57,792 bases of DNA from Bacteroidota bacterium (GTDB taxonomy: Bacteria; Bacteroidota; Bacteroidia; Palsa-965), in NCBI GenBank assembly GCA_016194975.1, contig JACQAM010000024.1, positions 1 to 57,792 on the forward strand, read 5' to 3'. A program made the translations under genes and the position numbers. Shown in pieces: positions 1-57,792 of this stretch. Below the pieces are notes generated by a model. That model did no database searches, was not told the origin of the DNA, and worked only from the letters and a program-made list of their open reading frames with translations. Numbering within the stretch: the first letter of the stretch is position 1; every line of letters starts with the position of its first letter.

Positions 1-504
1 GGTGAGCACGAGTCCCGATGCAAAAATATTTCCAGAGAAATGCGCGTCGCCATTTACATCAAGCAAATATCCTGAAGAAGGAGATGAAGTTCCTATTCCC
101 ACTGTTCCTGAATTTGAATTGTAAATATTATTTCCGGAAAATTTCCATCCGCCAATGGAAGAAATATTTTTAAATGTTCCGTCGCCGCTCAGCACTTGAT
201 TCGTGTCATTCGTAAAATTCGCACGTAACAAATTTCCATTCACGTCGAGCGAAACAAAACCGCTTCCTGCGCCTGCGAGCGAGTTAACGCGCAACGTGCC
301 TGCGCTCGTGAGCGTCATGCGCGCGAGATTGTTCGTGCGGAAACGAAGATCTGCTGCGTTAGTTGAACCGAAAAAATCTGTGGAGGAAACATTATTTCCG
401 TTGTTGCTCCAGAAAGGAAGATTCTGCGAGAGCATGTTTGTGCTGCTAATTGCAAGTGCAATTACCAATGAAATGTTGAGAAATTGGGGAGGGGTATGTG
501 ACAT
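1..504 (-). CDS. Partial secreted adhesin / tail-fibre-like protein (5' part only)
   Basis: The minus-strand frame opens with ATG at 504 and runs without a stop for 168 codons to the window edge, so the C-terminus is missing. The N-terminus has a hydrophobic stretch followed by a Leu-Ser-Gln cleavage-like site near residue 27, which suggests a Sec signal peptide. The body has the pattern RTNNLARMTL then GTLRV, and later VGIGTSSP then LLDVNGDAHFSGNI. These motifs are typical of long Bacteroidota fibre-like or adhesin-like proteins, which often end in a peptidase S74 chaperone or a T9SS tail. The function is inferred only from that motif style. The C-terminal domain is outside the window, so the sorting route cannot be stated. 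Confidence 0.7.
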   Translation of the reverse strand, partial: MSHTPPQFLNISLVIALAISSTNMLSQNLPFWSNNGNNVSSTDFFGSTNAADLRFRTNNLARMTLTSAGTLRVNSLAGAGSGFVSLDVNGNLLRANFTNDTNQVLSGDGTFKNISSIGGWKFSGNNIYNSNSGTVGIGTSSPSSGYLLDVNGDAHFSGNIFASGLVLT

Positions 505-591
505 GAGTTGGAGTTTTGTAAATGCAAGCTAATGCGGAATTTTTTCAAAAGCAAGTTTTGCAGAAATGAAATATCCAAACTGAAAACCCAT

Positions 592-1467
592 TCAGCAATA
601 TTTCTCCAGCAACGCACTCATCTCATCGCGCAGCTTCATCGCTTCTTCTCTTGCTTTCTCTGCAAAATCTTTTCCGGACGATGCAAAGAGAATGGAACGG
701 GATGCATTCACCAATAATCCGCACTGTTTATTCATTCCGTATTTCGCCACATCAGCCAGCGATCCTCCCTGTGCGCCCACGCCCGGGATGAGCAGAAAAT
801 GTTCGGGAACAATTTTACGGATGAGTGAAAGATGTTCTGCCCTTGTTGCGCCCACCACGTACATCATGCTGTCGGCATTGCCCCATTTCTGTGAAGTGCG
901 CAGAACTTCCTCGAATAATTTTCCCGCCCGACCGGAACGATCCGATCGTTCGGGCGGGTTTCCGCCACCCTGTCTTCCGCTCGGCTGACCGATCACATCG
1001 CGCAATTGAAAATCGGCCGCACCTTCATTACTCGTGAGTGCAAGCAGGATCACCCATTTATTTTTGTAACCGAGAAACGGTTTTACAGAATCGCTTCCCA
1101 TATATGGAGCAACAGTAAGCGCATCAAATCCATAATGATCGAAATAAGAACGTGCATAGAGTTCCGATGTGTTCCCGATGTCGCCGCGTTTAGCATCGGC
1201 GATCGTAAAAATATTTTCAGGAAAAACTTTCATTGTTTTTTCGAGCGAACGCAATCCGTTCACACCATCGACTTCATAAAAAGCGAGATTCGGTTTGTAA
1301 GCAACACAGAGATCGTGCGTCGCTTCTATGATCTGTTTGTTGAATTCAAAAACAGGATCTTCGCACTTCAATAAATGTTCGGGAATTTTTTTACTGTCGC
1401 TATCGAGCCCTATGCAGAGGAACGATCTTTTTTTCTTTATGATTGAAAATAATCCGGAACGGTTCAT
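592..1467 (-). CDS. pyrF: Orotidine-5'-phosphate decarboxylase (type 2)
   Basis: Catalyses the last step of UMP synthesis, OMP to UMP, in the cytoplasm. The active-site signature is clear: [15 protein letters not shown] carries the Asp-x-Lys-x-x-Asp motif. [11 protein letters not shown] is the phosphate-binding region. The start is taken at ATG 1467 (291 aa) because the 33 codons upstream do not resemble the family and a -7 box lies just before this ATG. The oddity is an in-frame extra segment of roughly 20-25 residues ([19 protein letters not shown] and neighbours) between the conserved [10 protein letters not shown] and LFEEVL blocks. It is encoded by a GC-rich palindrome at 923-958. The frame is preserved, so the enzyme may still work if the insert loops out. 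prfA lies directly upstream on the same strand, a pairing common in Bacteroidota. Confidence 0.93.
923..958. repeat. GC-rich palindrome inserted in frame within pyrF
   Basis: The arms CCCGCCCGA (923-931) and TCGGGCGGG (950-958) are exact reverse complements. A second nested stem pairs ACGAT with ATCGT around a 3-nt loop, leaving a 4-nt CCGG bulge. The CCCGACC and GGGCGGG core also appears in the intergenic repeats near 10194-10270 and 13848-13899, suggesting a dispersed palindromic family. This copy is translated as an Arg/Gly/Ser/Pro-rich loop of PyrF. Confidence 0.75.
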
Positions 1468-1471
1468 ACTG

Positions 1472-1479
1472 CTAAGATA
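1472..1479 (-). promoter_or_regulatory. Candidate -7 box of pyrF
   Basis: On the minus strand the box reads TATCTTAG, a variant of the Bacteroidota consensus TAnnTTTG. It ends only 4 nt before the pyrF ATG, so a transcript from it would be almost or fully leaderless. No matching -33 TTG was found at normal spacing. Confidence 0.4.
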
Positions 1480-1587
1480 AGAGTTGTCGGTTTTCGGTTT
1501 CCTGTTTTTCCTTGTAGGTTTCCTTTTTTTAAAACAACGATCAGCTGAGCACAAAAATATTGCCACTGATTTAACACAGATTACTTT

Positions 1588-1640
1588 TGACTGCTCCCGC
1601 TGCGAACTGCCTACTGCTTTCTGCTTACTGCTTACTGCAC
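1588..1640. repeat. Simple repeat of CTGCYTACTGC type
   Basis: Degenerate tandem copies of an approximately 11-nt unit (ctgcctactgc, ctgcttactgc) lie over the 3' end of prfA and the gap to pyrF. A short similar run (actgcctgctgcttattgc) lies at 6053-6072, at the 3' end of another gene. Such runs are common at gene ends in Bacteroidota. No function is claimed. Confidence 0.5.
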
Positions 1641-2702
1641 CCCTTCTTTCAACCGCTCTGCATTTTCGGCCACCTGCAACGCGTCGATCATTTTCTGAAT
1701 ATCTCCATCGAGAAATTGCGGAAGATTATGCATCGTCAATCCTATTCGGTGATCTGTTACACGGCTCTGCGGAAAATTATACGTACGGATCTTCGCACTG
1801 CGATCGCCGGTGGAGACGATGGTTTTTCTGCGGCTCGATTCTTTTTCATTTTTTTTATTCAGCTCGATCTCGTAAAGTTTTGTGCGCAACATTTGCATAG
1901 CGCGTTCGCGATTCGCATGCTGCGAACGTTCCACCTGGCAGGCGATCTGTATCCCCGACGGTTTGTGATAAAGAATGACTTTCGTTTCTACTTTATTTAC
2001 GTTCTGTCCGCCTGCTCCTCCCGAACGTGCCGTTGTAATTTCAATATCGGCCGGATTGATCACTACATCCACATCATCAGCTTCGGGCATCACCACCACT
2101 GTCGCAGCAGAAGTATGAACGCGTCCCTGCTGTTCTGTTTCCGGCACACGCTGCACACGATGCACACCCGATTCATATTTAAGAGTTCCGTAAGCATTGT
2201 CGCCGATAATATTCATCGACACTTCTTTGTATCCGCCCATTGTTCCTTCGCTTACATCCACTACTTCTACTTTGAATCCATGCAACTCACAATAGCGCGT
2301 GTACATTCTCCATAGATCGCCGGCAAAAAGAGCAGCTTCATCGCCGCCGGTTCCTGCGCGGATCTCAAGCACAGCGTTGCGTTCATCTTCGGGATCTTTC
2401 GGGATAAGAAGATTTTTTATTTTCTCTTCCATGATCGCCTGCTGCGGTTCGAGTTCTATCAACTCTGCTTTTGCCATTTCGAGAAAGTCAGGATCTTTTT
2501 CACTGACGAAAATAGCTTTCGTGTTCCGGATATTTTCCAGCAGATCCCTGTACTGATGATAATTTTCCACGATCACTTTCAGATCCTTGTACTCTTTGTT
2601 CAGTTTCGCAAATTGTTTCATGTCCGACAAAATATCGGGTTGTGAAAGTTGTTTTTCCACTTCTTTCCAGCGTGATTCTATGGCAGCGAGTTTTTCTAAC
2701 AT
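1632..2702 (-). CDS. prfA: Peptide chain release factor 1
   Basis: Cytoplasmic class I release factor recognising UAA and UAG. The catalytic GGQ motif is in [16 protein letters not shown], where the glutamine would be methylated, and the stop-codon recognition tripeptide of the PxT type is PET in [13 protein letters not shown]. The N-terminal coiled domain and the C-terminal RNF1 end are complete. I choose ATG 2702 (356 aa, [12 protein letters not shown]) over the upstream TTG at 2711, because family members start here and a TAnnTTTG box occupies 2709-2716. It lies upstream of pyrF on the same strand with a gap of about 160 nt that holds a simple repeat. Confidence 0.97.
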
Positions 2703-2708
2703 GGGATG

Positions 2709-2716
2709 CAAAGATA
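2709..2716 (-). promoter_or_regulatory. -7 box of prfA
   Basis: The minus strand reads TATCTTTG, a full match to TAnnTTTG, ending 6 nt before ATG 2702. No TTG lies at 17-23 nt upstream; the nearest is at 12 nt. Suggests a leaderless prfA message. Confidence 0.45.
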
Positions 2717-2787
2717 ATGGTCATTGGTCAATCGTCATTGGGGATTCTTTGTCCGGAAAAACCAATGACTTTTGTCAAATGACTAAT

Positions 2788-2910
2788 GGGCATCTCTAAA
2801 AACACAGAAATGCAAGGCGGGCAAGTCAGAAAAACCGGAGTTTACTATTCGTAAATGAGGATTTTGAGGACGTAGCCCAACGCAGCAGTTCGAAGTTATT
2901 AGAGATGCCC
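2788..2910. repeat. MITE-like element with GGGCATCTCTAA termini
   Basis: A perfect 12-bp terminal inverted repeat, GGGCATCTCTAA at 2788-2799 and its complement at 2899-2910, brackets about 100 bp of non-coding sequence. TAAT lies directly outside both ends, which could be a target-site duplication. An element with nearly the same termini lies at 17439-17580. The sequence just before it (2712-2785) is a degenerate run of ATTGGTCATTGG-like words. Confidence 0.65.
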
Positions 2911-2915
2911 TAATC

Positions 2916-5366
2916 TTACTTTATTACCGAAACAGGGATCACCAACTTAAAACTGAAATTCCTTCCCATATTATAAACGCCGATCCTTCCGGTCACATAA
3001 TTCTCATCGGTGTATTTCAAACGGCTCATGCTGCTCTGGTATGCAACATCGGTGAGATTATTCGCTGAAATATAAATGGAACACAGCGTTCCTTTTTTCG
3101 GGCAGATATCGGTTCCCACTCCCGCATTCACGAGCGTGTACGCAGGCGTGACGGTTTCATTATTGAATTTGTAATAGATCTTATCTTGTTCTGCATAATG
3201 ATCGACACCGAATTTGAAGTAAGAATTTTTGAAAATGCCGCAACCTTTCGTACACACTAATTTTATTTCCGAACGGAATTTGTACGGTGGCGTGTAAGGA
3301 AGATATTTAGTTGAATCGGGTTGATTCTTTTGGATGGCATTCACCAGGGAAAAAGAATTTTCAAATTGCAACCAGTGTGCGAATGACGGATGAATATTTA
3401 AAATTCCTTCTCCGCCGGAAAGTACCGCATTGCCCTGTACGAATTTAAATGCGGGGCCCACGCCAACATCAGCTGGAAGTGCAGGATCCGTGCGAATGGA
3501 ATCGCCGTCGAAAACGCTCTGTAACTTTTCCGCGAAAATATAATTATTGATCTCATTAACGAATGCGGTTGCCTCCAGCGTAATATTTTTATTATTCAAA
3601 CCAAGTGTTGCATCAGCTTCGAGGCTGCTTTCTGCTTTCAGGTTATGATCTCCTATTTCATAGAATGGAGTTCCATCGTGAATTCCGTTGGCGCCGCTTT
3701 CCTGTGCACCCGGCGCACGATACCCGCGCGAGATATTTATTTTTCCATAAAATGATTCTGTAAAATCATACGTCATTCCAAAACTTCCCGACCATCCTGA
3801 AAAAGAAGAAGTGTACGCTGTGAATTCACTGATCGCCCCGGCCTGAGAAGAAGCAACACGTTTCCCTGTTGAATCGACATAAAGATCTTTTCCTTTCAAC
3901 ATTCTCACATCATAACGCAATCCTCCGCTCAGCGATAATCTGTCCATCGCTTTTTTTGCAATCACAAATCCACCTGCATCGAATAAAGAATATTCAGGAA
4001 GAACAAACGCGGTTCCTTTATCCTGCGAATTCTGCTGCATTCCATTCACACCATACGAAACTTCGAAATGATTTTTTTCGGGCATCACGTAACGCACATC
4101 GTAATTGATCGTGTTCATGAAAAAATAATTATTGTAAAAATCTCCCTGTGAAAGATCGTTCGCTTCCTGCCGATGATTCTGCTGGAAACCTATCCTCACA
4201 TTCAATTTCCCTTCACCAAGCGCAAAACTATTATCGAGTACCACTTTGTAATGACGGATGTGCTGGTGAATGACCGGGAAGTCATTGTATTTTTTAAAAA
4301 TATTTTCCTGTGCAATTCCCATGCTGTCATTCGGGCCGGCCGCTAAAAAATGTTCCAGGAATTTTCCGGTTGCACTGTCTCTTGCTCCTTCAATGATCCC
4401 GAGATGCTGATCGAATGAAGAAACAGTGAGATGCGAATATCCCCAGTTGCGATTGATACCGGTCATGAATTTAAAATCACTTTCGGAAAATCCTGAATTG
4501 AGAACATACCCGTCGTATTTATTCTGGTAACAATGCGCCATCTTATTACTGTAACGCATATCCCACACAAGATCTTTTTTATTTCCACCCAGATCAATCG
4601 ATTCCCCGAAAAGCCCATTGTTCGTTTGATAATTACTCAGCACACTTCCCCTGATCTCTCCTTCAGCAGGAGTCGGAAACGATAACAGATTAATTACACC
4701 GGCCATTGCATCGGAACCATAACTCAAACTTGCAGGGCCACGGAGAATTTCTGCTTTGTAAATAGAATACTCATCGATCTCTTCACCGAATTCATCAAAC
4801 CATTGTTGCCCTTCCTGCCGCACTCCATCGTTCATCGTGACCACTCGGTTGTAACCGAGCCCGCGGATTACCGGTTTGGAAATAGAAGGGCCTACCGTCA
4901 TTTCAGAAACGCCCGGTGAATTTGCAAGTGCGTTGATGATATTCGCAGAACTGTTTTGTAAAAGATCGAGCTGCGTAACCACATTCACCGGAACAGGATC
5001 TGTTTTTCTTTCTGTAGCCGATGATACACCGGTCACCACAAGTTGCGGCATTTCTATTCCGGAAAGTTCGAGGGTAAAATTCAGCGTTAATGCTCCGTCC
5101 ACTTCTGCTTCTTTCAATTGCGATGCGTAACTGTTGTATTCGACTTCTACGAGGTAAATTCCTTCGGGAATATTATTGATCTCGTAAGTTCCGTCTTCTT
5201 TTGTGAGCGCACCGAGCTTGAGATCGGGAATGTAAACGGAAACACCAATGAGTGGCAAACTGTCTTTACTGTCGATGATCTTTCCGTTGATGCTGTTCTG
5301 CGCAGCGGCAGAAAGACACATCAGCAGCAAAATAAAAAGCAGTGAAATAAAATTTATTTTTTTCAT
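2916..5366 (-). CDS. TonB-dependent outer membrane receptor
   Basis: An outer-membrane active importer powered by TonB. ATG 5366 gives 816 aa with a good signal peptide (MKKINFISLLFILLLMCLSA, cleavage after AAAQ). Residues about 25-105 form a carboxypeptidase regulatory-like beta-sandwich (GKIIDSKDSLPLIGVSVYI, then GALTKEDGTYEI). The plug domain follows with NSPGVSEM, ISKPVIRGLGYNRVVTMNDG and ILRGPASLSYGSDAMAGVIN. The beta-barrel fills the remainder and ends with an aromatic-containing strand. The substrate cannot be read from sequence. The two downstream-acting small genes at 5456 and 6065 share the strand and may belong to the same unit. The closeness of the plug to metal and siderophore receptors is only an impression. 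Confidence 0.92.
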   Translation of the reverse strand: MKKINFISLLFILLLMCLSAAAQNSINGKIIDSKDSLPLIGVSVYIPDLKLGALTKEDGTYEINNIPEGIYLVEVEYNSYASQLKEAEVDGALTLNFTLELSGIEMPQLVVTGVSSATERKTDPVPVNVVTQLDLLQNSSANIINALANSPGVSEMTVGPSISKPVIRGLGYNRVVTMNDGVRQEGQQWFDEFGEEIDEYSIYKAEILRGPASLSYGSDAMAGVINLLSFPTPAEGEIRGSVLSNYQTNNGLFGESIDLGGNKKDLVWDMRYSNKMAHCYQNKYDGYVLNSGFSESDFKFMTGINRNWGYSHLTVSSFDQHLGIIEGARDSATGKFLEHFLAAGPNDSMGIAQENIFKKYNDFPVIHQHIRHYKVVLDNSFALGEGKLNVRIGFQQNHRQEANDLSQGDFYNNYFFMNTINYDVRYVMPEKNHFEVSYGVNGMQQNSQDKGTAFVLPEYSLFDAGGFVIAKKAMDRLSLSGGLRYDVRMLKGKDLYVDSTGKRVASSQAGAISEFTAYTSSFSGWSGSFGMTYDFTESFYGKINISRGYRAPGAQESGANGIHDGTPFYEIGDHNLKAESSLEADATLGLNNKNITLEATAFVNEINNYIFAEKLQSVFDGDSIRTDPALPADVGVGPAFKFVQGNAVLSGGEGILNIHPSFAHWLQFENSFSLVNAIQKNQPDSTKYLPYTPPYKFRSEIKLVCTKGCGIFKNSYFKFGVDHYAEQDKIYYKFNNETVTPAYTLVNAGVGTDICPKKGTLCSIYISANNLTDVAYQSSMSRLKYTDENYVTGRIGVYNMGRNFSFKLVIPVSVIK

Positions 5367-5455
5367 CGTGAAATGCGTTGAATTAAAATTCCGTGAATGC
5401 ACGACAAATTCACAGTGATCTGTGAGCCGTGACAGATAATGAAATAATAAACGGA

Positions 5456-5974
5456 TCAACCCAACTCGGGCGGTGGAACGGAGATCGGACTTTCAGCGCC
5501 GACCGGCGAAACTGAAAAGTGCGAATGAAGAATAGAAGAAGAATAAAAAATAACCGGGGAATACAGTTCATTGCTATGGCCGGCACCACTCACTACTTTG
5601 AAAATATCTTTGAAAGGCGATGGAATATTCTTTTTGCTTTCGTTGCCGAAATTATCTGCGACTGATTGACGGATCCCGGTTTCTTCTTTATCCGAAGTGC
5701 AATTGATAAAAACACGATCGTCTTTAACAGAAATATTTCTCAGGTCATACACCTGATCGTTGTAAATAAAATCTTTTTCACCGATCCAGGAAATATTTTT
5801 GAACTCCTGCGCAGAAAGTATCAACTGCGTTTTTTCCTGCGTGTCATTCATACGCTCGGCAATACGATGCAATCCCGCTTCCGCAAATGCAAAAATGAAA
5901 ACACCCAGCACATTCATAAAAAAAATGAAAGCGAGAAATAAAGGAGCAAAACGGAAACGAAATCCCAGTTGCAT
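5456..5974 (-). CDS. Small anchored protein upstream of the TonB receptor
   Basis: 172 aa from ATG 5974. The N-terminus has one hydrophobic segment (LFLAFIFFMNVLGVFIFAFA), which could be a signal anchor or signal peptide. The middle carries KDFIYNDQVYDLRNISVKDD then FINCTSDKEE, and the tail is Pro-rich (SVPPPELG). Small proteins with a similar core (a YxGxMYD-like stretch and a CxxDxxEE-like stretch) occur next to Bacteroidota TonB receptors, so a link to that receptor is likely, but its role is unknown. It lacks the HYC and CC motifs of the HYC_CC_PP family. A full TAnnTTTG box lies 6 nt before this ATG, supporting the start. Confidence 0.7.
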   Translation of the reverse strand: MQLGFRFRFAPLFLAFIFFMNVLGVFIFAFAEAGLHRIAERMNDTQEKTQLILSAQEFKNISWIGEKDFIYNDQVYDLRNISVKDDRVFINCTSDKEETGIRQSVADNFGNESKKNIPSPFKDIFKVVSGAGHSNELYSPVIFYSSSILHSHFSVSPVGAESPISVPPPELG

Positions 5975-5980
5975 GATGAT

Positions 5981-6012
5981 CAAAGTTAGCAATCCCAAAT
6001 GACAAATCCCAA
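5981..6012 (-). promoter_or_regulatory. Promoter of the 5456-5974 gene
   Basis: The -7 box on the minus strand is TAACTTTG (5981-5988), a full consensus match. A TTG lies 21 nt upstream (complement of 6010-6012). The box ends 6 nt before ATG 5974. The -33 call is weak because CAA words are frequent in the simple repeat here. Confidence 0.4.
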
Positions 6013-6046
6013 ATCCCAAATGACAAATAACCAATGACCAAAATAT
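5988..6046. repeat. Simple repeat of CCCAAATGACAAAT type
   Basis: Tandem degenerate words (aatcccaaatgacaaat, cccaaatgacaaataacc, aatgacc) fill the gap between two minus-strand genes. A related run in the opposite sense is at 2712-2785. Low-complexity intergenic repeat, no gene seen. Confidence 0.5.
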
Positions 6047-6064
6047 TATTGCACTGCCTGCTGC

Positions 6065-6451
6065 TTATTGCACCGTCACTTTTATTTCTTTCTTACTGAT
6101 TCGTCCGTCGGCATCATTGATATCAAAAACCCAGCGCTCCGTTCCAGCCTGCGTTCTCGTGGTCACTGTAACATCGCGCACAAAATGTTTATGCTCATCA
6201 GAATTCATCCACACCCTGCTTACTAATTTTGTTGTGTTCGCACCATCGAATGCAACTTCCGTATAAAATAAATTGAGGTCATCTGCGCCACTGTAAGCAT
6301 TTATTCCAACCACAAAAGCTGTTCCCGGCGAAACCACGATATCAGAAGTTGTATAACCCGGACCCGATTTCAATTCGAGATCGGGAGGCGATTTATCCTT
6401 GTGACAGGAAACAATGATGATAGAAAAAAGAAGAATTTGCCAATGACGCAT
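6065..6451 (-). CDS. Small lipoprotein, function unknown
   Basis: 128 aa from ATG 6451. The N-terminus MRHWQILLFSIIIVSC is a short lipoprotein signal with a plausible lipobox (IIVSC), predicting lipidation at Cys16. The mature part is a single small beta-rich domain: SPGTAFVVGINAYSGADDL, then YTEVAFDG, and a C-terminal WVFDINDADGRISKKEIKV. This looks like an Ig-like or PKD-like fold, but no named family is recognised. It lies upstream of the 5456 gene and TonB receptor on the same strand and divergent from mfd, with which it shares an 82-nt control region. The longer reading from 6586 would overlap the mfd coding start and is rejected. Confidence 0.75.
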   Translation of the reverse strand: MRHWQILLFSIIIVSCHKDKSPPDLELKSGPGYTTSDIVVSPGTAFVVGINAYSGADDLNLFYTEVAFDGANTTKLVSRVWMNSDEHKHFVRDVTVTTRTQAGTERWVFDINDADGRISKKEIKVTVQ

Positions 6452-6455
6452 GAAT

Positions 6456-6485
6456 CTAAGGTAAGAAGTTTTGATCTTTATCCAA
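6456..6485 (-). promoter_or_regulatory. Promoter of the lipoprotein gene
   Basis: The minus strand reads TTG (complement of 6483-6485), 19 nt, TACCTTAG (6456-6463), ending 4 nt before ATG 6451. The spacing is ideal for a Bacteroidota promoter; the box differs from TAnnTTTG at one place. Confidence 0.45.
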
Positions 6486-6499
6486 CTCGTTTTATCTCC

Positions 6500-6527
6500 T
6501 TGCGACGCACCAAATTCAATAACTTTA
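6500..6527 (+). promoter_or_regulatory. Promoter of mfd
   Basis: TTG (6500-6502), 17 nt, TAACTTTA (6520-6527). The same arrangement and the same -7 word occur at 31406-31433. The box ends 6 nt before the TTG at 6534 proposed as the mfd start codon. Confidence 0.4.
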
Positions 6528-6533
6528 CCCTGC

Positions 6534-9500
6534 TTGAACCTGGAGGAAATTGTAGGGGCATTCGGGAACAGTCCTGCCATCGACACGATTGTTTCTGAAA
6601 CGAACAGGCAGACAGCGGCAAAAATTCAATTGCGTGGATTAGCCGGATCTGCAGGGGCTTTTTTTGCCTCGGCCGTAATAAAAAAAACTTCTCACTCTCA
6701 TCTTTTCATTCTGCCGGATAAAGAATCGGCTGCCTATTTCCTCAATGACCTCGAAGAAATAACTCAGGTAAAAAATGAAGCGGGCGAACTGAAAAATTTT
6801 ATTCCTGTATTATTTTTTCCTTCTTCCTATCGCAAAGCATACCAGCCGGAAGAAACAGATAATGCCAATGTGCTGCTTCGCGCAGAGGTACTCGACCAGG
6901 TGAGGAATTGTGATCGCGTTGCGGTGGTTACTTATCCCGGCGCGCTTTCGGAAAAAGTGGTGACAAAAAAATTGCTGGAGAAAAATACGCTGCCATTAAA
7001 ACGCGGAGAAAAAATTTCCATCGCATTCGTCACTGATCTTTTGCATGAGTATGGTTTCGACCGGAATGATTATGTATATGAAGCCGGGCAATTTGCGGTG
7101 CGTGGCGGGATCGTGGATGTTTTTTCCTATGCCAATGAATTTCCGTATCGCGTAGAATTTTCCGGCGATGATGTGGAATCCATTCGCACCTTCGACCCTT
7201 CCACACAACTTTCCGTAAAAAATCTCGATCGCCTTACCATCATTCCGAATGTGCAGGGAAAATTATTGGTGGAGAGCCGCGAAACTTTCCTTCAGTATTT
7301 TGCCGCAGAAAAAAAAGAGTCGCCACACCTTACCTGGATCTGGGATATGGAATCGGCTGCTTCTCTTGTGCAGGAGGAATTCGATATTGCTTCAGAAATT
7401 TTTGAATCTCAGAAAGAAGATTCCCCGGTGCGGCATCTTGCTCCTTCCGAAAAATATTGCAACGGAAAAGATTTTCAACTGGAACTGGAAAATTTTTCAT
7501 TGGTGGAATGCGGCAACCGTTTTGTAATGAACAATGCGACAGAAATTCCGTTCAACATTTCCCCGCAGTCTTCCTTCCGGAAAAATTTTGATCTGCTCAC
7601 ACAGGCGCTCGCAAAAAATTCGGCGAATCATTATCACAACATCATTTTCACCGACGGCGTAAAACAATCGGAACGGCTGCATTCTATTTTCGAGGACATA
7701 GGCCGCAAACTCGATTACGTTACACTCGTCCATTCCATTCACGAAGGATTCATTGATCATGACCTGAAGATCGCCTGCTATACCGATCACCAGATCTTCG
7801 AACGCTATCACCGTTTCCGTTTGCGCGACGGATTCCAGAAAAATAAAGAAGCGATGTCGGTCAAAGAATTGCGCGGACTCAATCCCGGCGATTTTGTCGT
7901 GCACATCGATCACGGCGTGGGACGTTTCGGCGGACTGGAAAAAATTGAAGTGAATGGAAAATTACAGGAAGCGATACGACTCGTTTACCGCGACAATGAT
8001 GTACTGTATGTGAGCATTCATTCCCTGCATCGTGTTTCAAAATATTCAGGGAAAGATGGAAATGTTCCGCGCATCGATAAGATCGGCAGTGTTGCGTGGC
8101 AGAATTTAAAACAGAAAACAAAATCGCGCGTCAGGGAAATTGCATTCGACCTGATCAAACTTTACGCGGCAAGAAAAGCGCAGAAAGGTTTTTCCTTTTC
8201 TCCCGATAATTATTTACAGAATGAACTCGAAGCATCTTTCATTTACGAAGACACGCCCGACCAGTTGCGCGCCACGCAGGATGTGAAACGCGATATGGAA
8301 GATGCACATCCTATGGACCGGTTAGTTTGCGGCGATGTCGGTTTCGGAAAAACGGAGATCGCTATTCGCGCTGCGTTCAAAGCGGTGTGCGACAGTAAAC
8401 AGGTTGCTGTGCTTGTTCCCACCACGATCCTTGCATTACAGCATTACAAAACTTTTTCAGACCGGCTGAAAGATTTTCCGGCGAAGATCGAATACCTCAA
8501 TCGTTTCCGTTCTGCAAAAGAAAAAAAAGAAATTCTCCACAAATTAGGAAAAGGAGAAGTTGACATCCTCATAGGCACGCACACGCTCGCGGGTAAAGAA
8601 ATAATATTCCGCGATCTCGGACTGATGATCGTAGATGAAGAACAGAAATTCGGCGTAGCCGTGAAAGACAAATTAAAAACGATAAAGACCACGGTCGATA
8701 CACTTACGCTCACGGCTACTCCCATTCCCCGAACGCTGCAATTCTCGCTCATGAGTGCGCGCGATCTCAGCATCATCAACACGGCTCCTCCGAATCGTTT
8801 TCCGGTGCAGACCGAGTTGCATACCATGAATGAGGAATTGTTGCGCGATGCGATCCGTTTTGAAATTCAGCGCGGCGGACAGATATTTTTTGTGCACAAC
8901 CGCGTGAGTGATATTTTTTCCATTGCTGCGCTGGTGCAGAAACTTATCCCCGATGCAAAAGTTGCAGTGGGCCACGGACAAATGCAGGGACATCAACTGG
9001 AGAAAGTGATGCTTGATTTTGTGGAAGGGCAAACTGATGTGCTTGTTTCCACTACCATCATCGAATCGGGGCTCGACATCAGCAATGCAAATACGATCAT
9101 CATCAACGACGCACAGAATTTCGGGCTGAGTGATCTTCACCAGATGCGCGGGCGCGTAGGACGTTCGAATAAAAAAGCATTCTGTTATCTCATCACTCCA
9201 CCGCAATTCATGCTCACCGCCGAAGCGCAGAAACGTTTGCGCGCTATTGAAGAATTTTCCGATCTCGGTTCCGGTTTTCAGATCGCAATGCGCGATCTCG
9301 ATATCCGCGGTGCAGGAAATTTATTGGGCGGAGAACAAAGCGGATTTATTTCTGACATTGGATTTGACATGTACCAGAAAATTCTCGACGAAGCAATACG
9401 CGAATTAAAGGAAACCGAATTCAAAGAATTATTCAAAGAAGAAGAACAACGGCGCGGGCAGATGCGCAACAACACGGGCGCAAAACACGTAGGCGTGTAC

Positions 9501-9953
9501 GTGCGCGATACGCAGATTGACACCGATCTTGAAATTCTCATTCCCGACGAGTATGTGCATAACATCACCGAACGACTTTCACTTTACCGGCAATTGGATG
9601 ACAGCGATTCGGAAGATGATCTCGTTCGTTTTGAAAATTCCATGCGCGATCGTTTTGGGCCGTTGCCACAGCAAGTGACCGAACTCATTGATACCATACG
9701 TTTGCGATGGATGTGCATGGATATCGGTTTTGAACGGCTCGTGATGAAGAATGAAAAAATGGCCGGGTATTTTATTCCGGATCAGAATTCATCTTATTAT
9801 CAATCGGAAAGTTTTACGCGCGTATTGAAATTCATTCAGAATAATCCGCGTGCGGCGAAGATGAAAGAGTTGAATAATAAACTGTCATTGAGTTTTGAGA
9901 ATGTGAAATGCGTGAAGGATGCGATGACTGCGCTTGGTATAATTCTTAAATGA
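6534..9953 (+). CDS. mfd: Transcription-repair coupling factor
   Basis: An ATP-dependent DNA translocase that removes stalled RNA polymerase and recruits UvrA. Domains in order: UvrB-like N-terminal region (residues about 1-330), CarD-like RNA polymerase interaction domain (GDFVVHIDHGVGRFGGLEKI), a RecG-type helicase core with Walker A GDVGFGKTEIA and DEEQ box IVDEEQKFGV, motif VI region HQMRGRVGRS, and the C-terminal TRCF domain. The frame is open from TTG 6471, but family members align from MNLEEIVGAF (codon TTG 6534, about 1139 aa) and a promoter sits just ahead. No in-frame ATG exists in the first several dozen codons, so a non-ATG start is unavoidable. Confidence 0.95.
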   Translation: MNLEEIVGAFGNSPAIDTIVSETNRQTAAKIQLRGLAGSAGAFFASAVIKKTSHSHLFILPDKESAAYFLNDLEEITQVKNEAGELKNFIPVLFFPSSYRKAYQPEETDNANVLLRAEVLDQVRNCDRVAVVTYPGALSEKVVTKKLLEKNTLPLKRGEKISIAFVTDLLHEYGFDRNDYVYEAGQFAVRGGIVDVFSYANEFPYRVEFSGDDVESIRTFDPSTQLSVKNLDRLTIIPNVQGKLLVESRETFLQYFAAEKKESPHLTWIWDMESAASLVQEEFDIASEIFESQKEDSPVRHLAPSEKYCNGKDFQLELENFSLVECGNRFVMNNATEIPFNISPQSSFRKNFDLLTQALAKNSANHYHNIIFTDGVKQSERLHSIFEDIGRKLDYVTLVHSIHEGFIDHDLKIACYTDHQIFERYHRFRLRDGFQKNKEAMSVKELRGLNPGDFVVHIDHGVGRFGGLEKIEVNGKLQEAIRLVYRDNDVLYVSIHSLHRVSKYSGKDGNVPRIDKIGSVAWQNLKQKTKSRVREIAFDLIKLYAARKAQKGFSFSPDNYLQNELEASFIYEDTPDQLRATQDVKRDMEDAHPMDRLVCGDVGFGKTEIAIRAAFKAVCDSKQVAVLVPTTILALQHYKTFSDRLKDFPAKIEYLNRFRSAKEKKEILHKLGKGEVDILIGTHTLAGKEIIFRDLGLMIVDEEQKFGVAVKDKLKTIKTTVDTLTLTATPIPRTLQFSLMSARDLSIINTAPPNRFPVQTELHTMNEELLRDAIRFEIQRGGQIFFVHNRVSDIFSIAALVQKLIPDAKVAVGHGQMQGHQLEKVMLDFVEGQTDVLVSTTIIESGLDISNANTIIINDAQNFGLSDLHQMRGRVGRSNKKAFCYLITPPQFMLTAEAQKRLRAIEEFSDLGSGFQIAMRDLDIRGAGNLLGGEQSGFISDIGFDMYQKILDEAIRELKETEFKELFKEEEQRRGQMRNNTGAKHVGVYVRDTQIDTDLEILIPDEYVHNITERLSLYRQLDDSDSEDDLVRFENSMRDRFGPLPQQVTELIDTIRLRWMCMDIGFERLVMKNEKMAGYFIPDQNSSYYQSESFTRVLKFIQNNPRAAKMKELNNKLSLSFENVKCVKDAMTALGIILK

Positions 9954-10140
9954 ACTTTTCATTATTCATTTTTGATCTTTCATTTTATGGAGCGCATCAC
10001 TCCTGGCGTCAAATCTTATCTGTTCCGGCTGTCCGGTCGGCGGAGCTCCCTGCCATCCGGGCTAAGCGTATCGGCTTCAGCTCTTCAAATTTTCTGCTGT
10101 GACTTCCAATGAACCTGGTGGACTGGTTTTTTGTCTGAAA
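9954..10140. other. Intergenic left edge of the accessory island
   Basis: No gene is seen. It contains a GC-rich word block near 10021-10070 (ggcggagctccctgccatccg) of the kind found in dispersed intergenic repeats. The word TTTTATGGAGCG also starts the equivalent block at 13779-13790, so this is probably part of the same repeat family interrupted by about 110 nt. Confidence 0.4.
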
Positions 10141-10304
10141 GAGTTGCGCTATTCGGGAGAATAGGAGAATTATTTTTTGAAAAGGGAAGTTGTGCCTGCC
10201 CGACCCAAACCGGGGCGGGCCTGCCCGACCCAAACCGGGCGGGCCTGCCCGACCCAAACCGGGGCGGGCAACGGCCACCGCTGTTAGGTGCTGTGCCTTG
10301 TTGT
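10141..10304. repeat. Island repeat site A (three GC hairpin units, attC-like right end)
   Basis: Begins GAGTTGCGCTATTCGGG and is followed by three direct copies of a 24-26 bp unit (CCTGCCCGACCCAAACCGGG plus GCGGG) at about 10194-10270, each able to fold on its own CCCG/CGGG arms. It ends in CACCGCTGTTAGGTGCTG then CCTTGTTGT. The GTTAGGT word fits the GTTRRRY end of integron attC sites. Site E (13795-13934) is a second copy with two units. Confidence 0.65.
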
Positions 10305-10336
10305 ACTGGTGAGTATCGGTTCACAATTTCATTAAT

Positions 10337-10813
10337 CTATTTTACGTAGCCAATTATATGAACGGAAATTTTGTAAGTATATTTTGCAATTCCAATTCTA
10401 TTATCATTTTCATAAATGAGAAAGTCAATAGAGGGATTTCTATTAAATGCAAAATGGTTAAATGCAAAATTCATAGCTCCAGTTATTTTGAATTGTGACT
10501 TTGGTGGAATTATTTCTGGAAAACTTTGTGCAATCCAAAAAATATTGTCGCTATTATTTGCTCGGTCAAAATACAAAATGTGTTGAGATTTGTTTGTCAA
10601 AGTTGCAGACCAATTTCCGGTAGTTGGATTAATGGAATCAAGTTCTATGAGAATATTATAAGATGTGCTGTCGCAATTTATTTTTATTGCAGAATTATTA
10701 GAAGAAAAATGAATATTCGAAAAATCAAAAGTCTTGAAAGAAACAAGAGTGTCTTTTTGTCCGAAACAAAAAGTGGTAATGAAATAGAATAATATGAATA
10801 ATATATTTTTCAT
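10337..10813 (-). CDS. Small secreted protein of unknown function in a cassette
   Basis: 158 aa from ATG 10813. The first 19 residues (MKNILFILFYFITTFCFGQ) are a typical Bacteroidota signal peptide. The mature part is Asn/Ile/Phe-rich and predicted beta-rich, with TGNWSATLTNKSQHILYFD and a C-terminal YTYKISVHII. This could be an Ig-like sandwich, but no family is recognised. It is visibly more A+T-rich than mfd and lies alone between repeat sites A and B with its 3' end toward site A, as expected for a mobile cassette gene. Confidence 0.65.
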   Translation of the reverse strand: MKNILFILFYFITTFCFGQKDTLVSFKTFDFSNIHFSSNNSAIKINCDSTSYNILIELDSINPTTGNWSATLTNKSQHILYFDRANNSDNIFWIAQSFPEIIPPKSQFKITGAMNFAFNHFAFNRNPSIDFLIYENDNRIGIAKYTYKISVHIIGYVK

Positions 10814-10855
10814 TATTTCGCGACAAACAACTTAATATATTTTACTCCTGGCATT

Positions 10856-10990
10856 GCAGCTAACGGTTTCGGGCTTTGCGTAGGCGGGATTAGAAATCAC
10901 TTACTTGTCCACCCGCTACAAAGATAATTACTTGCACTCACTTTCAATTTGCTCGTCAACCGCCATTTCTCCAACTTGCTGTTAGTTGCC
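10856..10990. repeat. Island repeat site B, attC-like imperfect palindrome
   Basis: The left end GCTAACGG and right end GCTGTTAGTTGCC are near-complementary, with inner arms GGCGGG and CCGCC. The interior words (GTCCACCCGC, ACAAAG, TTGCAC, CCGCCAT) recur in the same order in site C. The right end overlaps the stop codon of the neighbouring gene at 10982. Confidence 0.6.
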
Positions 10991-11569
10991 GTTTTTTTCT
11001 GTCTGTCGAGATGTAGAGATTGTCTTGCCGTTGAAATCAATTTTATATTTTGTTTTATAAAAATCCGTCACCTCGATATGGTCTGCGTGCAATGAAAATG
11101 CGTCACTGTCCAACTCTACGAAAATGTCATGACCACCGTACTTCCATTTTATTTTTCCGTCTCTGTCAAGGCGAGTGATTTCCATTTCTCCATGGACGAT
11201 ATAGTCGGCTTGCAATTTTAATATTTGGAAACAGGTTACGCTGTCCACCTTAGTTTTCCATTTGAGTTGCAAGTCGGGAAGAGTCAAACTGAAAATGGTG
11301 TCGCAGCAACAGACAACTAATTGGTCGTTGTCCACGAGCGATGCTGTCGGGTGAATATTTGTCGCGCCACCGACTGCGAGAAGAAGACAATTATTTATTT
11401 CTTGTTCGGCTTTGAATATTTTTATTCCGTGCTTTGAAGTCGGACGAAACTTTCCGATGTCGGTTGAGTAAATTTTGGAATAAATAATATTATTGTCCGC
11501 TGAACCGAGCGTATAAGTCGGGTCGTTAAAAATTTCAATTGTTAAGTCTTTGTAGATGTGTCTTTGCAT
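10982..11569 (-). CDS. Orphan cassette protein with WD/PQQ-like beta content
   Basis: 195 aa from ATG 11569; the upstream TTG at 11584 is inside a repeat and less likely. No signal peptide. Features are SADNNIIYSKIYSTDIGKF, AVGGATNIHPTASLVDNDQ, LVVCCCDTIFSLTLPDLQLKW, and RLDRDGKIKWKYGG. The pattern matches a hypothetical protein family I recognise from scattered single-gene insertions in Bacteroidota and cassette contexts, with blade-like beta repeats. Function unknown. The gene is bracketed by inverted repeat arms (10960-10990 and 11580-11614), and its last codons (Asn-Gly-Asn-stop) are supplied by the repeat itself. Confidence 0.7.
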   Translation of the reverse strand: MQRHIYKDLTIEIFNDPTYTLGSADNNIIYSKIYSTDIGKFRPTSKHGIKIFKAEQEINNCLLLAVGGATNIHPTASLVDNDQLVVCCCDTIFSLTLPDLQLKWKTKVDSVTCFQILKLQADYIVHGEMEITRLDRDGKIKWKYGGHDIFVELDSDAFSLHADHIEVTDFYKTKYKIDFNGKTISTSRQTEKNGN

Positions 11570-11579
11570 TTTTTTAAAT

Positions 11580-11735
11580 GGCAACTAACGTTTTGCAAGT
11601 TGGAGAAGTGGCGGAGTTCGGAGCACTTCACTGTCCCGCAGCACAAAGGAAAATAAATGCACTAAAGTTTCTATTTGCACGTCACCCGCCATTGGTGATT
11701 GCTTGCGGTTATGCCTGGTGCGACCTTGTGCCTGC
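11580..11735. repeat. Island repeat site C, attC-like imperfect palindrome
   Basis: The left arm GGCAACTAACG is followed by GCAAGTTGGAGAAGTGGCGG, the near-exact reverse complement of the right arm of site B. The right end is CCGCCATTGG, then GCTTGCGGTTATGCC and a CCTTGTGCC tail like the tails of sites A and E. No gene is seen within it. Confidence 0.6.
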
Positions 11736-11798
11736 TTACGCAACACTTGCATGTCCGCTGTCCGCTGTACAAAATGTCTGCGAGTGGAAGATAATTTG

Positions 11799-13457
11799 TC
11801 AGCGGAGTATAACTAACTTTTTATTTATTACGCGGTCTGCCGTTTTAATTGTCAATGTATATACGCCATTGTCTAAGGTTGCGACATTAATATTTTCTTT
11901 GTCACTTACGCTTGCGCTGTACACGTGTCTGCCGTTTACATCATACAAGTCCACGCTTAGTTTGTCAGTCGAGTTTGCTTCAATGAAGAACTGGTCGCTG
12001 GTTGGATTTGGAAAAATAAAAATTTCTGCCGCATGATTCAGGCCATCAATGCTTAAAGGTGCTGCGCAGAGGTATTTTGCAATAAAAAAATCTTCCATAC
12101 CCGTGAGAATTAAAGTATCTGCACCAACAATAAAAGGATTAGCCTCAAAATCACCAACGATATAAGCATTGCCGGAAATATCAATAGCTACTCCGTTATT
12201 GTCATCTCCGCCGCTTGAAAGAGCATCTGCACAGAGCACATTTCCACTCGGAGAATATTTTGCAATGAACATAGGATCCACGCTTCCAGCGGGAGGTGCA
12301 AGAATTATAGAGCCAAGTGTAATTGAAGAATTGAAAAAGCTTCCTGATAGAAAGACATTTCCATTGCCATCTGTATTCACAGAATAGCCATAATCAGAGT
12401 ATGGTCCTCCAGCACTTTTAGCCCAAAGTACATTTCCGATTGAATCGTATTTGGCAAGAAAAATATCAACCTGACCATTATTAGTAAGTGTGTCAGAGCC
12501 AAAAGCGATAGTTGAACTCACAAAATACCCCGTAATAAAAACATTTCCGTTTCCATCCGTGCTCATAGAAGAACTTCCATCATTAGTTGTTCCACCGGCG
12601 CTTTTTGCCCAAAGTACGTTTCCGTTTGAATCGTATTTGGTAAGAAAAATATTTTCTTGCCCATTATTAGTAAGCATGGTAGTACCAAAGGTAACGGTGG
12701 GACTGTAAAAAACTCCTGTAATCAAAACATTTCCGCTTATATCTGTACTCACAGAATTGCCCATATCATAACTTGTTCCACCTGCGCTTTTCGCCCAGAG
12801 GTCATTTCCGCTTGAATCATACTTGGCAAGAAAAACATCACGCAGACCATTATTAGTAAGCGTAGAGGAGCCAAAAGTAATAGTTGGACTTTGAAAATAC
12901 CCTGTAATAAAAACATTTCCGTTTGTATCTGCATTCACGGAAAAAGCCCTGTCATCGCCAGTTCCACCTGAGCTTTTTGCCCAGAGAACATTTCCGTTTG
13001 GATCGTATTTGGTAAGAAAAATATTTTGAGCCCCGTTATTAGTAAGCGTAGTGGAGCCAAAAGTGATGGTTGGACTTTGAAAATATCCAGCAAGAAAAAC
13101 ATTTCCATTTGGATCCGTGCTTACGGAATAACCCGCATCCGAGTATGCCCCCCCAGCACTTATAGCCCAAAGTACATTTCCGTTTGGATCATATTTAACA
13201 AGAAAAATATTATGTGATCCATTATTAATAAGCGTAATGGAGCCAAAGGTTATATTAGAACCACTAAACCATCCGGTTGCAAAAATATTACCAGCAGCAT
13301 CTGTTGCTGTATTCCAACCCTCCGCCGTAGCATTACTTGGTGATATCGCACTTTTGGCCCAGAGCCAGTTGGCGGTTTGAGCGTTCGTCGGCAGAACGAT
13401 CAAGTTCGCAATTAACGTAACACAAATGTAAATTGAAAAAGAGTAAAGTTTTTTCAT
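11799..13457 (-). CDS. Secreted SBBP-type beta-propeller protein with T9SS type A tail
   Basis: 552 aa. The signal peptide spans about 26 residues (start MKKLYSFSIYICV, end TNAQ). Residues about 30-450 contain eight or so repeats of about 47 residues with the pattern NGNVFxTGYF, then TxTFGxxxLTNNG, IFLxKYDxxGNVLWAKSAGG, characteristic of SBBP/beta-propeller repeats. The C-terminus from about residue 478 (IFIFPNPTSDQFFIEA to KKLVILR) is a T9SS type A sorting domain, so the protein should cross the outer membrane and be released or anchored. It is the only island gene with an obvious surface role and has its own promoter at 13477-13510. The repeats are very similar at DNA level, so copy number may vary. 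Confidence 0.85.
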   Translation of the reverse strand: MKKLYSFSIYICVTLIANLIVLPTNAQTANWLWAKSAISPSNATAEGWNTATDAAGNIFATGWFSGSNITFGSITLINNGSHNIFLVKYDPNGNVLWAISAGGAYSDAGYSVSTDPNGNVFLAGYFQSPTITFGSTTLTNNGAQNIFLTKYDPNGNVLWAKSSGGTGDDRAFSVNADTNGNVFITGYFQSPTITFGSSTLTNNGLRDVFLAKYDSSGNDLWAKSAGGTSYDMGNSVSTDISGNVLITGVFYSPTVTFGTTMLTNNGQENIFLTKYDSNGNVLWAKSAGGTTNDGSSSMSTDGNGNVFITGYFVSSTIAFGSDTLTNNGQVDIFLAKYDSIGNVLWAKSAGGPYSDYGYSVNTDGNGNVFLSGSFFNSSITLGSIILAPPAGSVDPMFIAKYSPSGNVLCADALSSGGDDNNGVAIDISGNAYIVGDFEANPFIVGADTLILTGMEDFFIAKYLCAAPLSIDGLNHAAEIFIFPNPTSDQFFIEANSTDKLSVDLYDVNGRHVYSASVSDKENINVATLDNGVYTLTIKTADRVINKKLVILR

Positions 13458-13476
13458 TTGGAGTTACATTGGTTAT

Positions 13477-13510
13477 CAAATATAGGTTCTTGTCGTGATA
13501 TAATTGTCAA
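13477..13510 (-). promoter_or_regulatory. Promoter of the SBBP protein gene
   Basis: Minus strand TTG (complement of 13508-13510), 23 nt, TATATTTG (13477-13484). Full -7 match; the box ends 19 nt before ATG 13457. Confidence 0.5.
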
Positions 13511-13521
13511 GCGTTGGCATA

Positions 13522-13715
13522 TTTATTTCAGACGCGCGCATCAGCGTGAAGCCGGGAAAACCACGCCAGATGAATTACACCGCGCAGGCGAGCGTGGACA
13601 CACGCGCACACGTGATCACAAACATGATGGCCGATTTTTCCGACAAGCGCGACAGCCAGAGTCTGCCGGAAATTATTTTGCAGACGAAAGAAAATTTGGA
13701 AGAAAATGATTTGCA
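13522..13715 (+). pseudogene. Transposase remnant (IS1182-like DDE type)
   Basis: The plus frame encodes FISDARISVKPGKPRQMNYT, QASVDTRAHVITNMMADF, then DKRDSQSLPEIILQTKENLE. This order (SDARxxVKPGK, NYxAQxxVDT, HVIT, AD, KRDSQxLP) is the central DDE region of IS1182-family transposases. The start, the N-terminal domain and everything after about 65 residues are missing, so it is a decayed fragment. Its G+C is higher than that of its neighbours. It lies between the SBBP gene promoter and repeat site E. Confidence 0.75.
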
Positions 13716-13794
13716 CTTTATTTTTCGCTGGAAAATATTTTCAGTTTGCCATTAACAGGAAAAATTTTGTTGTGAACTTTTATGGAGCGGGAGC

Positions 13795-13934
13795 GAGTTG
13801 CGCTATTCGGGCGAATAGGGGAATTATTTTTTGAAAAGGAGAGTTGCGCCTGCCCGACCCAAACCGGGCGGGCCTGCCCGACCCAAACCGGGGCGGGCAA
13901 CGGGCACCGCTGTTAGTGGTTCGTGCTTTGTTGT
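13795..13934. repeat. Island repeat site E (two GC hairpin units)
   Basis: A second copy of site A: GAGTTGCGCTATTCGGG, GAATTATTTTTTGAAAAGG, two (not three) copies of the CCTGCCCGACCCAAACCGGG unit at 13848-13899, then CACCGCTGTTAGTGG and TTTGTTGT. It marks the left edge of the NYN/NACHT segment. Confidence 0.65.
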
Positions 13935-13938
13935 CGGA

Positions 13939-14167
13939 TCATTTGGAGTTAACATTTGAATTAGTCTTTTCTAGTTTCTTCTTATTAAATAATTCAATTA
14001 CTTCATTTGCATCATCAGCTAAATCTTTACCTTCATAATGTTTGGCAATTCTGTCTACCTTCTGCATTGAATGATTCACCAGATATTTTAAGCATGTTTT
14101 TATCGAAGGAAATATAATTAAACAATTTACCAGTAAGTCATTCAGATTGGAATTATTAACAAATGAG
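13939..14167 (-). pseudogene. C-terminal remnant of an unidentified gene
   Basis: The minus frame between stops at about 14168 and 13939-13941 is open for about 75 codons and looks coding near its end: SMQKVDRIAKHYEGKDLADD, then ANEVIELFNKKKLEK. A start at ATG 14067 would give only 42 aa. Its 3' end abuts site E, just as intact cassette genes abut theirs. It may be a cassette gene that lost its 5' part when the neighbouring operon arrived. It could also be a short intact gene. No family recognised. Confidence 0.4.
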
Positions 14168-14184
14168 AATCAAGTAAGTGATTT

Positions 14185-14940
14185 ATGAAAACTGTAACTG
14201 TAATAATAGATTTTGACAATTATTTTGGTACAGACATCAGTGTTCAAACTTCTGAAAAACTTGAATATGCATTTTCAGAATTTATTAATTTATGTGAAGT
14301 TCAATATAAGGATGTTGCGAATATTCAGCTCAGGCTATATGGTGGCTGGCATCAAGGAAACACGCTGACGAAACAGGCCTCTGTGCTTCAGCAACTTCTT
14401 GCCAATGTCAATATTTTCCCAAAAGTACAGGGAAAAAAAATAATACAAGGTTCAGTTGAAATGGTTTCTGAAATTTTAGGAATTCCAGATTATAACTGGG
14501 GATATACCTATAAAGAATCTGATGGAATGAAAGCTATGAGAGTAAATCCCGAATGTGATGACAGTATCTGTAATGCAAATAAATCAATATGTCCCAAATA
14601 CGTGTTAAGTAACTTTACTAAGAATAAAGAAAAAAAATGTCCGATTGGCAACTGTGTCAATATTCACAAAACCGTTTTCAAGGGTGTCGAACAAAAAATG
14701 GTGGACACAATTATTGCATGTGATATACTATCGGTAATTGAGGATAATAATTTTCGTGGTCTAATAGTGATATCTGACGACCAAGATTTATTTCCCTCGA
14801 TTGCTTTAGCTAACGAAAAGAGAAAGTATTATCCAAACAGAAGAAACGATGAGATTATTCTAGGCATTCAAAATGACCAAATATTTGATTTCATTACTGA
14901 ATTTTTAAGCCCATTCAAAATTCAAACTATTTTAGTATGA
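14185..14940 (+). CDS. NYN-domain (PIN-like) nuclease, first gene of a candidate defence operon
   Basis: 251 aa. The acidic residues expected of NYN/PIN-fold nucleases are present: Asp9 and Asp11 in VTVIIDFDNYF, Asp174 and Asp180 in VEQKMVDTIIACD, and SDDQD at 197-201 in LIVISDDQDLFPS. Between them is a Cys-rich insert (Cys124, 129, 136, 152, 157 and His161) that may bind zinc. No signal peptide, so cytoplasmic. NYN proteins are known or predicted to cut RNA; the target here is unknown. The stop overlaps the next start in ATGATGA, indicating translational coupling. Much more A+T-rich than the flanking housekeeping genes, which suggests transfer. Role inferred as effector or processing nuclease of the system. 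Confidence 0.8.
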   Translation: MKTVTVIIDFDNYFGTDISVQTSEKLEYAFSEFINLCEVQYKDVANIQLRLYGGWHQGNTLTKQASVLQQLLANVNIFPKVQGKKIIQGSVEMVSEILGIPDYNWGYTYKESDGMKAMRVNPECDDSICNANKSICPKYVLSNFTKNKEKKCPIGNCVNIHKTVFKGVEQKMVDTIIACDILSVIEDNNFRGLIVISDDQDLFPSIALANEKRKYYPNRRNDEIILGIQNDQIFDFITEFLSPFKIQTILV

Positions 14941-17228
14941 TGACAAAAGAAGAAATAAGAAAAGATTTATTGGCTTTCGCAGATGATGATTCGGTTGTTC
15001 TTTTCGAGCCCAATGGCGATGTCCTATTTTATAAAGATGGTAATGAACAACTATGTCGTTTTGAGAATAATTCCGATGGAAATTGTATCGTGGAGTTTAA
15101 GGGAGATAAAATTCCATACAGAACATTTATTTCAAAACATTTGGCAAAACTTGATTTGTTTGCGAGGAAAATATTTGAAAAAAGGAAAGGCATTGAAGAA
15201 TTTGTAGATAGTCCCGCCATATTAAAAACAGTTATTGGTGAAAACTTAGGCAGTGCACTTTCTCTACTCCAAAGTGAGTGTGATAATTTTCTTCAGTTCG
15301 GTTCGAAAATAAATTTCATCACTGCAGATGCGGGTCATGGTAAAAGTATATTACTGAAGCAATATCAGGCATTGCAAGCTCAACGCTATATTAATGGGGA
15401 ATCAAAGTATCTTTTTTGGCACGTTGATTTACAGGGCAGGGATTTGGTCCGATTAGGTGAAGCTATCATGTATGACCTTGGTGAATTGCGAATGCCTGGA
15501 TTATATTATCCTTCAATTATTAATCTTATTCAAAAGCGGTTAATTATTCTTGCGATAGATGGATTTGATGAATTAGCTGCGGAAATTGGTGGAGCTAAGG
15601 CCGTTTCCTCTTTGGCGAATTTCGTAAATGAAATGGCAGGTCAAGGAACCTTAATTGCTGCATCTAGGCGAACTTTTTTCGATACAAATGATTATTTAAA
15701 ACGAACCTCTTTATTAAAAAACAAAGTTCCTTATGATATTAATTTCAATGAGTTAAAACTTTGCAATTGGAACCAACAAGAGGTGGTAAATTACTTTGAA
15801 AATCTTGCTTACGATGAGCCATCCAAAATATATGAAGCAATATTATCTGAAGTTCACGAGGTAAATCATCCAATTCTTGCTCGACCTTTTCTTTTAGCCA
15901 AATTAGCTTCAGCAATTGAGGGAGATATCAATTTAGTGGCTCCATTCTTTTCAAGCAAAAGCGCTGACAAGGAAAGTGTAGCTTTTATTGTAGAATCTTT
16001 CACAAGAAGAGAAGTTGACAAGTGGAAGGGTGTAGATAATAAGACTGGAGAACCATATCTCACTTTTGAGCAACATATTGAACTGTTGTCAACATTGGCA
16101 AAAGAAATGTGGGAAGCAAAAAAGGATTCTGTGACAATTGAGGAAATAGAATTACATACCGTAATGCTATTAGAAGAATGGAAAATTGAAGAGGATTTAA
16201 AACAAATAATAGTCCGCATTGTTGGTTCACATGCATTTTTAATTCCTATTAATGAAACAAAAATGGGTGCAAGAAAATTCGACCATGAAGAATTCAAATA
16301 CTATTTTTTAGGTCGAGCGCTTGCTGGGTTAATAAATAATGCCGTGAGTTCGAAGAATTATTCTCAACTGAAGAAATTCCTATACATTGAACAATTACCC
16401 GATTCGGTTGCAATGTACTGCATCAATTATATTACCGAATTGGAAAATAATGTACAGCTCATAATTGAAGTGTTCAAAAAAATCATTAATGAAGAGTGGA
16501 AGCCAACATACTTGCAATTGAACATTGGTACATTATTTCCTTTTATTATTGATAAAATAAATTTTACATCACCTGTTTGCTTTGATTCAAAAGTGAATTA
16601 CACAAGCTTAATTTTTGAAAACAAGCGGCTAAATAACATAACCTTTGAGAATGGAACATTTATTAATATCAGTTTGAGAGACACTATTCTTGACAATGTA
16701 CATTTTAAAAATTGTGAATTCAATGAAATAAAAATTGACAGCACTTCGAGGATTAATTTCAGAAATGTAAGCATTGAAAAATCAAATGTAAACTCGATTA
16801 TTTTACTTAATAATGGAGAGCCAGAAGTTGCCTATTCTCCGCAAAGAATAAATGAATTATTGGTTGCAAACGGAATAAAATTGGTTCAGGGTGATGATAT
16901 TGTAAGTGTTAGTGCTTCTTCTGGGAAAAGTGAATTCAAAAAAATGCTTAATAAATTCATTTTGAAATTCAATAAAATGACTGTTCAGTATGAGAAAAAT
17001 ATTGTAAACGAAAAATATCTTGGGAATAATACTGGATTGATTATTGACGAAATAATTCCATTGTGTGAGTCATTCAAGGTGATTGAAGCAATTGAAACAA
17101 GGCAATCGAAACAGACGAACACGAAAGCCTGGAGACTTGCCGTTGACTTAGAAGAGTTATTGAAGCATGATGGTGTCGCAGGACAACAATCCTTAGCGAA
17201 ATTCTGGAATGAAGTAAATGCTAAATAA
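14937..17228 (+). CDS. NACHT-type STAND NTPase with C-terminal beta-helix-like region
   Basis: 763 aa, cytoplasmic. Residues 1-120 are a small domain I do not recognise. The NTPase follows with Walker A ITADAGHGKSILLKQY (Gly133 to Ser137), Walker B LIILAIDGFDEL (Asp208, Asp211, Glu212), sensor-like GTLIAASRRTF (about 237-247), then a helical/winged-helix part with VNHPILARPFLLAKLASA. Residues about 550-640 are pentapeptide-like (LIFENKRLNNITFENGTFIN, LDNVHFKNCEFNEI) and would form a right-handed beta-helix. The last 120 residues are helical. NACHT proteins are established sensors in bacterial anti-phage defence; here the helix-like tail is the likely ligand-sensing part. The effector would be the coupled NYN nuclease or the small membrane protein that follows. 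Start: the first ATG of the ATGATGA overlap. Confidence 0.85.
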   Translation: MMTKEEIRKDLLAFADDDSVVLFEPNGDVLFYKDGNEQLCRFENNSDGNCIVEFKGDKIPYRTFISKHLAKLDLFARKIFEKRKGIEEFVDSPAILKTVIGENLGSALSLLQSECDNFLQFGSKINFITADAGHGKSILLKQYQALQAQRYINGESKYLFWHVDLQGRDLVRLGEAIMYDLGELRMPGLYYPSIINLIQKRLIILAIDGFDELAAEIGGAKAVSSLANFVNEMAGQGTLIAASRRTFFDTNDYLKRTSLLKNKVPYDINFNELKLCNWNQQEVVNYFENLAYDEPSKIYEAILSEVHEVNHPILARPFLLAKLASAIEGDINLVAPFFSSKSADKESVAFIVESFTRREVDKWKGVDNKTGEPYLTFEQHIELLSTLAKEMWEAKKDSVTIEEIELHTVMLLEEWKIEEDLKQIIVRIVGSHAFLIPINETKMGARKFDHEEFKYYFLGRALAGLINNAVSSKNYSQLKKFLYIEQLPDSVAMYCINYITELENNVQLIIEVFKKIINEEWKPTYLQLNIGTLFPFIIDKINFTSPVCFDSKVNYTSLIFENKRLNNITFENGTFINISLRDTILDNVHFKNCEFNEIKIDSTSRINFRNVSIEKSNVNSIILLNNGEPEVAYSPQRINELLVANGIKLVQGDDIVSVSASSGKSEFKKMLNKFILKFNKMTVQYEKNIVNEKYLGNNTGLIIDEIIPLCESFKVIEAIETRQSKQTNTKAWRLAVDLEELLKHDGVAGQQSLAKFWNEVNAK

Positions 17229-17239
17229 GGTAAGCAAAA

Positions 17240-17410
17240 ATGCCATTCATCGACCCCAATTACTTCGGCAGCATTGAGCAGATATCATCAACCTTTGCTG
17301 CCTTTAAAAATTGGAGTGATACTCAAATTTCCCCTTTTTCCAAAGAAGATGTTTTACCGATTGTATTCGCTGTTATTATTATCTGTTTGGTAATTCAAGT
17401 CAGAAAATAA
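17240..17410 (+). CDS. 56-residue single-pass membrane protein, third gene of the operon
   Basis: ATG 17240, 11 nt after the NACHT stop, opens a 56-codon frame ending TAA at 17408-17410. The N-terminal two thirds is polar (MPFIDPNYFGSIEQISSTFA), followed by one strong hydrophobic helix (LPIVFAVIIICLVI, residues 39-52) and a short basic end, QVRK. Spacing and base composition match the two upstream genes, so it is probably co-transcribed. It has no recognised family. By analogy with other defence operons it could be a membrane-damaging effector or an anchor, but that is a guess. Confidence 0.6.
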   Translation: MPFIDPNYFGSIEQISSTFAAFKNWSDTQISPFSKEDVLPIVFAVIIICLVIQVRK

Positions 17411-17438
17411 AATTTCATTGTACGTTGTACCTATGCTA

Positions 17439-17580
17439 GGGGATCTCTAAAAACTTAATTATTAAAAAAAACATATCGCCACAAAGGCACAAGGGCACTA
17501 AGAAACACTAAGAGAAAAACTTTATTAATCTTTGTGTCTTGGTGCCTTAGTGGCAAAAAAATTAGTTAATAGAGATCCCC
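17439..17580. repeat. MITE-like element with GGGGATCTCT termini
   Basis: GGGGATCTCTAA (17439-17450) and its 10-bp complement AGAGATCCCC (17571-17580) bracket a second nested inverted repeat. The nested arms are GCCACAAAGGCACAAGGGCAC and its counterpart GGTGCCTTAGTGGC near 17541-17554. Non-coding. The outer ends match those of 2788-2910, although the cores differ. A half copy of the nested arm is at 31315-31340. It closes the accessory island on its right. Confidence 0.65.
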
Positions 17581-17609
17581 TTTAGACAGCATCTCAGATC
17601 ACAACACAT

Positions 17610-17936
17610 TTATTTTTTTAAACGCAATCTCTCCACCACTCTGCCATTCTCAATGTGCTCTGAAATAATTGCATCTACATCTGCCAATTCAACCCCCACA
17701 TAAAAAACTCCTTCGGGATAAATAGCAACCGTCTGGCCGAAATCACAGATGTCAAGACATCCCGCGCGCTGGGCACGCACACGTATGGCAAGATTTTTTT
17801 CTTTCAGCTTTTTTTTGAAAGCTTCCACGATCTCCATTCCATGCACTTCTCCGCAACTCCTGCGCGGCGCTCCCGCTGCACGCTCATTGGTACAAATGAA
17901 AATGTGTTTATGATAAACAGGATCGGTTGCATTCAT
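17610..17936 (-). CDS. (2Fe-2S) ferredoxin, thioredoxin-like fold
   Basis: 108 aa. Four cysteines are placed as in thioredoxin-like 2Fe-2S ferredoxins: Cys15 in HIFICTNER, Cys28 in RRSCGE, then Cys60 and Cys64 in AGCLDIC. The GVEL segment near the end is also typical. A soluble electron carrier; its partner is unknown and there are no redox enzymes next to it. It is divergent from the epimerase gene across 132 nt. The length is normal for the family. A -7 box lies 4 nt before ATG 17936. Confidence 0.88.
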   Translation of the reverse strand: MNATDPVYHKHIFICTNERAAGAPRRSCGEVHGMEIVEAFKKKLKEKNLAIRVRAQRAGCLDICDFGQTVAIYPEGVFYVGVELADVDAIISEHIENGRVVERLRLKK

Positions 17937-17940
17937 CTTG

Positions 17941-17948
17941 TAAATCTA
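17941..17948 (-). promoter_or_regulatory. Candidate -7 box of the ferredoxin gene
   Basis: Minus strand TAGATTTA, one base from TAnnTTTG, ending 4 nt before ATG 17936. No good -33 element was seen. Confidence 0.35.
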
Positions 17949-18068
17949 TGGAGAATGGCCCGATGATCATCCGGCGAAAACATAATCACATCGGCGAAAA
18001 AAAGTCCTTTACAGAATTATATAACTATTTCCGCCCGGCCGGCGTATATAAAATTCATCTCCCGCTCC

Positions 18069-18974
18069 ATGAAAATTCTTATTACCGGTGCGTCCGGACT
18101 CATTGGTACCCGGCTGACGGATATTCTTCTTCAGCGCGGATTTAAAGTTGCGCACATCGGCCGGAAAAAAACGCGCGATGCACGAGTTTTGCATTTCACG
18201 TGGGATCCGCAAAACGGTATCATGGATGAAGAAAGTATCCGGTGGGCCGATGTGGTTGTGAATCTCGCGGGCGCAAGCGTGAGCGAGCGCAGATGGACGA
18301 GCGAAAGAAAAAAAGAGATCATAGAAAGCCGCACTTCTTCATTGAGAACTCTTGCAAAAAAAATACGGGATACAGATCCTCATCCTGAAGTGGTGATCAC
18401 CGCATCCGGTGTGGGATGGTACGGCGCAACGACAACAGAAAATATTTTTTCGGAGAACGATCCGCCGGCAAATGATTTTTTTGGACAATGTTGCAAAGAG
18501 TGGGAAGAGGCAGGCGATCTTTTTGAAGAATTATCTGTTCGCGTAGTGAAACTCCGCATAGGCGCAGTGCTGGCGCGGAATGGTGGCGCGATCCCGAAAC
18601 TTGCCGCCCCGGTAAAATGGTACATCGGCGCTCCATTGGGAAACGGCAAACAGTGGATGCCGTGGATACATATTGATGATCTCTGCGAACTGATCATTTT
18701 TTCTATTCTCAATAAAAATATTTCCGGCGTTTACAACGCAACCGGCACACAACAGGTGACGAATAAACAATTCATGCGCTCGCTGGGAAAAGTTCTTCAC
18801 CGCCCTGTTTTTTTTCCGGGTGTTCCGAAATTTGCTTTGAAATTATTTCTCGGTGAACGGGCATGCATGATCCTTGAAGGAAGTCGCGTGAGCAATAAAA
18901 AAATAACGGAAACCGGATTTGTTTTCCGGAACGATGAACTGTCCACTGCGCTTGAAAATATTTTTGCAAAATAA
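18069..18974 (+). CDS. TIGR01777 family NAD(P)-binding epimerase (YfcH-like)
   Basis: 301 aa, an extended short-chain dehydrogenase. The nucleotide-binding motif is MKILITGASGLIGTRLT at the very N-terminus. The family hallmarks VVNLAGASVSERRWTSERKK and ITASGVGWYG follow, and the C-terminal DUF1731-like part contains the ARMI-like GERACMILEGSRVSNKK. Cytoplasmic; the physiological substrate of this family is not established. A strong intrinsic terminator directly follows the stop. Confidence 0.92.
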   Translation: MKILITGASGLIGTRLTDILLQRGFKVAHIGRKKTRDARVLHFTWDPQNGIMDEESIRWADVVVNLAGASVSERRWTSERKKEIIESRTSSLRTLAKKIRDTDPHPEVVITASGVGWYGATTTENIFSENDPPANDFFGQCCKEWEEAGDLFEELSVRVVKLRIGAVLARNGGAIPKLAAPVKWYIGAPLGNGKQWMPWIHIDDLCELIIFSILNKNISGVYNATGTQQVTNKQFMRSLGKVLHRPVFFPGVPKFALKLFLGERACMILEGSRVSNKKITETGFVFRNDELSTALENIFAK

Positions 18975-18977
18975 AAA

Positions 18978-19016
18978 CGGGCGATTACGCTGTAGAGATC
19001 GCCCGGATATTTTTTT
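18978..19016 (+). terminator. Intrinsic terminator after the epimerase gene
   Basis: Stem CGGGCGAT (18978-18985) with ATCGCCCG (18998-19005), a 12-nt loop, then a T-rich run to 19016. It begins 4 nt after the TAA. The A-rich sequence on its left may let it also serve the convergent gene at 19030. Confidence 0.8.
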
Positions 19017-19029
19017 GTTCTGCAAAAAA

Positions 19030-19332
19030 TTATTTCGTCAGTGGCGCATCGGGCATTCCGTCGCCTTTGCTCCATTCGCCGGAAGACTGCAAATAATAGG
19101 TTGCACTTTTTCCTGTTTCGGTATCCCACACTAATCCTACGAAATAATGATAATCTGTTCCGTTGTCTTCTCCGATCGACATCATATATTTTCCGATCTT
19201 ATTCGTGCTTTCGTCAATAAAATCTGCGGGTTTCGGCGGAGCTGCATTCGCAGGCACAATGGAACGAATGAGAAAACTTCCGGAAAGAAGTACAATGGAA
19301 ATTCCGATGCTGATCTGGAGAAATGGTTTCAT
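19030..19332 (-). CDS. Small exported protein, function unknown
   Basis: 100 aa. A hydrophobic N-terminal segment (ISIGISIVLLSGSFLI) acts as signal peptide or anchor. The rest is a small soluble domain with KYMMSIGEDNGTDYHYFVGL and WDTETGKSATYYLQ. No family recognised; the aromatic pattern suggests a small beta-sheet domain exposed to the periplasm. It stands alone, convergent with the epimerase gene. Confidence 0.65.
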   Translation of the reverse strand: MKPFLQISIGISIVLLSGSFLIRSIVPANAAPPKPADFIDESTNKIGKYMMSIGEDNGTDYHYFVGLVWDTETGKSATYYLQSSGEWSKGDGMPDAPLTK

Positions 19333-19389
19333 AGCAATTGGTTTTATGGTTTGACCAATGTTACGAAAAAAACAAGATGAGAAATTTTT

Positions 19390-21537
19390 TCAGCGGATCA
19401 GGTTCACGTGGCCAATGAGTTTCTGCGAACTTTCATCCACCACATTCACATAATCAACCTTCCACACATAAACATCTTCCTGGCATTTGTTGCCTTTGTA
19501 TCGTCCGTCCCATCCCACATTCGTGTCGCGCGTTTCAAAAATCAATTCTCCCCAACGATCGAAGATCATGAAATGATAACCTTCTGCTCCGAGTATCACC
19601 GGCATGAAAATATCATTGAGCCCGTCACCATTCGGAGTAAATGTATTCGGAATGAAAAAACGATTTTCCGGCGTTACTTCTACCTGCACCGTATCCACAT
19701 CAGAACAACCATAAGAATTGTAAACGGTTTGAATGATGTTGTAGGTTCCGTAACTCCAGTACGTGTGTCCTCCATCGCACGCACTCGTCACAAAACCATC
19801 ACCGAAATCGAGTATGCAGGAATCTCCATTCATGCTTTGATCGGTAACAGTAATGTAAGGACTGAAAATGGAAGTGACTGTAGGATTAGCAGTGATGCCT
19901 GCCGTAGGAGCCGGATCAACAGTGATCATTCCCGGAACACTGAACGTATCGATTCCAATGCAACCATTCGTTGTTGCGACGATGAGTGAAACATCGTACG
20001 TGCCAACGCCGAAATAAGTGTGAACAGGATTTGCAAGATGAGAAGTATCTCCATCACCGAATATCCAGGTGTACTGCAACTGTGTTCCTGCAATGGAACT
20101 ATCAGAGAATTGAACGGTGAATGGATTGCAACCTTCGAGATACGCTCCTGCAAAATCTGCAGTCGGCATTGGATAAACAATAACTGAATCTGTAAAAATT
20201 CCTGTGCAGCCATTTTCAGAAACAGTGATCGTTACCGGAAAAATTCCTGATGTGTCGAATGAAATATTCTGCGGATCCTGCACATTACTTGAATCAGGAT
20301 TTGCATTGGATCCGAAATTCCAGGAGAAACTTCCATTGCCCATGAATTGTCCGCCGGCAGAAAAATTATAACTGTTTCCATTCACACATTGCCCGGCAGG
20401 AACAATAAAATTCGGATTGACCGGCGGATAGATCTGGAACGTGGTCGTGTTCGTATCTGCACATGGCGTATATGGATTACAAACGAGCGTTACTGTGTAA
20501 ACACCGGTGTCGCCGTAGGTATAATTCGGAGTGAATGTATTCGATGTATCGGAAGTTGAAGTTGGATCGCCGAAATTCCAGAGATACGTTGTTGCATTCC
20601 AACTGTTGTTCTGGAATTGCACATTGTAACCTGCGCAGAAAACAGTTTGATTCGGAATACTGCTCACCGTGAGCAATGGACAAGGAAGAACATTGAATTG
20701 AAAATCTCTCTTGTTTGTGCAAATAAGATTTCCATTTCTATATTCTTTACAACAAACACCAACCACCCACTGGCCAATAAGATTCGGTGTTCCCGTAAGC
20801 AAACCTGTGATCGGATTAATACTCAGCGCAGGATTAGACGACATCGGGTATCCTCCGCTGTACGGCGCATTGAACGGAACAAAAGCGTACGGTGGTCCCG
20901 CCGGTGGTTGCGGCATTGGCGCAGCAGCACTCGCTCCATCATAAGGATCGCAAAGATCATACGCGAGTGAATCGCCATCGGGCTCTGTTGCCGAATGATC
21001 GAATACAAGTGGCGCACCCTGGCAAAGAAAGATCGGAGGAAAATTGGTGTAGCGCGGACTGGAATTATTTGTGGCGAGAGCAGGATCAGGAATCTGGATC
21101 ATGTAAGTAGATCCTACACTTCCGGGACTGATGAGATTGAGGATCGTGTTATTCCTGCAGCAACGCTGGTAAGTGATATAATATCCGCCGGCACCAGGAG
21201 TAATATGTTTTACTTCGGTGTACACGGCTTCTTCCACGCAAACATTTCCCGGTGGTGTGTAGCAAGGACTATTGATAGAGGGAGGAACCGGATTCGATCC
21301 CGGAAAATTCATTGACAAAGTATCCACGAGATTTCCATTCACATCAAAAATTCCAACAGACGCCGGATTATCATACGGTGCCTGCCCATTCAAACAATCG
21401 CGGTAAACTTTCAGCGTGATGCGATAATCATTATTGCCGAGGTAATCATAAAAAATTTCTCCGCCCACAATATGCGTCGCCGATATTTCCGTCACCGAAA
21501 AAATCATCAGGAAAAATAATGTCAGTTTACGCAGCAT
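19390..21537 (-). CDS. Large surface protein with PKD domains and T9SS type B tail
   Basis: 715 aa with a signal peptide (MLRKLTLFFLMIFSVTEISA). The start of the mature part, THIVGGEIFYDYLG, is a recurrent opening of Bacteroidota gliding-associated surface proteins. PKD-type domains are seen in the middle (TTYLWNFGDPTS, GSFSWNFGSN, QYTWIFGDGDTSH). The end (about residue 630 on) is the type B sorting domain (FFIPNTFTPNGDGLNDIFMP, IFDRWGELIFET). It should be exported by Sec and T9SS to the cell surface and may serve adhesion. It lies 32 nt after the 21570 gene on the same strand, so the two are probably one operon. Confidence 0.88.
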   Translation of the reverse strand: MLRKLTLFFLMIFSVTEISATHIVGGEIFYDYLGNNDYRITLKVYRDCLNGQAPYDNPASVGIFDVNGNLVDTLSMNFPGSNPVPPSINSPCYTPPGNVCVEEAVYTEVKHITPGAGGYYITYQRCCRNNTILNLISPGSVGSTYMIQIPDPALATNNSSPRYTNFPPIFLCQGAPLVFDHSATEPDGDSLAYDLCDPYDGASAAAPMPQPPAGPPYAFVPFNAPYSGGYPMSSNPALSINPITGLLTGTPNLIGQWVVGVCCKEYRNGNLICTNKRDFQFNVLPCPLLTVSSIPNQTVFCAGYNVQFQNNSWNATTYLWNFGDPTSTSDTSNTFTPNYTYGDTGVYTVTLVCNPYTPCADTNTTTFQIYPPVNPNFIVPAGQCVNGNSYNFSAGGQFMGNGSFSWNFGSNANPDSSNVQDPQNISFDTSGIFPVTITVSENGCTGIFTDSVIVYPMPTADFAGAYLEGCNPFTVQFSDSSIAGTQLQYTWIFGDGDTSHLANPVHTYFGVGTYDVSLIVATTNGCIGIDTFSVPGMITVDPAPTAGITANPTVTSIFSPYITVTDQSMNGDSCILDFGDGFVTSACDGGHTYWSYGTYNIIQTVYNSYGCSDVDTVQVEVTPENRFFIPNTFTPNGDGLNDIFMPVILGAEGYHFMIFDRWGELIFETRDTNVGWDGRYKGNKCQEDVYVWKVDYVNVVDESSQKLIGHVNLIR

Positions 21538-21569
21538 AGGGGATTCAGAATGTGATTGAAATACTTTTT

Positions 21570-23519
21570 TTATTTATGCGTGAGTGCGGTGACAAAACCG
21601 GTGAGATCGGAACCAGACGAAAGGTGCAGAACATAATAATACGTTCCGTCGCTGATTCCACTGCCGGTCCAATCATTTTGGTAATTGGCACTTTCATACA
21701 CTTTATTTCCCCAACGGTTGTAAATGTGAAGCGAACTGTTCGGGAAATGTTCAAGGCCTGTGAAAATGAGCTGATCATTTGTTCCGTCATTATTCGGTGT
21801 GAAAACATTCGGTGCAATTACACCGCAATCGTTTACCGTTACTGCAATGGAATCAGAAGCGGTTTGTCCGCAACCCTCGCGAACCATAACAACAAATATG
21901 CCGCTTCCGGTAGGTGTGAATTGTTCTACATAACCACCGGTAACAGGAACAGAATCATTTCCTGAAACAGTAGTCCACGAAATAAAATAAGGCATTGATC
22001 CTCCTGAAGGAGAAACGGTGAGCAATGCAGAACTTCCGGAACATAGAACGAGATCAGGTGAAGTGGTGATCGTGAATGCTCCCGCAGGAAGAAAAACAGT
22101 AACCGTATCAATCCCCACCGGAGTTCCGCACTGATCAGAAACTGTTATCGTGTAGCTGGTAGTCACCGCCGGGTTTACAGTAATATTTGGTGTAGTAGCG
22201 CCGGTGCTCCAATTGTAAATGTAAGGTTGAATTCCGCCGGTTACATTCGTGTAAAGTGTGATGGGCGAAGCATTGCAGATCGAAGTATCATTTCCTGCAT
22301 TCACAGAAATATTATTTGCATCACTGATATATAAAGTGAGATCAGTTGCAACACTTGCCACGCAAGGACCGCTTGAAACAGATTGCAGCGTGAGCGTTTC
22401 TACTGATTCCGGATTTCCGTCCTGCGTGGCAGAAATGCAAATGGAAATAGAATCCTGTCCCGGAAGAAAAATAAGTTGCGAAGGAATAGTCGGAGTGTAA
22501 TCGGAAGCGCTTGCAGTTCCTCCAAGCGTGATGGTCGCTGTATCCTGCATCGAAATATTTCCCTGCCTTGTGAAATAGATGCACGCTTGTCCGCATCCTT
22601 CATACAAAGTAGAATCGTTGCTGCTGCCATAACTGACGTGCGAACTCAGATCTACCGTTCCCGACTGAAAACTTCCTGCTTCGAGAAAAACTCCGGAATC
22701 GAAAACGTGATCGAACACATCGGCGATCGCTAATTTTATATGATACGTTTCTCCGCATTGCACCGGATACATTGCCGTGAGTACAGTAGTAAATCCATCG
22801 TACTGAATGGAATCGTAAGGAGCCACCACCGGATTGTTCACCGCATCATAAGCAGGATTGTCCACATAATACGCGCAATTCGTGCATGGGCCGGGAGCAG
22901 GGCCAAACCATGTTTGCCCGTTGTTCACGTTATTGATGGAAACAGGAGTCGCTGTGCTTGGAATGAGTGCGATGTTGGTTTGTGTGAGTACTACACTCAC
23001 TCCATTCAGGAGAAATGCGAATACATCATTGTAAGTGGAATTGACATAATCCGAATATTCTTCTGAACCGAAAATGTAGCGGAACTTCACCGAATCAGAT
23101 TGCGCCACAAAATCGAAAGCAAGCACAGCTGCATCATACGTAGAATTTCCAACGATCGCATTAAGATCAGTATCTGTTCCTACCGTTTGATTCCATGCGC
23201 CGTCGCTCCCGATATCGTTTGGGCCACCGGGTCCACGGTTGTTGAAGGTGGAATCATTTCTCAATACACTTCCCGATGTCATCACAATTCCGGAATCAAT
23301 TCCAAGATTGGTATTCAGCGCAGTAAATTTTCCGATAGCGCGAGAGTAACCGGTGTACGTGATATTTGATGCAATGATGCCCGGGCCGAGCAGTACATTC
23401 TGCACTAATTGCGCAGGCGTGAGAGAAGTATCGACAATCAACTGCGCATTCGCCTGAAAATGGAAGATCAGTGCAAAAGAAATGATCCAGAATCTGAATA
23501 CGATTTTTCCTTGTTTCAT
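21570..23519 (-). CDS. Surface protein with choice-of-anchor L domain and T9SS type B tail
   Basis: 649 aa from ATG 23519; the reading from 23591 adds an unlikely basic leader that covers the promoter. Signal peptide ends near FQANAQ. The choice-of-anchor L domain follows (LTPAQLVQNVLLGPGIIASN, GLDSGIVMTSG and later FIFGSEEYSDYVNSTYND). The middle carries a Calx-beta-like part and SprB-like or Ig-like repeats (YNWSTGATTPNITV). The C-terminus is a type B sorting domain (NVFTPNNDGTNDQLIFTGL, IYNRWGNKVYES). Probably an adhesin-like surface protein. First gene of the pair with 19390-21537. Confidence 0.88.
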   Translation of the reverse strand: MKQGKIVFRFWIISFALIFHFQANAQLIVDTSLTPAQLVQNVLLGPGIIASNITYTGYSRAIGKFTALNTNLGIDSGIVMTSGSVLRNDSTFNNRGPGGPNDIGSDGAWNQTVGTDTDLNAIVGNSTYDAAVLAFDFVAQSDSVKFRYIFGSEEYSDYVNSTYNDVFAFLLNGVSVVLTQTNIALIPSTATPVSINNVNNGQTWFGPAPGPCTNCAYYVDNPAYDAVNNPVVAPYDSIQYDGFTTVLTAMYPVQCGETYHIKLAIADVFDHVFDSGVFLEAGSFQSGTVDLSSHVSYGSSNDSTLYEGCGQACIYFTRQGNISMQDTATITLGGTASASDYTPTIPSQLIFLPGQDSISICISATQDGNPESVETLTLQSVSSGPCVASVATDLTLYISDANNISVNAGNDTSICNASPITLYTNVTGGIQPYIYNWSTGATTPNITVNPAVTTSYTITVSDQCGTPVGIDTVTVFLPAGAFTITTSPDLVLCSGSSALLTVSPSGGSMPYFISWTTVSGNDSVPVTGGYVEQFTPTGSGIFVVMVREGCGQTASDSIAVTVNDCGVIAPNVFTPNNDGTNDQLIFTGLEHFPNSSLHIYNRWGNKVYESANYQNDWTGSGISDGTYYYVLHLSSGSDLTGFVTALTHK

Positions 23520-23560
23520 TCCGAAAAAAATTGATTGGATGTTGAAGTATTTGCCTATAA

Positions 23561-23591
23561 CAAATCTAATCTTTCCCACCCTGATTTTCAA
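23561..23591 (-). promoter_or_regulatory. Promoter of the surface-protein operon
   Basis: Minus strand TTG (complement of 23589-23591), 20 nt, TAGATTTG (23561-23568). Both elements match the Bacteroidota consensus. It predicts a leader of about 37 nt before ATG 23519. Confidence 0.6.
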
Positions 23592-23723
23592 GGAATAGCA
23601 GTAGAATAAAGTACTTTCCCCTTAAATTATAGGGCTCACCTGCCCTTCTATTTCATTTTTCTTGCAATTTCGCTATCCGTTCTGAACGCAACTGAAATAG
23701 TTAATCGCTAAACCACTACTAAA

Positions 23724-25106
23724 ATGAGTACACAGAAAGATTACATCGAAAAAAATAAAGATCGTTTCCTGGATGAACTTTTTGAATTGCTGAGAATTCC
23801 TTCGGTGAGCGCCGATGCAAAATATAAAAATGATGTGCTGAAAACTGCTGAAACTGTGAAAGCAAAAATGCAGGCCGCCGGTGCAGAAAAATGCGAACTG
23901 TGTAACACGAACGGATACCCGGTTGTGTACGGTGAAAAATTTATTGATTCAAAACTTCCCACTGTTCTTGTGTACGGGCATTATGATGTGCAACCACCGG
24001 ATCCGCTGGAATTGTGGACCTCTCCTCCATTCGAACCGACGATACGCAAAACAGAAATTCATCCTGATGGCGCCATCTTCGCGCGCGGATCGTGCGATGA
24101 CAAAGGACAAATGTTCATGCATGTGAAAGCGCTTGAAGTGATGTTGAAGACAAATTCACTTCCGTGCAATGTAAAATTCATGATCGAAGGAGAAGAAGAA
24201 GTGGGTTCTGCGAATCTTGCAGGATTCCTGGAAAAAAATAAAGAGAAATTAAAAGCAGATGTCATTCTCATTTCCGATACTTCCATCATTGCGAATACTA
24301 CGCCGTCGATCGATGTGGGCCTTCGCGGACTTACTTACATGGAAGTGGAGATCACCGGCCCCAATCGCGATCTTCATTCGGGAGTTTATGGCGGTGCTGT
24401 TGCCAATCCTGTGAATGTTCTCTGCAGGATGATCGCTTCCATGCACGATGAAAATTTTCACATTACCATTCCCGGATTTTATGATGATGTGAATGAACTT
24501 TCTGCCGATGAAAGAAAAGAACTGAATCGTGCGCCGTTCAATCTTGAAGCTTACAAAAAAGATCTTGTGATAAGTGATGTGCAGGGTGAAAAAGGATTTA
24601 CAACAATGGAAAGAACGGGAATTCGCCCTACGCTTGATGTGAATGGAATATGGGGAGGATACACGGGCGAAGGAGCGAAAACAGTTTTACCATCGAAAGC
24701 TTCTGCAAAAATTTCCATGCGCCTTGTTCCGGATCAATCCTCGGAAAAGATCGCAGATCTGTTCGAAGCGCATTTCAAAAAAATTGCACCGGCTGGCGTG
24801 ACGGTAAAAGTGAGGCATCATCACGGCGGCGAACCGGTTGTTGTTTCCACGATTTCAAAAGCATATCTCGCTGCGAGCAAAGCCATGGAAGAAACATACG
24901 GAAAGAAACCGATCCCCACACGCGGCGGCGGATCCATTCCTATCGTTGCACTTTTCAAATCCATTCTCGGGCTCGATTCTGTTCTCTTCGGATTCGGATT
25001 GGATTCAGATGCACTACATTCTCCCAATGAACATTATGGTATTTTCAATTATTTCAAGGGCATTGAAACGATACCGTTGTTCTACAAAAATTATGTGGAG
25101 AAATAG
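23724..25106 (+). CDS. M20 family dipeptidase
   Basis: 460 aa, a zinc metallopeptidase of the carnosinase/CPG2 type. Metal-site motifs are visible: VYGHYDVQPPDPLELW (His and Asp), RGSCDDKGQ (bridging Asp), IEGEEEVGS (catalytic Glu pair). The inserted dimerisation domain contains RDLHSGVYGGAVANP, and the last ligand His is in DALHSPNEH. No signal peptide, so it cleaves dipeptides in the cytoplasm. Convergent with purM, with stops 47 nt apart. Length is standard for the family. Confidence 0.95.
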   Translation: MSTQKDYIEKNKDRFLDELFELLRIPSVSADAKYKNDVLKTAETVKAKMQAAGAEKCELCNTNGYPVVYGEKFIDSKLPTVLVYGHYDVQPPDPLELWTSPPFEPTIRKTEIHPDGAIFARGSCDDKGQMFMHVKALEVMLKTNSLPCNVKFMIEGEEEVGSANLAGFLEKNKEKLKADVILISDTSIIANTTPSIDVGLRGLTYMEVEITGPNRDLHSGVYGGAVANPVNVLCRMIASMHDENFHITIPGFYDDVNELSADERKELNRAPFNLEAYKKDLVISDVQGEKGFTTMERTGIRPTLDVNGIWGGYTGEGAKTVLPSKASAKISMRLVPDQSSEKIADLFEAHFKKIAPAGVTVKVRHHHGGEPVVVSTISKAYLAASKAMEETYGKKPIPTRGGGSIPIVALFKSILGLDSVLFGFGLDSDALHSPNEHYGIFNYFKGIETIPLFYKNYVEK

Positions 25107-25153
25107 GAATTGAAATATTGGAGACAGGAGAATTTATTTCGGAGAAGAATATT

Positions 25154-26329
25154 TCAGTAAACAAATTCCCCGAACTCACTTCTGATCGTAAGTTTTTTTT
25201 GTTTGCTCTCCTCCACTCTTCCGATAATTTTCGCGTCGATGTTGAATGATTTTGAAATTGAAATTATTTCTGCGGCAATTTTTCCGGGCACATATAATTC
25301 CATGCGGTGACCGCAATTAAAAACTTTGTACATCTCGTTCCAGGAAGTTCCGCTTTGTTCCTGAATGAGTTTGAACAAAGGAGGAACGGGAAATAAATTG
25401 TCTTTCACAATGTGAAGATCATTTATGAAATGAAGGATCTTTGTTTGCGCGCCTCCGCTGCAGTGTATGATGCCGTGAATTTCTTTTCTGAATTTTTCCA
25501 GCACGCGCGTGATCACAGGCCCATACGTGCGCGTGGGCGAGAGAACCAATTTCCCGGCTGTCATTTTTTTTCCGGCGCCGATATCTACTTCGTCCGTCAA
25601 TTTTATTTTTCCGCTGTAAACCAATTCTGCAGGAATGGCCGGATCGAAACTTTCAGGATATTTTTCTGCAAGATCATTTTCAAAAACATCGTGCCGTGCA
25701 GAAGTAAGCCCGTTGCTTCCCATTCCACTATTGTATTCTTTTTCATAAGAAGCCCGGCCGTAAGAAGCAAGGCCTACAATGACATCACCATTCTGAATTT
25801 TTTCATTGGTGATCACATCGCTTCTTTTCATTCTTGCCACAACGGTCGAATCGACAATGATGGTGCGAACCAGGTCGCCGACATCCGCGGTTTCTCCGCC
25901 CGTGCTTTTTATTCCCACACCGAGAGTGCGCAATTCAGCAAGAACTTCTTCAGTACCATTGATGATGGCCGAAATAATTTCTCCCGGAATTAAATTTTTA
26001 TTCCTGCCGATCGTCGATGAAAGAAGAATATTATCTGTAGCACCCACACAAAGAAGATCGTCGGTATTCATCACGATCGCATCCTGCGCAATTCCTTTCC
26101 ACACACTGAGATCGCCGGTTTCCTTCCAATACAAATACGCAAGAGAAGATTTTGTCCCTGCGCCATCGGCATGCATTACGAGACAATAATTTTCGTCGCC
26201 TGAAAGATGATCGGGAATTATTTTACAGAAAGCATTCGGAAAAATTCCTTTGTCGATATTTTTTATTGCACGATGTACATCTTCTTTCGAAGCAGAGACA
26301 CCGCGTTTATTGTATTTGATATCAGACAT
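25154..26329 (-). CDS. purM: Phosphoribosylformylglycinamidine cyclo-ligase (AIR synthase)
   Basis: 391 aa from ATG 26329. Converts FGAM to AIR in purine synthesis using ATP. Family motifs are HADGAGTKSSLAYLY, the metal-binding DAIVMNTDDLLCVGA, KSTGGETADVGD, and GLASYGRASYEKEYNSGMGSNG. This longer, divergent form (about 390 aa) is the usual one in Bacteroidota, where it often lies near prfA and pyrF. Here it is about 22 kb away from them. A hairpin between the upstream ompA gene and this start suggests its own transcription unit. Confidence 0.92.
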   Translation of the reverse strand: MSDIKYNKRGVSASKEDVHRAIKNIDKGIFPNAFCKIIPDHLSGDENYCLVMHADGAGTKSSLAYLYWKETGDLSVWKGIAQDAIVMNTDDLLCVGATDNILLSSTIGRNKNLIPGEIISAIINGTEEVLAELRTLGVGIKSTGGETADVGDLVRTIIVDSTVVARMKRSDVITNEKIQNGDVIVGLASYGRASYEKEYNSGMGSNGLTSARHDVFENDLAEKYPESFDPAIPAELVYSGKIKLTDEVDIGAGKKMTAGKLVLSPTRTYGPVITRVLEKFRKEIHGIIHCSGGAQTKILHFINDLHIVKDNLFPVPPLFKLIQEQSGTSWNEMYKVFNCGHRMELYVPGKIAAEIISISKSFNIDAKIIGRVEESKQKKLTIRSEFGEFVY

Positions 26330-26341
26330 AGCTAAAAACAA

Positions 26342-26371
26342 GAAGCGCCCCGATGAACATCAGAGCGCTTC
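26342..26371 (-). terminator. Probable terminator after the first OmpA gene
   Basis: GAAGCGC (26342-26348) pairs with GCGCTTC (26365-26371), loop 16 nt. On the minus strand it is followed by a T-rich TTGTTTTTAG. It separates the 26392 gene from purM. Confidence 0.55.
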
Positions 26372-26391
26372 AAAGTTACTCATTTGAAATA

Positions 26392-28728
26392 TCAGCAGAT
26401 AAATTTCTCATTGATGGTAAGTATCGCTACTGATTTTGGTTTCGGATTGGTAGTTGTGCCGGTTCCGGTTCCGCTCGTTCCTGTACCACCACCTGTACTT
26501 GTACCTGTGCCGGTTCCACCACCAGTTCCAGTTCCAGTTCCAGTTCCAGTTCCAGTTCCGGTACCTGAAGTACCTGTACCGCCACCGTCAACTGGTGCAT
26601 CTTCAACATCTGCCCCGGTTGTATCACCGGTATCATCCATTGCACCAGCGAGAACTTTCGGGCGAACAATCTTGCGTTGATTCTGATCTTTCGGTGCATT
26701 AGGATCAACATAATCCCATGAAAGAACTTTGAATACTGTACGACGATCGAGCTGGTAAAGGGCTTCCTGTTCCTGTTTTGTTTTTTTGGATTTGATGTAG
26801 GCATCATTCAAAACAGTTCCATCTGCCTGGCGGAGCGGACGAGTTTTACCATATCCTTTTGCAACGAGACGCGCTGCAGGAATATGTTTTTCATTAACGA
26901 GATAATCCACGCAAGCCTGCGCACGTGCCTGTGAAAGTTTATTGTTGTAGGCGTCGCTCGCGCGCGGGTCAGTGTGCGAACTGATCTCGACAATGATCGT
27001 CGGATTATCCATCAGTGTCTGGTAGAGGAAATTCAGAGAATCTTTTGATTCCGGGCGCAATGTTGATTTATTCAGATCATAGAGCACCGCCGGGAAACGA
27101 ATTTCAGATTCCGCAGGAACGAGACAAAAATCAAGTGTGAAATCTTTCGAATTCATTTCACCGACTGTGGTTAATTTTCCTTTGTCTTTATCCGGAAGAT
27201 TCAGGTATCCATCCGCTTTTGTGCTGTGGCCTTTATCAGAGAAAACAGTTACGACGTAAGAAACTTCAGGAATAAGATCGAATTTATATTTTCCGTCTTT
27301 ATCTGTTTTTGCTTCTACAGCTGATCCGTCTGAACCAACCATACGTACCGTACATTCCTGTACAGCAATGGAAGGACCATACTTGCAATCGGTAATTGTT
27401 CCTGCCAGGTGGAATACCAGTGGCGGCAGATAGAATGACCAGATATCATCGGCTCCTTTTGTGCCTTCGCGGTTTGATGTGAGGTAACCTTTTTCTTTTT
27501 TGCCGTCGAATACAATTCCGAAATCATCTCCGGGAGAATTCATCGGGTATTTCAGATTTTCAGGTGTTCCCCATTTCCAGTTCTTAGCGTCAGTAAGGGG
27601 CGCTTTGAAAATATCGAGTCCACCCATTCCGAGAAGTCCATCTGAAGAATAATAGAGATCGCCATTATCGCTGATGTAAGGGAACCCTTCGCGGCCATTG
27701 GTGTTGATGGTAGTTCCCATATTCACTGGCTTGCCCCAAGCTTTTGATTTTTTATCGTAGGTGGACATCCACAGGTCGGAGTGAATTCCTCCTGTTGTTC
27801 CGGTCATATCAGAAGAGAAAACCATAACCTGTTCATCGGCAGAAACTGCAGGGTGGCGGAAATTGAAACTGTCGAGCACGGCAGCATCGAGTCCAAAATC
27901 AATGACAGTTGGAACATCCCATGTATTTCCTTTTTTCTTGGAAACATAAATTTTGCAGGTAATCCATTTTTTCTTCTGCTGATCGCAGCGAGTGAAATAG
28001 ATCTGATCTCCTTTTTTATTTACACAGCTTGCACCTTCGTTACCCATTGCACTGTTCACAGAACCCTGGATCGTTGCAGGAGCACTCCATTTTCCGTTCT
28101 TGTCCACTTTTGTTTCGAAAAGATCGGAATACATTGTTCCGCTAATAGGATCGATCTTGCTTCCGCTTTGTCCTTCACGCTTGGAAGTGAAAATAAGTGA
28201 GGTGTGTTTTTTATCGGAATAGGTTGGTGAGAAATCATAATCTTTTGAATTGATCTGCGCCATATTCTCCACCACGTAACGTGTAGGATTATCTTTCCAC
28301 TGCTGTGCGAGTTCGGATGATTTTACACCGTTCTCACCGGCAGGATCAGAAGGAACGCGCTGCTTGTAATCATTGAAAGCAGTGATCGCTTCATCATATT
28401 TCATATTGATTTTTTTCGCTTCAGCGTACCACAAATACATTTTATCATCATTGTGTTTCGCTTTGATCGCTTTTGCATACCAGCTTTCCGCCTGTTTCCA
28501 GTCGTTCATTTTGCGGTAACATTCTGCGATCTGGAAGGTAATGCGTGCCTTCTCCTGCTTGTTCTTGATCTTCGCCATTCCCTTTTTGTAGAGCTCTGAC
28601 GCACTGTAGTACTGCTGTGAATCGTACGCTTTATCCGCATCACGGATGTAGTTTTTCTGTGCATGCGCGTTCATCGTAAGAGCGAGCAGAAATACTACAA
28701 CAGCAGAGAGTACTTTCAATGGTTTCAT
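26392..28728 (-). CDS. PorE-like OmpA protein (TPR, PD40 propeller, CRD, OmpA domains)
   Basis: 778 aa. A signal peptide ends at NAHAQ. Residues about 25-150 are TPR-like (YRKMNDWKQAESWYAKAIK). Residues about 160-430 are PD40/WD40 blades (SLIFTSKREGQSGSKIDP, REGFPYISDNGDLYYSSDG). A carboxypeptidase-regulatory fold follows (GSDGSAVEAKTDKDGKYKF). The peptidoglycan-binding OmpA domain has SSHTDPRASDAYNNKLSQAR (about 595-615). The same domain order defines PorE, a T9SS-associated periplasmic anchor of Porphyromonas, so a role tying the envelope to T9SS is plausible. The tail (about 725-760) is a Gly-Thr repeat coded by a hexanucleotide repeat, unusual for the family. It lies upstream of purM; a paralogue lies at 28938-31043. 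Confidence 0.9.
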   Translation of the reverse strand: MKPLKVLSAVVVFLLALTMNAHAQKNYIRDADKAYDSQQYYSASELYKKGMAKIKNKQEKARITFQIAECYRKMNDWKQAESWYAKAIKAKHNDDKMYLWYAEAKKINMKYDEAITAFNDYKQRVPSDPAGENGVKSSELAQQWKDNPTRYVVENMAQINSKDYDFSPTYSDKKHTSLIFTSKREGQSGSKIDPISGTMYSDLFETKVDKNGKWSAPATIQGSVNSAMGNEGASCVNKKGDQIYFTRCDQQKKKWITCKIYVSKKKGNTWDVPTVIDFGLDAAVLDSFNFRHPAVSADEQVMVFSSDMTGTTGGIHSDLWMSTYDKKSKAWGKPVNMGTTINTNGREGFPYISDNGDLYYSSDGLLGMGGLDIFKAPLTDAKNWKWGTPENLKYPMNSPGDDFGIVFDGKKEKGYLTSNREGTKGADDIWSFYLPPLVFHLAGTITDCKYGPSIAVQECTVRMVGSDGSAVEAKTDKDGKYKFDLIPEVSYVVTVFSDKGHSTKADGYLNLPDKDKGKLTTVGEMNSKDFTLDFCLVPAESEIRFPAVLYDLNKSTLRPESKDSLNFLYQTLMDNPTIIVEISSHTDPRASDAYNNKLSQARAQACVDYLVNEKHIPAARLVAKGYGKTRPLRQADGTVLNDAYIKSKKTKQEQEALYQLDRRTVFKVLSWDYVDPNAPKDQNQRKIVRPKVLAGAMDDTGDTTGADVEDAPVDGGGTGTSGTGTGTGTGTGTGTGGGTGTGTSTGGGTGTSGTGTGTTTNPKPKSVAILTINEKFIC
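26522..26557. repeat. Hexanucleotide microsatellite inside the OmpA gene
   Basis: Six exact copies of CCAGTT on the plus strand, flanked by more degenerate six-base words over about 26450-26600. It encodes alternating Gly-Thr near the C-terminus. The unit is a multiple of three, so copy change alters length without breaking the frame. Confidence 0.9.
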
Positions 28729-28770
28729 AGTGTTTGGATTTGTGTTTCAGTAATTTTTTTGACGTGGGTG

Positions 28771-28778
28771 CTAAGATA
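28771..28778 (-). promoter_or_regulatory. Candidate -7 box of the first OmpA gene
   Basis: Minus strand TATCTTAG, the same variant word as at pyrF and 56990. It ends 42 nt before ATG 28728. No convincing -33. Confidence 0.3.
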
Positions 28779-28870
28779 ATTAAATCCGCAACACGGTGAA
28801 AGAGGTTTTAACACCCTGTTGAGAATAGATTTTACCTCACCCGATTGGTATAACGTGTGGCTTTGAAAAG

Positions 28871-28904
28871 GATACAGCCCGCCCCACACCAGGCGAGCCG
28901 TATC
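28871..28904. repeat. Intergenic hairpin between the two OmpA genes
   Basis: GATACAGCCCGCC and GGCGAGCCGTATC form a 13-bp stem with two non-Watson-Crick or wobble positions around an 8-nt loop. It may be a palindromic repeat or a weak terminator for the upstream 28938 gene, though no T-run follows. Confidence 0.4.
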
Positions 28905-28937
28905 TGCACCAACTAACTGACAATCAAAATGCTATTT

Positions 28938-31043
28938 TTAGTCCCCATTTCCATTATTATCCGGCACTTCGTCTCCGCTTTCATCAAATGATCCTTTGCG
29001 AACATTAACAGGTTGTGGAGCCGGGCGCTTCGGCGCTTTCGGATCTACATAATCATTGCTGATAACGCGGAAAACTGTACGGCGATTCAACTGGTGAAGC
29101 GCTTCTCTCTCCTGGACGGTTTTTTTAGAATCAATATATTTTTCAGTCAACACAACACCATTCGAAAATTTCAGCGGATGATCTTCTCCCCACCCTTTTG
29201 CCTGCAAACGTTTCTGATCAATTCCTTTCGAAATGAGATAATCCACGCAGGCCTGCGCACGACGCTGAGAAAGATCGCGGTTGTGTTCTGCAGAGCCGCG
29301 ACAATCGGTGTGTGCATCGATCTCAATGACCAGCGAAGGATTATCGATCAGCAACTGGTAGAGATAATTCAGCGAATCTTTACTCTGCGGACGAAGTGTT
29401 GCGCTGTCAAGCCCGTAAAGTACAGCGGGAAAAACGATGTCGTGTTCTTCGATGGGTTGAATTTCAAAATCGAAAATAAAATCTTTGCAATCGGTCATTC
29501 CCATTGTTGTAAGTTTTCCTTTTTCTTTTTCCGGCAATGAAAAATACCGTTGCGCTTTTGTACTGTTCGCCGAATCGCCGAATACATTGATGAGATAAGA
29601 AACATTTTCCTTCAACTGGAATTTATAATTTCCATTCGCATCCGTACGCACACCGTATTCTGTTCCGTCGCTTCCGTAAAGCGTGACCCATGCATTATGA
29701 ACCGGGATGTGATAAATGGAATCACTTACCATTCCACTCAATGCAGAACTGCATTCTTCATAATAAAACATCCAGATATCATCGGCGCCTTTGCTGCCTT
29801 CGCGATTCGAAGTGAGAAATCCTTTTTTCTTTTTTCCGTCGAAAACAATTCCGAAATCATCAGCCGGTGAATTGAAAGGTGTTTTCATATTTTCAGGTGA
29901 ATACCATTTCCAGGAATCCGGATCTTTTTTCGCAGAATAAATATCGAGCCCGCCTAATCCGCCATGGCCGTCGGAAGAAAAATAAAGTGTGCCGTCATCT
30001 GCGAGATAAGGAAATCCTTCACGGCCGTTCGTGTTGATCTGGCTGCCGAGATTCTCCGGCTTGCTCCACGTTTTTGTTTTTGCATCGAAAGTGGAGATCC
30101 ACAGATCGGAATGTTCGCCGCCGGTAGTTCCTGAGTAATCAGAAGAAAAAACCATCACGTCTTCATTCACACTCACTGCAGGATGACGGAAATTGAAACT
30201 GTCGAGTGTTGCTGCATCAAGTCCGAAATCGATCATCACCGGACTGCCCCACGCGTTACCTTGTTTTTCGGCGTAATAAATTTTGCAGGTCAACTGCTCA
30301 TTTTTTTTCTGATCGCATCGCGTGAAAAAAATATGGTTGCCGTTTTTTGTAATGCAACTTGCGCCATCATTCGCTTCCGGCAAATTCACATCGCCCTGAA
30401 CAGTTGAAGGTGTGCTCCACTTTCCGTTCTTGCCGATCTTCGCTTCGAACAGATCACTGTACTGCGTTCCGGAAACAGGATCGATCTTACTTCCGCTTTG
30501 CCCGGTTCTCTTCGAAGAGAAAATGATGGACGTATGTTTTTTGTCGGACCACGTTGGACAAAAATCATTGTACTTCGTATTGATCTGCGATTCATTTGAA
30601 ATTTTCCAGCGGTTTGTTTCATTGACATTGGAGAGCGCATCATTGCACGCTTTTATTCCAATGTCAGCCGCCGGATCGGAAGGAACACGTTTTTTATATT
30701 CGGTGTAATCGGCGAGCGCATCATTATAATCGCCGTGTTCCTGTTCCACTTCTGCGAGATGGAGATAAACATGATCGTCGATGATGCCGGCATTTTTCGC
30801 TTTCACGTAAAATACTTTTGCATCTTCCCAGTTACTCAGGTGCTGATAACATTGCCCCAATTGATAAAAACAATGTGCCTGGTCTGTTTTTGATTTTGTA
30901 GTGGAAACAGCTTTGTGATAAAAGCCGATGGCCGCGGAATATTCCTGCGAGTCGTATGCGCGGTCGCCGTAGCGCAGGTCGCGCTGTGCGCAGACGAGGC
31001 AAGGGAACAGCAGCACGAGGATAAGTAGTCGTGTAGGTTTCAT
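28938..31043 (-). CDS. Second PorE-like OmpA protein
   Basis: 701 aa with a signal peptide (MKPTRLLILVLLFPCLVCAQ). The domains repeat those of the 26392 gene: TPR-like N-terminus (YQLGQCYQHLSNWEDAKVFY), PD40 blades (SIIFSSKRTGQSGSKIDP, SSDGHGGLGGLDIYS), a regulatory-like beta domain (YGVRTDANGNYKFQL), and OmpA_C with DAHTDCRGSAEHNRDLSQRR. The two proteins are alike along their length, so this is a tandem duplication. It lacks the Gly-Thr tail and ends in a short Asp/Asn-rich stretch (SGDEVPDNNGNGD). Periplasmic or outer-membrane-associated, peptidoglycan-binding; the T9SS link is inferred from architecture. Confidence 0.9.
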   Translation of the reverse strand: MKPTRLLILVLLFPCLVCAQRDLRYGDRAYDSQEYSAAIGFYHKAVSTTKSKTDQAHCFYQLGQCYQHLSNWEDAKVFYVKAKNAGIIDDHVYLHLAEVEQEHGDYNDALADYTEYKKRVPSDPAADIGIKACNDALSNVNETNRWKISNESQINTKYNDFCPTWSDKKHTSIIFSSKRTGQSGSKIDPVSGTQYSDLFEAKIGKNGKWSTPSTVQGDVNLPEANDGASCITKNGNHIFFTRCDQKKNEQLTCKIYYAEKQGNAWGSPVMIDFGLDAATLDSFNFRHPAVSVNEDVMVFSSDYSGTTGGEHSDLWISTFDAKTKTWSKPENLGSQINTNGREGFPYLADDGTLYFSSDGHGGLGGLDIYSAKKDPDSWKWYSPENMKTPFNSPADDFGIVFDGKKKKGFLTSNREGSKGADDIWMFYYEECSSALSGMVSDSIYHIPVHNAWVTLYGSDGTEYGVRTDANGNYKFQLKENVSYLINVFGDSANSTKAQRYFSLPEKEKGKLTTMGMTDCKDFIFDFEIQPIEEHDIVFPAVLYGLDSATLRPQSKDSLNYLYQLLIDNPSLVIEIDAHTDCRGSAEHNRDLSQRRAQACVDYLISKGIDQKRLQAKGWGEDHPLKFSNGVVLTEKYIDSKKTVQEREALHQLNRRTVFRVISNDYVDPKAPKRPAPQPVNVRKGSFDESGDEVPDNNGNGD

Positions 31044-31405
31044 GACTTGAAGTTTTAAGAATGTTATGCGCGCCAGAATTGTTTGCCTTTCTCCGCGCTT
31101 CTGCCTTTATAACTGCGATGAAAAAAAAAGATACATCGCCACTTATTAATTTTTTTCTGCCGGAGAGCGCTTTCACAATCCTTAAGAAAAGTTGTGGTAC
31201 GACTGTTGCGAAAAATCCGATAATGAATCCGTTTGAAATTCTCGTTACGTCTTTATTTGTGGGCCGCAAATATTCCCCAGGTAAAAATTACTCTGCTACC
31301 CCGGTAAAATGCCAGAGGCCACGAAGACACAAAGGCACTAGGTTTCGTCTGGAAAATTTTGTAGAAAAATCTAAACTGCTGTGCAATCAAATATGCGCCA
31401 GAAAA
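31044..31405. other. Intergenic region with a partial dispersed repeat
   Basis: No convincing gene on either strand. It includes GCCACGAAGACACAAAGGCACTA at about 31318-31340, shortened here to its recognisable core, which matches one arm of the nested inverted repeat in the element at 17439-17580. The rest is unremarkable. Confidence 0.5.
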
Positions 31406-31433
31406 TTGTTTCCTTGTTTTTCGAGTAACTTTA
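31406..31433 (+). promoter_or_regulatory. Promoter of the 31444 gene
   Basis: TTG (31406-31408), 17 nt, TAACTTTA (31426-31433), 10 nt before ATG 31444. Identical in layout and -7 word to the mfd promoter. Confidence 0.45.
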
Positions 31434-31443
31434 TGATCTGTTC

Positions 31444-32370
31444 ATGAGAAAAAAAATACGTTATACATTTTTTATTTTTTGCGTGATTTTTTTTCGCGGA
31501 AATTTTCTGTGCGCGCAGGCGGATTCCATGCACACGCACCCGGGCGATGAACCCGAATGGGGAATTCATCCTTACGTGCAGCTTTCCCATCTTTTTTTCA
31601 ATCCTTCGCAGGGAATTCTTGATGTTTCATTCCCCTACCGCATCAGCGGAATTGCAGGAACGCAAACATTCAAAGACACGATCGCCGGGTTTGGCCGCGG
31701 GGGAACATTCGTCACTTTCGGACTGGCGGTGAATCATCATAATTTTTCTTTCGATGCGAATATGTCGCCGTTCACTTCGATCGGAACCGGAACGCGGTTG
31801 GATTTTTTTCTCGGCGTAACTTATCGCCTGCGATATGACCAATGGATTCCATCAATGGCCGATCTGCAAACGCAATTCCTTTCTTTCCCGGTTTCTTTCA
31901 CTGTTGGATTGCAGAATTACAATGCGATCTCTAATCTCGGACAGGTAGAACTCGATTCCACACATCGCTTCCAGGCATTCGGGGGTTCGCTTGGACTTTC
32001 CGAAAATGAAAATGAAACCGGCACTGTGAAAATTTTTTTCCAGGAAACTGTTTTTGCTTTTTCTCCTTCCATCAACATCGGGTTCCGTCCGCGATACAGC
32101 ATGCTTGAATTCTCACTTCGATTCGGCCCTTTTATTCCATTCTATAATAAAGGAGGATTAAATTTTTTCTACCGCGACAGTGATTCAGACGACACGCACA
32201 GTTTTCCGAATGCATTCGGAACAGTTCCGATGCACGGCTTCGGTGTGCAATCACATTTTAACGGGAAATCTGTTCCGGATGCGCCTTACCCGATAAGCGG
32301 ATGGATGCTGAGTTTCAGAGTGGGATTCAACAGCGGAAATATTGCAGGGCATCATCATTATCATAACTAA
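31444..32370 (+). CDS. Predicted outer-membrane beta-barrel-like protein
   Basis: 308 aa with signal peptide (FIFCVIFFRGNFLCAQ). Alternating hydrophobic strands with aromatic residues (FVTFGLAVNHHNFSFDANM, RLDFFLGVTYRLRYDQW, GWMLSFRVGFNSGN) suggest an 8-12 stranded barrel or a porin-like fold. The mature N-terminus and the extreme C-terminus are His-rich (HTHPGD, AGHHHYHN), which may point to metal contact, but this is inference. No named family recognised. It stands alone between minus-strand genes. Confidence 0.75.
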   Translation: MRKKIRYTFFIFCVIFFRGNFLCAQADSMHTHPGDEPEWGIHPYVQLSHLFFNPSQGILDVSFPYRISGIAGTQTFKDTIAGFGRGGTFVTFGLAVNHHNFSFDANMSPFTSIGTGTRLDFFLGVTYRLRYDQWIPSMADLQTQFLSFPVSFTVGLQNYNAISNLGQVELDSTHRFQAFGGSLGLSENENETGTVKIFFQETVFAFSPSINIGFRPRYSMLEFSLRFGPFIPFYNKGGLNFFYRDSDSDDTHSFPNAFGTVPMHGFGVQSHFNGKSVPDAPYPISGWMLSFRVGFNSGNIAGHHHYHN

Positions 32371-32422
32371 AAAAAATACCAAAAGACAAATTTCAGGTCA
32401 CAAAAAATAAATCGCAAACAAA

Positions 32423-34630
32423 TTATTTCTGAACAATTATTTTCTGCGAATAAGTTCTCTCCCCGTTTTTCAAAGTCACGAAATAAATTCCATCCGGCTG
32501 GGAAGAAAGATCGATTGTTGATTTTTCATTGTTGATCGTTGATTTGAAAATGATCTCTCCGGTGGAATTGCAAACTGAAATTTCTCCGGTGGTAAATGAA
32601 GTATTGATCGTAAAAATTCCACCGGAAGGATTCGGATAAATGAGAATTTTCGCCTGTGAATTCTCCATCAGAATATTCGTGGCCACCGCGAGATACATTT
32701 GCCCGTCAGAAGCTGTTACGTTCGATCTCATTCCTGCCGCGTCAACGCTGGTTACGCTCACATAATAATGCTGGAGATTTACCAATGTCAATGCAGTGGC
32801 TGTAACAGAAGTTGAATTCCCATTATTGGTCCACGCCACAACATCAGCGGCTCCGGGCGTTGTACCGATCGCGAAATAATAATTTGCAATTCCGGAATTA
32901 ACATCGGTGGAATTTGTCCAGTTTGCCTGCAATTGTGTTCCGTTGAAAGTGGTGTCAATGTCAATTGCCGTTCCGTCGTTTACAACATTTATTATTGAAG
33001 GATGTGAAAGATCAATATTGTAATTCTGCGATTGGACGGCGCTTACATTTTTTGCTGCATCCACCACGACTGATCTTACTTTTCCTGCTGGAGAAGATGG
33101 ATTCTGATTTTCATAACGCATGTCGCACGAAGCGCACGCGCCTATGTTCACCAGCGCGGATGCACTCACCGCACGCGAGCGATACACGCGGAAATTATCG
33201 ATCTGCCAGTCGCAATTTCCGCTGCGGAATGAAATATAATTCCCGGTACTGATCGGTGATGAATCGGTGTAACTGCCAATGAAAATATTATCCTGGTACA
33301 CTTCTATTTTTCCGGTGATGCGGTCGTAGATCACTTTCCAGTCGTACCACTGACTTGCGTTCACCGTCATCGGAACAGAGCTCACCAATGAGAAAACATC
33401 GTTGGTCACTTTATAGAATTCGCACACGCTTTGATCGACGCGGAACCAGACGAAATAATTATTGCCGCGATTCGTCAGTGTTGGATTATCGCAGAAAAAA
33501 TGAAATCCTGCGCGGCGATTATTTCCTGTGCCGGAAATTTTCCCGGACCAGTTGTACAGGTATTCATTGGAAAGATTCTCCGTGAGCGGCGCATAAATAT
33601 TCGTATTGCTCAGCGACTGATCGTTCTGATCGAGCGCTCCTGAATTAATGCCCCACGTTCCTGTCATTGTTGTCCAATCAGAATTTATTGCAGCAAGATC
33701 AAAGTCATCGGCAAAAAAACCTCTTGTATTATTCGCACGCCATTCTGTTCCGTTGAAATCAGAAACCTGATAAAAACTTTTATCCACGCCGCTTCCACAA
33801 CTGTTATCGGCATCGGTAAATGAAATATTGAAACCCGCAGTATCCCATAATTGCGGAGTGGAAATAACTGTAGTAGGAATGGTATGATCGAAAACAGGGC
33901 CGATGCAGGAAACGATACAACTTCCTCCGGCAGTATTCAGTTTAATATTCCCGATGCTGTCGATCTGCGCAATGGAAGGAATTGTTCCCTGCCCATAACC
34001 GGAATTCGGAAAAACAATATAATCGATGATAGCAGCGGAAGTTCCTCCTGTGCGCGCATCAGGATCAACACCGATCTGGCTTGCTAAATAAATGGAACCT
34101 TCGCCAAGACTCGCGGCCGGGCCTGCATCTGCGTAGATCGCAAAACAACTTTGTCCTGTTGTGGTATTGTAAACGTAACCGACATCGCCGATGTGAATAC
34201 TTCCATTGGAAACAACAGAAGAAGGCAGAACAAAAAACGGAACGGTTTCGGAATTGCAATAACGCAGCGGATTGGAAACCGCATAATTTGAATTCACCAG
34301 CGAAGTAGTAGAAACATACATTCCGGGATAAGGATCACTTGCTGTTTGCAGAATAGGATTTTGCCCCGATGCATCGGCCACTACTCCCCACCAGTTCCCG
34401 GTGTAGCCGGCATTCGCTGTCCAGTCGAGGCCGCTGTTGTTGGGGCCATAAGCGCGCGGACTTCCATCGGCATCGATGTACATTTTTGCGCGGTACATGG
34501 TATTGCCGGTGGGATTCTGCAGGTACACATCAAAATTCTGGATCGTTTGTTCGTAGGTAAGATTGCAAACTACCTGTGCGAAGCAGAAATTGGTTGCAGA
34601 AAAAAGAAATAAAGTGAACAGTTTTTTCAC
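32423..34630 (-). CDS. Secreted protein with chitosanase (GH75)-like domain and T9SS type A tail
   Basis: 735 aa, signal peptide MKKLFTLFLFSATNFCFAQ. Residues about 25-240 resemble the GH75/fungal chitosanase fold: YRAKMYIDADGSPRAYGPNN, then PYPGMYVSTTSL, VPFFVLPSS, GDVGYVYN, and SCFAIYADAGPAASLGEGS. The acidic residues in DADG and in ADAGP could be catalytic. The middle (about 310-500) looks like a laminin-G or LamG-like jelly roll (WYDWKVIYDRITGKIEVYQD). A fibronectin type III-like part follows. The C-terminus (ILIYPNPSGGIFTINTSF to KIIVQK) is a T9SS type A sorting domain. Probably a secreted polysaccharide-acting enzyme; activity is inferred from a remembered pattern only. Confidence 0.75.
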   Translation of the reverse strand: MKKLFTLFLFSATNFCFAQVVCNLTYEQTIQNFDVYLQNPTGNTMYRAKMYIDADGSPRAYGPNNSGLDWTANAGYTGNWWGVVADASGQNPILQTASDPYPGMYVSTTSLVNSNYAVSNPLRYCNSETVPFFVLPSSVVSNGSIHIGDVGYVYNTTTGQSCFAIYADAGPAASLGEGSIYLASQIGVDPDARTGGTSAAIIDYIVFPNSGYGQGTIPSIAQIDSIGNIKLNTAGGSCIVSCIGPVFDHTIPTTVISTPQLWDTAGFNISFTDADNSCGSGVDKSFYQVSDFNGTEWRANNTRGFFADDFDLAAINSDWTTMTGTWGINSGALDQNDQSLSNTNIYAPLTENLSNEYLYNWSGKISGTGNNRRAGFHFFCDNPTLTNRGNNYFVWFRVDQSVCEFYKVTNDVFSLVSSVPMTVNASQWYDWKVIYDRITGKIEVYQDNIFIGSYTDSSPISTGNYISFRSGNCDWQIDNFRVYRSRAVSASALVNIGACASCDMRYENQNPSSPAGKVRSVVVDAAKNVSAVQSQNYNIDLSHPSIINVVNDGTAIDIDTTFNGTQLQANWTNSTDVNSGIANYYFAIGTTPGAADVVAWTNNGNSTSVTATALTLVNLQHYYVSVTSVDAAGMRSNVTASDGQMYLAVATNILMENSQAKILIYPNPSGGIFTINTSFTTGEISVCNSTGEIIFKSTINNEKSTIDLSSQPDGIYFVTLKNGERTYSQKIIVQK

Positions 34631-34634
34631 GCCG

Positions 34635-34642
34635 CAAATATA
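34635..34642 (-). promoter_or_regulatory. -7 box of the GH75-like gene
   Basis: Minus strand TATATTTG, full match, ending 4 nt before ATG 34630. The nearest TTG is 11 nt upstream, too close for a standard -33. Confidence 0.4.
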
Positions 34643-34665
34643 GAACGCTTTTGCAATACCGATTG

Positions 34666-36051
34666 TTATTTGTTAATAACGATTTTTTGAGAGAATATTT
34701 TCTCGTCGGTCTTTAACATCACAAAATAAATTCCGTTTGGCTGACCGGTTAAATCAATTGTTGATTGTAGATCGTTGATCGTTGATTCGAAAATACTTTG
34801 CCCAAGCATATTGCAAACAGAAATTTCTCCGTTGGTAGTGTTGGAATACAACGTGAAGATTCCGGAGGAGGGATTGGGGAAAAGGGAGAGAGAGGCAAGG
34901 GAATTGTTTTCATTGATGCCTAATGGCATAAATTGATATCTAAATATTGTGCCATGACTATAAACTCCACCAACAGTCGTCATTCCATAAAGATAACTTC
35001 CAATTACTAACAATGAACCACCGGGACCAGCACCTGTCGCTGCGCCAAAAAAATCAAGATATTTTGTGTACGAAGTTCCATCATTTCTTATTTTAAATAA
35101 AGTTCCCCATGCGCTTACTCCACCACCGGCGGTCATTCCATATAAGAATGATCCGTTGCAAATCAGGGAACCATAGGGACTGCTTCCATTTGTTGCACCA
35201 GCAAAATCCAGTAATTTGACATATCCGGTTCCATCTGGCATTATTTTAAAAATTGTTCCATCTGTATTTACTCCACCCTGCGTTGTCATTCCATATAAAA
35301 AAGTTCCGTCGGAAGCTAGAGAACCTTCAGGATATTTTCCATTTGATGTTCCCAAAAAATCAAGCAGTCTTGCATATCCTGTTCCGTCAGGTAAAATCTT
35401 AAATATCGTTCCATCGTTATTGATTCCCCCATACTGAGTCATCCCATACAAATAATTACCATCATATGTAAAAGTACCCCAGGGAAAACTGCCGGTCGTT
35501 GAGAGAGAAAAATCAAGCAATTTTAAATAGCCCGTCCCATCAGGCAAAATTTTAAATATTGTTCCATCGTTATTGATTCCCCCTCGTTTAGTCATTCCAT
35601 AAAGAAAAGTTCCGTCAGAAATAAGAGAACCATCGGGTTCGTTTCCGTTAGACGCTCCAGCAAAATCCAAAAGTTTCATATAACCTGTTCCGTCAGTTAA
35701 TATTTTAAAAATTGTTCCTTTACCATATGTTCCGCCCGTAGAAGTCATTCCATATAGAAATGTTCCATCATAGTATAAATCACCAACAGGTTGAGCTCCA
35801 TTTATGAAAAAATTAAAATTCATCAAGGTGTCATACGCCGTTCCATCTAATTTTATTTTAAAGATATTTCCATACGAATTAGTTCCACCTTGATAATTCA
35901 TTCCATACAAAAACGTCCCGTCTGAAATAAGAGAACCGGAAGGTTGACCACCATTAGTCGTTCCGTTGAAATCAAATAGTTTTGTATACTGCCCTTTCAT
36001 CAATAAAGCATTTCCAACAAAAAATAAAATCAAAAAAAATATCCTTTTCAT
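34666..36051 (-). CDS. GloVer-repeat secreted protein with T9SS type A tail
   Basis: 461 aa from ATG 36051; signal peptide MKRIFFLILFFVGNALLMKG. Residues about 25-380 are eight or nine repeats of about 44 residues with SLISDGTFLYGMTxxGG, GTIFKIxPDGTGYxKLLDF. This is the pattern of choice-of-anchor tandem repeat GloVer proteins, thought to form a beta-propeller. The C-terminal type A domain contains LSLFPNPSSGIFTLYSN and ends KIVINK. The DNA repeats are close enough to recombine. Role unknown; secreted or surface-bound. Its sorting domain resembles that of the 32423 gene at DNA level, including an inserted run of ATTGTTGAT-like words. Confidence 0.85.
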   Translation of the reverse strand: MKRIFFLILFFVGNALLMKGQYTKLFDFNGTTNGGQPSGSLISDGTFLYGMNYQGGTNSYGNIFKIKLDGTAYDTLMNFNFFINGAQPVGDLYYDGTFLYGMTSTGGTYGKGTIFKILTDGTGYMKLLDFAGASNGNEPDGSLISDGTFLYGMTKRGGINNDGTIFKILPDGTGYLKLLDFSLSTTGSFPWGTFTYDGNYLYGMTQYGGINNDGTIFKILPDGTGYARLLDFLGTSNGKYPEGSLASDGTFLYGMTTQGGVNTDGTIFKIMPDGTGYVKLLDFAGATNGSSPYGSLICNGSFLYGMTAGGGVSAWGTLFKIRNDGTSYTKYLDFFGAATGAGPGGSLLVIGSYLYGMTTVGGVYSHGTIFRYQFMPLGINENNSLASLSLFPNPSSGIFTLYSNTTNGEISVCNMLGQSIFESTINDLQSTIDLTGQPNGIYFVMLKTDEKIFSQKIVINK

Positions 36052-36078
36052 CACGGTAAGATTTGCGAATAGGTTGAT

Positions 36079-36086
36079 CAAATATA
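36079..36086 (-). promoter_or_regulatory. -7 box of the GloVer gene
   Basis: Minus strand TATATTTG, full match, 27 nt before ATG 36051. No TTG at standard spacing. Confidence 0.4.
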
Positions 36087-36130
36087 GAACATCCAAATCA
36101 TAAAATCCATTCTACCAAATTTTCCCTCAC

Positions 36131-36157
36131 AAAAAAAAGGCCGGCTTCCGCCGACCT
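36131..36157 (-). terminator. Intrinsic terminator of the glutamine synthetase gene
   Basis: AGGCCGGC (36138-36145) and GCCGACCT (36150-36157) form a stem with one mismatch and a 4-nt loop. On the minus strand it is followed by eight T residues (36131-36138). Confidence 0.75.
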
Positions 36158-36181
36158 CTTTCAAATCTCAAATTTTTGAAT

Positions 36182-38371
36182 CTATTTCGTAAACAACATT
36201 TCCCTGTATTTCGGAAGCGGCCACATTTCATCGGCAACTATGGCTTCTAATTTATCTACGTGTTCGCGGATAATTTCGAAACACGGTTTCACTTTATTGC
36301 AATACGCATCTGTACGTTTTTTCATGTCGTCGATGTTGTTTGCTTTTCTCCTTTCATCGATCATCGCTTCCACGTTTGTTTTTATTCCGTTCACATGATC
36401 GGAAATTGAAGTGATCATTTCCAATTGTGTGGCAGCGGCTTTTTTGAATGCGCCGGCGTCGAGTACACTTTTCAGCCCGGTAACATTGGTGATGAGTGTA
36501 TTCTGGTATTGCAGCGCAGTCGGAATAATGACGTTCACTGCAAGATCGCCCATGACGCGCGATTCGATCTGGATTTTTTTCACGTACGTTTCGAGATAAA
36601 TTTCATAGCGTGCGTGCTGCTCGCGTTCGGTGAGCACGTTGTGACGCTCAAACATTTTCATGAATTTTTTATTCGTCCATGCTTCGAGCGCTTCCGGCGT
36701 GGTTTTGAAATTACTCAGCCCGCGTTTATTTGCTTCCTTCACCCACTCCTCGCCATAACCGTTTCCTTCGAAGCGGATGCGTTTGCTTGCCACAATATAA
36801 TCGCGCAGCACCTGGAAGATGGCGACATCTTTTTCTTTTCCTTTTGAGATGAGTGCGTCCACATCTTTTTTGAATTCGGTGAGCTGATCGGCGACGATCG
36901 TGCTGAGCACCGTCATGGCGCCCGAACAATTTGCGGAAGAACCGACGGCGCGGAATTCAAATTTATTACCGGTGAATGCGAACGGAGAAGTTCTGTTACG
37001 ATCGGTATTGTCGAGCAGAATGTCCGGAACTTTTATCACATTTAATTTCAACGCTGTTTTTTCGTCAGGCGACATTTTTCCGCTTTTCACTCTCGCTTCA
37101 ATTTCATTGAGCGTTGAAGACAATTGCGATCCGAGAAAAACAGACATGATCGCAGGAGGCGCTTCATTCGCACCAAGGCGATGATCATTTCCTGACGAAG
37201 CGATGGTTGCGCGCAGCAGATCGGAATTATCATGAAATGCTTTTATCGTATTCACAAAAAAAGTAAGGAACTGCAGATTCGTCTTCGGCGTTTTTCCCGG
37301 GCTCAATAAATTTTTTCCGGTATTCGTTGCCATCGACCAGTTGTTATGCTTACCGCTTCCATTTACGCCTGCAAATGGTTTCTCGTGCAGCAACACGCAG
37401 AAATCATGGCGGCGCGCAACTTTCTGCATCAGGTCCATGAGCAATTGATTGTGATCGACCGCTAAATTTATTTCTTCGAAGATCGGCGCGCACTCGAATT
37501 GATTCGGCGCAACTTCATTGTGACGCGTTTTAATTGGAATACCAAGTTTGTGCGCTTCAATTTCGAGATCGCGCATGAACGCGGTGGCGCGATCCGGAAT
37601 GGAACCGAAATAATGATCTTCGAGTTGTTGTCCTTTCGCCGGCGCAGCTCCGAATAAAGTTCTTCCTGTTGTTGCGAGATCGGGACGCGCATTGTGCAGC
37701 GCTTCGTCCACGAGAAAATATTCCTGCTCCCACCCGAGTGTCGCAATTACTTTCGTGATGTTCTTATCGAAATACTGGCACACATCGACAGCCGATTTAT
37801 CGAGCGCATGCAATGCTTTCAGCAACGGAGTTTTAAAATCGAGCGTGTCGCCGGTGTAAGAAACAAAAATGGTAGGAATGCAAAGTGTATCGCCGATGAT
37901 GAATGCAGGTGAAGAAGGATCCCACGCGGTATAACCCCGCGCTTCGAATGTATTTCTTATTCCCCCGCTTGGAAAACTGGAAGCGTCCGGTTCTTGTTGT
38001 GCTAATTGTCCACCGCCAAAACGTTCAATTGCTCTTCCACCTTCTATGGGTTCAAAAAATGCATCGTGTTTTTCTGCGGTTGCTCCTGTGAGGGGTTGAA
38101 ACCAGTGCGTGTAATGCGAAGCGCCTTTTGAAATGGCCCATGATTTCATTCCCGCAGCAATTGCTTCCGCCATTTTCCTGTCTATGCGTTCGCCTTTTTC
38201 TATTGCACCTTCTACACTATTGTAAGCTTCTTCGGAAAGATGAAGACGCATGGCATCTTTTCCGAAAACATTTTCACCGAAATAAGCGGCTACACCACCT
38301 GCAGGCGTATCTACCCATAAAGGTTTGCGCGACATGGATTGTTCGAGGGCTTTGAAGCGGATTTTGGACAT
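36182..38371 (-). CDS. glnA: Glutamine synthetase class III
   Basis: 729 aa, the normal size of the GSIII (GlnN) class found in Bacteroidota and cyanobacteria. It forms glutamine from glutamate, ammonia and ATP. Signature parts: N-terminal GSIII domain (PLWVDTPAGGVAAYFGENVF), GWEQEYFLVDEAL with catalytic acidic residues, RHNEVAPNQFECAPIFEE, VNGSGKHNNWSMAT, and FRAVGSSANCSGAMTV. Cytoplasmic. It has its own -7 box and terminator, so is monocistronic. No ammonium transporter or PII gene is adjacent. Confidence 0.96.
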   Translation of the reverse strand: MSKIRFKALEQSMSRKPLWVDTPAGGVAAYFGENVFGKDAMRLHLSEEAYNSVEGAIEKGERIDRKMAEAIAAGMKSWAISKGASHYTHWFQPLTGATAEKHDAFFEPIEGGRAIERFGGGQLAQQEPDASSFPSGGIRNTFEARGYTAWDPSSPAFIIGDTLCIPTIFVSYTGDTLDFKTPLLKALHALDKSAVDVCQYFDKNITKVIATLGWEQEYFLVDEALHNARPDLATTGRTLFGAAPAKGQQLEDHYFGSIPDRATAFMRDLEIEAHKLGIPIKTRHNEVAPNQFECAPIFEEINLAVDHNQLLMDLMQKVARRHDFCVLLHEKPFAGVNGSGKHNNWSMATNTGKNLLSPGKTPKTNLQFLTFFVNTIKAFHDNSDLLRATIASSGNDHRLGANEAPPAIMSVFLGSQLSSTLNEIEARVKSGKMSPDEKTALKLNVIKVPDILLDNTDRNRTSPFAFTGNKFEFRAVGSSANCSGAMTVLSTIVADQLTEFKKDVDALISKGKEKDVAIFQVLRDYIVASKRIRFEGNGYGEEWVKEANKRGLSNFKTTPEALEAWTNKKFMKMFERHNVLTEREQHARYEIYLETYVKKIQIESRVMGDLAVNVIIPTALQYQNTLITNVTGLKSVLDAGAFKKAAATQLEMITSISDHVNGIKTNVEAMIDERRKANNIDDMKKRTDAYCNKVKPCFEIIREHVDKLEAIVADEMWPLPKYREMLFTK

Positions 38372-38399
38372 GGAAGTATTATTTTTTAAGTTTCGGGAG

Positions 38400-38407
38400 C
38401 AAATTTA
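38400..38407 (-). promoter_or_regulatory. -7 box of glnA
   Basis: Minus strand TAAATTTG, full TAnnTTTG match, 28 nt before ATG 38371. No clear -33. Confidence 0.4.
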
Positions 38408-38510
38408 TCCAAAAACATGGGGGTGCTTCTTTAAAAAGTGTACTTTTTTTGTAAACAGGTGTGGAAAACAGGGGGGTGAATTAGAATATTTGAGATTTGA
38501 AACTTTGAAA

Positions 38511-38946
38511 ACACATCTCAAACCGAGGATCACATATCTGAAACCGAGGATCAGATGTCTCATTCCGAGGATCACATATCTCAAACCGAGGATCACATAT
38601 CTCATTCCGAGGATCACACATCTGAAACCGAGAGTCACATATCTGAAACCGAGGATCAGATGTCTGAAACCGAGAGTCAGATGTCTGAAGCCGAGAGTCA
38701 CATATCTCAAACCGACGATCACATATCTCAAACCGAGGATCACATATCTCATTCCGAGGATCACATATCTCATTCCGAGGATCACATATCTCATTCCGAG
38801 GATCACACATCTCATTCCGAGGATCACATATCTCATTCCGAGGATCACATATCTCAAACCGAGGATCAGATGTCTCAAACCGAGGATCACATATCGGAAA
38901 CCGAGGATCACATATCTGAAACCGAGAGTCACACATGTAAAACCGG
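38511..38946. repeat. 21-bp minisatellite of about 21 units
   Basis: Tandem units with consensus ATCACATATCTCAAACCGAG plus G. Variation falls in blocks: CACATATC/CAGATGTC/CACACATC, TCAAACC/TGAAACC/TCATTCC, and GAGGAT/GAGAGT. The unit is seven codons long, so frames on both strands stay open; none can be called coding with confidence. There are no spacers, so it is not a CRISPR array. A lone diverged unit lies at 39239-39256 (GAAATATCCGAAACCGAGAG). Confidence 0.9.
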
Positions 38947-39046
38947 GCACTTTAGGTGTTAATATTTTTCAGACGCGATTGCCCTGCCGGAGGGATACTT
39001 TACAACCCCGTTCGAAAAATTTTCCCCGAAGTTGGGCAAGGTTCAA

Positions 39047-39280
39047 TCATTGTGTTTTCGCCATGCGCTTGCTATCTACTACTTGTCCGTCCACCACGAG
39101 TGCATAGGTGTACAACTTTGATAAGACGAAAGCCAAGAGGTTATTGCTAGCAAGCGTTCCATGTTTACACCCGCTTCCTTTTCCTACAAAAGTATTTTCT
39201 ACTCCGGGCACTTGAAGCACATCAAAACCATTTATGAAATATCCGAAACCGAGAGTGTTGTTGTTGGTGATGCCCTCTGC
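39047..39280 (-). pseudogene. C-terminal remnant of a secreted (T9SS/S74-like) protein
   Basis: A minus-strand frame between stops encodes AEGITNNNTLGFGYFINGF, VLQVPGVENTFVGKGSG and ends YTYALVVDGQVVDSKRMAKT plus Gln-stop. The last part fits the terminal strand of Bacteroidota sorting or S74-linked tails (YxYSLxVDGKxVDxKxM). No start codon or upstream body is present. The stretch coding NTLGFGY carries the same word as the minisatellite unit, which suggests the array grew from this gene. It could also be a frameshifted end of a gene interrupted by the array. Confidence 0.45.
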
Positions 39281-39303
39281 TTACAAACAGAAAATATAAA
39301 AGA

Positions 39304-39681
39304 TCAATCCCTCTTCACCGAATCTCCCGGGGTGAGTTCGTTCGGCTCATCGGGTTTGCGCGTCTCCTCTGTTTTTTCTTCTGCATAATGTTTTTCAATA
39401 TTTGAAATTCCTTCTGCAATATTTTTTTTGATCGAGTCGGTTGCGCTGGTAATTTCTTTCAATTCATTTTCAATATTCACTTCGCGCTGAATTTCTGCAG
39501 AACTTTTTTCGATCTCTCTTTGAATTTCCGCTGTTGCATTTTTCATCTCGCGCATGCCTTTACCGAGCGCGCGCGCCATGTCAGGTAATTTATCGGCACC
39601 AAAAAAAATAAGGATAAACATCACGATGAGAAAAACTTCTCCCGATCCGAGATTCAGAAATAAAACAATGAATGCGTTCAT
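39304..39681 (-). CDS. tatA: Twin-arginine translocase subunit TatA/TatB-like
   Basis: 125 aa from ATG 39681. One N-terminal membrane helix (GEVFLIVMFILIFFGADKLP) is followed by the TatA hinge FG and the amphipathic helix (MARALGKGMREMKNATAEI). A long, charged, coiled-coil-like tail with repeated EIQREI/SSAEIQREV follows. It forms the pore part of the Tat system for folded proteins in the inner membrane. The FGADKLP version is usual in Bacteroidota. It lies after secDF on the same strand but a terminator separates them; a -7 box lies 5 nt before the start. Confidence 0.9.
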   Translation of the reverse strand: MNAFIVLFLNLGSGEVFLIVMFILIFFGADKLPDMARALGKGMREMKNATAEIQREIEKSSAEIQREVNIENELKEITSATDSIKKNIAEGISNIEKHYAEEKTEETRKPDEPNELTPGDSVKRD

Positions 39682-39686
39682 CATTA

Positions 39687-39694
39687 CAAATGTA
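39687..39694 (-). promoter_or_regulatory. -7 box of tatA
   Basis: Minus strand TACATTTG, full match, ending 5 nt before ATG 39681. No TTG at 17-23 nt. Confidence 0.4.
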
Positions 39695-39718
39695 AGAATA
39701 GAATCTGCGTGAAAACAG

Positions 39719-39752
39719 AACAGCCGTTACTCGGTGAAAAGCAACGGCTGTT
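39719..39752 (-). terminator. Terminator of secDF
   Basis: AACAGCCGTT (39719-39728) and AACGGCTGTT (39743-39752) form a perfect 10-bp stem, loop 14 nt. On the minus strand it is followed by CTGTTTTC, a short T run. It lies 19 nt after the secDF stop. Confidence 0.7.
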
Positions 39753-39770
39753 TTAACAGGATGATGGATT

Positions 39771-42700
39771 TTATTTCGCAGCATCAGCATCCTTGCGGCG
39801 ATCGAAATCGACCACGATAGGAGTAGCAATGCACAATGAAGAATAAGTTCCGATGATGACACCGATAAGAAGCGCGAAAGAAAAACCGCGGATGGTTTCT
39901 CCACCGAACCAGAATATCGCCGAGAGTACGAAGAAAGTGATCATGGAAGTATTGATGGTTCTTGTCAATGTAGAATTCAAAGCATAGTTGATCGTAGAAC
40001 GTTTTTCCATATTGCCAAGTGTCTTTCCTTCCTTGGCAAGGAATTCGCGGATCCTGTCGAATACCACAACGGTATCCGTCATTGAATAACCCATCACGGT
40101 AAGGATCGCGGCGACGAAATGCTGATCGACTTCCAATGGGAAAGGAAGAATTCCATCGAAGATCGTGTAACAGGAAAGTACTACGAGCACATCATGCACA
40201 AGCGCGGCCACGGCGCCGAGTCCGTATTGCCATTTCCGGAATCGCATGAGAATGTAAAGAAACATCAGGATGCACGAGACAATGATCACGACAAAAGATT
40301 TTGCAATGACCTCATTCGCGATCGTTGGCCCCACTTTTATAGAACTCAACACTTCGTATTTGGCTCCTCCGTCACCCGAATTAATTCCGGCATCTAATTT
40401 TTTACGAACCAGCGTATCTACCGCACCGGTCACTTCATTCGCCATATAGTTCGTCGTAATTTTCAGCTGGTCATTACCACCGGCAGTTTTCACTTCCGGC
40501 GCCATTCCAAACTGAACTTTCAGCGCCTCGCGGACCTTTTCACGATCCACATTTTTTGTAAAACGCACCGTGTAAGAACGGCCACCGCTGAAATCCACAC
40601 CGAGGGTGAATCCATTATGCTTGAACCAGAAAATAACGCCGGTAATAATAATGGCGCTGGAAAACATATAATAGAATTTTCTTCTTCCCACAAAATCGAC
40701 CTTCGCATTTCGCAAAACATTTTCAGTTGCAGGAACAGAGAAAGGAATTTTCTGCTCTTTCTTCAGCATCCAGTCGAAAATAAGCCGTGTAATAAATATC
40801 GCGCAGAAAAGAGAACTGATGATACCAATGATAAGCGTAGTAGCAAATCCCTGTACCGGTCCTGTTCCGAATGAATAAAGAATGATACCGAGAATAAGTG
40901 TAGTGAGGTTCGAGTCAAGAATGGAAGACATCGCATGCTTGTAACCATCGGCCAGCGCATTGTTCAGTGATTTTCCTTCGCGCAATTCCTCGCGCACACG
41001 CTCGAATATGAGCACGTTCGCATCCACCGAAAGTGCGATCGTGAGTACGATACCTGCAATACCGGGAAGTGTGAGCACTGCGCCGAGTGAACTGAGAATT
41101 CCCATAATGAAAAACACGTTCACGAAAAGTGCGATGTCGGCAACCCAGCCCGCTTTGTTGTAATAGAATCCCATGTAGATGAGAACGACAACGAGCGCTA
41201 CGAGGAAGGAGATCATTCCTGCACGGATCGCTTCTTCACCAAGCGTTGCGCCCACCACTGTTTTTTCCACGATGATCGCAGGAGCAGGAAGTTTTCCGGT
41301 ATTCAAAACATTCACTAAATCATCCGCTTCTTTGTTCGTGAAATTTCCGGTGATCTGCGAAGTTCCATTCGGAATTTCACCTTGTACTGTTGGATACGTG
41401 TAAACATAATTATCAAGAACAATGGCAACACTTCTGCCCACATTCGCTTTGGTGAGTCGTGCCCAGGAATGTGTTCCCTCTGCATTCATCGTCATGGAAA
41501 TTTCCGGTGAGCCGGAACCATTCATGCGATCGAATTGTTTGCGCGCATCGGTAACCACATCGCCCATGAGTGATGCGCGTCCTTCAGGCCCTGCTTTAAG
41601 TGCAATGAGATAAAGGAATGGTTGGCCTGTTGTGAGATATTCCGGTTTTACACTCCACGCAAAACGCATATCGTGCGGGAACATGGGCGCAATTTCGGGT
41701 CGCCGCAGGTAACCCGCAATGACGGAAGTATCTTTAACGAGCACACCGAAAAGCATCGGGCCTTTCCCTTGTTGATTGCTTAGAACAATATGATCGCTGA
41801 TCGGGGTTGCTTCGTTTTTTCCTGCTGCTTTATTGGCTGCCTGTGTAAGTGAATCGAGCGCTTTCTTCGTACTGTCAACACGTTTTACTTCTGTGATCCA
41901 GTTTTTATTCGCAATAGAATCGGCGTGCAGGGAATCTTTTTTTGTTTTTGCATCCTTGTAAACTGCAATCTTCTTTGTTGAATCGGGGAACAGTGTATCT
42001 TTTTTATAACCGAGAAGGACGCTGAGTTTATCATTCGCCTCTTTCAGTTTCGGAGCCACTTCACTGTATTCATAAGTTTCCCAGAATTCAAGATTAGCCG
42101 CGGTCTTCAGAAGATGATCTACTCGCTCTTCATCTTTTACACCCGGAAGCTCCACGAGAATTCTGTTTGTTCCTTTCAGGTGCTGCACATTGGCTTGGGC
42201 TACTCCGAATTTATTGATACGCGTTTCAATGACAAGTTTTGCGCGATCTACAGCTGCTTCATTTTCTTTCCTGATGGCAGCGAGTACCTGCTCATCCGTA
42301 GAATTGAAAGTGATATCATATTGTTTAAGCTGTGCTGCGAAAAGACTGGAGAGGCGCGCCTGCGGGTTCTGCGCGCGATAAGCTTTAGCAAAAAGCGAAA
42401 TGAAATCTTCATTCGATTTCAGCTGTGCGTCTTTTGCTTTCAGAATAGCTTGCGTAAAATCGGGCGAGTTGGAATAATTCGCGAGTGCACGAATAATATC
42501 AGGCGTCGAAACTTCGATCGTCACGTTCATTCCGCCTTTGAGGTCAAGACCAAGATTCAACTCTTTGTCTTTGCAACTCTCATACGTGTAAAGTCCGAGG
42601 TAGATCTTTTTTCCTGCAATAGAATCGTCGAGGAAAAAATGTTCGCGTGCGGTGATCACCGAATCGATGATCTCTCTCAGTTTGATGGAATCGCCGTTAG

Positions 42701-42869
42701 CTCTTGCTTTCGCCCAATCGGAAATTTTAGGATTCTGAGAATAATTTACTGCGTATAGATGCGCCTTTTTTTCCCAGTTACGTGTTACGAAAGAAAACGA
42801 GAGGTAGAACAGGCAGCTTGCCGCCATAAGAATGGCGAAAATCCGGATAGCTCCTTTGATGTTTTGCAT
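39771..42869 (-). CDS. secDF: Fused protein translocase subunit SecDF
   Basis: 1032 aa from ATG 42869. A proton-driven membrane protein that helps Sec export finish on the periplasmic side. The SecD half has LGLDLKGGMNVTIEV, a large periplasmic head (P1), and the conserved DANVLIFERVREELREGKS. The SecF half starts around LGVDFSGGRSYTVRF and has VMGYSMTDTVVVFDRIRE. Twelve membrane segments are expected. The head contains a low-complexity Lys/Asp/Ser stretch (KKIAVYKDAKTKKDSLHADS), a usual Bacteroidota insertion. The single-chain fusion is normal for the phylum. It has an ideal promoter at 42934-42963 and is divergent from the FG-GAP genes. Confidence 0.96.
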   Translation of the reverse strand: MQNIKGAIRIFAILMAASCLFYLSFSFVTRNWEKKAHLYAVNYSQNPKISDWAKARANGDSIKLREIIDSVITAREHFFLDDSIAGKKIYLGLYTYESCKDKELNLGLDLKGGMNVTIEVSTPDIIRALANYSNSPDFTQAILKAKDAQLKSNEDFISLFAKAYRAQNPQARLSSLFAAQLKQYDITFNSTDEQVLAAIRKENEAAVDRAKLVIETRINKFGVAQANVQHLKGTNRILVELPGVKDEERVDHLLKTAANLEFWETYEYSEVAPKLKEANDKLSVLLGYKKDTLFPDSTKKIAVYKDAKTKKDSLHADSIANKNWITEVKRVDSTKKALDSLTQAANKAAGKNEATPISDHIVLSNQQGKGPMLFGVLVKDTSVIAGYLRRPEIAPMFPHDMRFAWSVKPEYLTTGQPFLYLIALKAGPEGRASLMGDVVTDARKQFDRMNGSGSPEISMTMNAEGTHSWARLTKANVGRSVAIVLDNYVYTYPTVQGEIPNGTSQITGNFTNKEADDLVNVLNTGKLPAPAIIVEKTVVGATLGEEAIRAGMISFLVALVVVLIYMGFYYNKAGWVADIALFVNVFFIMGILSSLGAVLTLPGIAGIVLTIALSVDANVLIFERVREELREGKSLNNALADGYKHAMSSILDSNLTTLILGIILYSFGTGPVQGFATTLIIGIISSLFCAIFITRLIFDWMLKKEQKIPFSVPATENVLRNAKVDFVGRRKFYYMFSSAIIITGVIFWFKHNGFTLGVDFSGGRSYTVRFTKNVDREKVREALKVQFGMAPEVKTAGGNDQLKITTNYMANEVTGAVDTLVRKKLDAGINSGDGGAKYEVLSSIKVGPTIANEVIAKSFVVIIVSCILMFLYILMRFRKWQYGLGAVAALVHDVLVVLSCYTIFDGILPFPLEVDQHFVAAILTVMGYSMTDTVVVFDRIREFLAKEGKTLGNMEKRSTINYALNSTLTRTINTSMITFFVLSAIFWFGGETIRGFSFALLIGVIIGTYSSLCIATPIVVDFDRRKDADAAK

Positions 42870-42933
42870 AGTGAATTTATAGTTCCGGAAATGGCGACTC
42901 AATCAGTCAAAACCAGTTCCAAAATGGAGGGTG

Positions 42934-42963
42934 CAAATATATAAGAAAAACCTAATTGCCCAA
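42934..42963 (-). promoter_or_regulatory. Promoter of secDF
   Basis: Minus strand TTG (complement of 42961-42963), exactly 19 nt, TATATTTG (42934-42941). It is a textbook Bacteroidota promoter and predicts a leader of about 60 nt before ATG 42869. Confidence 0.7.
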
Positions 42964-43000
42964 CGAAACCTGCCCCACTGCAAAACGCTGTTATTTAAGC

Positions 43001-43008
43001 TATCTTTA
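43001..43008 (+). promoter_or_regulatory. Candidate -7 box of the FG-GAP gene cluster
   Basis: TATCTTTA, one base from consensus, 19 nt before ATG 43028; a CTG lies 20 nt upstream in place of TTG. It would drive the three co-directional genes that follow. Confidence 0.35.
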
Positions 43009-43027
43009 CTGCTCTCCCCGACTTATA

Positions 43028-45280
43028 ATGAACATCAGAAAAGTACTCATGAGCAAACTTTTTTTTGCGACGGTCGGCCTTGTTTTTTTATCATTTTTTA
43101 ATACGCAGGCGCAATCCGTCACCGGTTTCGACCGCATTGATTCCGTTCGTGTTTTCCAGAATGCGCAACAACTGCTTTATCCGTGGGCAGGAGGAATGAA
43201 TTATGTGATGTTCTCCGAGATTGATCTGAATCTCGATGGTATCAATGATCTTTTTGTTTTTGACCGCACCGGAAATAAGATCACCACGTATTTGAACAAC
43301 GGAACTCCCAACCAGGTAGATTATGTACTCGCGCCTCAATATGTGAGCCGGTTTCCATTACTCCACGACTGGGCCATTCTGCGCGATTACAATTGCGATG
43401 GCAAAGCCGATATTTTCACTTATTCTATAGCAGGATTTTCCATCTGGAAAAATACGTCAACGGTTGCCGGCGGAGTTTCTTTTCAACTCGTGCAGTATCT
43501 CGTGAATACAGATCGTTCTCCGAACAGTTCGCATTTCATCGGAAATTTATTCGTGAGCCAGATCGATATTCCTGCTATCCGCGATATGGACGGTGACGGA
43601 GACCTGGATGTTCTCACTTATGAAAACGGCGGAGGAAGAATTGAATATCATAAGAACATGGGAATGGAATTGTACGGCACCTGCGATTCTGTTCATTACA
43701 TCGTTTCTTCCAATTGCTGGGGCGAATTAACAGAGAATGCACTCAACGCACAGATCACACTGGGCACTACTTGTCCTCCTCCGCCTGATGTGGATCACGC
43801 TGATGCCTATTCCACTTTTCACATGAATCTTCATTCCGGTTCCTGCATCGAATGCATCAACACGAATAATGATAATGACCAGGATGTAATCATCGGCGAT
43901 ATTTCAAGTTCTGCAATGGCGTACGTGCGCAATGGCGGAACCACTGCTTATGCTATTGGAGATCTTGTTGACCAGGCGTGGCCGAATTACGACAGCTCTG
44001 TGACGATGGATGTTTTCAATTGCGGATTTCATCTCGATGTGAATAACGATGGATTGAAAGATGTGATCATTTGTCCGCAGGCGCAGAATACTTCTGAAGA
44101 TCACACCAGCGTTCAGTATTACAAAAACACAAACACGAATTCTGATGTGCAGGTGACTTTTGTGCAGGACGCTTTCATGCAGGATAAAATGATCGATCTC
44201 GGCGAAGGAAGTTATCCGGTGTTTTATGATTATGATAATGATGGCGATTCTGATCTTGTCATTGGTAATTTCGGTTATTACGACAGCGGGAATCCTTACA
44301 AAACAAAAATTGCATTGCTGAAAAATACCGGAACTTCTTCCAATCCTGTTTTTGATTTTACCACAGACGATTTTGCAAATATTTATGCCAATGTTCCAAC
44401 ACTCATCGGAATGGCACCTGCATTCGGCGATCTTGATGGTGACGGCGACAAGGATCTGCTTTGCGGCGACGTCAACGGAAAACTGAATTCATTTGTAAAA
44501 ATGCCCGGGCCTGCTGATAATTTTGTTACCGGCACAATGAATTATGCGGGAATAGATGTGGGTTCTTATGCAACTCCGCAACTCATAGATGTAGATCGCG
44601 ACGGGCTGATCGATCTTCTCATTGGAGAACAAAGCGGCAACATCAATTATTATCGCAACACCGGAACTGCGGCTTCACCGGTGTTCACGCTCGTCACTCA
44701 AACATTCGGAAATATTATCGTGAACCAAACAGGTTATACTACCGGTTACAGCGCGCCGTGCATGTATGACGATAATGGGCAATATGTTCTTCTCGTTGGA
44801 TCGGAACGCGGATATGTTTTCCGTTTCGATAACATTGACGGAAATCTCGCCGGAACATTTACAAAAACAGATTCCATGTATGTGAGTTCGCTCGAAGGCG
44901 CACGCGTAGTTCCTGCTGTTGCAGATTTGAACGGCGACGGGCTGATGGATGTGGTGATCGGGAATTATTCGGGAGGCGTTTCACTTTTTTATGGCGACAA
45001 TAATGTTTCCACCGGCCAGTACTACACTTCTCAGGAAAATTTATTTACCATTTATCCCGATCCTGCCAATGAAGAGATCACCATCTCCACCCCATCGGCC
45101 ATCAACGAAAAACTTTCCTGCGACATCTATGATATTTCCGGAAAGAAAATTCTTTCCACAACGATCAATTCGAATAATGACAGAATTCAGGTCGGTAAAT
45201 TTGCTCCCGGAATTTATTTCACCAGGATCACCAGTGAAAAAGGCGTTGTTTACAATAATAAATTCGTGATCAGCCGGTAA
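43028..45280 (+). CDS. FG-GAP/VCBS-repeat secreted protein 1, T9SS type A
   Basis: 750 aa from ATG 43028 (ATG 43049 is an alternative). A signal peptide ends near NTQAQ. The propeller blades carry calcium-binding DxDxDG loops: IDLNLDGINDLFVFDRTGNK, DYNCDGKADIF, MDGDGDLDVLTY, NDGLKDVIIC, DGDGDKDLLCGD, DVDRDGLIDLLIGEQ, DLNGDGLMDVVIGN. Conserved Cys pairs occur in CDSV, CWGELTENALN and SCIECINTNND. The C-terminus (LFTIYPDPANEEITISTP to NNKFVISR) is a T9SS type A domain. Likely a surface or secreted beta-propeller binding protein; the ligand is unknown. First of three tandem paralogues, 6 nt before the second. Confidence 0.88.
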   Translation: MNIRKVLMSKLFFATVGLVFLSFFNTQAQSVTGFDRIDSVRVFQNAQQLLYPWAGGMNYVMFSEIDLNLDGINDLFVFDRTGNKITTYLNNGTPNQVDYVLAPQYVSRFPLLHDWAILRDYNCDGKADIFTYSIAGFSIWKNTSTVAGGVSFQLVQYLVNTDRSPNSSHFIGNLFVSQIDIPAIRDMDGDGDLDVLTYENGGGRIEYHKNMGMELYGTCDSVHYIVSSNCWGELTENALNAQITLGTTCPPPPDVDHADAYSTFHMNLHSGSCIECINTNNDNDQDVIIGDISSSAMAYVRNGGTTAYAIGDLVDQAWPNYDSSVTMDVFNCGFHLDVNNDGLKDVIICPQAQNTSEDHTSVQYYKNTNTNSDVQVTFVQDAFMQDKMIDLGEGSYPVFYDYDNDGDSDLVIGNFGYYDSGNPYKTKIALLKNTGTSSNPVFDFTTDDFANIYANVPTLIGMAPAFGDLDGDGDKDLLCGDVNGKLNSFVKMPGPADNFVTGTMNYAGIDVGSYATPQLIDVDRDGLIDLLIGEQSGNINYYRNTGTAASPVFTLVTQTFGNIIVNQTGYTTGYSAPCMYDDNGQYVLLVGSERGYVFRFDNIDGNLAGTFTKTDSMYVSSLEGARVVPAVADLNGDGLMDVVIGNYSGGVSLFYGDNNVSTGQYYTSQENLFTIYPDPANEEITISTPSAINEKLSCDIYDISGKKILSTTINSNNDRIQVGKFAPGIYFTRITSEKGVVYNNKFVISR

Positions 45281-45286
45281 ATCATC

Positions 45287-47491
45287 ATGAGAAATTATTT
45301 CATTCTTTTCTTCGCTCTTGCATTTCATTCTCTTTCTGCGCAATCGCATTTCACCAGGCAGGACACTGTTTCCGTTTACATTAATTCTCTTCGCCAACCA
45401 TTTGCATGGGCAGGAGGAATGAATTCCTGCCAGTATTCCAACATCGATCTCAACCAGGACGGCATCATGGATCTTTTCATTTTCGACCGGCAGGGAAACA
45501 AGATCACCACGTACGTCAGCAATGGTACTCCCGATTCTGTCGATTATGTTTTTGCACCGCAATATATTTCTGCTTTCCCGCGTATGCACGACTGGGCGAT
45601 CCTGCGCGATTATAATTGCGATGGCAAGATGGATATTTTTACTTCCAATCTCAGTAAGATCGAATTGTATAAAAATGTTTCTACAGTTGCCGGCGGACTC
45701 GCATTTCAATTGGTAACAACAGGAATAAAAACAGACATCACTCCGAACAGTACCGATTCTATGGCGCCGCTTAACGTGAGCTGGATCGATGTTCCTGCCA
45801 TCCGAGACATTGATGGCGATGGTGATCTTGATGTGCTGACGTATGGTGTTGGCGGAACGCAAGTGGAATTCCATCACAACATGAGTAAAGAATTGTACGG
45901 CGTTTGCGACAGTGTGAATTCCTATACGCTCGAAACTTTATGCTGGGGAGAATTTTACGAAAGCCAGCTCGACGCTACGATCACACTCAACGTTTCCTGT
46001 TCCAATCCGCCTGCGCACAATGACGCGTCGCATGATGTGCACCTGCATAACGGAAGTTGTCTCGAATGCATCAACACCGATGGCGACAATGACCAGGATG
46101 TGATCATTGGCGATCTTGCGAATCCAAACATCAATTATATCCGCAATGCTGGAACGAACACATTTGCTCATTGCGATTATGTTGATCCGTTGTATCCGTC
46201 GTACGACACCACGATGTACCTGAATATTTTCGGATGCGGCTATCATCTCGATGTGGATAATGACGGAAAGAATGATGTGGTGTTTTCCCCGAATGGATTT
46301 ACCGGCGTGGAGAATTATCACAGTTCGTGGTTGTATCACAACACGGGAAGAAATGATTCTGTACGGCTGCATTTCATTGAGAATAATTTCATACAGGGAC
46401 ACATGATTGATGTGGGCGAAGGAAGCTATCCACGACTTTTTGATTTCGATCACGATGGAGATCTTGATCTTTTCATTGGCAACCGCGGCTATTATGATAT
46501 CTCCGGATTTTTTCCAACAATGATCTCACTCTATAAAAACACGGGAACGAATGCAGCTCCCGTTTTTGATCTCATCACAAAAGATTTTGCGCACATCACG
46601 CAACAGGATACTTTCGCACAGGGAGCCATTCCTACTTTCGGAGATATTGACGGCGATGGTGACCAGGATATGATCGTTGGCGATGTGAATGGTTTTTTAA
46701 ATCTCTACCGGAAAGATCCGGGCAACGATTCCAATTTTGTTCTTACCACGCAACACATCCAGAACATCGATGTGGGAAGTTATGCCATTCCGCAATTGGT
46801 GGATGTGGATCGTGATGGATTGCTCGATCTTCTCGTTGGCGAACAAAGCGGCAATGTGAATTATTACCGCAACACGGGAACCAATGCTGTTCCGTTTTTC
46901 ACACTCATCACTCCGCTGTTCGGAAATGTAATTGTAACACAAGCAGGATTCACTACCGGTTACAGCGCGCCGTGGCTGTATGACGATAATGGAAATTATA
47001 TTCTCTTCTGCGGATCGGAGCGCGGATTTCTTTACCGTTTTGATAATGTAGATGGAAATCTCGCAGGAAATTTCACACTCACCGATTCGCTCTACGTGAG
47101 TTCGTATGAAGGAGGAAGAATTGTTCCCTGCGTTGCCGACCTGAATAACGATAGTTTGTTTGATGTGGTCATCGGGAATTATGCAGGAGGAGTCTCTCTT
47201 TTTTATGGCGATAATAATGTCGGGATCGCAGAGCATCCTCCGCTGAATATTTTCTTTTCTGCCTATCCCAATCCTGCAAATGAAACACTGACCATCGAAA
47301 CCGCCGATCTTCCTTCGCAGGATGAGTTCATCACGCTTACCGACATTTCGGGAAAGATTGTGTTATCACAAAAAATTCTTTTACAAAAAACGATGCTCGG
47401 CATTTCTTCTCTTGCAGACGGAATGTATTTCTGTACAATTTCCAATGCAGCAGGATTCCGTGCCAGCCAGAAATTAATTATCGCGAAGTGA
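45287..47491 (+). CDS. FG-GAP/VCBS-repeat secreted protein 2, T9SS type A
   Basis: 734 aa with signal peptide (FILFFALAFHSLSAQ). It follows the first paralogue collinearly: FAWAGGMNSCQYSNIDLNQD, DYNCDGKMDIF, IDGDGDLDVLTYG, DNDQDVIIGD, IDGDGDQDMIVGD, DVDRDGLLDLLVGEQ. The type A tail has FSAYPNPANETLTIET and ends KLIIAK. It starts 6 nt after the previous stop and ends in a 4-nt overlap with the next gene, so the three are one operon. Same inferred surface location. The Cys pairs (CDSV, CWGEFYES, SCLECINTDGD) are conserved, suggesting disulphides. Confidence 0.88.
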   Translation: MRNYFILFFALAFHSLSAQSHFTRQDTVSVYINSLRQPFAWAGGMNSCQYSNIDLNQDGIMDLFIFDRQGNKITTYVSNGTPDSVDYVFAPQYISAFPRMHDWAILRDYNCDGKMDIFTSNLSKIELYKNVSTVAGGLAFQLVTTGIKTDITPNSTDSMAPLNVSWIDVPAIRDIDGDGDLDVLTYGVGGTQVEFHHNMSKELYGVCDSVNSYTLETLCWGEFYESQLDATITLNVSCSNPPAHNDASHDVHLHNGSCLECINTDGDNDQDVIIGDLANPNINYIRNAGTNTFAHCDYVDPLYPSYDTTMYLNIFGCGYHLDVDNDGKNDVVFSPNGFTGVENYHSSWLYHNTGRNDSVRLHFIENNFIQGHMIDVGEGSYPRLFDFDHDGDLDLFIGNRGYYDISGFFPTMISLYKNTGTNAAPVFDLITKDFAHITQQDTFAQGAIPTFGDIDGDGDQDMIVGDVNGFLNLYRKDPGNDSNFVLTTQHIQNIDVGSYAIPQLVDVDRDGLLDLLVGEQSGNVNYYRNTGTNAVPFFTLITPLFGNVIVTQAGFTTGYSAPWLYDDNGNYILFCGSERGFLYRFDNVDGNLAGNFTLTDSLYVSSYEGGRIVPCVADLNNDSLFDVVIGNYAGGVSLFYGDNNVGIAEHPPLNIFFSAYPNPANETLTIETADLPSQDEFITLTDISGKIVLSQKILLQKTMLGISSLADGMYFCTISNAAGFRASQKLIIAK

Positions 47492-49707
47492 AAAAATATT
47501 TTTTCTTACTCAGTTTATTTTTTTTCGCGCGCGCGGATGCACAACTTATTTTTCTTCGCAACGATTCCATTCCTGTTTTCTCGGGCGCAACGCAGCTCCC
47601 GTACGCGTGGGCAGGCGGAATGAATTTCTGCCAGTTCTCCGACATCGATCTCAACCAGGATGGTATCAGCGATCTTTTTGTTTTCGATCGCACGGGGAAT
47701 AAGATCACCACGTACATCAATCACGGAACAGCGAACCAGATAGATTATGAACTCGCTTCGCAATATTCTTACCAGTTTCCATTACTGCACGACTGGGTTT
47801 TGCTGCGCGATTATAATTGCGATGGCAAAGAAGATATTTTCACAGCATCAGGCGGCGCGAGTCCGGGAATAAAAGTATATGAGAATATTTCTTCAATGGC
47901 GAATGGATTGCAGTTTCAATTGGTTTCATCGCAACTCATGTCCGATTTTTTTCCGAACAGCACACACGCGCATCAGCCCATCTGGGTAACGAACGTGGAC
48001 ATTCCCGCCATTCGCGATGTGGATCACGACGGAGATCTTGATGTACTTACTTATGATGTGAGTGGAGTGCATGTTATTTTTCACCGCAACATGTCGGTAG
48101 AATCGGGTTACAATTGCGATTCGCTCATTTTCAAAAACCAGACTTTATGCTGGGGCGATTTTGCCGAGAACACATTGAATGCATCGATCACGATCAATGA
48201 TTCCTGCTCTGCTCCACCCGTTGCACATCATACTGATAATTCGGTTCTGCATGATATGCATAATGGTTCCTGCCTCGAGTGCATCAACACCGATGGCGAT
48301 AATGATGAAGACATTCTCATTGGCGATATCACGAATCCGTTCGAAGTTTATGCGCGCAATGGCGGCGATTCTTCTTTTGCAATGATGGATCTCGTCGACA
48401 ACCAGTTTCCTTCTTACAACACTTCTGAAAACATGAACGTGTGGATCTGCGGATTTCATCTCGATGTGGACAACGACGGAAAAAAAGACATTCTCTTTGC
48501 ACCGAATGCACCGAACACTTCCCAGAACTTCAACAGCGCCTGGCTTTATAAGAATACAGGAACGAACAATAACGTGACGGTGAATTTTGTACAGAATAAT
48601 TTCCTGCAGGATAAAATGATCGAGGTCGGTGAAGGATCTTTTCCCCGCTTCTTCGATTATGACAATGACGGCGACCAGGATCTTTTTATCGGCAACTACG
48701 GTTATTATTCTTCCTCATCGGCGTATCCTTCTAAGATCGCGCTTTACGAGAACCAGGGAACCGCTTCCAACCCGTCTTTCAAATTCATTACCGACGATTT
48801 TGCAGGGTTGTATTCCAATACAACTAACATCTTCTGTCCCGTTCCCACTTTCGGCGATCTCGATGGCGACGGCGACAAAGACATGATCGTGGGCGATGCC
48901 GTAGGAAAACTTCATTATTTCAGGAAAGATCCCGGCCCGGCAAATAATTTTGTTCTTGTCCAGAGCAATTACCAGGGAATTGATGTCGGCAATTATGCCA
49001 CGCCGCAACTCGTGGACGTGGATCGCGACGGATTGCCGGATCTTCTCATTGGTGAACAATCGGGCAACTTCAATTATTACCGCAACACCGGAACTTCTTC
49101 AGCACCCGTGTTCACACTCGTCACACAACTTTTCGGAAACCAGATTGTAAATCAAACGGGATATACCACCGGTTACAGTGTTCCTTTCCTGTGGGACAGC
49201 GCCGGAACTTACGTGCTGCTCAGCGGATCGGAGCGCGGTTATATTTTCCGTTATGACAACATCGACGGAAATCTTGCCGGCACATTCACATTAACCGATT
49301 CACTCTATGTTACTTTCCGCGAAGGATTACGCACTGCGCCATGGATGGCTGATATTACCAATGATTCTTTGCCGGATCTCGTTCTCGGGAATTACGCAGG
49401 AGGAGTTTCTCTTTTTCTCGGCAACATCAATACCGGTTGGAATGAAGAAGTGGCGATGGAAAATTCCATTCATCTTTTTCCCAACCCTGCAAATAATTCT
49501 TTCACACTGAAAACTATTTTGCCAAATGAAGAATTGCCGGCGAAAATTTCTGTTTACGGAATGGATGGAAAACTTTTACGCACGACGATGATGAATGCGA
49601 ATGAAGAGAATTTTTATTCCGGCGACCTTGCCAATGGAATTTATGTTGTGGCGATAGAAACGCACTCAGGGAAACCGGTGAGGAAAAAATTAGTCATTGG
49701 GCATTAG
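47488..49707 (+). CDS. FG-GAP/VCBS-repeat secreted protein 3, T9SS type A
   Basis: 739 aa starting at GTG 47488 inside the overlap GTGA with the stop of the second paralogue, so translation is probably coupled. Signal peptide KKYFFLLSLFFFARADAQ. Propeller motifs match the other two: YAWAGGMNFCQFSDIDLNQD, DYNCDGKEDIF, VDHDGDLDVLTYD, LDGDGDKDMIVGD, DVDRDGLPDLLIGEQ. The tail, HLFPNPANNSFTLKT to KLVIGH, is a type A sorting domain. Last gene of the operon; convergent with the ydcF-like gene, with stops only 6 nt apart and no clear hairpin. Confidence 0.88.
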   Translation: MKKYFFLLSLFFFARADAQLIFLRNDSIPVFSGATQLPYAWAGGMNFCQFSDIDLNQDGISDLFVFDRTGNKITTYINHGTANQIDYELASQYSYQFPLLHDWVLLRDYNCDGKEDIFTASGGASPGIKVYENISSMANGLQFQLVSSQLMSDFFPNSTHAHQPIWVTNVDIPAIRDVDHDGDLDVLTYDVSGVHVIFHRNMSVESGYNCDSLIFKNQTLCWGDFAENTLNASITINDSCSAPPVAHHTDNSVLHDMHNGSCLECINTDGDNDEDILIGDITNPFEVYARNGGDSSFAMMDLVDNQFPSYNTSENMNVWICGFHLDVDNDGKKDILFAPNAPNTSQNFNSAWLYKNTGTNNNVTVNFVQNNFLQDKMIEVGEGSFPRFFDYDNDGDQDLFIGNYGYYSSSSAYPSKIALYENQGTASNPSFKFITDDFAGLYSNTTNIFCPVPTFGDLDGDGDKDMIVGDAVGKLHYFRKDPGPANNFVLVQSNYQGIDVGNYATPQLVDVDRDGLPDLLIGEQSGNFNYYRNTGTSSAPVFTLVTQLFGNQIVNQTGYTTGYSVPFLWDSAGTYVLLSGSERGYIFRYDNIDGNLAGTFTLTDSLYVTFREGLRTAPWMADITNDSLPDLVLGNYAGGVSLFLGNINTGWNEEVAMENSIHLFPNPANNSFTLKTILPNEELPAKISVYGMDGKLLRTTMMNANEENFYSGDLANGIYVVAIETHSGKPVRKKLVIGH

Positions 49708-49713
49708 AGATTT

Positions 49714-50475
49714 TCAAATATATCCTTCCATTTTATAAGTGATGCACCCGAACCATTCGTGAAAAAGAATATTCCAGTTCCACAGCGTTTCTGCATCCGG
49801 AAGAAATAAATAATCGAATTCAAATTTTCCCGGCCCGCTGTAACGATCCGTACTGTATGGCGAAACATTTATTCCCTCTTTCACAAAACACCCGAGTGCG
49901 CGGCGCATATGAAAGGCAGAAGTAACGAGCAGATATTTCCCGTTCTTTTTGTATTTCTCCAATATAGGTTTTGTCATTGCGGCGTTCTCGTGCGTATTCT
50001 TCGCGTGTATCTCAAAGATGAGAACTGAATCGGGAACACCGAGTTCCTGTAAATAATTCCGGATGTAATTTCCTTCCAGGTGTTCGGGATGCAGAATACT
50101 TCCGGAACCGCCGGTGAAAATAATTTTCGGTGCAACACCTTTTTTCCATAGCGCAAGCGCCTGCAGCAGGCGGTCGTTCCCGCGCGCAAACTGCACACGA
50201 TCCAACTGATCATCGAACGAAACCATTCCACCAAGCACAATAATTCCATCGTAAGAATTAGCCGCCGGTTCCTTCACTGCATTCACTTCCCATACGTGCA
50301 TCGTGCGATCAAAAAGAAAACGATTACTGAAAACAAGAATCACCACTACGGCCGCGATCCGCAGTTTCTTCTTACGCATTTCACTCTTCGTCCTCCATGT
50401 CCAGATGAGCAGGATGAAGAACCACGTAAGCGGCATTAATAAGAAAGAAAAGATTTTACTTAAGAAGAAAAACAT
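49714..50475 (-). CDS. YdcF/SanA family (DUF218) membrane protein
   Basis: 253 aa. N-terminal membrane helices (FLSKIFSFLLMPLTWFFILL, then IAAVVVILVFSNRFLF) are followed by the DUF218 domain: YDGIIVLGG, RLLQALALWKKGVAPKIIFT GGSG, HAKNTHENAAM, and YLLVTSAFHMRRALGCF. The conserved Glu, His and Arg residues of the family are there. ElyC/SanA-like members affect envelope integrity, but the reaction is not known. Inner membrane, with the domain probably periplasmic. It is divergent from the aminopeptidase gene across a region with a perfect inverted repeat. Confidence 0.88.
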   Translation of the reverse strand: MFFFLSKIFSFLLMPLTWFFILLIWTWRTKSEMRKKKLRIAAVVVILVFSNRFLFDRTMHVWEVNAVKEPAANSYDGIIVLGGMVSFDDQLDRVQFARGNDRLLQALALWKKGVAPKIIFTGGSGSILHPEHLEGNYIRNYLQELGVPDSVLIFEIHAKNTHENAAMTKPILEKYKKNGKYLLVTSAFHMRRALGCFVKEGINVSPYSTDRYSGPGKFEFDYLFLPDAETLWNWNILFHEWFGCITYKMEGYI

Positions 50476-50478
50476 GTG

Positions 50479-50486
50479 CTAATATA
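50479..50486 (-). promoter_or_regulatory. Candidate -7 box of the ydcF-like gene
   Basis: Minus strand TATATTAG, one base from TAnnTTTG, ending 3 nt before ATG 50475. No -33 recognised. Confidence 0.35.
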
Positions 50487-50502
50487 CGGTTGGCCGTTGT
50501 AC

Positions 50503-50560
50503 CGTTGGTCGCAGGTGGTCTTTTTGTTCAATATCAAACCGAGACCACCTGCGACCAACG
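50503..50560. repeat. Perfect 19-bp inverted repeat
   Basis: CGTTGGTCGCAGGTGGTCT (50503-50521) and its exact complement (50542-50560) are separated by 20 nt. It lies between two divergent genes, so it is not a simple gene-end terminator. It could be a mobile palindromic element or an operator. Confidence 0.85.
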
Positions 50561-50572
50561 ACAAAGACGACC

Positions 50573-50580
50573 TACTTTTA
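50573..50580 (+). promoter_or_regulatory. Candidate -7 box of the aminopeptidase gene
   Basis: TACTTTTA, one base from consensus, ending 4 nt before ATG 50585. Confidence 0.35.
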
Positions 50581-50584
50581 CAAT

Positions 50585-51646
50585 ATGAATCCCGGGTTGA
50601 AGAGAAAACTTCGTTACACAAGAGCAATCTTGTCCGATCTCATTTTCCTTCCGTTATTCACCTTCTGCATTTTAAATTCATCACTCGTCGTTTATGGTTT
50701 GCGTATGGCGCAGGGACAACTTTCTCTCGTCTGGAATTCGCGCGAAGTGAAAGATGTACTCGCCGATAAAACAGTTCCTGATTCTGTAAAACAAAAACTG
50801 AAACTCATCGGAGAGATCAGACAATTTGCATTCGACAGCATCGGGCTCAACAGGAATAATAATTATACAACCTATTACGATCAACACGGACAGCGATTGA
50901 TTTACGTGGTAACGGCCTGCGAACCTTTTGCGCTGAAACCTCATCTCTGGCATTTTCCTTTTCTCGGCAATGTTCCGTACAAAGGTTTTTTCAATAAGGA
51001 AAAAGCAAAAGAAGAAGAATCCTCTCTGAAAAAAGAAGGATACGATACGGACATCGGCGGCGCATCGGGCTGGAGTACGCTCGGGTATTTCAAGGATCCC
51101 ATTCTCTCGCAGATGTTGCAATACGATGAAGGAGATCTTGCCGAACTCATCATTCACGAACTCACACACGGAACCGTATTTGTAAAAAACGATGTTGACT
51201 TCAATGAGAATCTCGCCAGCTTCGTCGGTTACAAAGGTGCGCTTTGGTTTCTCGAAAGCAAATACGGAAAAGATTCGAAACAGTACCGCGATTATGTGAA
51301 CGGAAGAAATGATGAAGAAGTGCTGAATAAATTCATGCTCACATCCGCACACGCGCTCGACAGTGTGTACAAAAATTTTTCGCCGGGCTGCGACAGGAAT
51401 TTTAAATTGATTGCGAAGAAAAAAATGTTCGACACCATCGTTTCACATTCGAAAAAACTTTCCCTTGCCGCCGATACGCTTTTTCCCGCACGGCTTGAAA
51501 AAAAATTAGTCCGCTCCGGCAATTCTTTGTTCATGCATTATGTTCGTTACGAAGCGAAACAAAATGATTTTGAAAGTGAGTATTCAAAATTCAGCGGGCT
51601 GAAAGCGTATGTGGAATTTCTGAAAAAGAAATATCCGTCGGTGTAG
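50585..51646 (+). CDS. Predicted aminopeptidase (PF10023 type), membrane-anchored
   Basis: 353 aa. An N-terminal membrane segment (SDLIFLPLFTFCILNSSLVV) precedes the conserved QGQLSLVWNSREVKDVL. The zinc-binding HExxH-type motif is ELIIHELTHGTVFV, with the third ligand region FNENLASFVG. YDTDIGGASGWSTLGYFKDP is also a family hallmark. The lengths and motifs match the putative aminopeptidases of PF10023, which are cell-envelope metallopeptidases of unproven substrate. Divergent from ydcF-like; the next genes on the same strand are 190 nt away. Confidence 0.85.
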   Translation: MNPGLKRKLRYTRAILSDLIFLPLFTFCILNSSLVVYGLRMAQGQLSLVWNSREVKDVLADKTVPDSVKQKLKLIGEIRQFAFDSIGLNRNNNYTTYYDQHGQRLIYVVTACEPFALKPHLWHFPFLGNVPYKGFFNKEKAKEEESSLKKEGYDTDIGGASGWSTLGYFKDPILSQMLQYDEGDLAELIIHELTHGTVFVKNDVDFNENLASFVGYKGALWFLESKYGKDSKQYRDYVNGRNDEEVLNKFMLTSAHALDSVYKNFSPGCDRNFKLIAKKKMFDTIVSHSKKLSLAADTLFPARLEKKLVRSGNSLFMHYVRYEAKQNDFESEYSKFSGLKAYVEFLKKKYPSV

Positions 51647-51837
51647 CCGTATTCTTTTTCATTCCGCCATATATCGGGAATCCAATTCTGTCGCAATTCT
51701 GTACACGTTTCCTTTGTGAAATATTTTTAGCCGGCATGGCAGAATTATTGCTGCAATATTATCAGCCGGGATAAAAACGCCTTTACCTCTCTCTTCTTCC
51801 CGCCTACTGAAACTTAATTTTTACCAATGAACTTTTC

Positions 51838-52446
51838 ATGAGAAAAATTATACTCCTCCTTTTCATTCCCGGATTTTCTGCATTTGCACAGAGCAACGGC
51901 CGCGACACACTCTCCACAAAAAACTGTTCCGTGGATCTGGATATGGGCCTGGAATTTATGCGCATCGAAAATCCCGGCATATCGCGCAATTTATTATTCA
52001 ACGATTCACTGCACAGACAAACCTTTATGGGTTATTGCGGTGGACTGGAAATCTATCGCCGCGTTGCTTACGTAAACCCGCAATGGTCGGTTGGATTTTT
52101 TGTCAAACCTTTTTTCGGAACCAATATGCACCGCCATTCTTTCATGGATAGCTGGCTCGGTCTTCAACTCCCGATCGGCATTGCCACAGAGTTCGGAAAA
52201 ACGGACGGACATTCGCCGGGAATAATGTTCGGCGCTGCAGTCGATCTGAATGTTTTTGATTTCGCCGATTACCACGTCCCGGTATTTTACAAACCACTGC
52301 CCTATTTTTTTGTGCAGGTTCACGAGGGACAGTTCGGAATTCGTTTTTCCGGAAGCCCTGCCCAAATTTATTCCAACACGAACGGAACAACCACAAAAAC
52401 AAGTTACAATTTCGAAATTGCCCTCGTTGCCACTTCCCGTTTCTGA
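51838..52446 (+). CDS. Small secreted protein, copy 1 of a tandem pair
   Basis: 202 aa with a signal peptide (MRKIILLLFIPGFSAFAQ). The mature part has DLDMGLEFMRIENPGISRNL, NPQWSVGFFVKPFFGTNMH and HSPGIMFGAAVDLN. The alternating aromatic pattern could be a small outer-membrane barrel. No family recognised. Stop at 52446 and the paralogue starts 10 nt later, so they are co-transcribed. Confidence 0.75.
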   Translation: MRKIILLLFIPGFSAFAQSNGRDTLSTKNCSVDLDMGLEFMRIENPGISRNLLFNDSLHRQTFMGYCGGLEIYRRVAYVNPQWSVGFFVKPFFGTNMHRHSFMDSWLGLQLPIGIATEFGKTDGHSPGIMFGAAVDLNVFDFADYHVPVFYKPLPYFFVQVHEGQFGIRFSGSPAQIYSNTNGTTTKTSYNFEIALVATSRF

Positions 52447-52456
52447 AAATAATTTC

Positions 52457-53053
52457 ATGAAGAAAATTTTTTTTCTGTCCTTATTCTTTCCTGCAATTTT
52501 TACTCAGGCGCAGGAAACCAGAACGAGAACGTTTCTCGATTTCGATCTCGGTCTTGAATTCATAAGGATGGAAAATTCAGGATTTCCTGTCCATCCGCTT
52601 GCACTCAACAACGGCCGGCTCTTCGGCGGCTGGTGCACCAGCATCGGGTTATATCAACGCATTGAATATTTCGATCCGCAATGGTCGATCGGTTTTTTTG
52701 CAAAACCACTTTTCGGAACAAATATGTTTTTCGAACATTTCGACGACGAGGGCTATGCAACTTTACAATTTCCATTCGGCATCGCAACTGAATTCGGAAA
52801 CACAGATGAACATTCGCCGGGGCTGATGCTCGGTGCAGCAATGAGTTTTAATATCTACGACTTTCATGATTACAATATTCCTCAATTCTATAAATGGATG
52901 CCTTACTTTTTTATCCAGGCACACGAGGGCGCATACGGCATTCGTTTCTCGGCCGGCCCGCCTCAAAACATTTCAAATAAAGACGGAACCGTTACCAATA
53001 CAAGTTTTGATTTCGAACTCACACTGATCGTAACCGCTCCTGCCAAAAAATAG
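52457..53053 (+). CDS. Small secreted protein, copy 2 of a tandem pair
   Basis: 198 aa from ATG 52457; the longer frame from 52250 overlaps copy 1 and is rejected. Signal peptide MKKIFFLSLFFPAIFTQAQ. It follows copy 1 motif by motif: DFDLGLEFIRMENSGFPVHP, DPQWSIGFFAKPLFGTNMFF, HSPGLMLGAAMSFNIYDFHD, YFFIQAHEGAYGIRFSAGP. Clearly a tandem duplication, now well diverged. Probably envelope-located; function unknown. Confidence 0.75.
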   Translation: MKKIFFLSLFFPAIFTQAQETRTRTFLDFDLGLEFIRMENSGFPVHPLALNNGRLFGGWCTSIGLYQRIEYFDPQWSIGFFAKPLFGTNMFFEHFDDEGYATLQFPFGIATEFGNTDEHSPGLMLGAAMSFNIYDFHDYNIPQFYKWMPYFFIQAHEGAYGIRFSAGPPQNISNKDGTVTNTSFDFELTLIVTAPAKK

Positions 53054-53083
53054 AATTCAATAAAATATTTTTTTATTTTTTTT

Positions 53084-53220
53084 AGGAACGGCAGCTCCGG
53101 TGCTTTTAATTCTCTTTCCTCCCGCTGGTGCGCATTACACGCCTGGCCTTGCCCTCGACTCGCGCTCGGACGGACAGGCAGGCGGGGTAAAGGCGCACCA
53201 TCGGGGTTAGGAAATTCCCT
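53084..53220. repeat. Imperfect GC-rich palindromic repeat
   Basis: CCCGCTGGTGCGC (53121-53133) pairs with GCGCACCATCGGG (53193-53205) at 12 of 13 positions, around a GC-rich core (cctggccttgccctcgactc). Outer words AGGAACGGCAGC and GGGGTTAGGAAA may extend it. The intergenic region holds no gene. A repeat of this style is common between Bacteroidota genes. Confidence 0.5.
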
Positions 53221-53299
53221 TCATCACTTTAAATTACCAATGAAAATCAGTTAGAATCTGATGCTTAATTCCGACCTTTGGCAAATAAATTCATCACTC

Positions 53300-54523
53300 A
53301 TGCCTAAACTTTCCTCGAAGGCAAATCACATGCCTGCATCACCGATCAGAAAATTGGTTCCTTTCGCAGAGAAAGCGAAAAAAGATGGAAGAAAAATTTT
53401 TCATCTCAACATCGGCCAGCCCGATATTGAAACACCGGAAGTGATGTTGAACGCCATAAAAAATTCCAACATCCGCGTCATCGAATACACACACTCGGCA
53501 GGCAACGAAAGTTATCGAACAAAACTTGCAGCGTATTACCGGAAATTCAATATGCCGGTCAACACAGAAGACATCATCATCACCACCGGCGGATCAGAAG
53601 CTATCGAGATCGCGATGATGACCTGCTTCAATGCCGGCGATGAACTTATTATTCCCGAACCCTTCTACGCCAACTACAATGGATTTTCCTGCGCGGCAGA
53701 TCTCGTTGTGAAACCCGTGCGCTCTCATATAGAAAACGGGTTTGCTCTTCCTCCTATAGAGGAATTTGAAAAACTCATCGCGCCGAAAACCCGTGGCATC
53801 ATGATCTGCAATCCCGGGAATCCTACCGGATATCTCTATACGCAGGAAGAACTGAACGCACTTAAAGAGGTTGTATTAAAACACGACCTCTTCCTCCTGA
53901 GCGACGAAGTGTATCGTGAATTCTGCTACGACGGAAAAAAATATTTTTCGGTGATGCATCTCACCGGCATCGAAAACAATACCGTGCTGCTCGATTCCAT
54001 TTCCAAAAGATATTCGGCCTGCGGCGCGCGCATTGGCGCCATGATCTCGAAAAATAAAGAAGTGATGAGCGCCGCCCTGAAATTTGCACAGGCAAGATTG
54101 AGTCCGCCTACATTCGGACAAGTGGGAGCAGAAGCAGCACTCGATACACCGCAATCATATTTTGACGATGTGCTTAAAGAATATACCGCACGCAGAAATT
54201 TTGTGATCGAAGCATTGAATAAAATGGAAGGCGTTTTTTGCCCGAAACCCAGCGGCGCATTTTATTGCATCGCACGATTACCAATTGACAACGCCGATAA
54301 ATTCTGTCAATGGTTACTCGAAAGTTTCAATTACAATGGAAAAACAGTAATGCTGGCGCCCGCAACAGGATTTTATTCCACACCGGGCGCAGGAGCCGAT
54401 GAAGTTCGCATTGCCTATGTTCTGAAAACAGATGATCTGAAAAATGCAATGGAATGCCTGGATGCAGCGCTTAAAGTATATCCGGGAAGATTTGTCAAAA
54501 AGAAACATGCGATCACGCAGTGA
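53300..54523 (+). CDS. PLP-dependent aminotransferase, class I/II
   Basis: 407 aa from ATG 53300 (MPKLSSKANHMPASPIRKLV). Fold type I. Visible sites: HLNIGQPDIETPEVM (substrate loop), TTGGSEAIEIAMM, ICNPGNPTGYLY (PLP-contact Asn), LLSDEVYREFCYDG (Asp of the pyridine), and the Schiff-base Lys in LDSISKRYSACGARIG. The C-terminal Arg is in ADEVRIAYVL. It resembles aspartate/aromatic aminotransferases; the exact amino acid cannot be fixed. Followed 37 nt later by the PAP2 gene. Confidence 0.93.
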   Translation: MPKLSSKANHMPASPIRKLVPFAEKAKKDGRKIFHLNIGQPDIETPEVMLNAIKNSNIRVIEYTHSAGNESYRTKLAAYYRKFNMPVNTEDIIITTGGSEAIEIAMMTCFNAGDELIIPEPFYANYNGFSCAADLVVKPVRSHIENGFALPPIEEFEKLIAPKTRGIMICNPGNPTGYLYTQEELNALKEVVLKHDLFLLSDEVYREFCYDGKKYFSVMHLTGIENNTVLLDSISKRYSACGARIGAMISKNKEVMSAALKFAQARLSPPTFGQVGAEAALDTPQSYFDDVLKEYTARRNFVIEALNKMEGVFCPKPSGAFYCIARLPIDNADKFCQWLLESFNYNGKTVMLAPATGFYSTPGAGADEVRIAYVLKTDDLKNAMECLDAALKVYPGRFVKKKHAITQ

Positions 54524-54560
54524 AAAAAGCGTTGGATAGCGGCCGAACCATTTACTTCTC

Positions 54561-55169
54561 ATGAAAAAACTACTGCTGTGCATTCTCCTTTGTGTTGCAG
54601 GATTCTGTCCTGCACAGAACGCCGACATTCATTGGCTGCGCTGCATTAATCAACCGGTGAATGTTCCACTCGACAACGCGATGAAGTTCACTTCGAACAG
54701 TGTAACGCCAATGATCATTGCAGTTCCTGTTGGCATTTTTACTTATGATCTCCTGGCGAAAAAAGATATTTCTGAAAAAAGAAAACCGCTTGTGATCGCC
54801 GCATCTCTCGGCGCTGATGCGATCATCACTTTCGGATTGAAATATTCTGTGAATCGCCCGCGGCCATTCGTTACTTATCCCGACATCATAAAAAAATCGG
54901 ATGCCGGATCAAAATCTTTTCCATCGGGACACACTTCTTCTGCATTCGCACTGGCCACTTCGCTCTCGCTGGAATATCCGAAATGGTACGTGATCGTTCC
55001 TTCTTATATGTGGGCGTGCACGGTCGGCTACTCGCGCATGCGCCTGGGCGTGCATTACCCGAGTGATGTATTCGCCGGCGCAGTGATAGGCGCGGGATGC
55101 GCGTGGGCGGGCTGGTGGCTGAATAAAAAATTGTGGCAACCGAAAAAATACGCTCCTGCGGGATTATAA
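54561..55169 (+). CDS. PAP2 family phosphatase
   Basis: 202 aa with a signal peptide or first helix (MKKLLLCILLCVAGFCPAQ). The three-part acid phosphatase signature is complete: KYSVNRPRPF, SFPSGHTSSAFA, and YSRMRLGVHYPSDVFAGA. Integral membrane enzymes of this class dephosphorylate lipid phosphates such as undecaprenyl pyrophosphate or phosphatidic acid. The substrate is not readable here. The active site should face the periplasm. Same strand as the aminotransferase, but a shared function is not obvious. Confidence 0.92.
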   Translation: MKKLLLCILLCVAGFCPAQNADIHWLRCINQPVNVPLDNAMKFTSNSVTPMIIAVPVGIFTYDLLAKKDISEKRKPLVIAASLGADAIITFGLKYSVNRPRPFVTYPDIIKKSDAGSKSFPSGHTSSAFALATSLSLEYPKWYVIVPSYMWACTVGYSRMRLGVHYPSDVFAGAVIGAGCAWAGWWLNKKLWQPKKYAPAGL

Positions 55170-55244
55170 AAAGGCAACCAAACCGGGAAGTGCAGGAGAA
55201 ACAAAAATGAGATGCAGTTGCTCACCAGCCCTGATGGCGGCACT

Positions 55245-55327
55245 TCCCGAACGCATTCGGGATTGGCGCCAGCAGGAGAACAGTTGTATTATAGCACAAC
55301 AGGTGCGCTCCTGAACCCGGGCAATAT
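55245..55327. repeat. Dispersed intergenic repeat with CCCGAACGCATTCGGG palindrome
   Basis: TCCCGAACGCATTCGGGA (55245-55262) is a palindrome followed by GGCGCCAGCAGGAGAA, then TTATAGCACAAC and GCGCTCCTGAA. This word order is a recurring intergenic repeat in Bacteroidota. No gene here. Confidence 0.5.
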
Positions 55328-55353
55328 GAAAAAAGACCGGCCAATGGCCGACC
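55328..55353 (-). terminator. Terminator after the 55384 gene
   Basis: On the minus strand GGTCGGCC (from 55353) pairs with GGCCGGTC (to 55335), 8 bp with two G-T pairs and a 3-nt loop, followed by TTTTTTC. It lies 31 nt after the stop. Confidence 0.7.
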
Positions 55354-55383
55354 TTTATAGAATATTATCCGTGACGAATTGTA

Positions 55384-56970
55384 TTACTCCACAACAACCT
55401 TCTTTGTCCGCACAGTTCCGTCTGCTGTCATTCGCAGAACATAAGTTCCTGTTGCAAGTCCGTGGAGATTTATTTTTTCATTGCCGAAACCTGCAGCGCC
55501 TGAATTATTTTCGGTGAACACCGATCGTCCGTTCACATCGAACAATTCGAATTTCACATCGGCATCTTTGGGAAGGAAGAACTGCACATTCACATTTTCA
55601 TTAGGGCCCGAAGGAGACGGAAACGGATCATACAGTTGCGGAGTTTTCACCACGTCGCCATAAGCAGTAACAGGAGGAACCGCCATCACTGTAGAATCGA
55701 TCCAGATATTTTCATCGCCGGCCTGGTAAGGAGTAAATGCATAATACACGATCATCATTTCATCGGTAGTATTTTCTCCGGCGTAAACTTCCTGCGGTGT
55801 CGGGTTGTTCGGATTGTCGGGATTATTCGTGGTGTTATCATACGTTGCGCTCGCGTACAATTTTGTTCCCATAGGAAGATGCACGAGCTGGCGGAAATTG
55901 TAAAATCCCTGCCAGTGAAAACTCCAATCGTTGATTCGCACCAGCGGAACAGTATCATTCGAAGGAGTGACCGCATAATTCGTGATCACTTTTCCGAGCA
56001 GGTGCATGTGCGGCGCACAACTGATGAAAGTTCCATTGAAATTCGTGGTGAACTGTGCATGAAAAGTTTTTATACTGTCGGCAGGAATGTCGAGCGGCCC
56101 ATCTGTCATTGTTGACCAATAATTGATGAGTGGAGAAAGAGTGACATTGCGCACGGCGCCGGTTGAAAAAACAAAACGCACCTGCGTACTATCGACCAGG
56201 TTATTAGTTCCTGCAGGATAATGCACCTGCATGATGATGTAACTATTCGGATTCAATTTTATTCCCATGTTGGTTGGAAGTGTGTAAACGCCCTGCCCAG
56301 GAACCCATCCTCCAATGAGTGTTGCAGTAGGAGAACCTACATCACCGAACCAGGTGTAGCCCGGGCCGGGATCATTATTGTCGAGTGTAACACAAGTAGA
56401 AGCCTGGTCCTGGTAAATGAGAACGTGGTGAACAATATTCCTGTTGCCGGGAAGGACTTCGATGCTCGTAATATATTCTGTGGTTGATATTCCGGAAGGC
56501 ATTACAAAACAACGATAGAGATCGCCGCCGGTCATTGTGTTCACGGTATAATTTGGCATTTGTGAAGTGAGATCCGGATTTGTAATTAAGGCTGCGCCCG
56601 AATAAGTAGGAGGCGTAGGAGCATTCGCAAGATTTCCGCTTTGCATTCCATTGTTCACCCAATCGACAACGGTTTGAATTTGCGCCTGGGAAAGTTTTCG
56701 TTCACCACAGAAGCGATTGTAAGTAGTATCGGGAGGCCACGGTGGCATTTTCCCAGTGGAAACTTGGCTCACCATATTGGTGCTGTTGTTCACCGCATCT
56801 GAAAAAGTGATAAGCGGGAACGGAGCAATTCCATTGGGATTATGACACTTGGTGCAGTTCGCATAGAAGATAGGAGCTACATCAGTTGCCCAGTAAGGAC
56901 CGGCTTGTGCATGAGCGAAGCGCGGCGATAAAAAGACAAGAATAAAAATGGTGGGGAATAGTTTTTTCAT
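55384..56970 (-). CDS. Cytochrome c / copper-monooxygenase-like secreted protein, T9SS type A
   Basis: 528 aa. Signal peptide ends near FAHAQ. Residues about 25-110 hold a c-type haem motif, CTKCHNPNGIAPFP, with distal MPPWPPDTTYNRFCGERKLS (candidate Met ligand). Residues about 150-400 resemble the ascorbate-dependent type II copper monooxygenase C-terminal half: NRNIVHHVLIYQDQAST, IIMQVHYPAG, SCAPHMHLLGKVI. The tail (LYDPFPSPSGPNENVNVQFF to TKKVVVE) is a T9SS type A domain. The sequence shows a haem site and possible copper ligands in one exported protein; an oxidative surface enzyme is inferred. Monocistronic. Confidence 0.82.
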   Translation of the reverse strand: MKKLFPTIFILVFLSPRFAHAQAGPYWATDVAPIFYANCTKCHNPNGIAPFPLITFSDAVNNSTNMVSQVSTGKMPPWPPDTTYNRFCGERKLSQAQIQTVVDWVNNGMQSGNLANAPTPPTYSGAALITNPDLTSQMPNYTVNTMTGGDLYRCFVMPSGISTTEYITSIEVLPGNRNIVHHVLIYQDQASTCVTLDNNDPGPGYTWFGDVGSPTATLIGGWVPGQGVYTLPTNMGIKLNPNSYIIMQVHYPAGTNNLVDSTQVRFVFSTGAVRNVTLSPLINYWSTMTDGPLDIPADSIKTFHAQFTTNFNGTFISCAPHMHLLGKVITNYAVTPSNDTVPLVRINDWSFHWQGFYNFRQLVHLPMGTKLYASATYDNTTNNPDNPNNPTPQEVYAGENTTDEMMIVYYAFTPYQAGDENIWIDSTVMAVPPVTAYGDVVKTPQLYDPFPSPSGPNENVNVQFFLPKDADVKFELFDVNGRSVFTENNSGAAGFGNEKINLHGLATGTYVLRMTADGTVRTKKVVVE

Positions 56971-56989
56971 GGGAAATTTTTAGAAGTAG

Positions 56990-56997
56990 CTAAGATA
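56990..56997 (-). promoter_or_regulatory. Candidate -7 box of the 55384 gene
   Basis: Minus strand TATCTTAG, same word as at pyrF and 28771, 19 nt before ATG 56970. Confidence 0.35.
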
Positions 56998-57023
56998 GGA
57001 AATATGAGCTATCATTCAAAAAT

Positions 57024-57584
57024 TCAATGCGGTTGCTTTTCAAATGCAAAACAATTTTTCACCGGCTTCCACATTCCTTTTTCCCAATGATAAAGTGTGG
57101 CGCCGCCATTCCCGCAATTTCCCCCGCACTGGAATCCAACATAAACTACAGCATACGTTCCGTCTTTCGAAAAAACAGGTTCACTCATTTCAAAATATCC
57201 TGTCTTGTGAGTGGAGAAATAATTATTCCACGCTTTCGCCAGTTTTTTCGGGCTCAAAGCAGCAGCGGGAGTTACAGCAGAAGAAACAATGACGGCATTC
57301 TTTACCGAGTCGGCCGACCAGCAATGAGCAGAATAATGCTGGAGTTGTGCGCGCATATAATCGATATCACTTTTTGAAAGCCCGGCCTGGTCCGATAATC
57401 CTGCGAGAAGAAGAGAATCCGATTCAGCATCATAATACAAATGAGCAAGAACAGAATCGCGGAGCAAAAAAGTAGAATCGCCTGAATTGGAATTTTTCAG
57501 CGCGGCCTGCAGAAGCGATTTACGATCCTGTGAAAAAAGAGAAACTGCTGCGAAGCAGAAAACAAGAAGAATAAATTTTTTCAT
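57024..57584 (-). CDS. Small secreted protein with GG-rich C-terminal domain
   Basis: 186 aa, signal peptide MKKFILLVFCFAAVSLFSQ. The N-terminal half is helical and acidic (DSTFLLRDSVLAHLYYDAES). The C-terminal half has a small domain ending VVYVGFQCGGNCGNGGATLY then HWEKGMWKPVKNCFAFE, with three Cys that may form a disulphide. A similar tail (YVGxxCGxxCGxGG) occurs in other uncharacterised Bacteroidota exported proteins. Function unknown. Single gene between the 55384 gene and the terminal repeat. Confidence 0.75.
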   Translation of the reverse strand: MKKFILLVFCFAAVSLFSQDRKSLLQAALKNSNSGDSTFLLRDSVLAHLYYDAESDSLLLAGLSDQAGLSKSDIDYMRAQLQHYSAHCWSADSVKNAVIVSSAVTPAAALSPKKLAKAWNNYFSTHKTGYFEMSEPVFSKDGTYAVVYVGFQCGGNCGNGGATLYHWEKGMWKPVKNCFAFEKQPH

Positions 57585-57601
57585 CGGGTGGAAATTTGAA
57601 C

Positions 57602-57609
57602 CGAAGGTA
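57602..57609 (-). promoter_or_regulatory. Candidate -7 box of the 57024 gene
   Basis: Minus strand TACCTTCG, one base from consensus, 17 nt before ATG 57584. Confidence 0.3.
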
Positions 57610-57653
57610 AGAAAGATGAGTTACTCCCTGAGTGCTGCAAATGGTCAATCAAT

Positions 57654-57792
57654 AAGAGGCTGTTTAAAATTCATTTTTTGGAATTGTTATGATGCCATTT
57701 TTGTTCAGCCGAGACGCATTTTGCAGGCCATAGTGGAGCGACTACGGCCAAGAAATGCAACGAAGGATGGACAAAAATGGCGCATAACAAAA
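57654..57792. repeat. Left part of a dispersed repeat (GAGGCTGTTTAAAA type), cut by the window end
   Basis: Begins AAGAGGCTGTTTAAAATTCA and continues with non-coding sequence containing a self-complementary core: ATGCCATTTTTGTTCA and GGACAAAAATGGCGCAT, and GGCCATAGTGG with CTACGGCC. The style matches repeats with ends GAGGCTGTTTAAA that are frequent in Bacteroidota. The right end is outside the window. Confidence 0.5.

Follow-up and report, generated by a model that had tools for sequence, protein, structure and literature searches.

What is a 21-bp tandem repeat doing between two genes of a bacterium of the Bacteroidota, and from which sequence did it arise? The repeat in question, array A, lies in a window of 57,792 nt (the whole stretch of DNA that was analysed), in which three proteins carry Por_Secre_tail domains (Pfam), in line with this phylum. 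With moderate confidence we favour the explanation that array A is an intergenic, non-coding minisatellite, i.e. that a 21-bp unit derived from a gene grew in tandem, seeded a second array and has persisted as a tolerated spacer.

The array and its units

Array A is intergenic and TRF describes it as a 21-bp unit in 20.7 copies with 87% matches. It is flanked by the genes for a type III glutamine synthetase and a TatA-like protein. The features concerned are the following.

36182-38371, minus strand: type III glutamine synthetase, a neighbouring gene (Pfam GSIII_N, Gln-synt_C and Gln-synt_C-ter)
38489-38502, no strand: a pair of heptads, TTTGAGA-TTTGAAA, bordering array A on the left and of the type seen in the short heptad arrays of this genome
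38511-38945, no strand: array A, a 21-bp minisatellite with 20 complete units (38516-38935) and the consensus TCTCAAACCGAGGATCACATA (TRF, with an analysis of register and variants)
39304-39684, minus strand: TatA-like protein, a neighbouring gene (Pfam TatA_B_E)

The initial annotation had given a span of 38511 to 39256. This span does correspond to array A together with a gene remnant that we describe below, but it is not one array. Elsewhere in the window TRF reports two short arrays (10194-10269 and 13848-13898) that have a common unit, GCCTGCCCGACCCAAACCGGGGCGG.

Prokaryotic satellites have been described as intergenic tandem repeats with four or more units of 10-200 nt, some being heptamer-derived (Subirana and Messeguer 2019, PMC6749651), and array A, with its head-to-tail units, falls within this definition as far as the accessible part of that paper sets it out. 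The unit length is a multiple of 7, as in heptamer-derived repeats. A CRISPR array can be dismissed, as the units of array A abut without spacers.

The units were said to vary by whole blocks, and this is borne out by the 34 complete units of array A and of its sister, array B (see below), which draw on just a few block alleles. The first block is TCTCAAA (15 units), TCTGAAA (9), TCTCATT (8) or one of two singletons; the middle block CCGAGGA (24), CCGAGAG (5), CCGAGGG (2) or one of three singletons; and the last block TCACATA (18), TCAGATG (7), TCACACA (5), TCAGACA (3) or a singleton. TCTCAAA and TCTCATT are not bridged by a one-step intermediate in any of these 34 units. The 20 units of array A fall into 11 distinct types, and neighbouring units are more similar than under a shuffled order (p 0.036).

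A candidate founder in a gene remnant

A good starting point for the origin of the unit is the region between array A and the TatA-like gene.

39050-39280, minus strand: remnant reading frame of 77 codons, the halves of which match different proteins while the middle is missing; no Pfam match
39236-39256, minus strand (reads TLGFGYF): stray unit, the candidate founder, matching array units at 18 of 21 positions, and at 17 of 18 over 39239-39256

The lone diverged unit that had been noticed at 39239-39256 is indeed present and exceeds chance. Its 17/18 match to an array unit was not equalled in 200 dinucleotide shuffles of the flank or in 1118 windows of the same length from the genome, the best score being 16 in both controls; when all 21 positions are counted, the match of 18 is also attained by one of the 1118 windows. 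A genome-wide search with the pattern AYATCNGAAACCGAGAGT, which was written to accept both the array and the stray forms, returned two sites in array A and one at the stray site when no mismatch was allowed. One mismatch added array sites only and two mismatches added two unrelated places, leaving the stray site as the sole match in the genome at 0-1 mismatch outside arrays A and B. Within array A the stray unit is matched best by 38912-38929, a segment that extends into the last complete unit, which is the one nearest to the stray site.

The remnant itself also agrees with its earlier description as encoding the tail of a secreted protein. Its last 30 residues resemble secreted-protein tails on contigs C3 (70%) and C13 (60%) of the same genome, and tails in 5 of 38 relatives match it as well. 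The first half resembles a protein on contig C11 (58-59% over about 32 residues). We call this frame a remnant because the part between the matched halves is missing.

Did the unit come from the gene, or the gene segment from the unit? The stray heptapeptide TLGFGYF aligns without gaps to FLNDGYR in the C11 protein and to SLNTGYR in a protein of the relative G007, with L and GY in common. Since the family alignment is gapless and these residues are kept, the unit appears to be native to the gene, and on these comparisons the gene is a more probable source of the unit than the unit is of the gene segment. The origin from coding sequence that had been suggested for the array is therefore supported by the uniqueness of the stray unit, the matches of the remnant and this alignment. 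The opposite direction, in which the array converted the remnant, may instead apply; no closer relative shows the gene as it was before the array grew.

A sister array at an unrelated locus

The initial annotation had proposed looking for other arrays of this unit in the genome, and one was found. Array B, on contig C6 (G000:C6:180945-181239), has 14 units and is 86% identical to the query. It sits in a gap unrelated to the locus of array A, and the flanks of the two arrays have nothing significant in common outside the units. The gene adjoining array B was found in none of the four same-genus genomes searched, two of which are only 66% and 72% complete.

Arrays A and B have four unit types in common. 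The longest run of unit order common to both is 40 bp, and this was equalled by 168 of 200 shuffled orders; a block transfer between A and B is thus not supported by the unit order. Array B has a higher-order period of four units (84 bp, p 0.0004). Its neighbouring units are less alike than shuffled ones (p 0.979), which fits the four-unit period and not simple copying of neighbours. Growth by unequal exchange, as had been supposed, is supported within this one genome by the similarity of neighbours in array A and the 84-bp period of array B.

These observations suggest the following history. A 21-bp stretch, i.e. seven codons, of a decaying gene would first have been duplicated in tandem. The array would then have lengthened, with its variants being mixed by slippage or unequal exchange. 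Finally, a piece of array A may have seeded array B on contig C6.

Is the unit a trimer of heptads?

The most serious alternative to a gene-derived unit is that the 21 bp consist of three heptads, forming a higher-order repeat that arose from 7-bp arrays of the TCTCANA type, the match in the remnant being due to a later exchange. We consider this unlikely, but it has several points in its favour. Runs of the TCTCANA type occur at four places in this genome against none for the reversed control, two heptads of this type abut the left edge of array A, and the unit blocks TCTCAAA and TCTGAAA recur as heptads at C7:141251. Within the unit there are matches at lag 7 at 9 of 21 positions (p 0.05). 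The block similarities, however, are 2, 2 and 5 of 7, with the middle block CCGAGGA matching each of the others at only 2/7.

Runs of a longer heptad pattern were found in 47 of 395 genomes of the class, yet the same pattern is without a match in the array's own genome. Furthermore, the reversed control by our count matches 28 of the 395 genomes, and the class signal is therefore not specific to this heptad. In the relative G074, which hosts many 21-bp arrays, only 3 of 23 units attain 9 matches at lag 7 and most lack a heptad substructure. At array A the match to the gene explains more than a trimer of heptads does.

Repeats of other short units also occur. At a further locus (L003) an identical 24-bp run of 8-bp repeats, CGCAAAGACGCTAAGGCGCTAAGA, is found twice in 3.5 kb, at 7994-8017 and 11439-11462.

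Does the array have a function?

The position of array A raises the question of whether it controls the glutamine synthetase gene. An alignment of 190 bp upstream of this gene in eight genomes, including the one studied here, contains a conserved block.

38372-38480, minus strand: block conserved upstream of the glutamine synthetase gene, including a TAnnTTTG-like box and situated between the gene and array A (eight-genome alignment)

We take the box to be of the Bacteroidetes promoter type; in the same eight genomes the block also has A-rich and C-rich stretches. Array A begins just beyond, i.e. upstream of, this block. A direct upstream position is what one might expect of a regulatory element, e.g. 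a set of sites at which proteins bind to the same face of the helix. Twenty-one base pairs are two helical turns, and a different array occupies the corresponding gap in the relative G007. We nevertheless regard a regulatory role as improbable. The gaps of relatives have no array of this sequence, the unit recurs at an unrelated locus as array B, and its palindromy is not beyond chance (p about 0.8). Palindromic sites are not a common rule either, as 7 of 28 units tested have p values of at most 0.022 and the others, that of array A included, do not.

The gap itself can be followed among relatives. The glutamine synthetase gene adjoins a TatA gene in seven of eight loci from the same genus and family; in the eighth, that of G005, there is none within 1.5 kb. 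An array with the sequence of array A was found at the glutamine synthetase gap in none of these eight. Two of these gaps host other repeats: in G007, of the same family, the gap between the two genes contains a 14-bp unit in 9.7 copies (L043:2033-2165), and in G006 a 26-bp repeat in 2.9 copies. Array A does not intrude into the conserved promoter block, and it is therefore most likely spacer DNA that is tolerated.

It is still less probable that the array moves as, or within, a mobile element. One observation that suggests this is the pair of 56-bp direct repeats flanking array B, identical at 54 of 56 positions (L002, 1282-1337 and 1808-1863) and with no further copy in the genome. The lack of any significant likeness between the flanks of A and B argues against it, as do the searches of mobile DNA: a BLAST search with the array found nothing among plasmid and phage records, and a pattern of two units had no match in the viral_contigs collection. 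The same pattern had none in genome_contigs; records of near relatives may be absent from both collections. A search of 38 relatives for the unit of array A gave a single weak match, which is an array of the heptad CATATCT (7 bp).

Could the array encode a protein or an RNA? The initial annotation reported that all frames were open. This holds for five of the six, namely the three plus frames and two of the minus frames; the remaining minus frame is closed by two stops in every unit. Both of the heptapeptide frames that had been pointed out, the GFRYVIL type and the HISQTED type, are present, and ORFs with start codons cover the array. We consider translation into a protein of seven-residue repeats to be the most improbable of the readings weighed here, because a 21-bp unit without stops stays open of itself and no frame has a clear excess of synonymous changes. 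The highest frame has 17/54 against 15/63 among possible changes, and the HISQTED-type frame just 3/54. Clear codon conservation was not found in the array frames, and the conserved protein that had been named as the finding to set against a minisatellite is not seen by these codon counts. A structured RNA is rejected: Rfam covariance models gave no match up to an E value of 1 in the region 36000-42000, and array A folds less well than all 100 shuffles, both as plus-strand DNA (z +3.24) and as minus-strand RNA (z +3.15).

In short, array A is probably an unstable minisatellite that has no function, and a candidate founder lies next to it.

Unit lengths across relatives

Array units in the sampled relatives are often 7, 14, 21 or 42 bp long while their sequences differ, which raises the possibility that the length, rather than the sequence, is what is favoured. 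The intergenic sample of the genome studied here has nine runs at lag 7 and six at lag 14, with 0-2 at each other lag from 4 to 21 (one at lag 21). In its coding set, lag 7 accounts for 12 runs and lag 21 for 19; the lag-21 figure is probably due to spurious ORFs that overlie arrays.

The periods of TRF arrays with a score of at least 50 are consistent with this pattern. Periods that are multiples of 7 make up 14 of 31 in 18 stretches of this genome and, in relatives, some of whose stretches were chosen near heptad matches, 10 of 18 (G001, G003, G006 and G007), 12 of 16 (G016 and G074) and 1 of 3 (three other genomes). At the start of contig 1 in 40 genomes (667,772 bases, including stretches of N in L137, L139 and L147) the figure is 22 of 54 for periods of up to 60. 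When the arrays are restricted to those with at least four copies, 70 bp and a score of 80, all eight have periods of 7, 14 or 21 and six have 21, although two of these six are A and B themselves and many of the loci had been chosen for heptads. Arrays of 21 bp with other sequences are seen at L078:461-709 (G275), L129:2397-2511 (G014) and L167:861-956 (G096).

The richest case is G074. Since it was picked for close examination on account of 21-bp arrays noticed earlier, the density found there does not represent the class.

L164, L119, L120 and L172-L191 in G074: 21-bp periodic stretches, mostly of differing sequence

In 405,207 bases of this genome 20 stretches are 21-periodic and 24 are 42-periodic, with at most two at every other lag from 10 to 49, once a stretch of N (L189), counted once at every lag, is subtracted. 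Two of the arrays, L178 and L179, are alike in reverse complement when compared by eye. The genes flanking 23 of the arrays are divergent in eight cases, codirectional in eight and convergent in three, with four uncalled.

A convenient example of turnover is the array upstream of guaB. We surveyed 21 genomes, two of which have no true guaB match, and among the 19 loci read the array is found in G074 only, with just 245 bp of upstream sequence available at one of the others. One of the other 18 loci, all of the genus, has a heptad array in place of the G074 array, and the upstream sequence can be aligned over about 60-90 bp only, in four relatives. It follows from this presence and absence that arrays are gained and lost whereas their unit length is retained.

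The 21-bp step may reflect a length-biased process of array formation in these bacteria. We put forward, tentatively and at less than even odds, a process in some Bacteroidia that builds tandem arrays from any local sequence with a step of 21 bp (and 7).

Relation to known repeats

How do these arrays compare with repeats that have been described before? The prokaryotic satellites of PMC6749651 are intergenic tandem repeats like array A and some are species-specific and scattered, scattered non-coding families being termed rare there; the portion of that paper available to us describes no class of 21-bp units with differing sequence. Direct repeats of the heptamer TAACTGA in Beggiatoaceae and Bacteroidetes (MacGregor 2015, PMC4679880) are similar, judging from the part of the report consulted, in being intergenic, in occurring in Bacteroidetes and in being absent from the same gap of near relatives. 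They differ in that their unit is 7 bp with one fixed sequence, whereas that of array A is 21 bp with block variants. The G-rich heptamer repeats of Xanthomonas and Nostoc (Rehm 2015, PMC4692102) have an intergenic position in common with array A and vary in length between relatives. In the sections of that paper at hand they are reported to form G-quadruplexes, whereas the unit of array A has no run of three or more G.

The tandem repeats of archaeal Borgs (PMC9879509), according to the excerpt available, arise independently and have sequences unique to each site, in which they can be likened to the arrays described here. Their units, however, are perfect copies of variable length, whereas here the variants are block-wise at a fixed 21 bp; array A, with its 11 unit types, is therefore not a repeat of the Borg type. 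Repeats with units of 6-9 bp are enriched in prokaryotic phyla, as stated in the accessible part of PMC12699852. We found no intergenic class of 21-bp arrays with differing units in the open-access literature, as far as its available portions go.

Implications

It is by sequence that tandem arrays are usually classified. Among the relatives sampled here the sequence varies by locus and the unit stays at 21 bp, and a fixed length with a changing sequence suggests that a physical or enzymatic step is involved in the birth of arrays. A length-governed array process in the Bacteroidia is at this stage a lead. If it is correct, the process has left about one 21-bp array per 20 kb sampled in G074, and array A would be a case in which the source sequence is visible beside the array. 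A candidate founder next to its own array offers an uncommon opportunity to learn how minisatellites begin.
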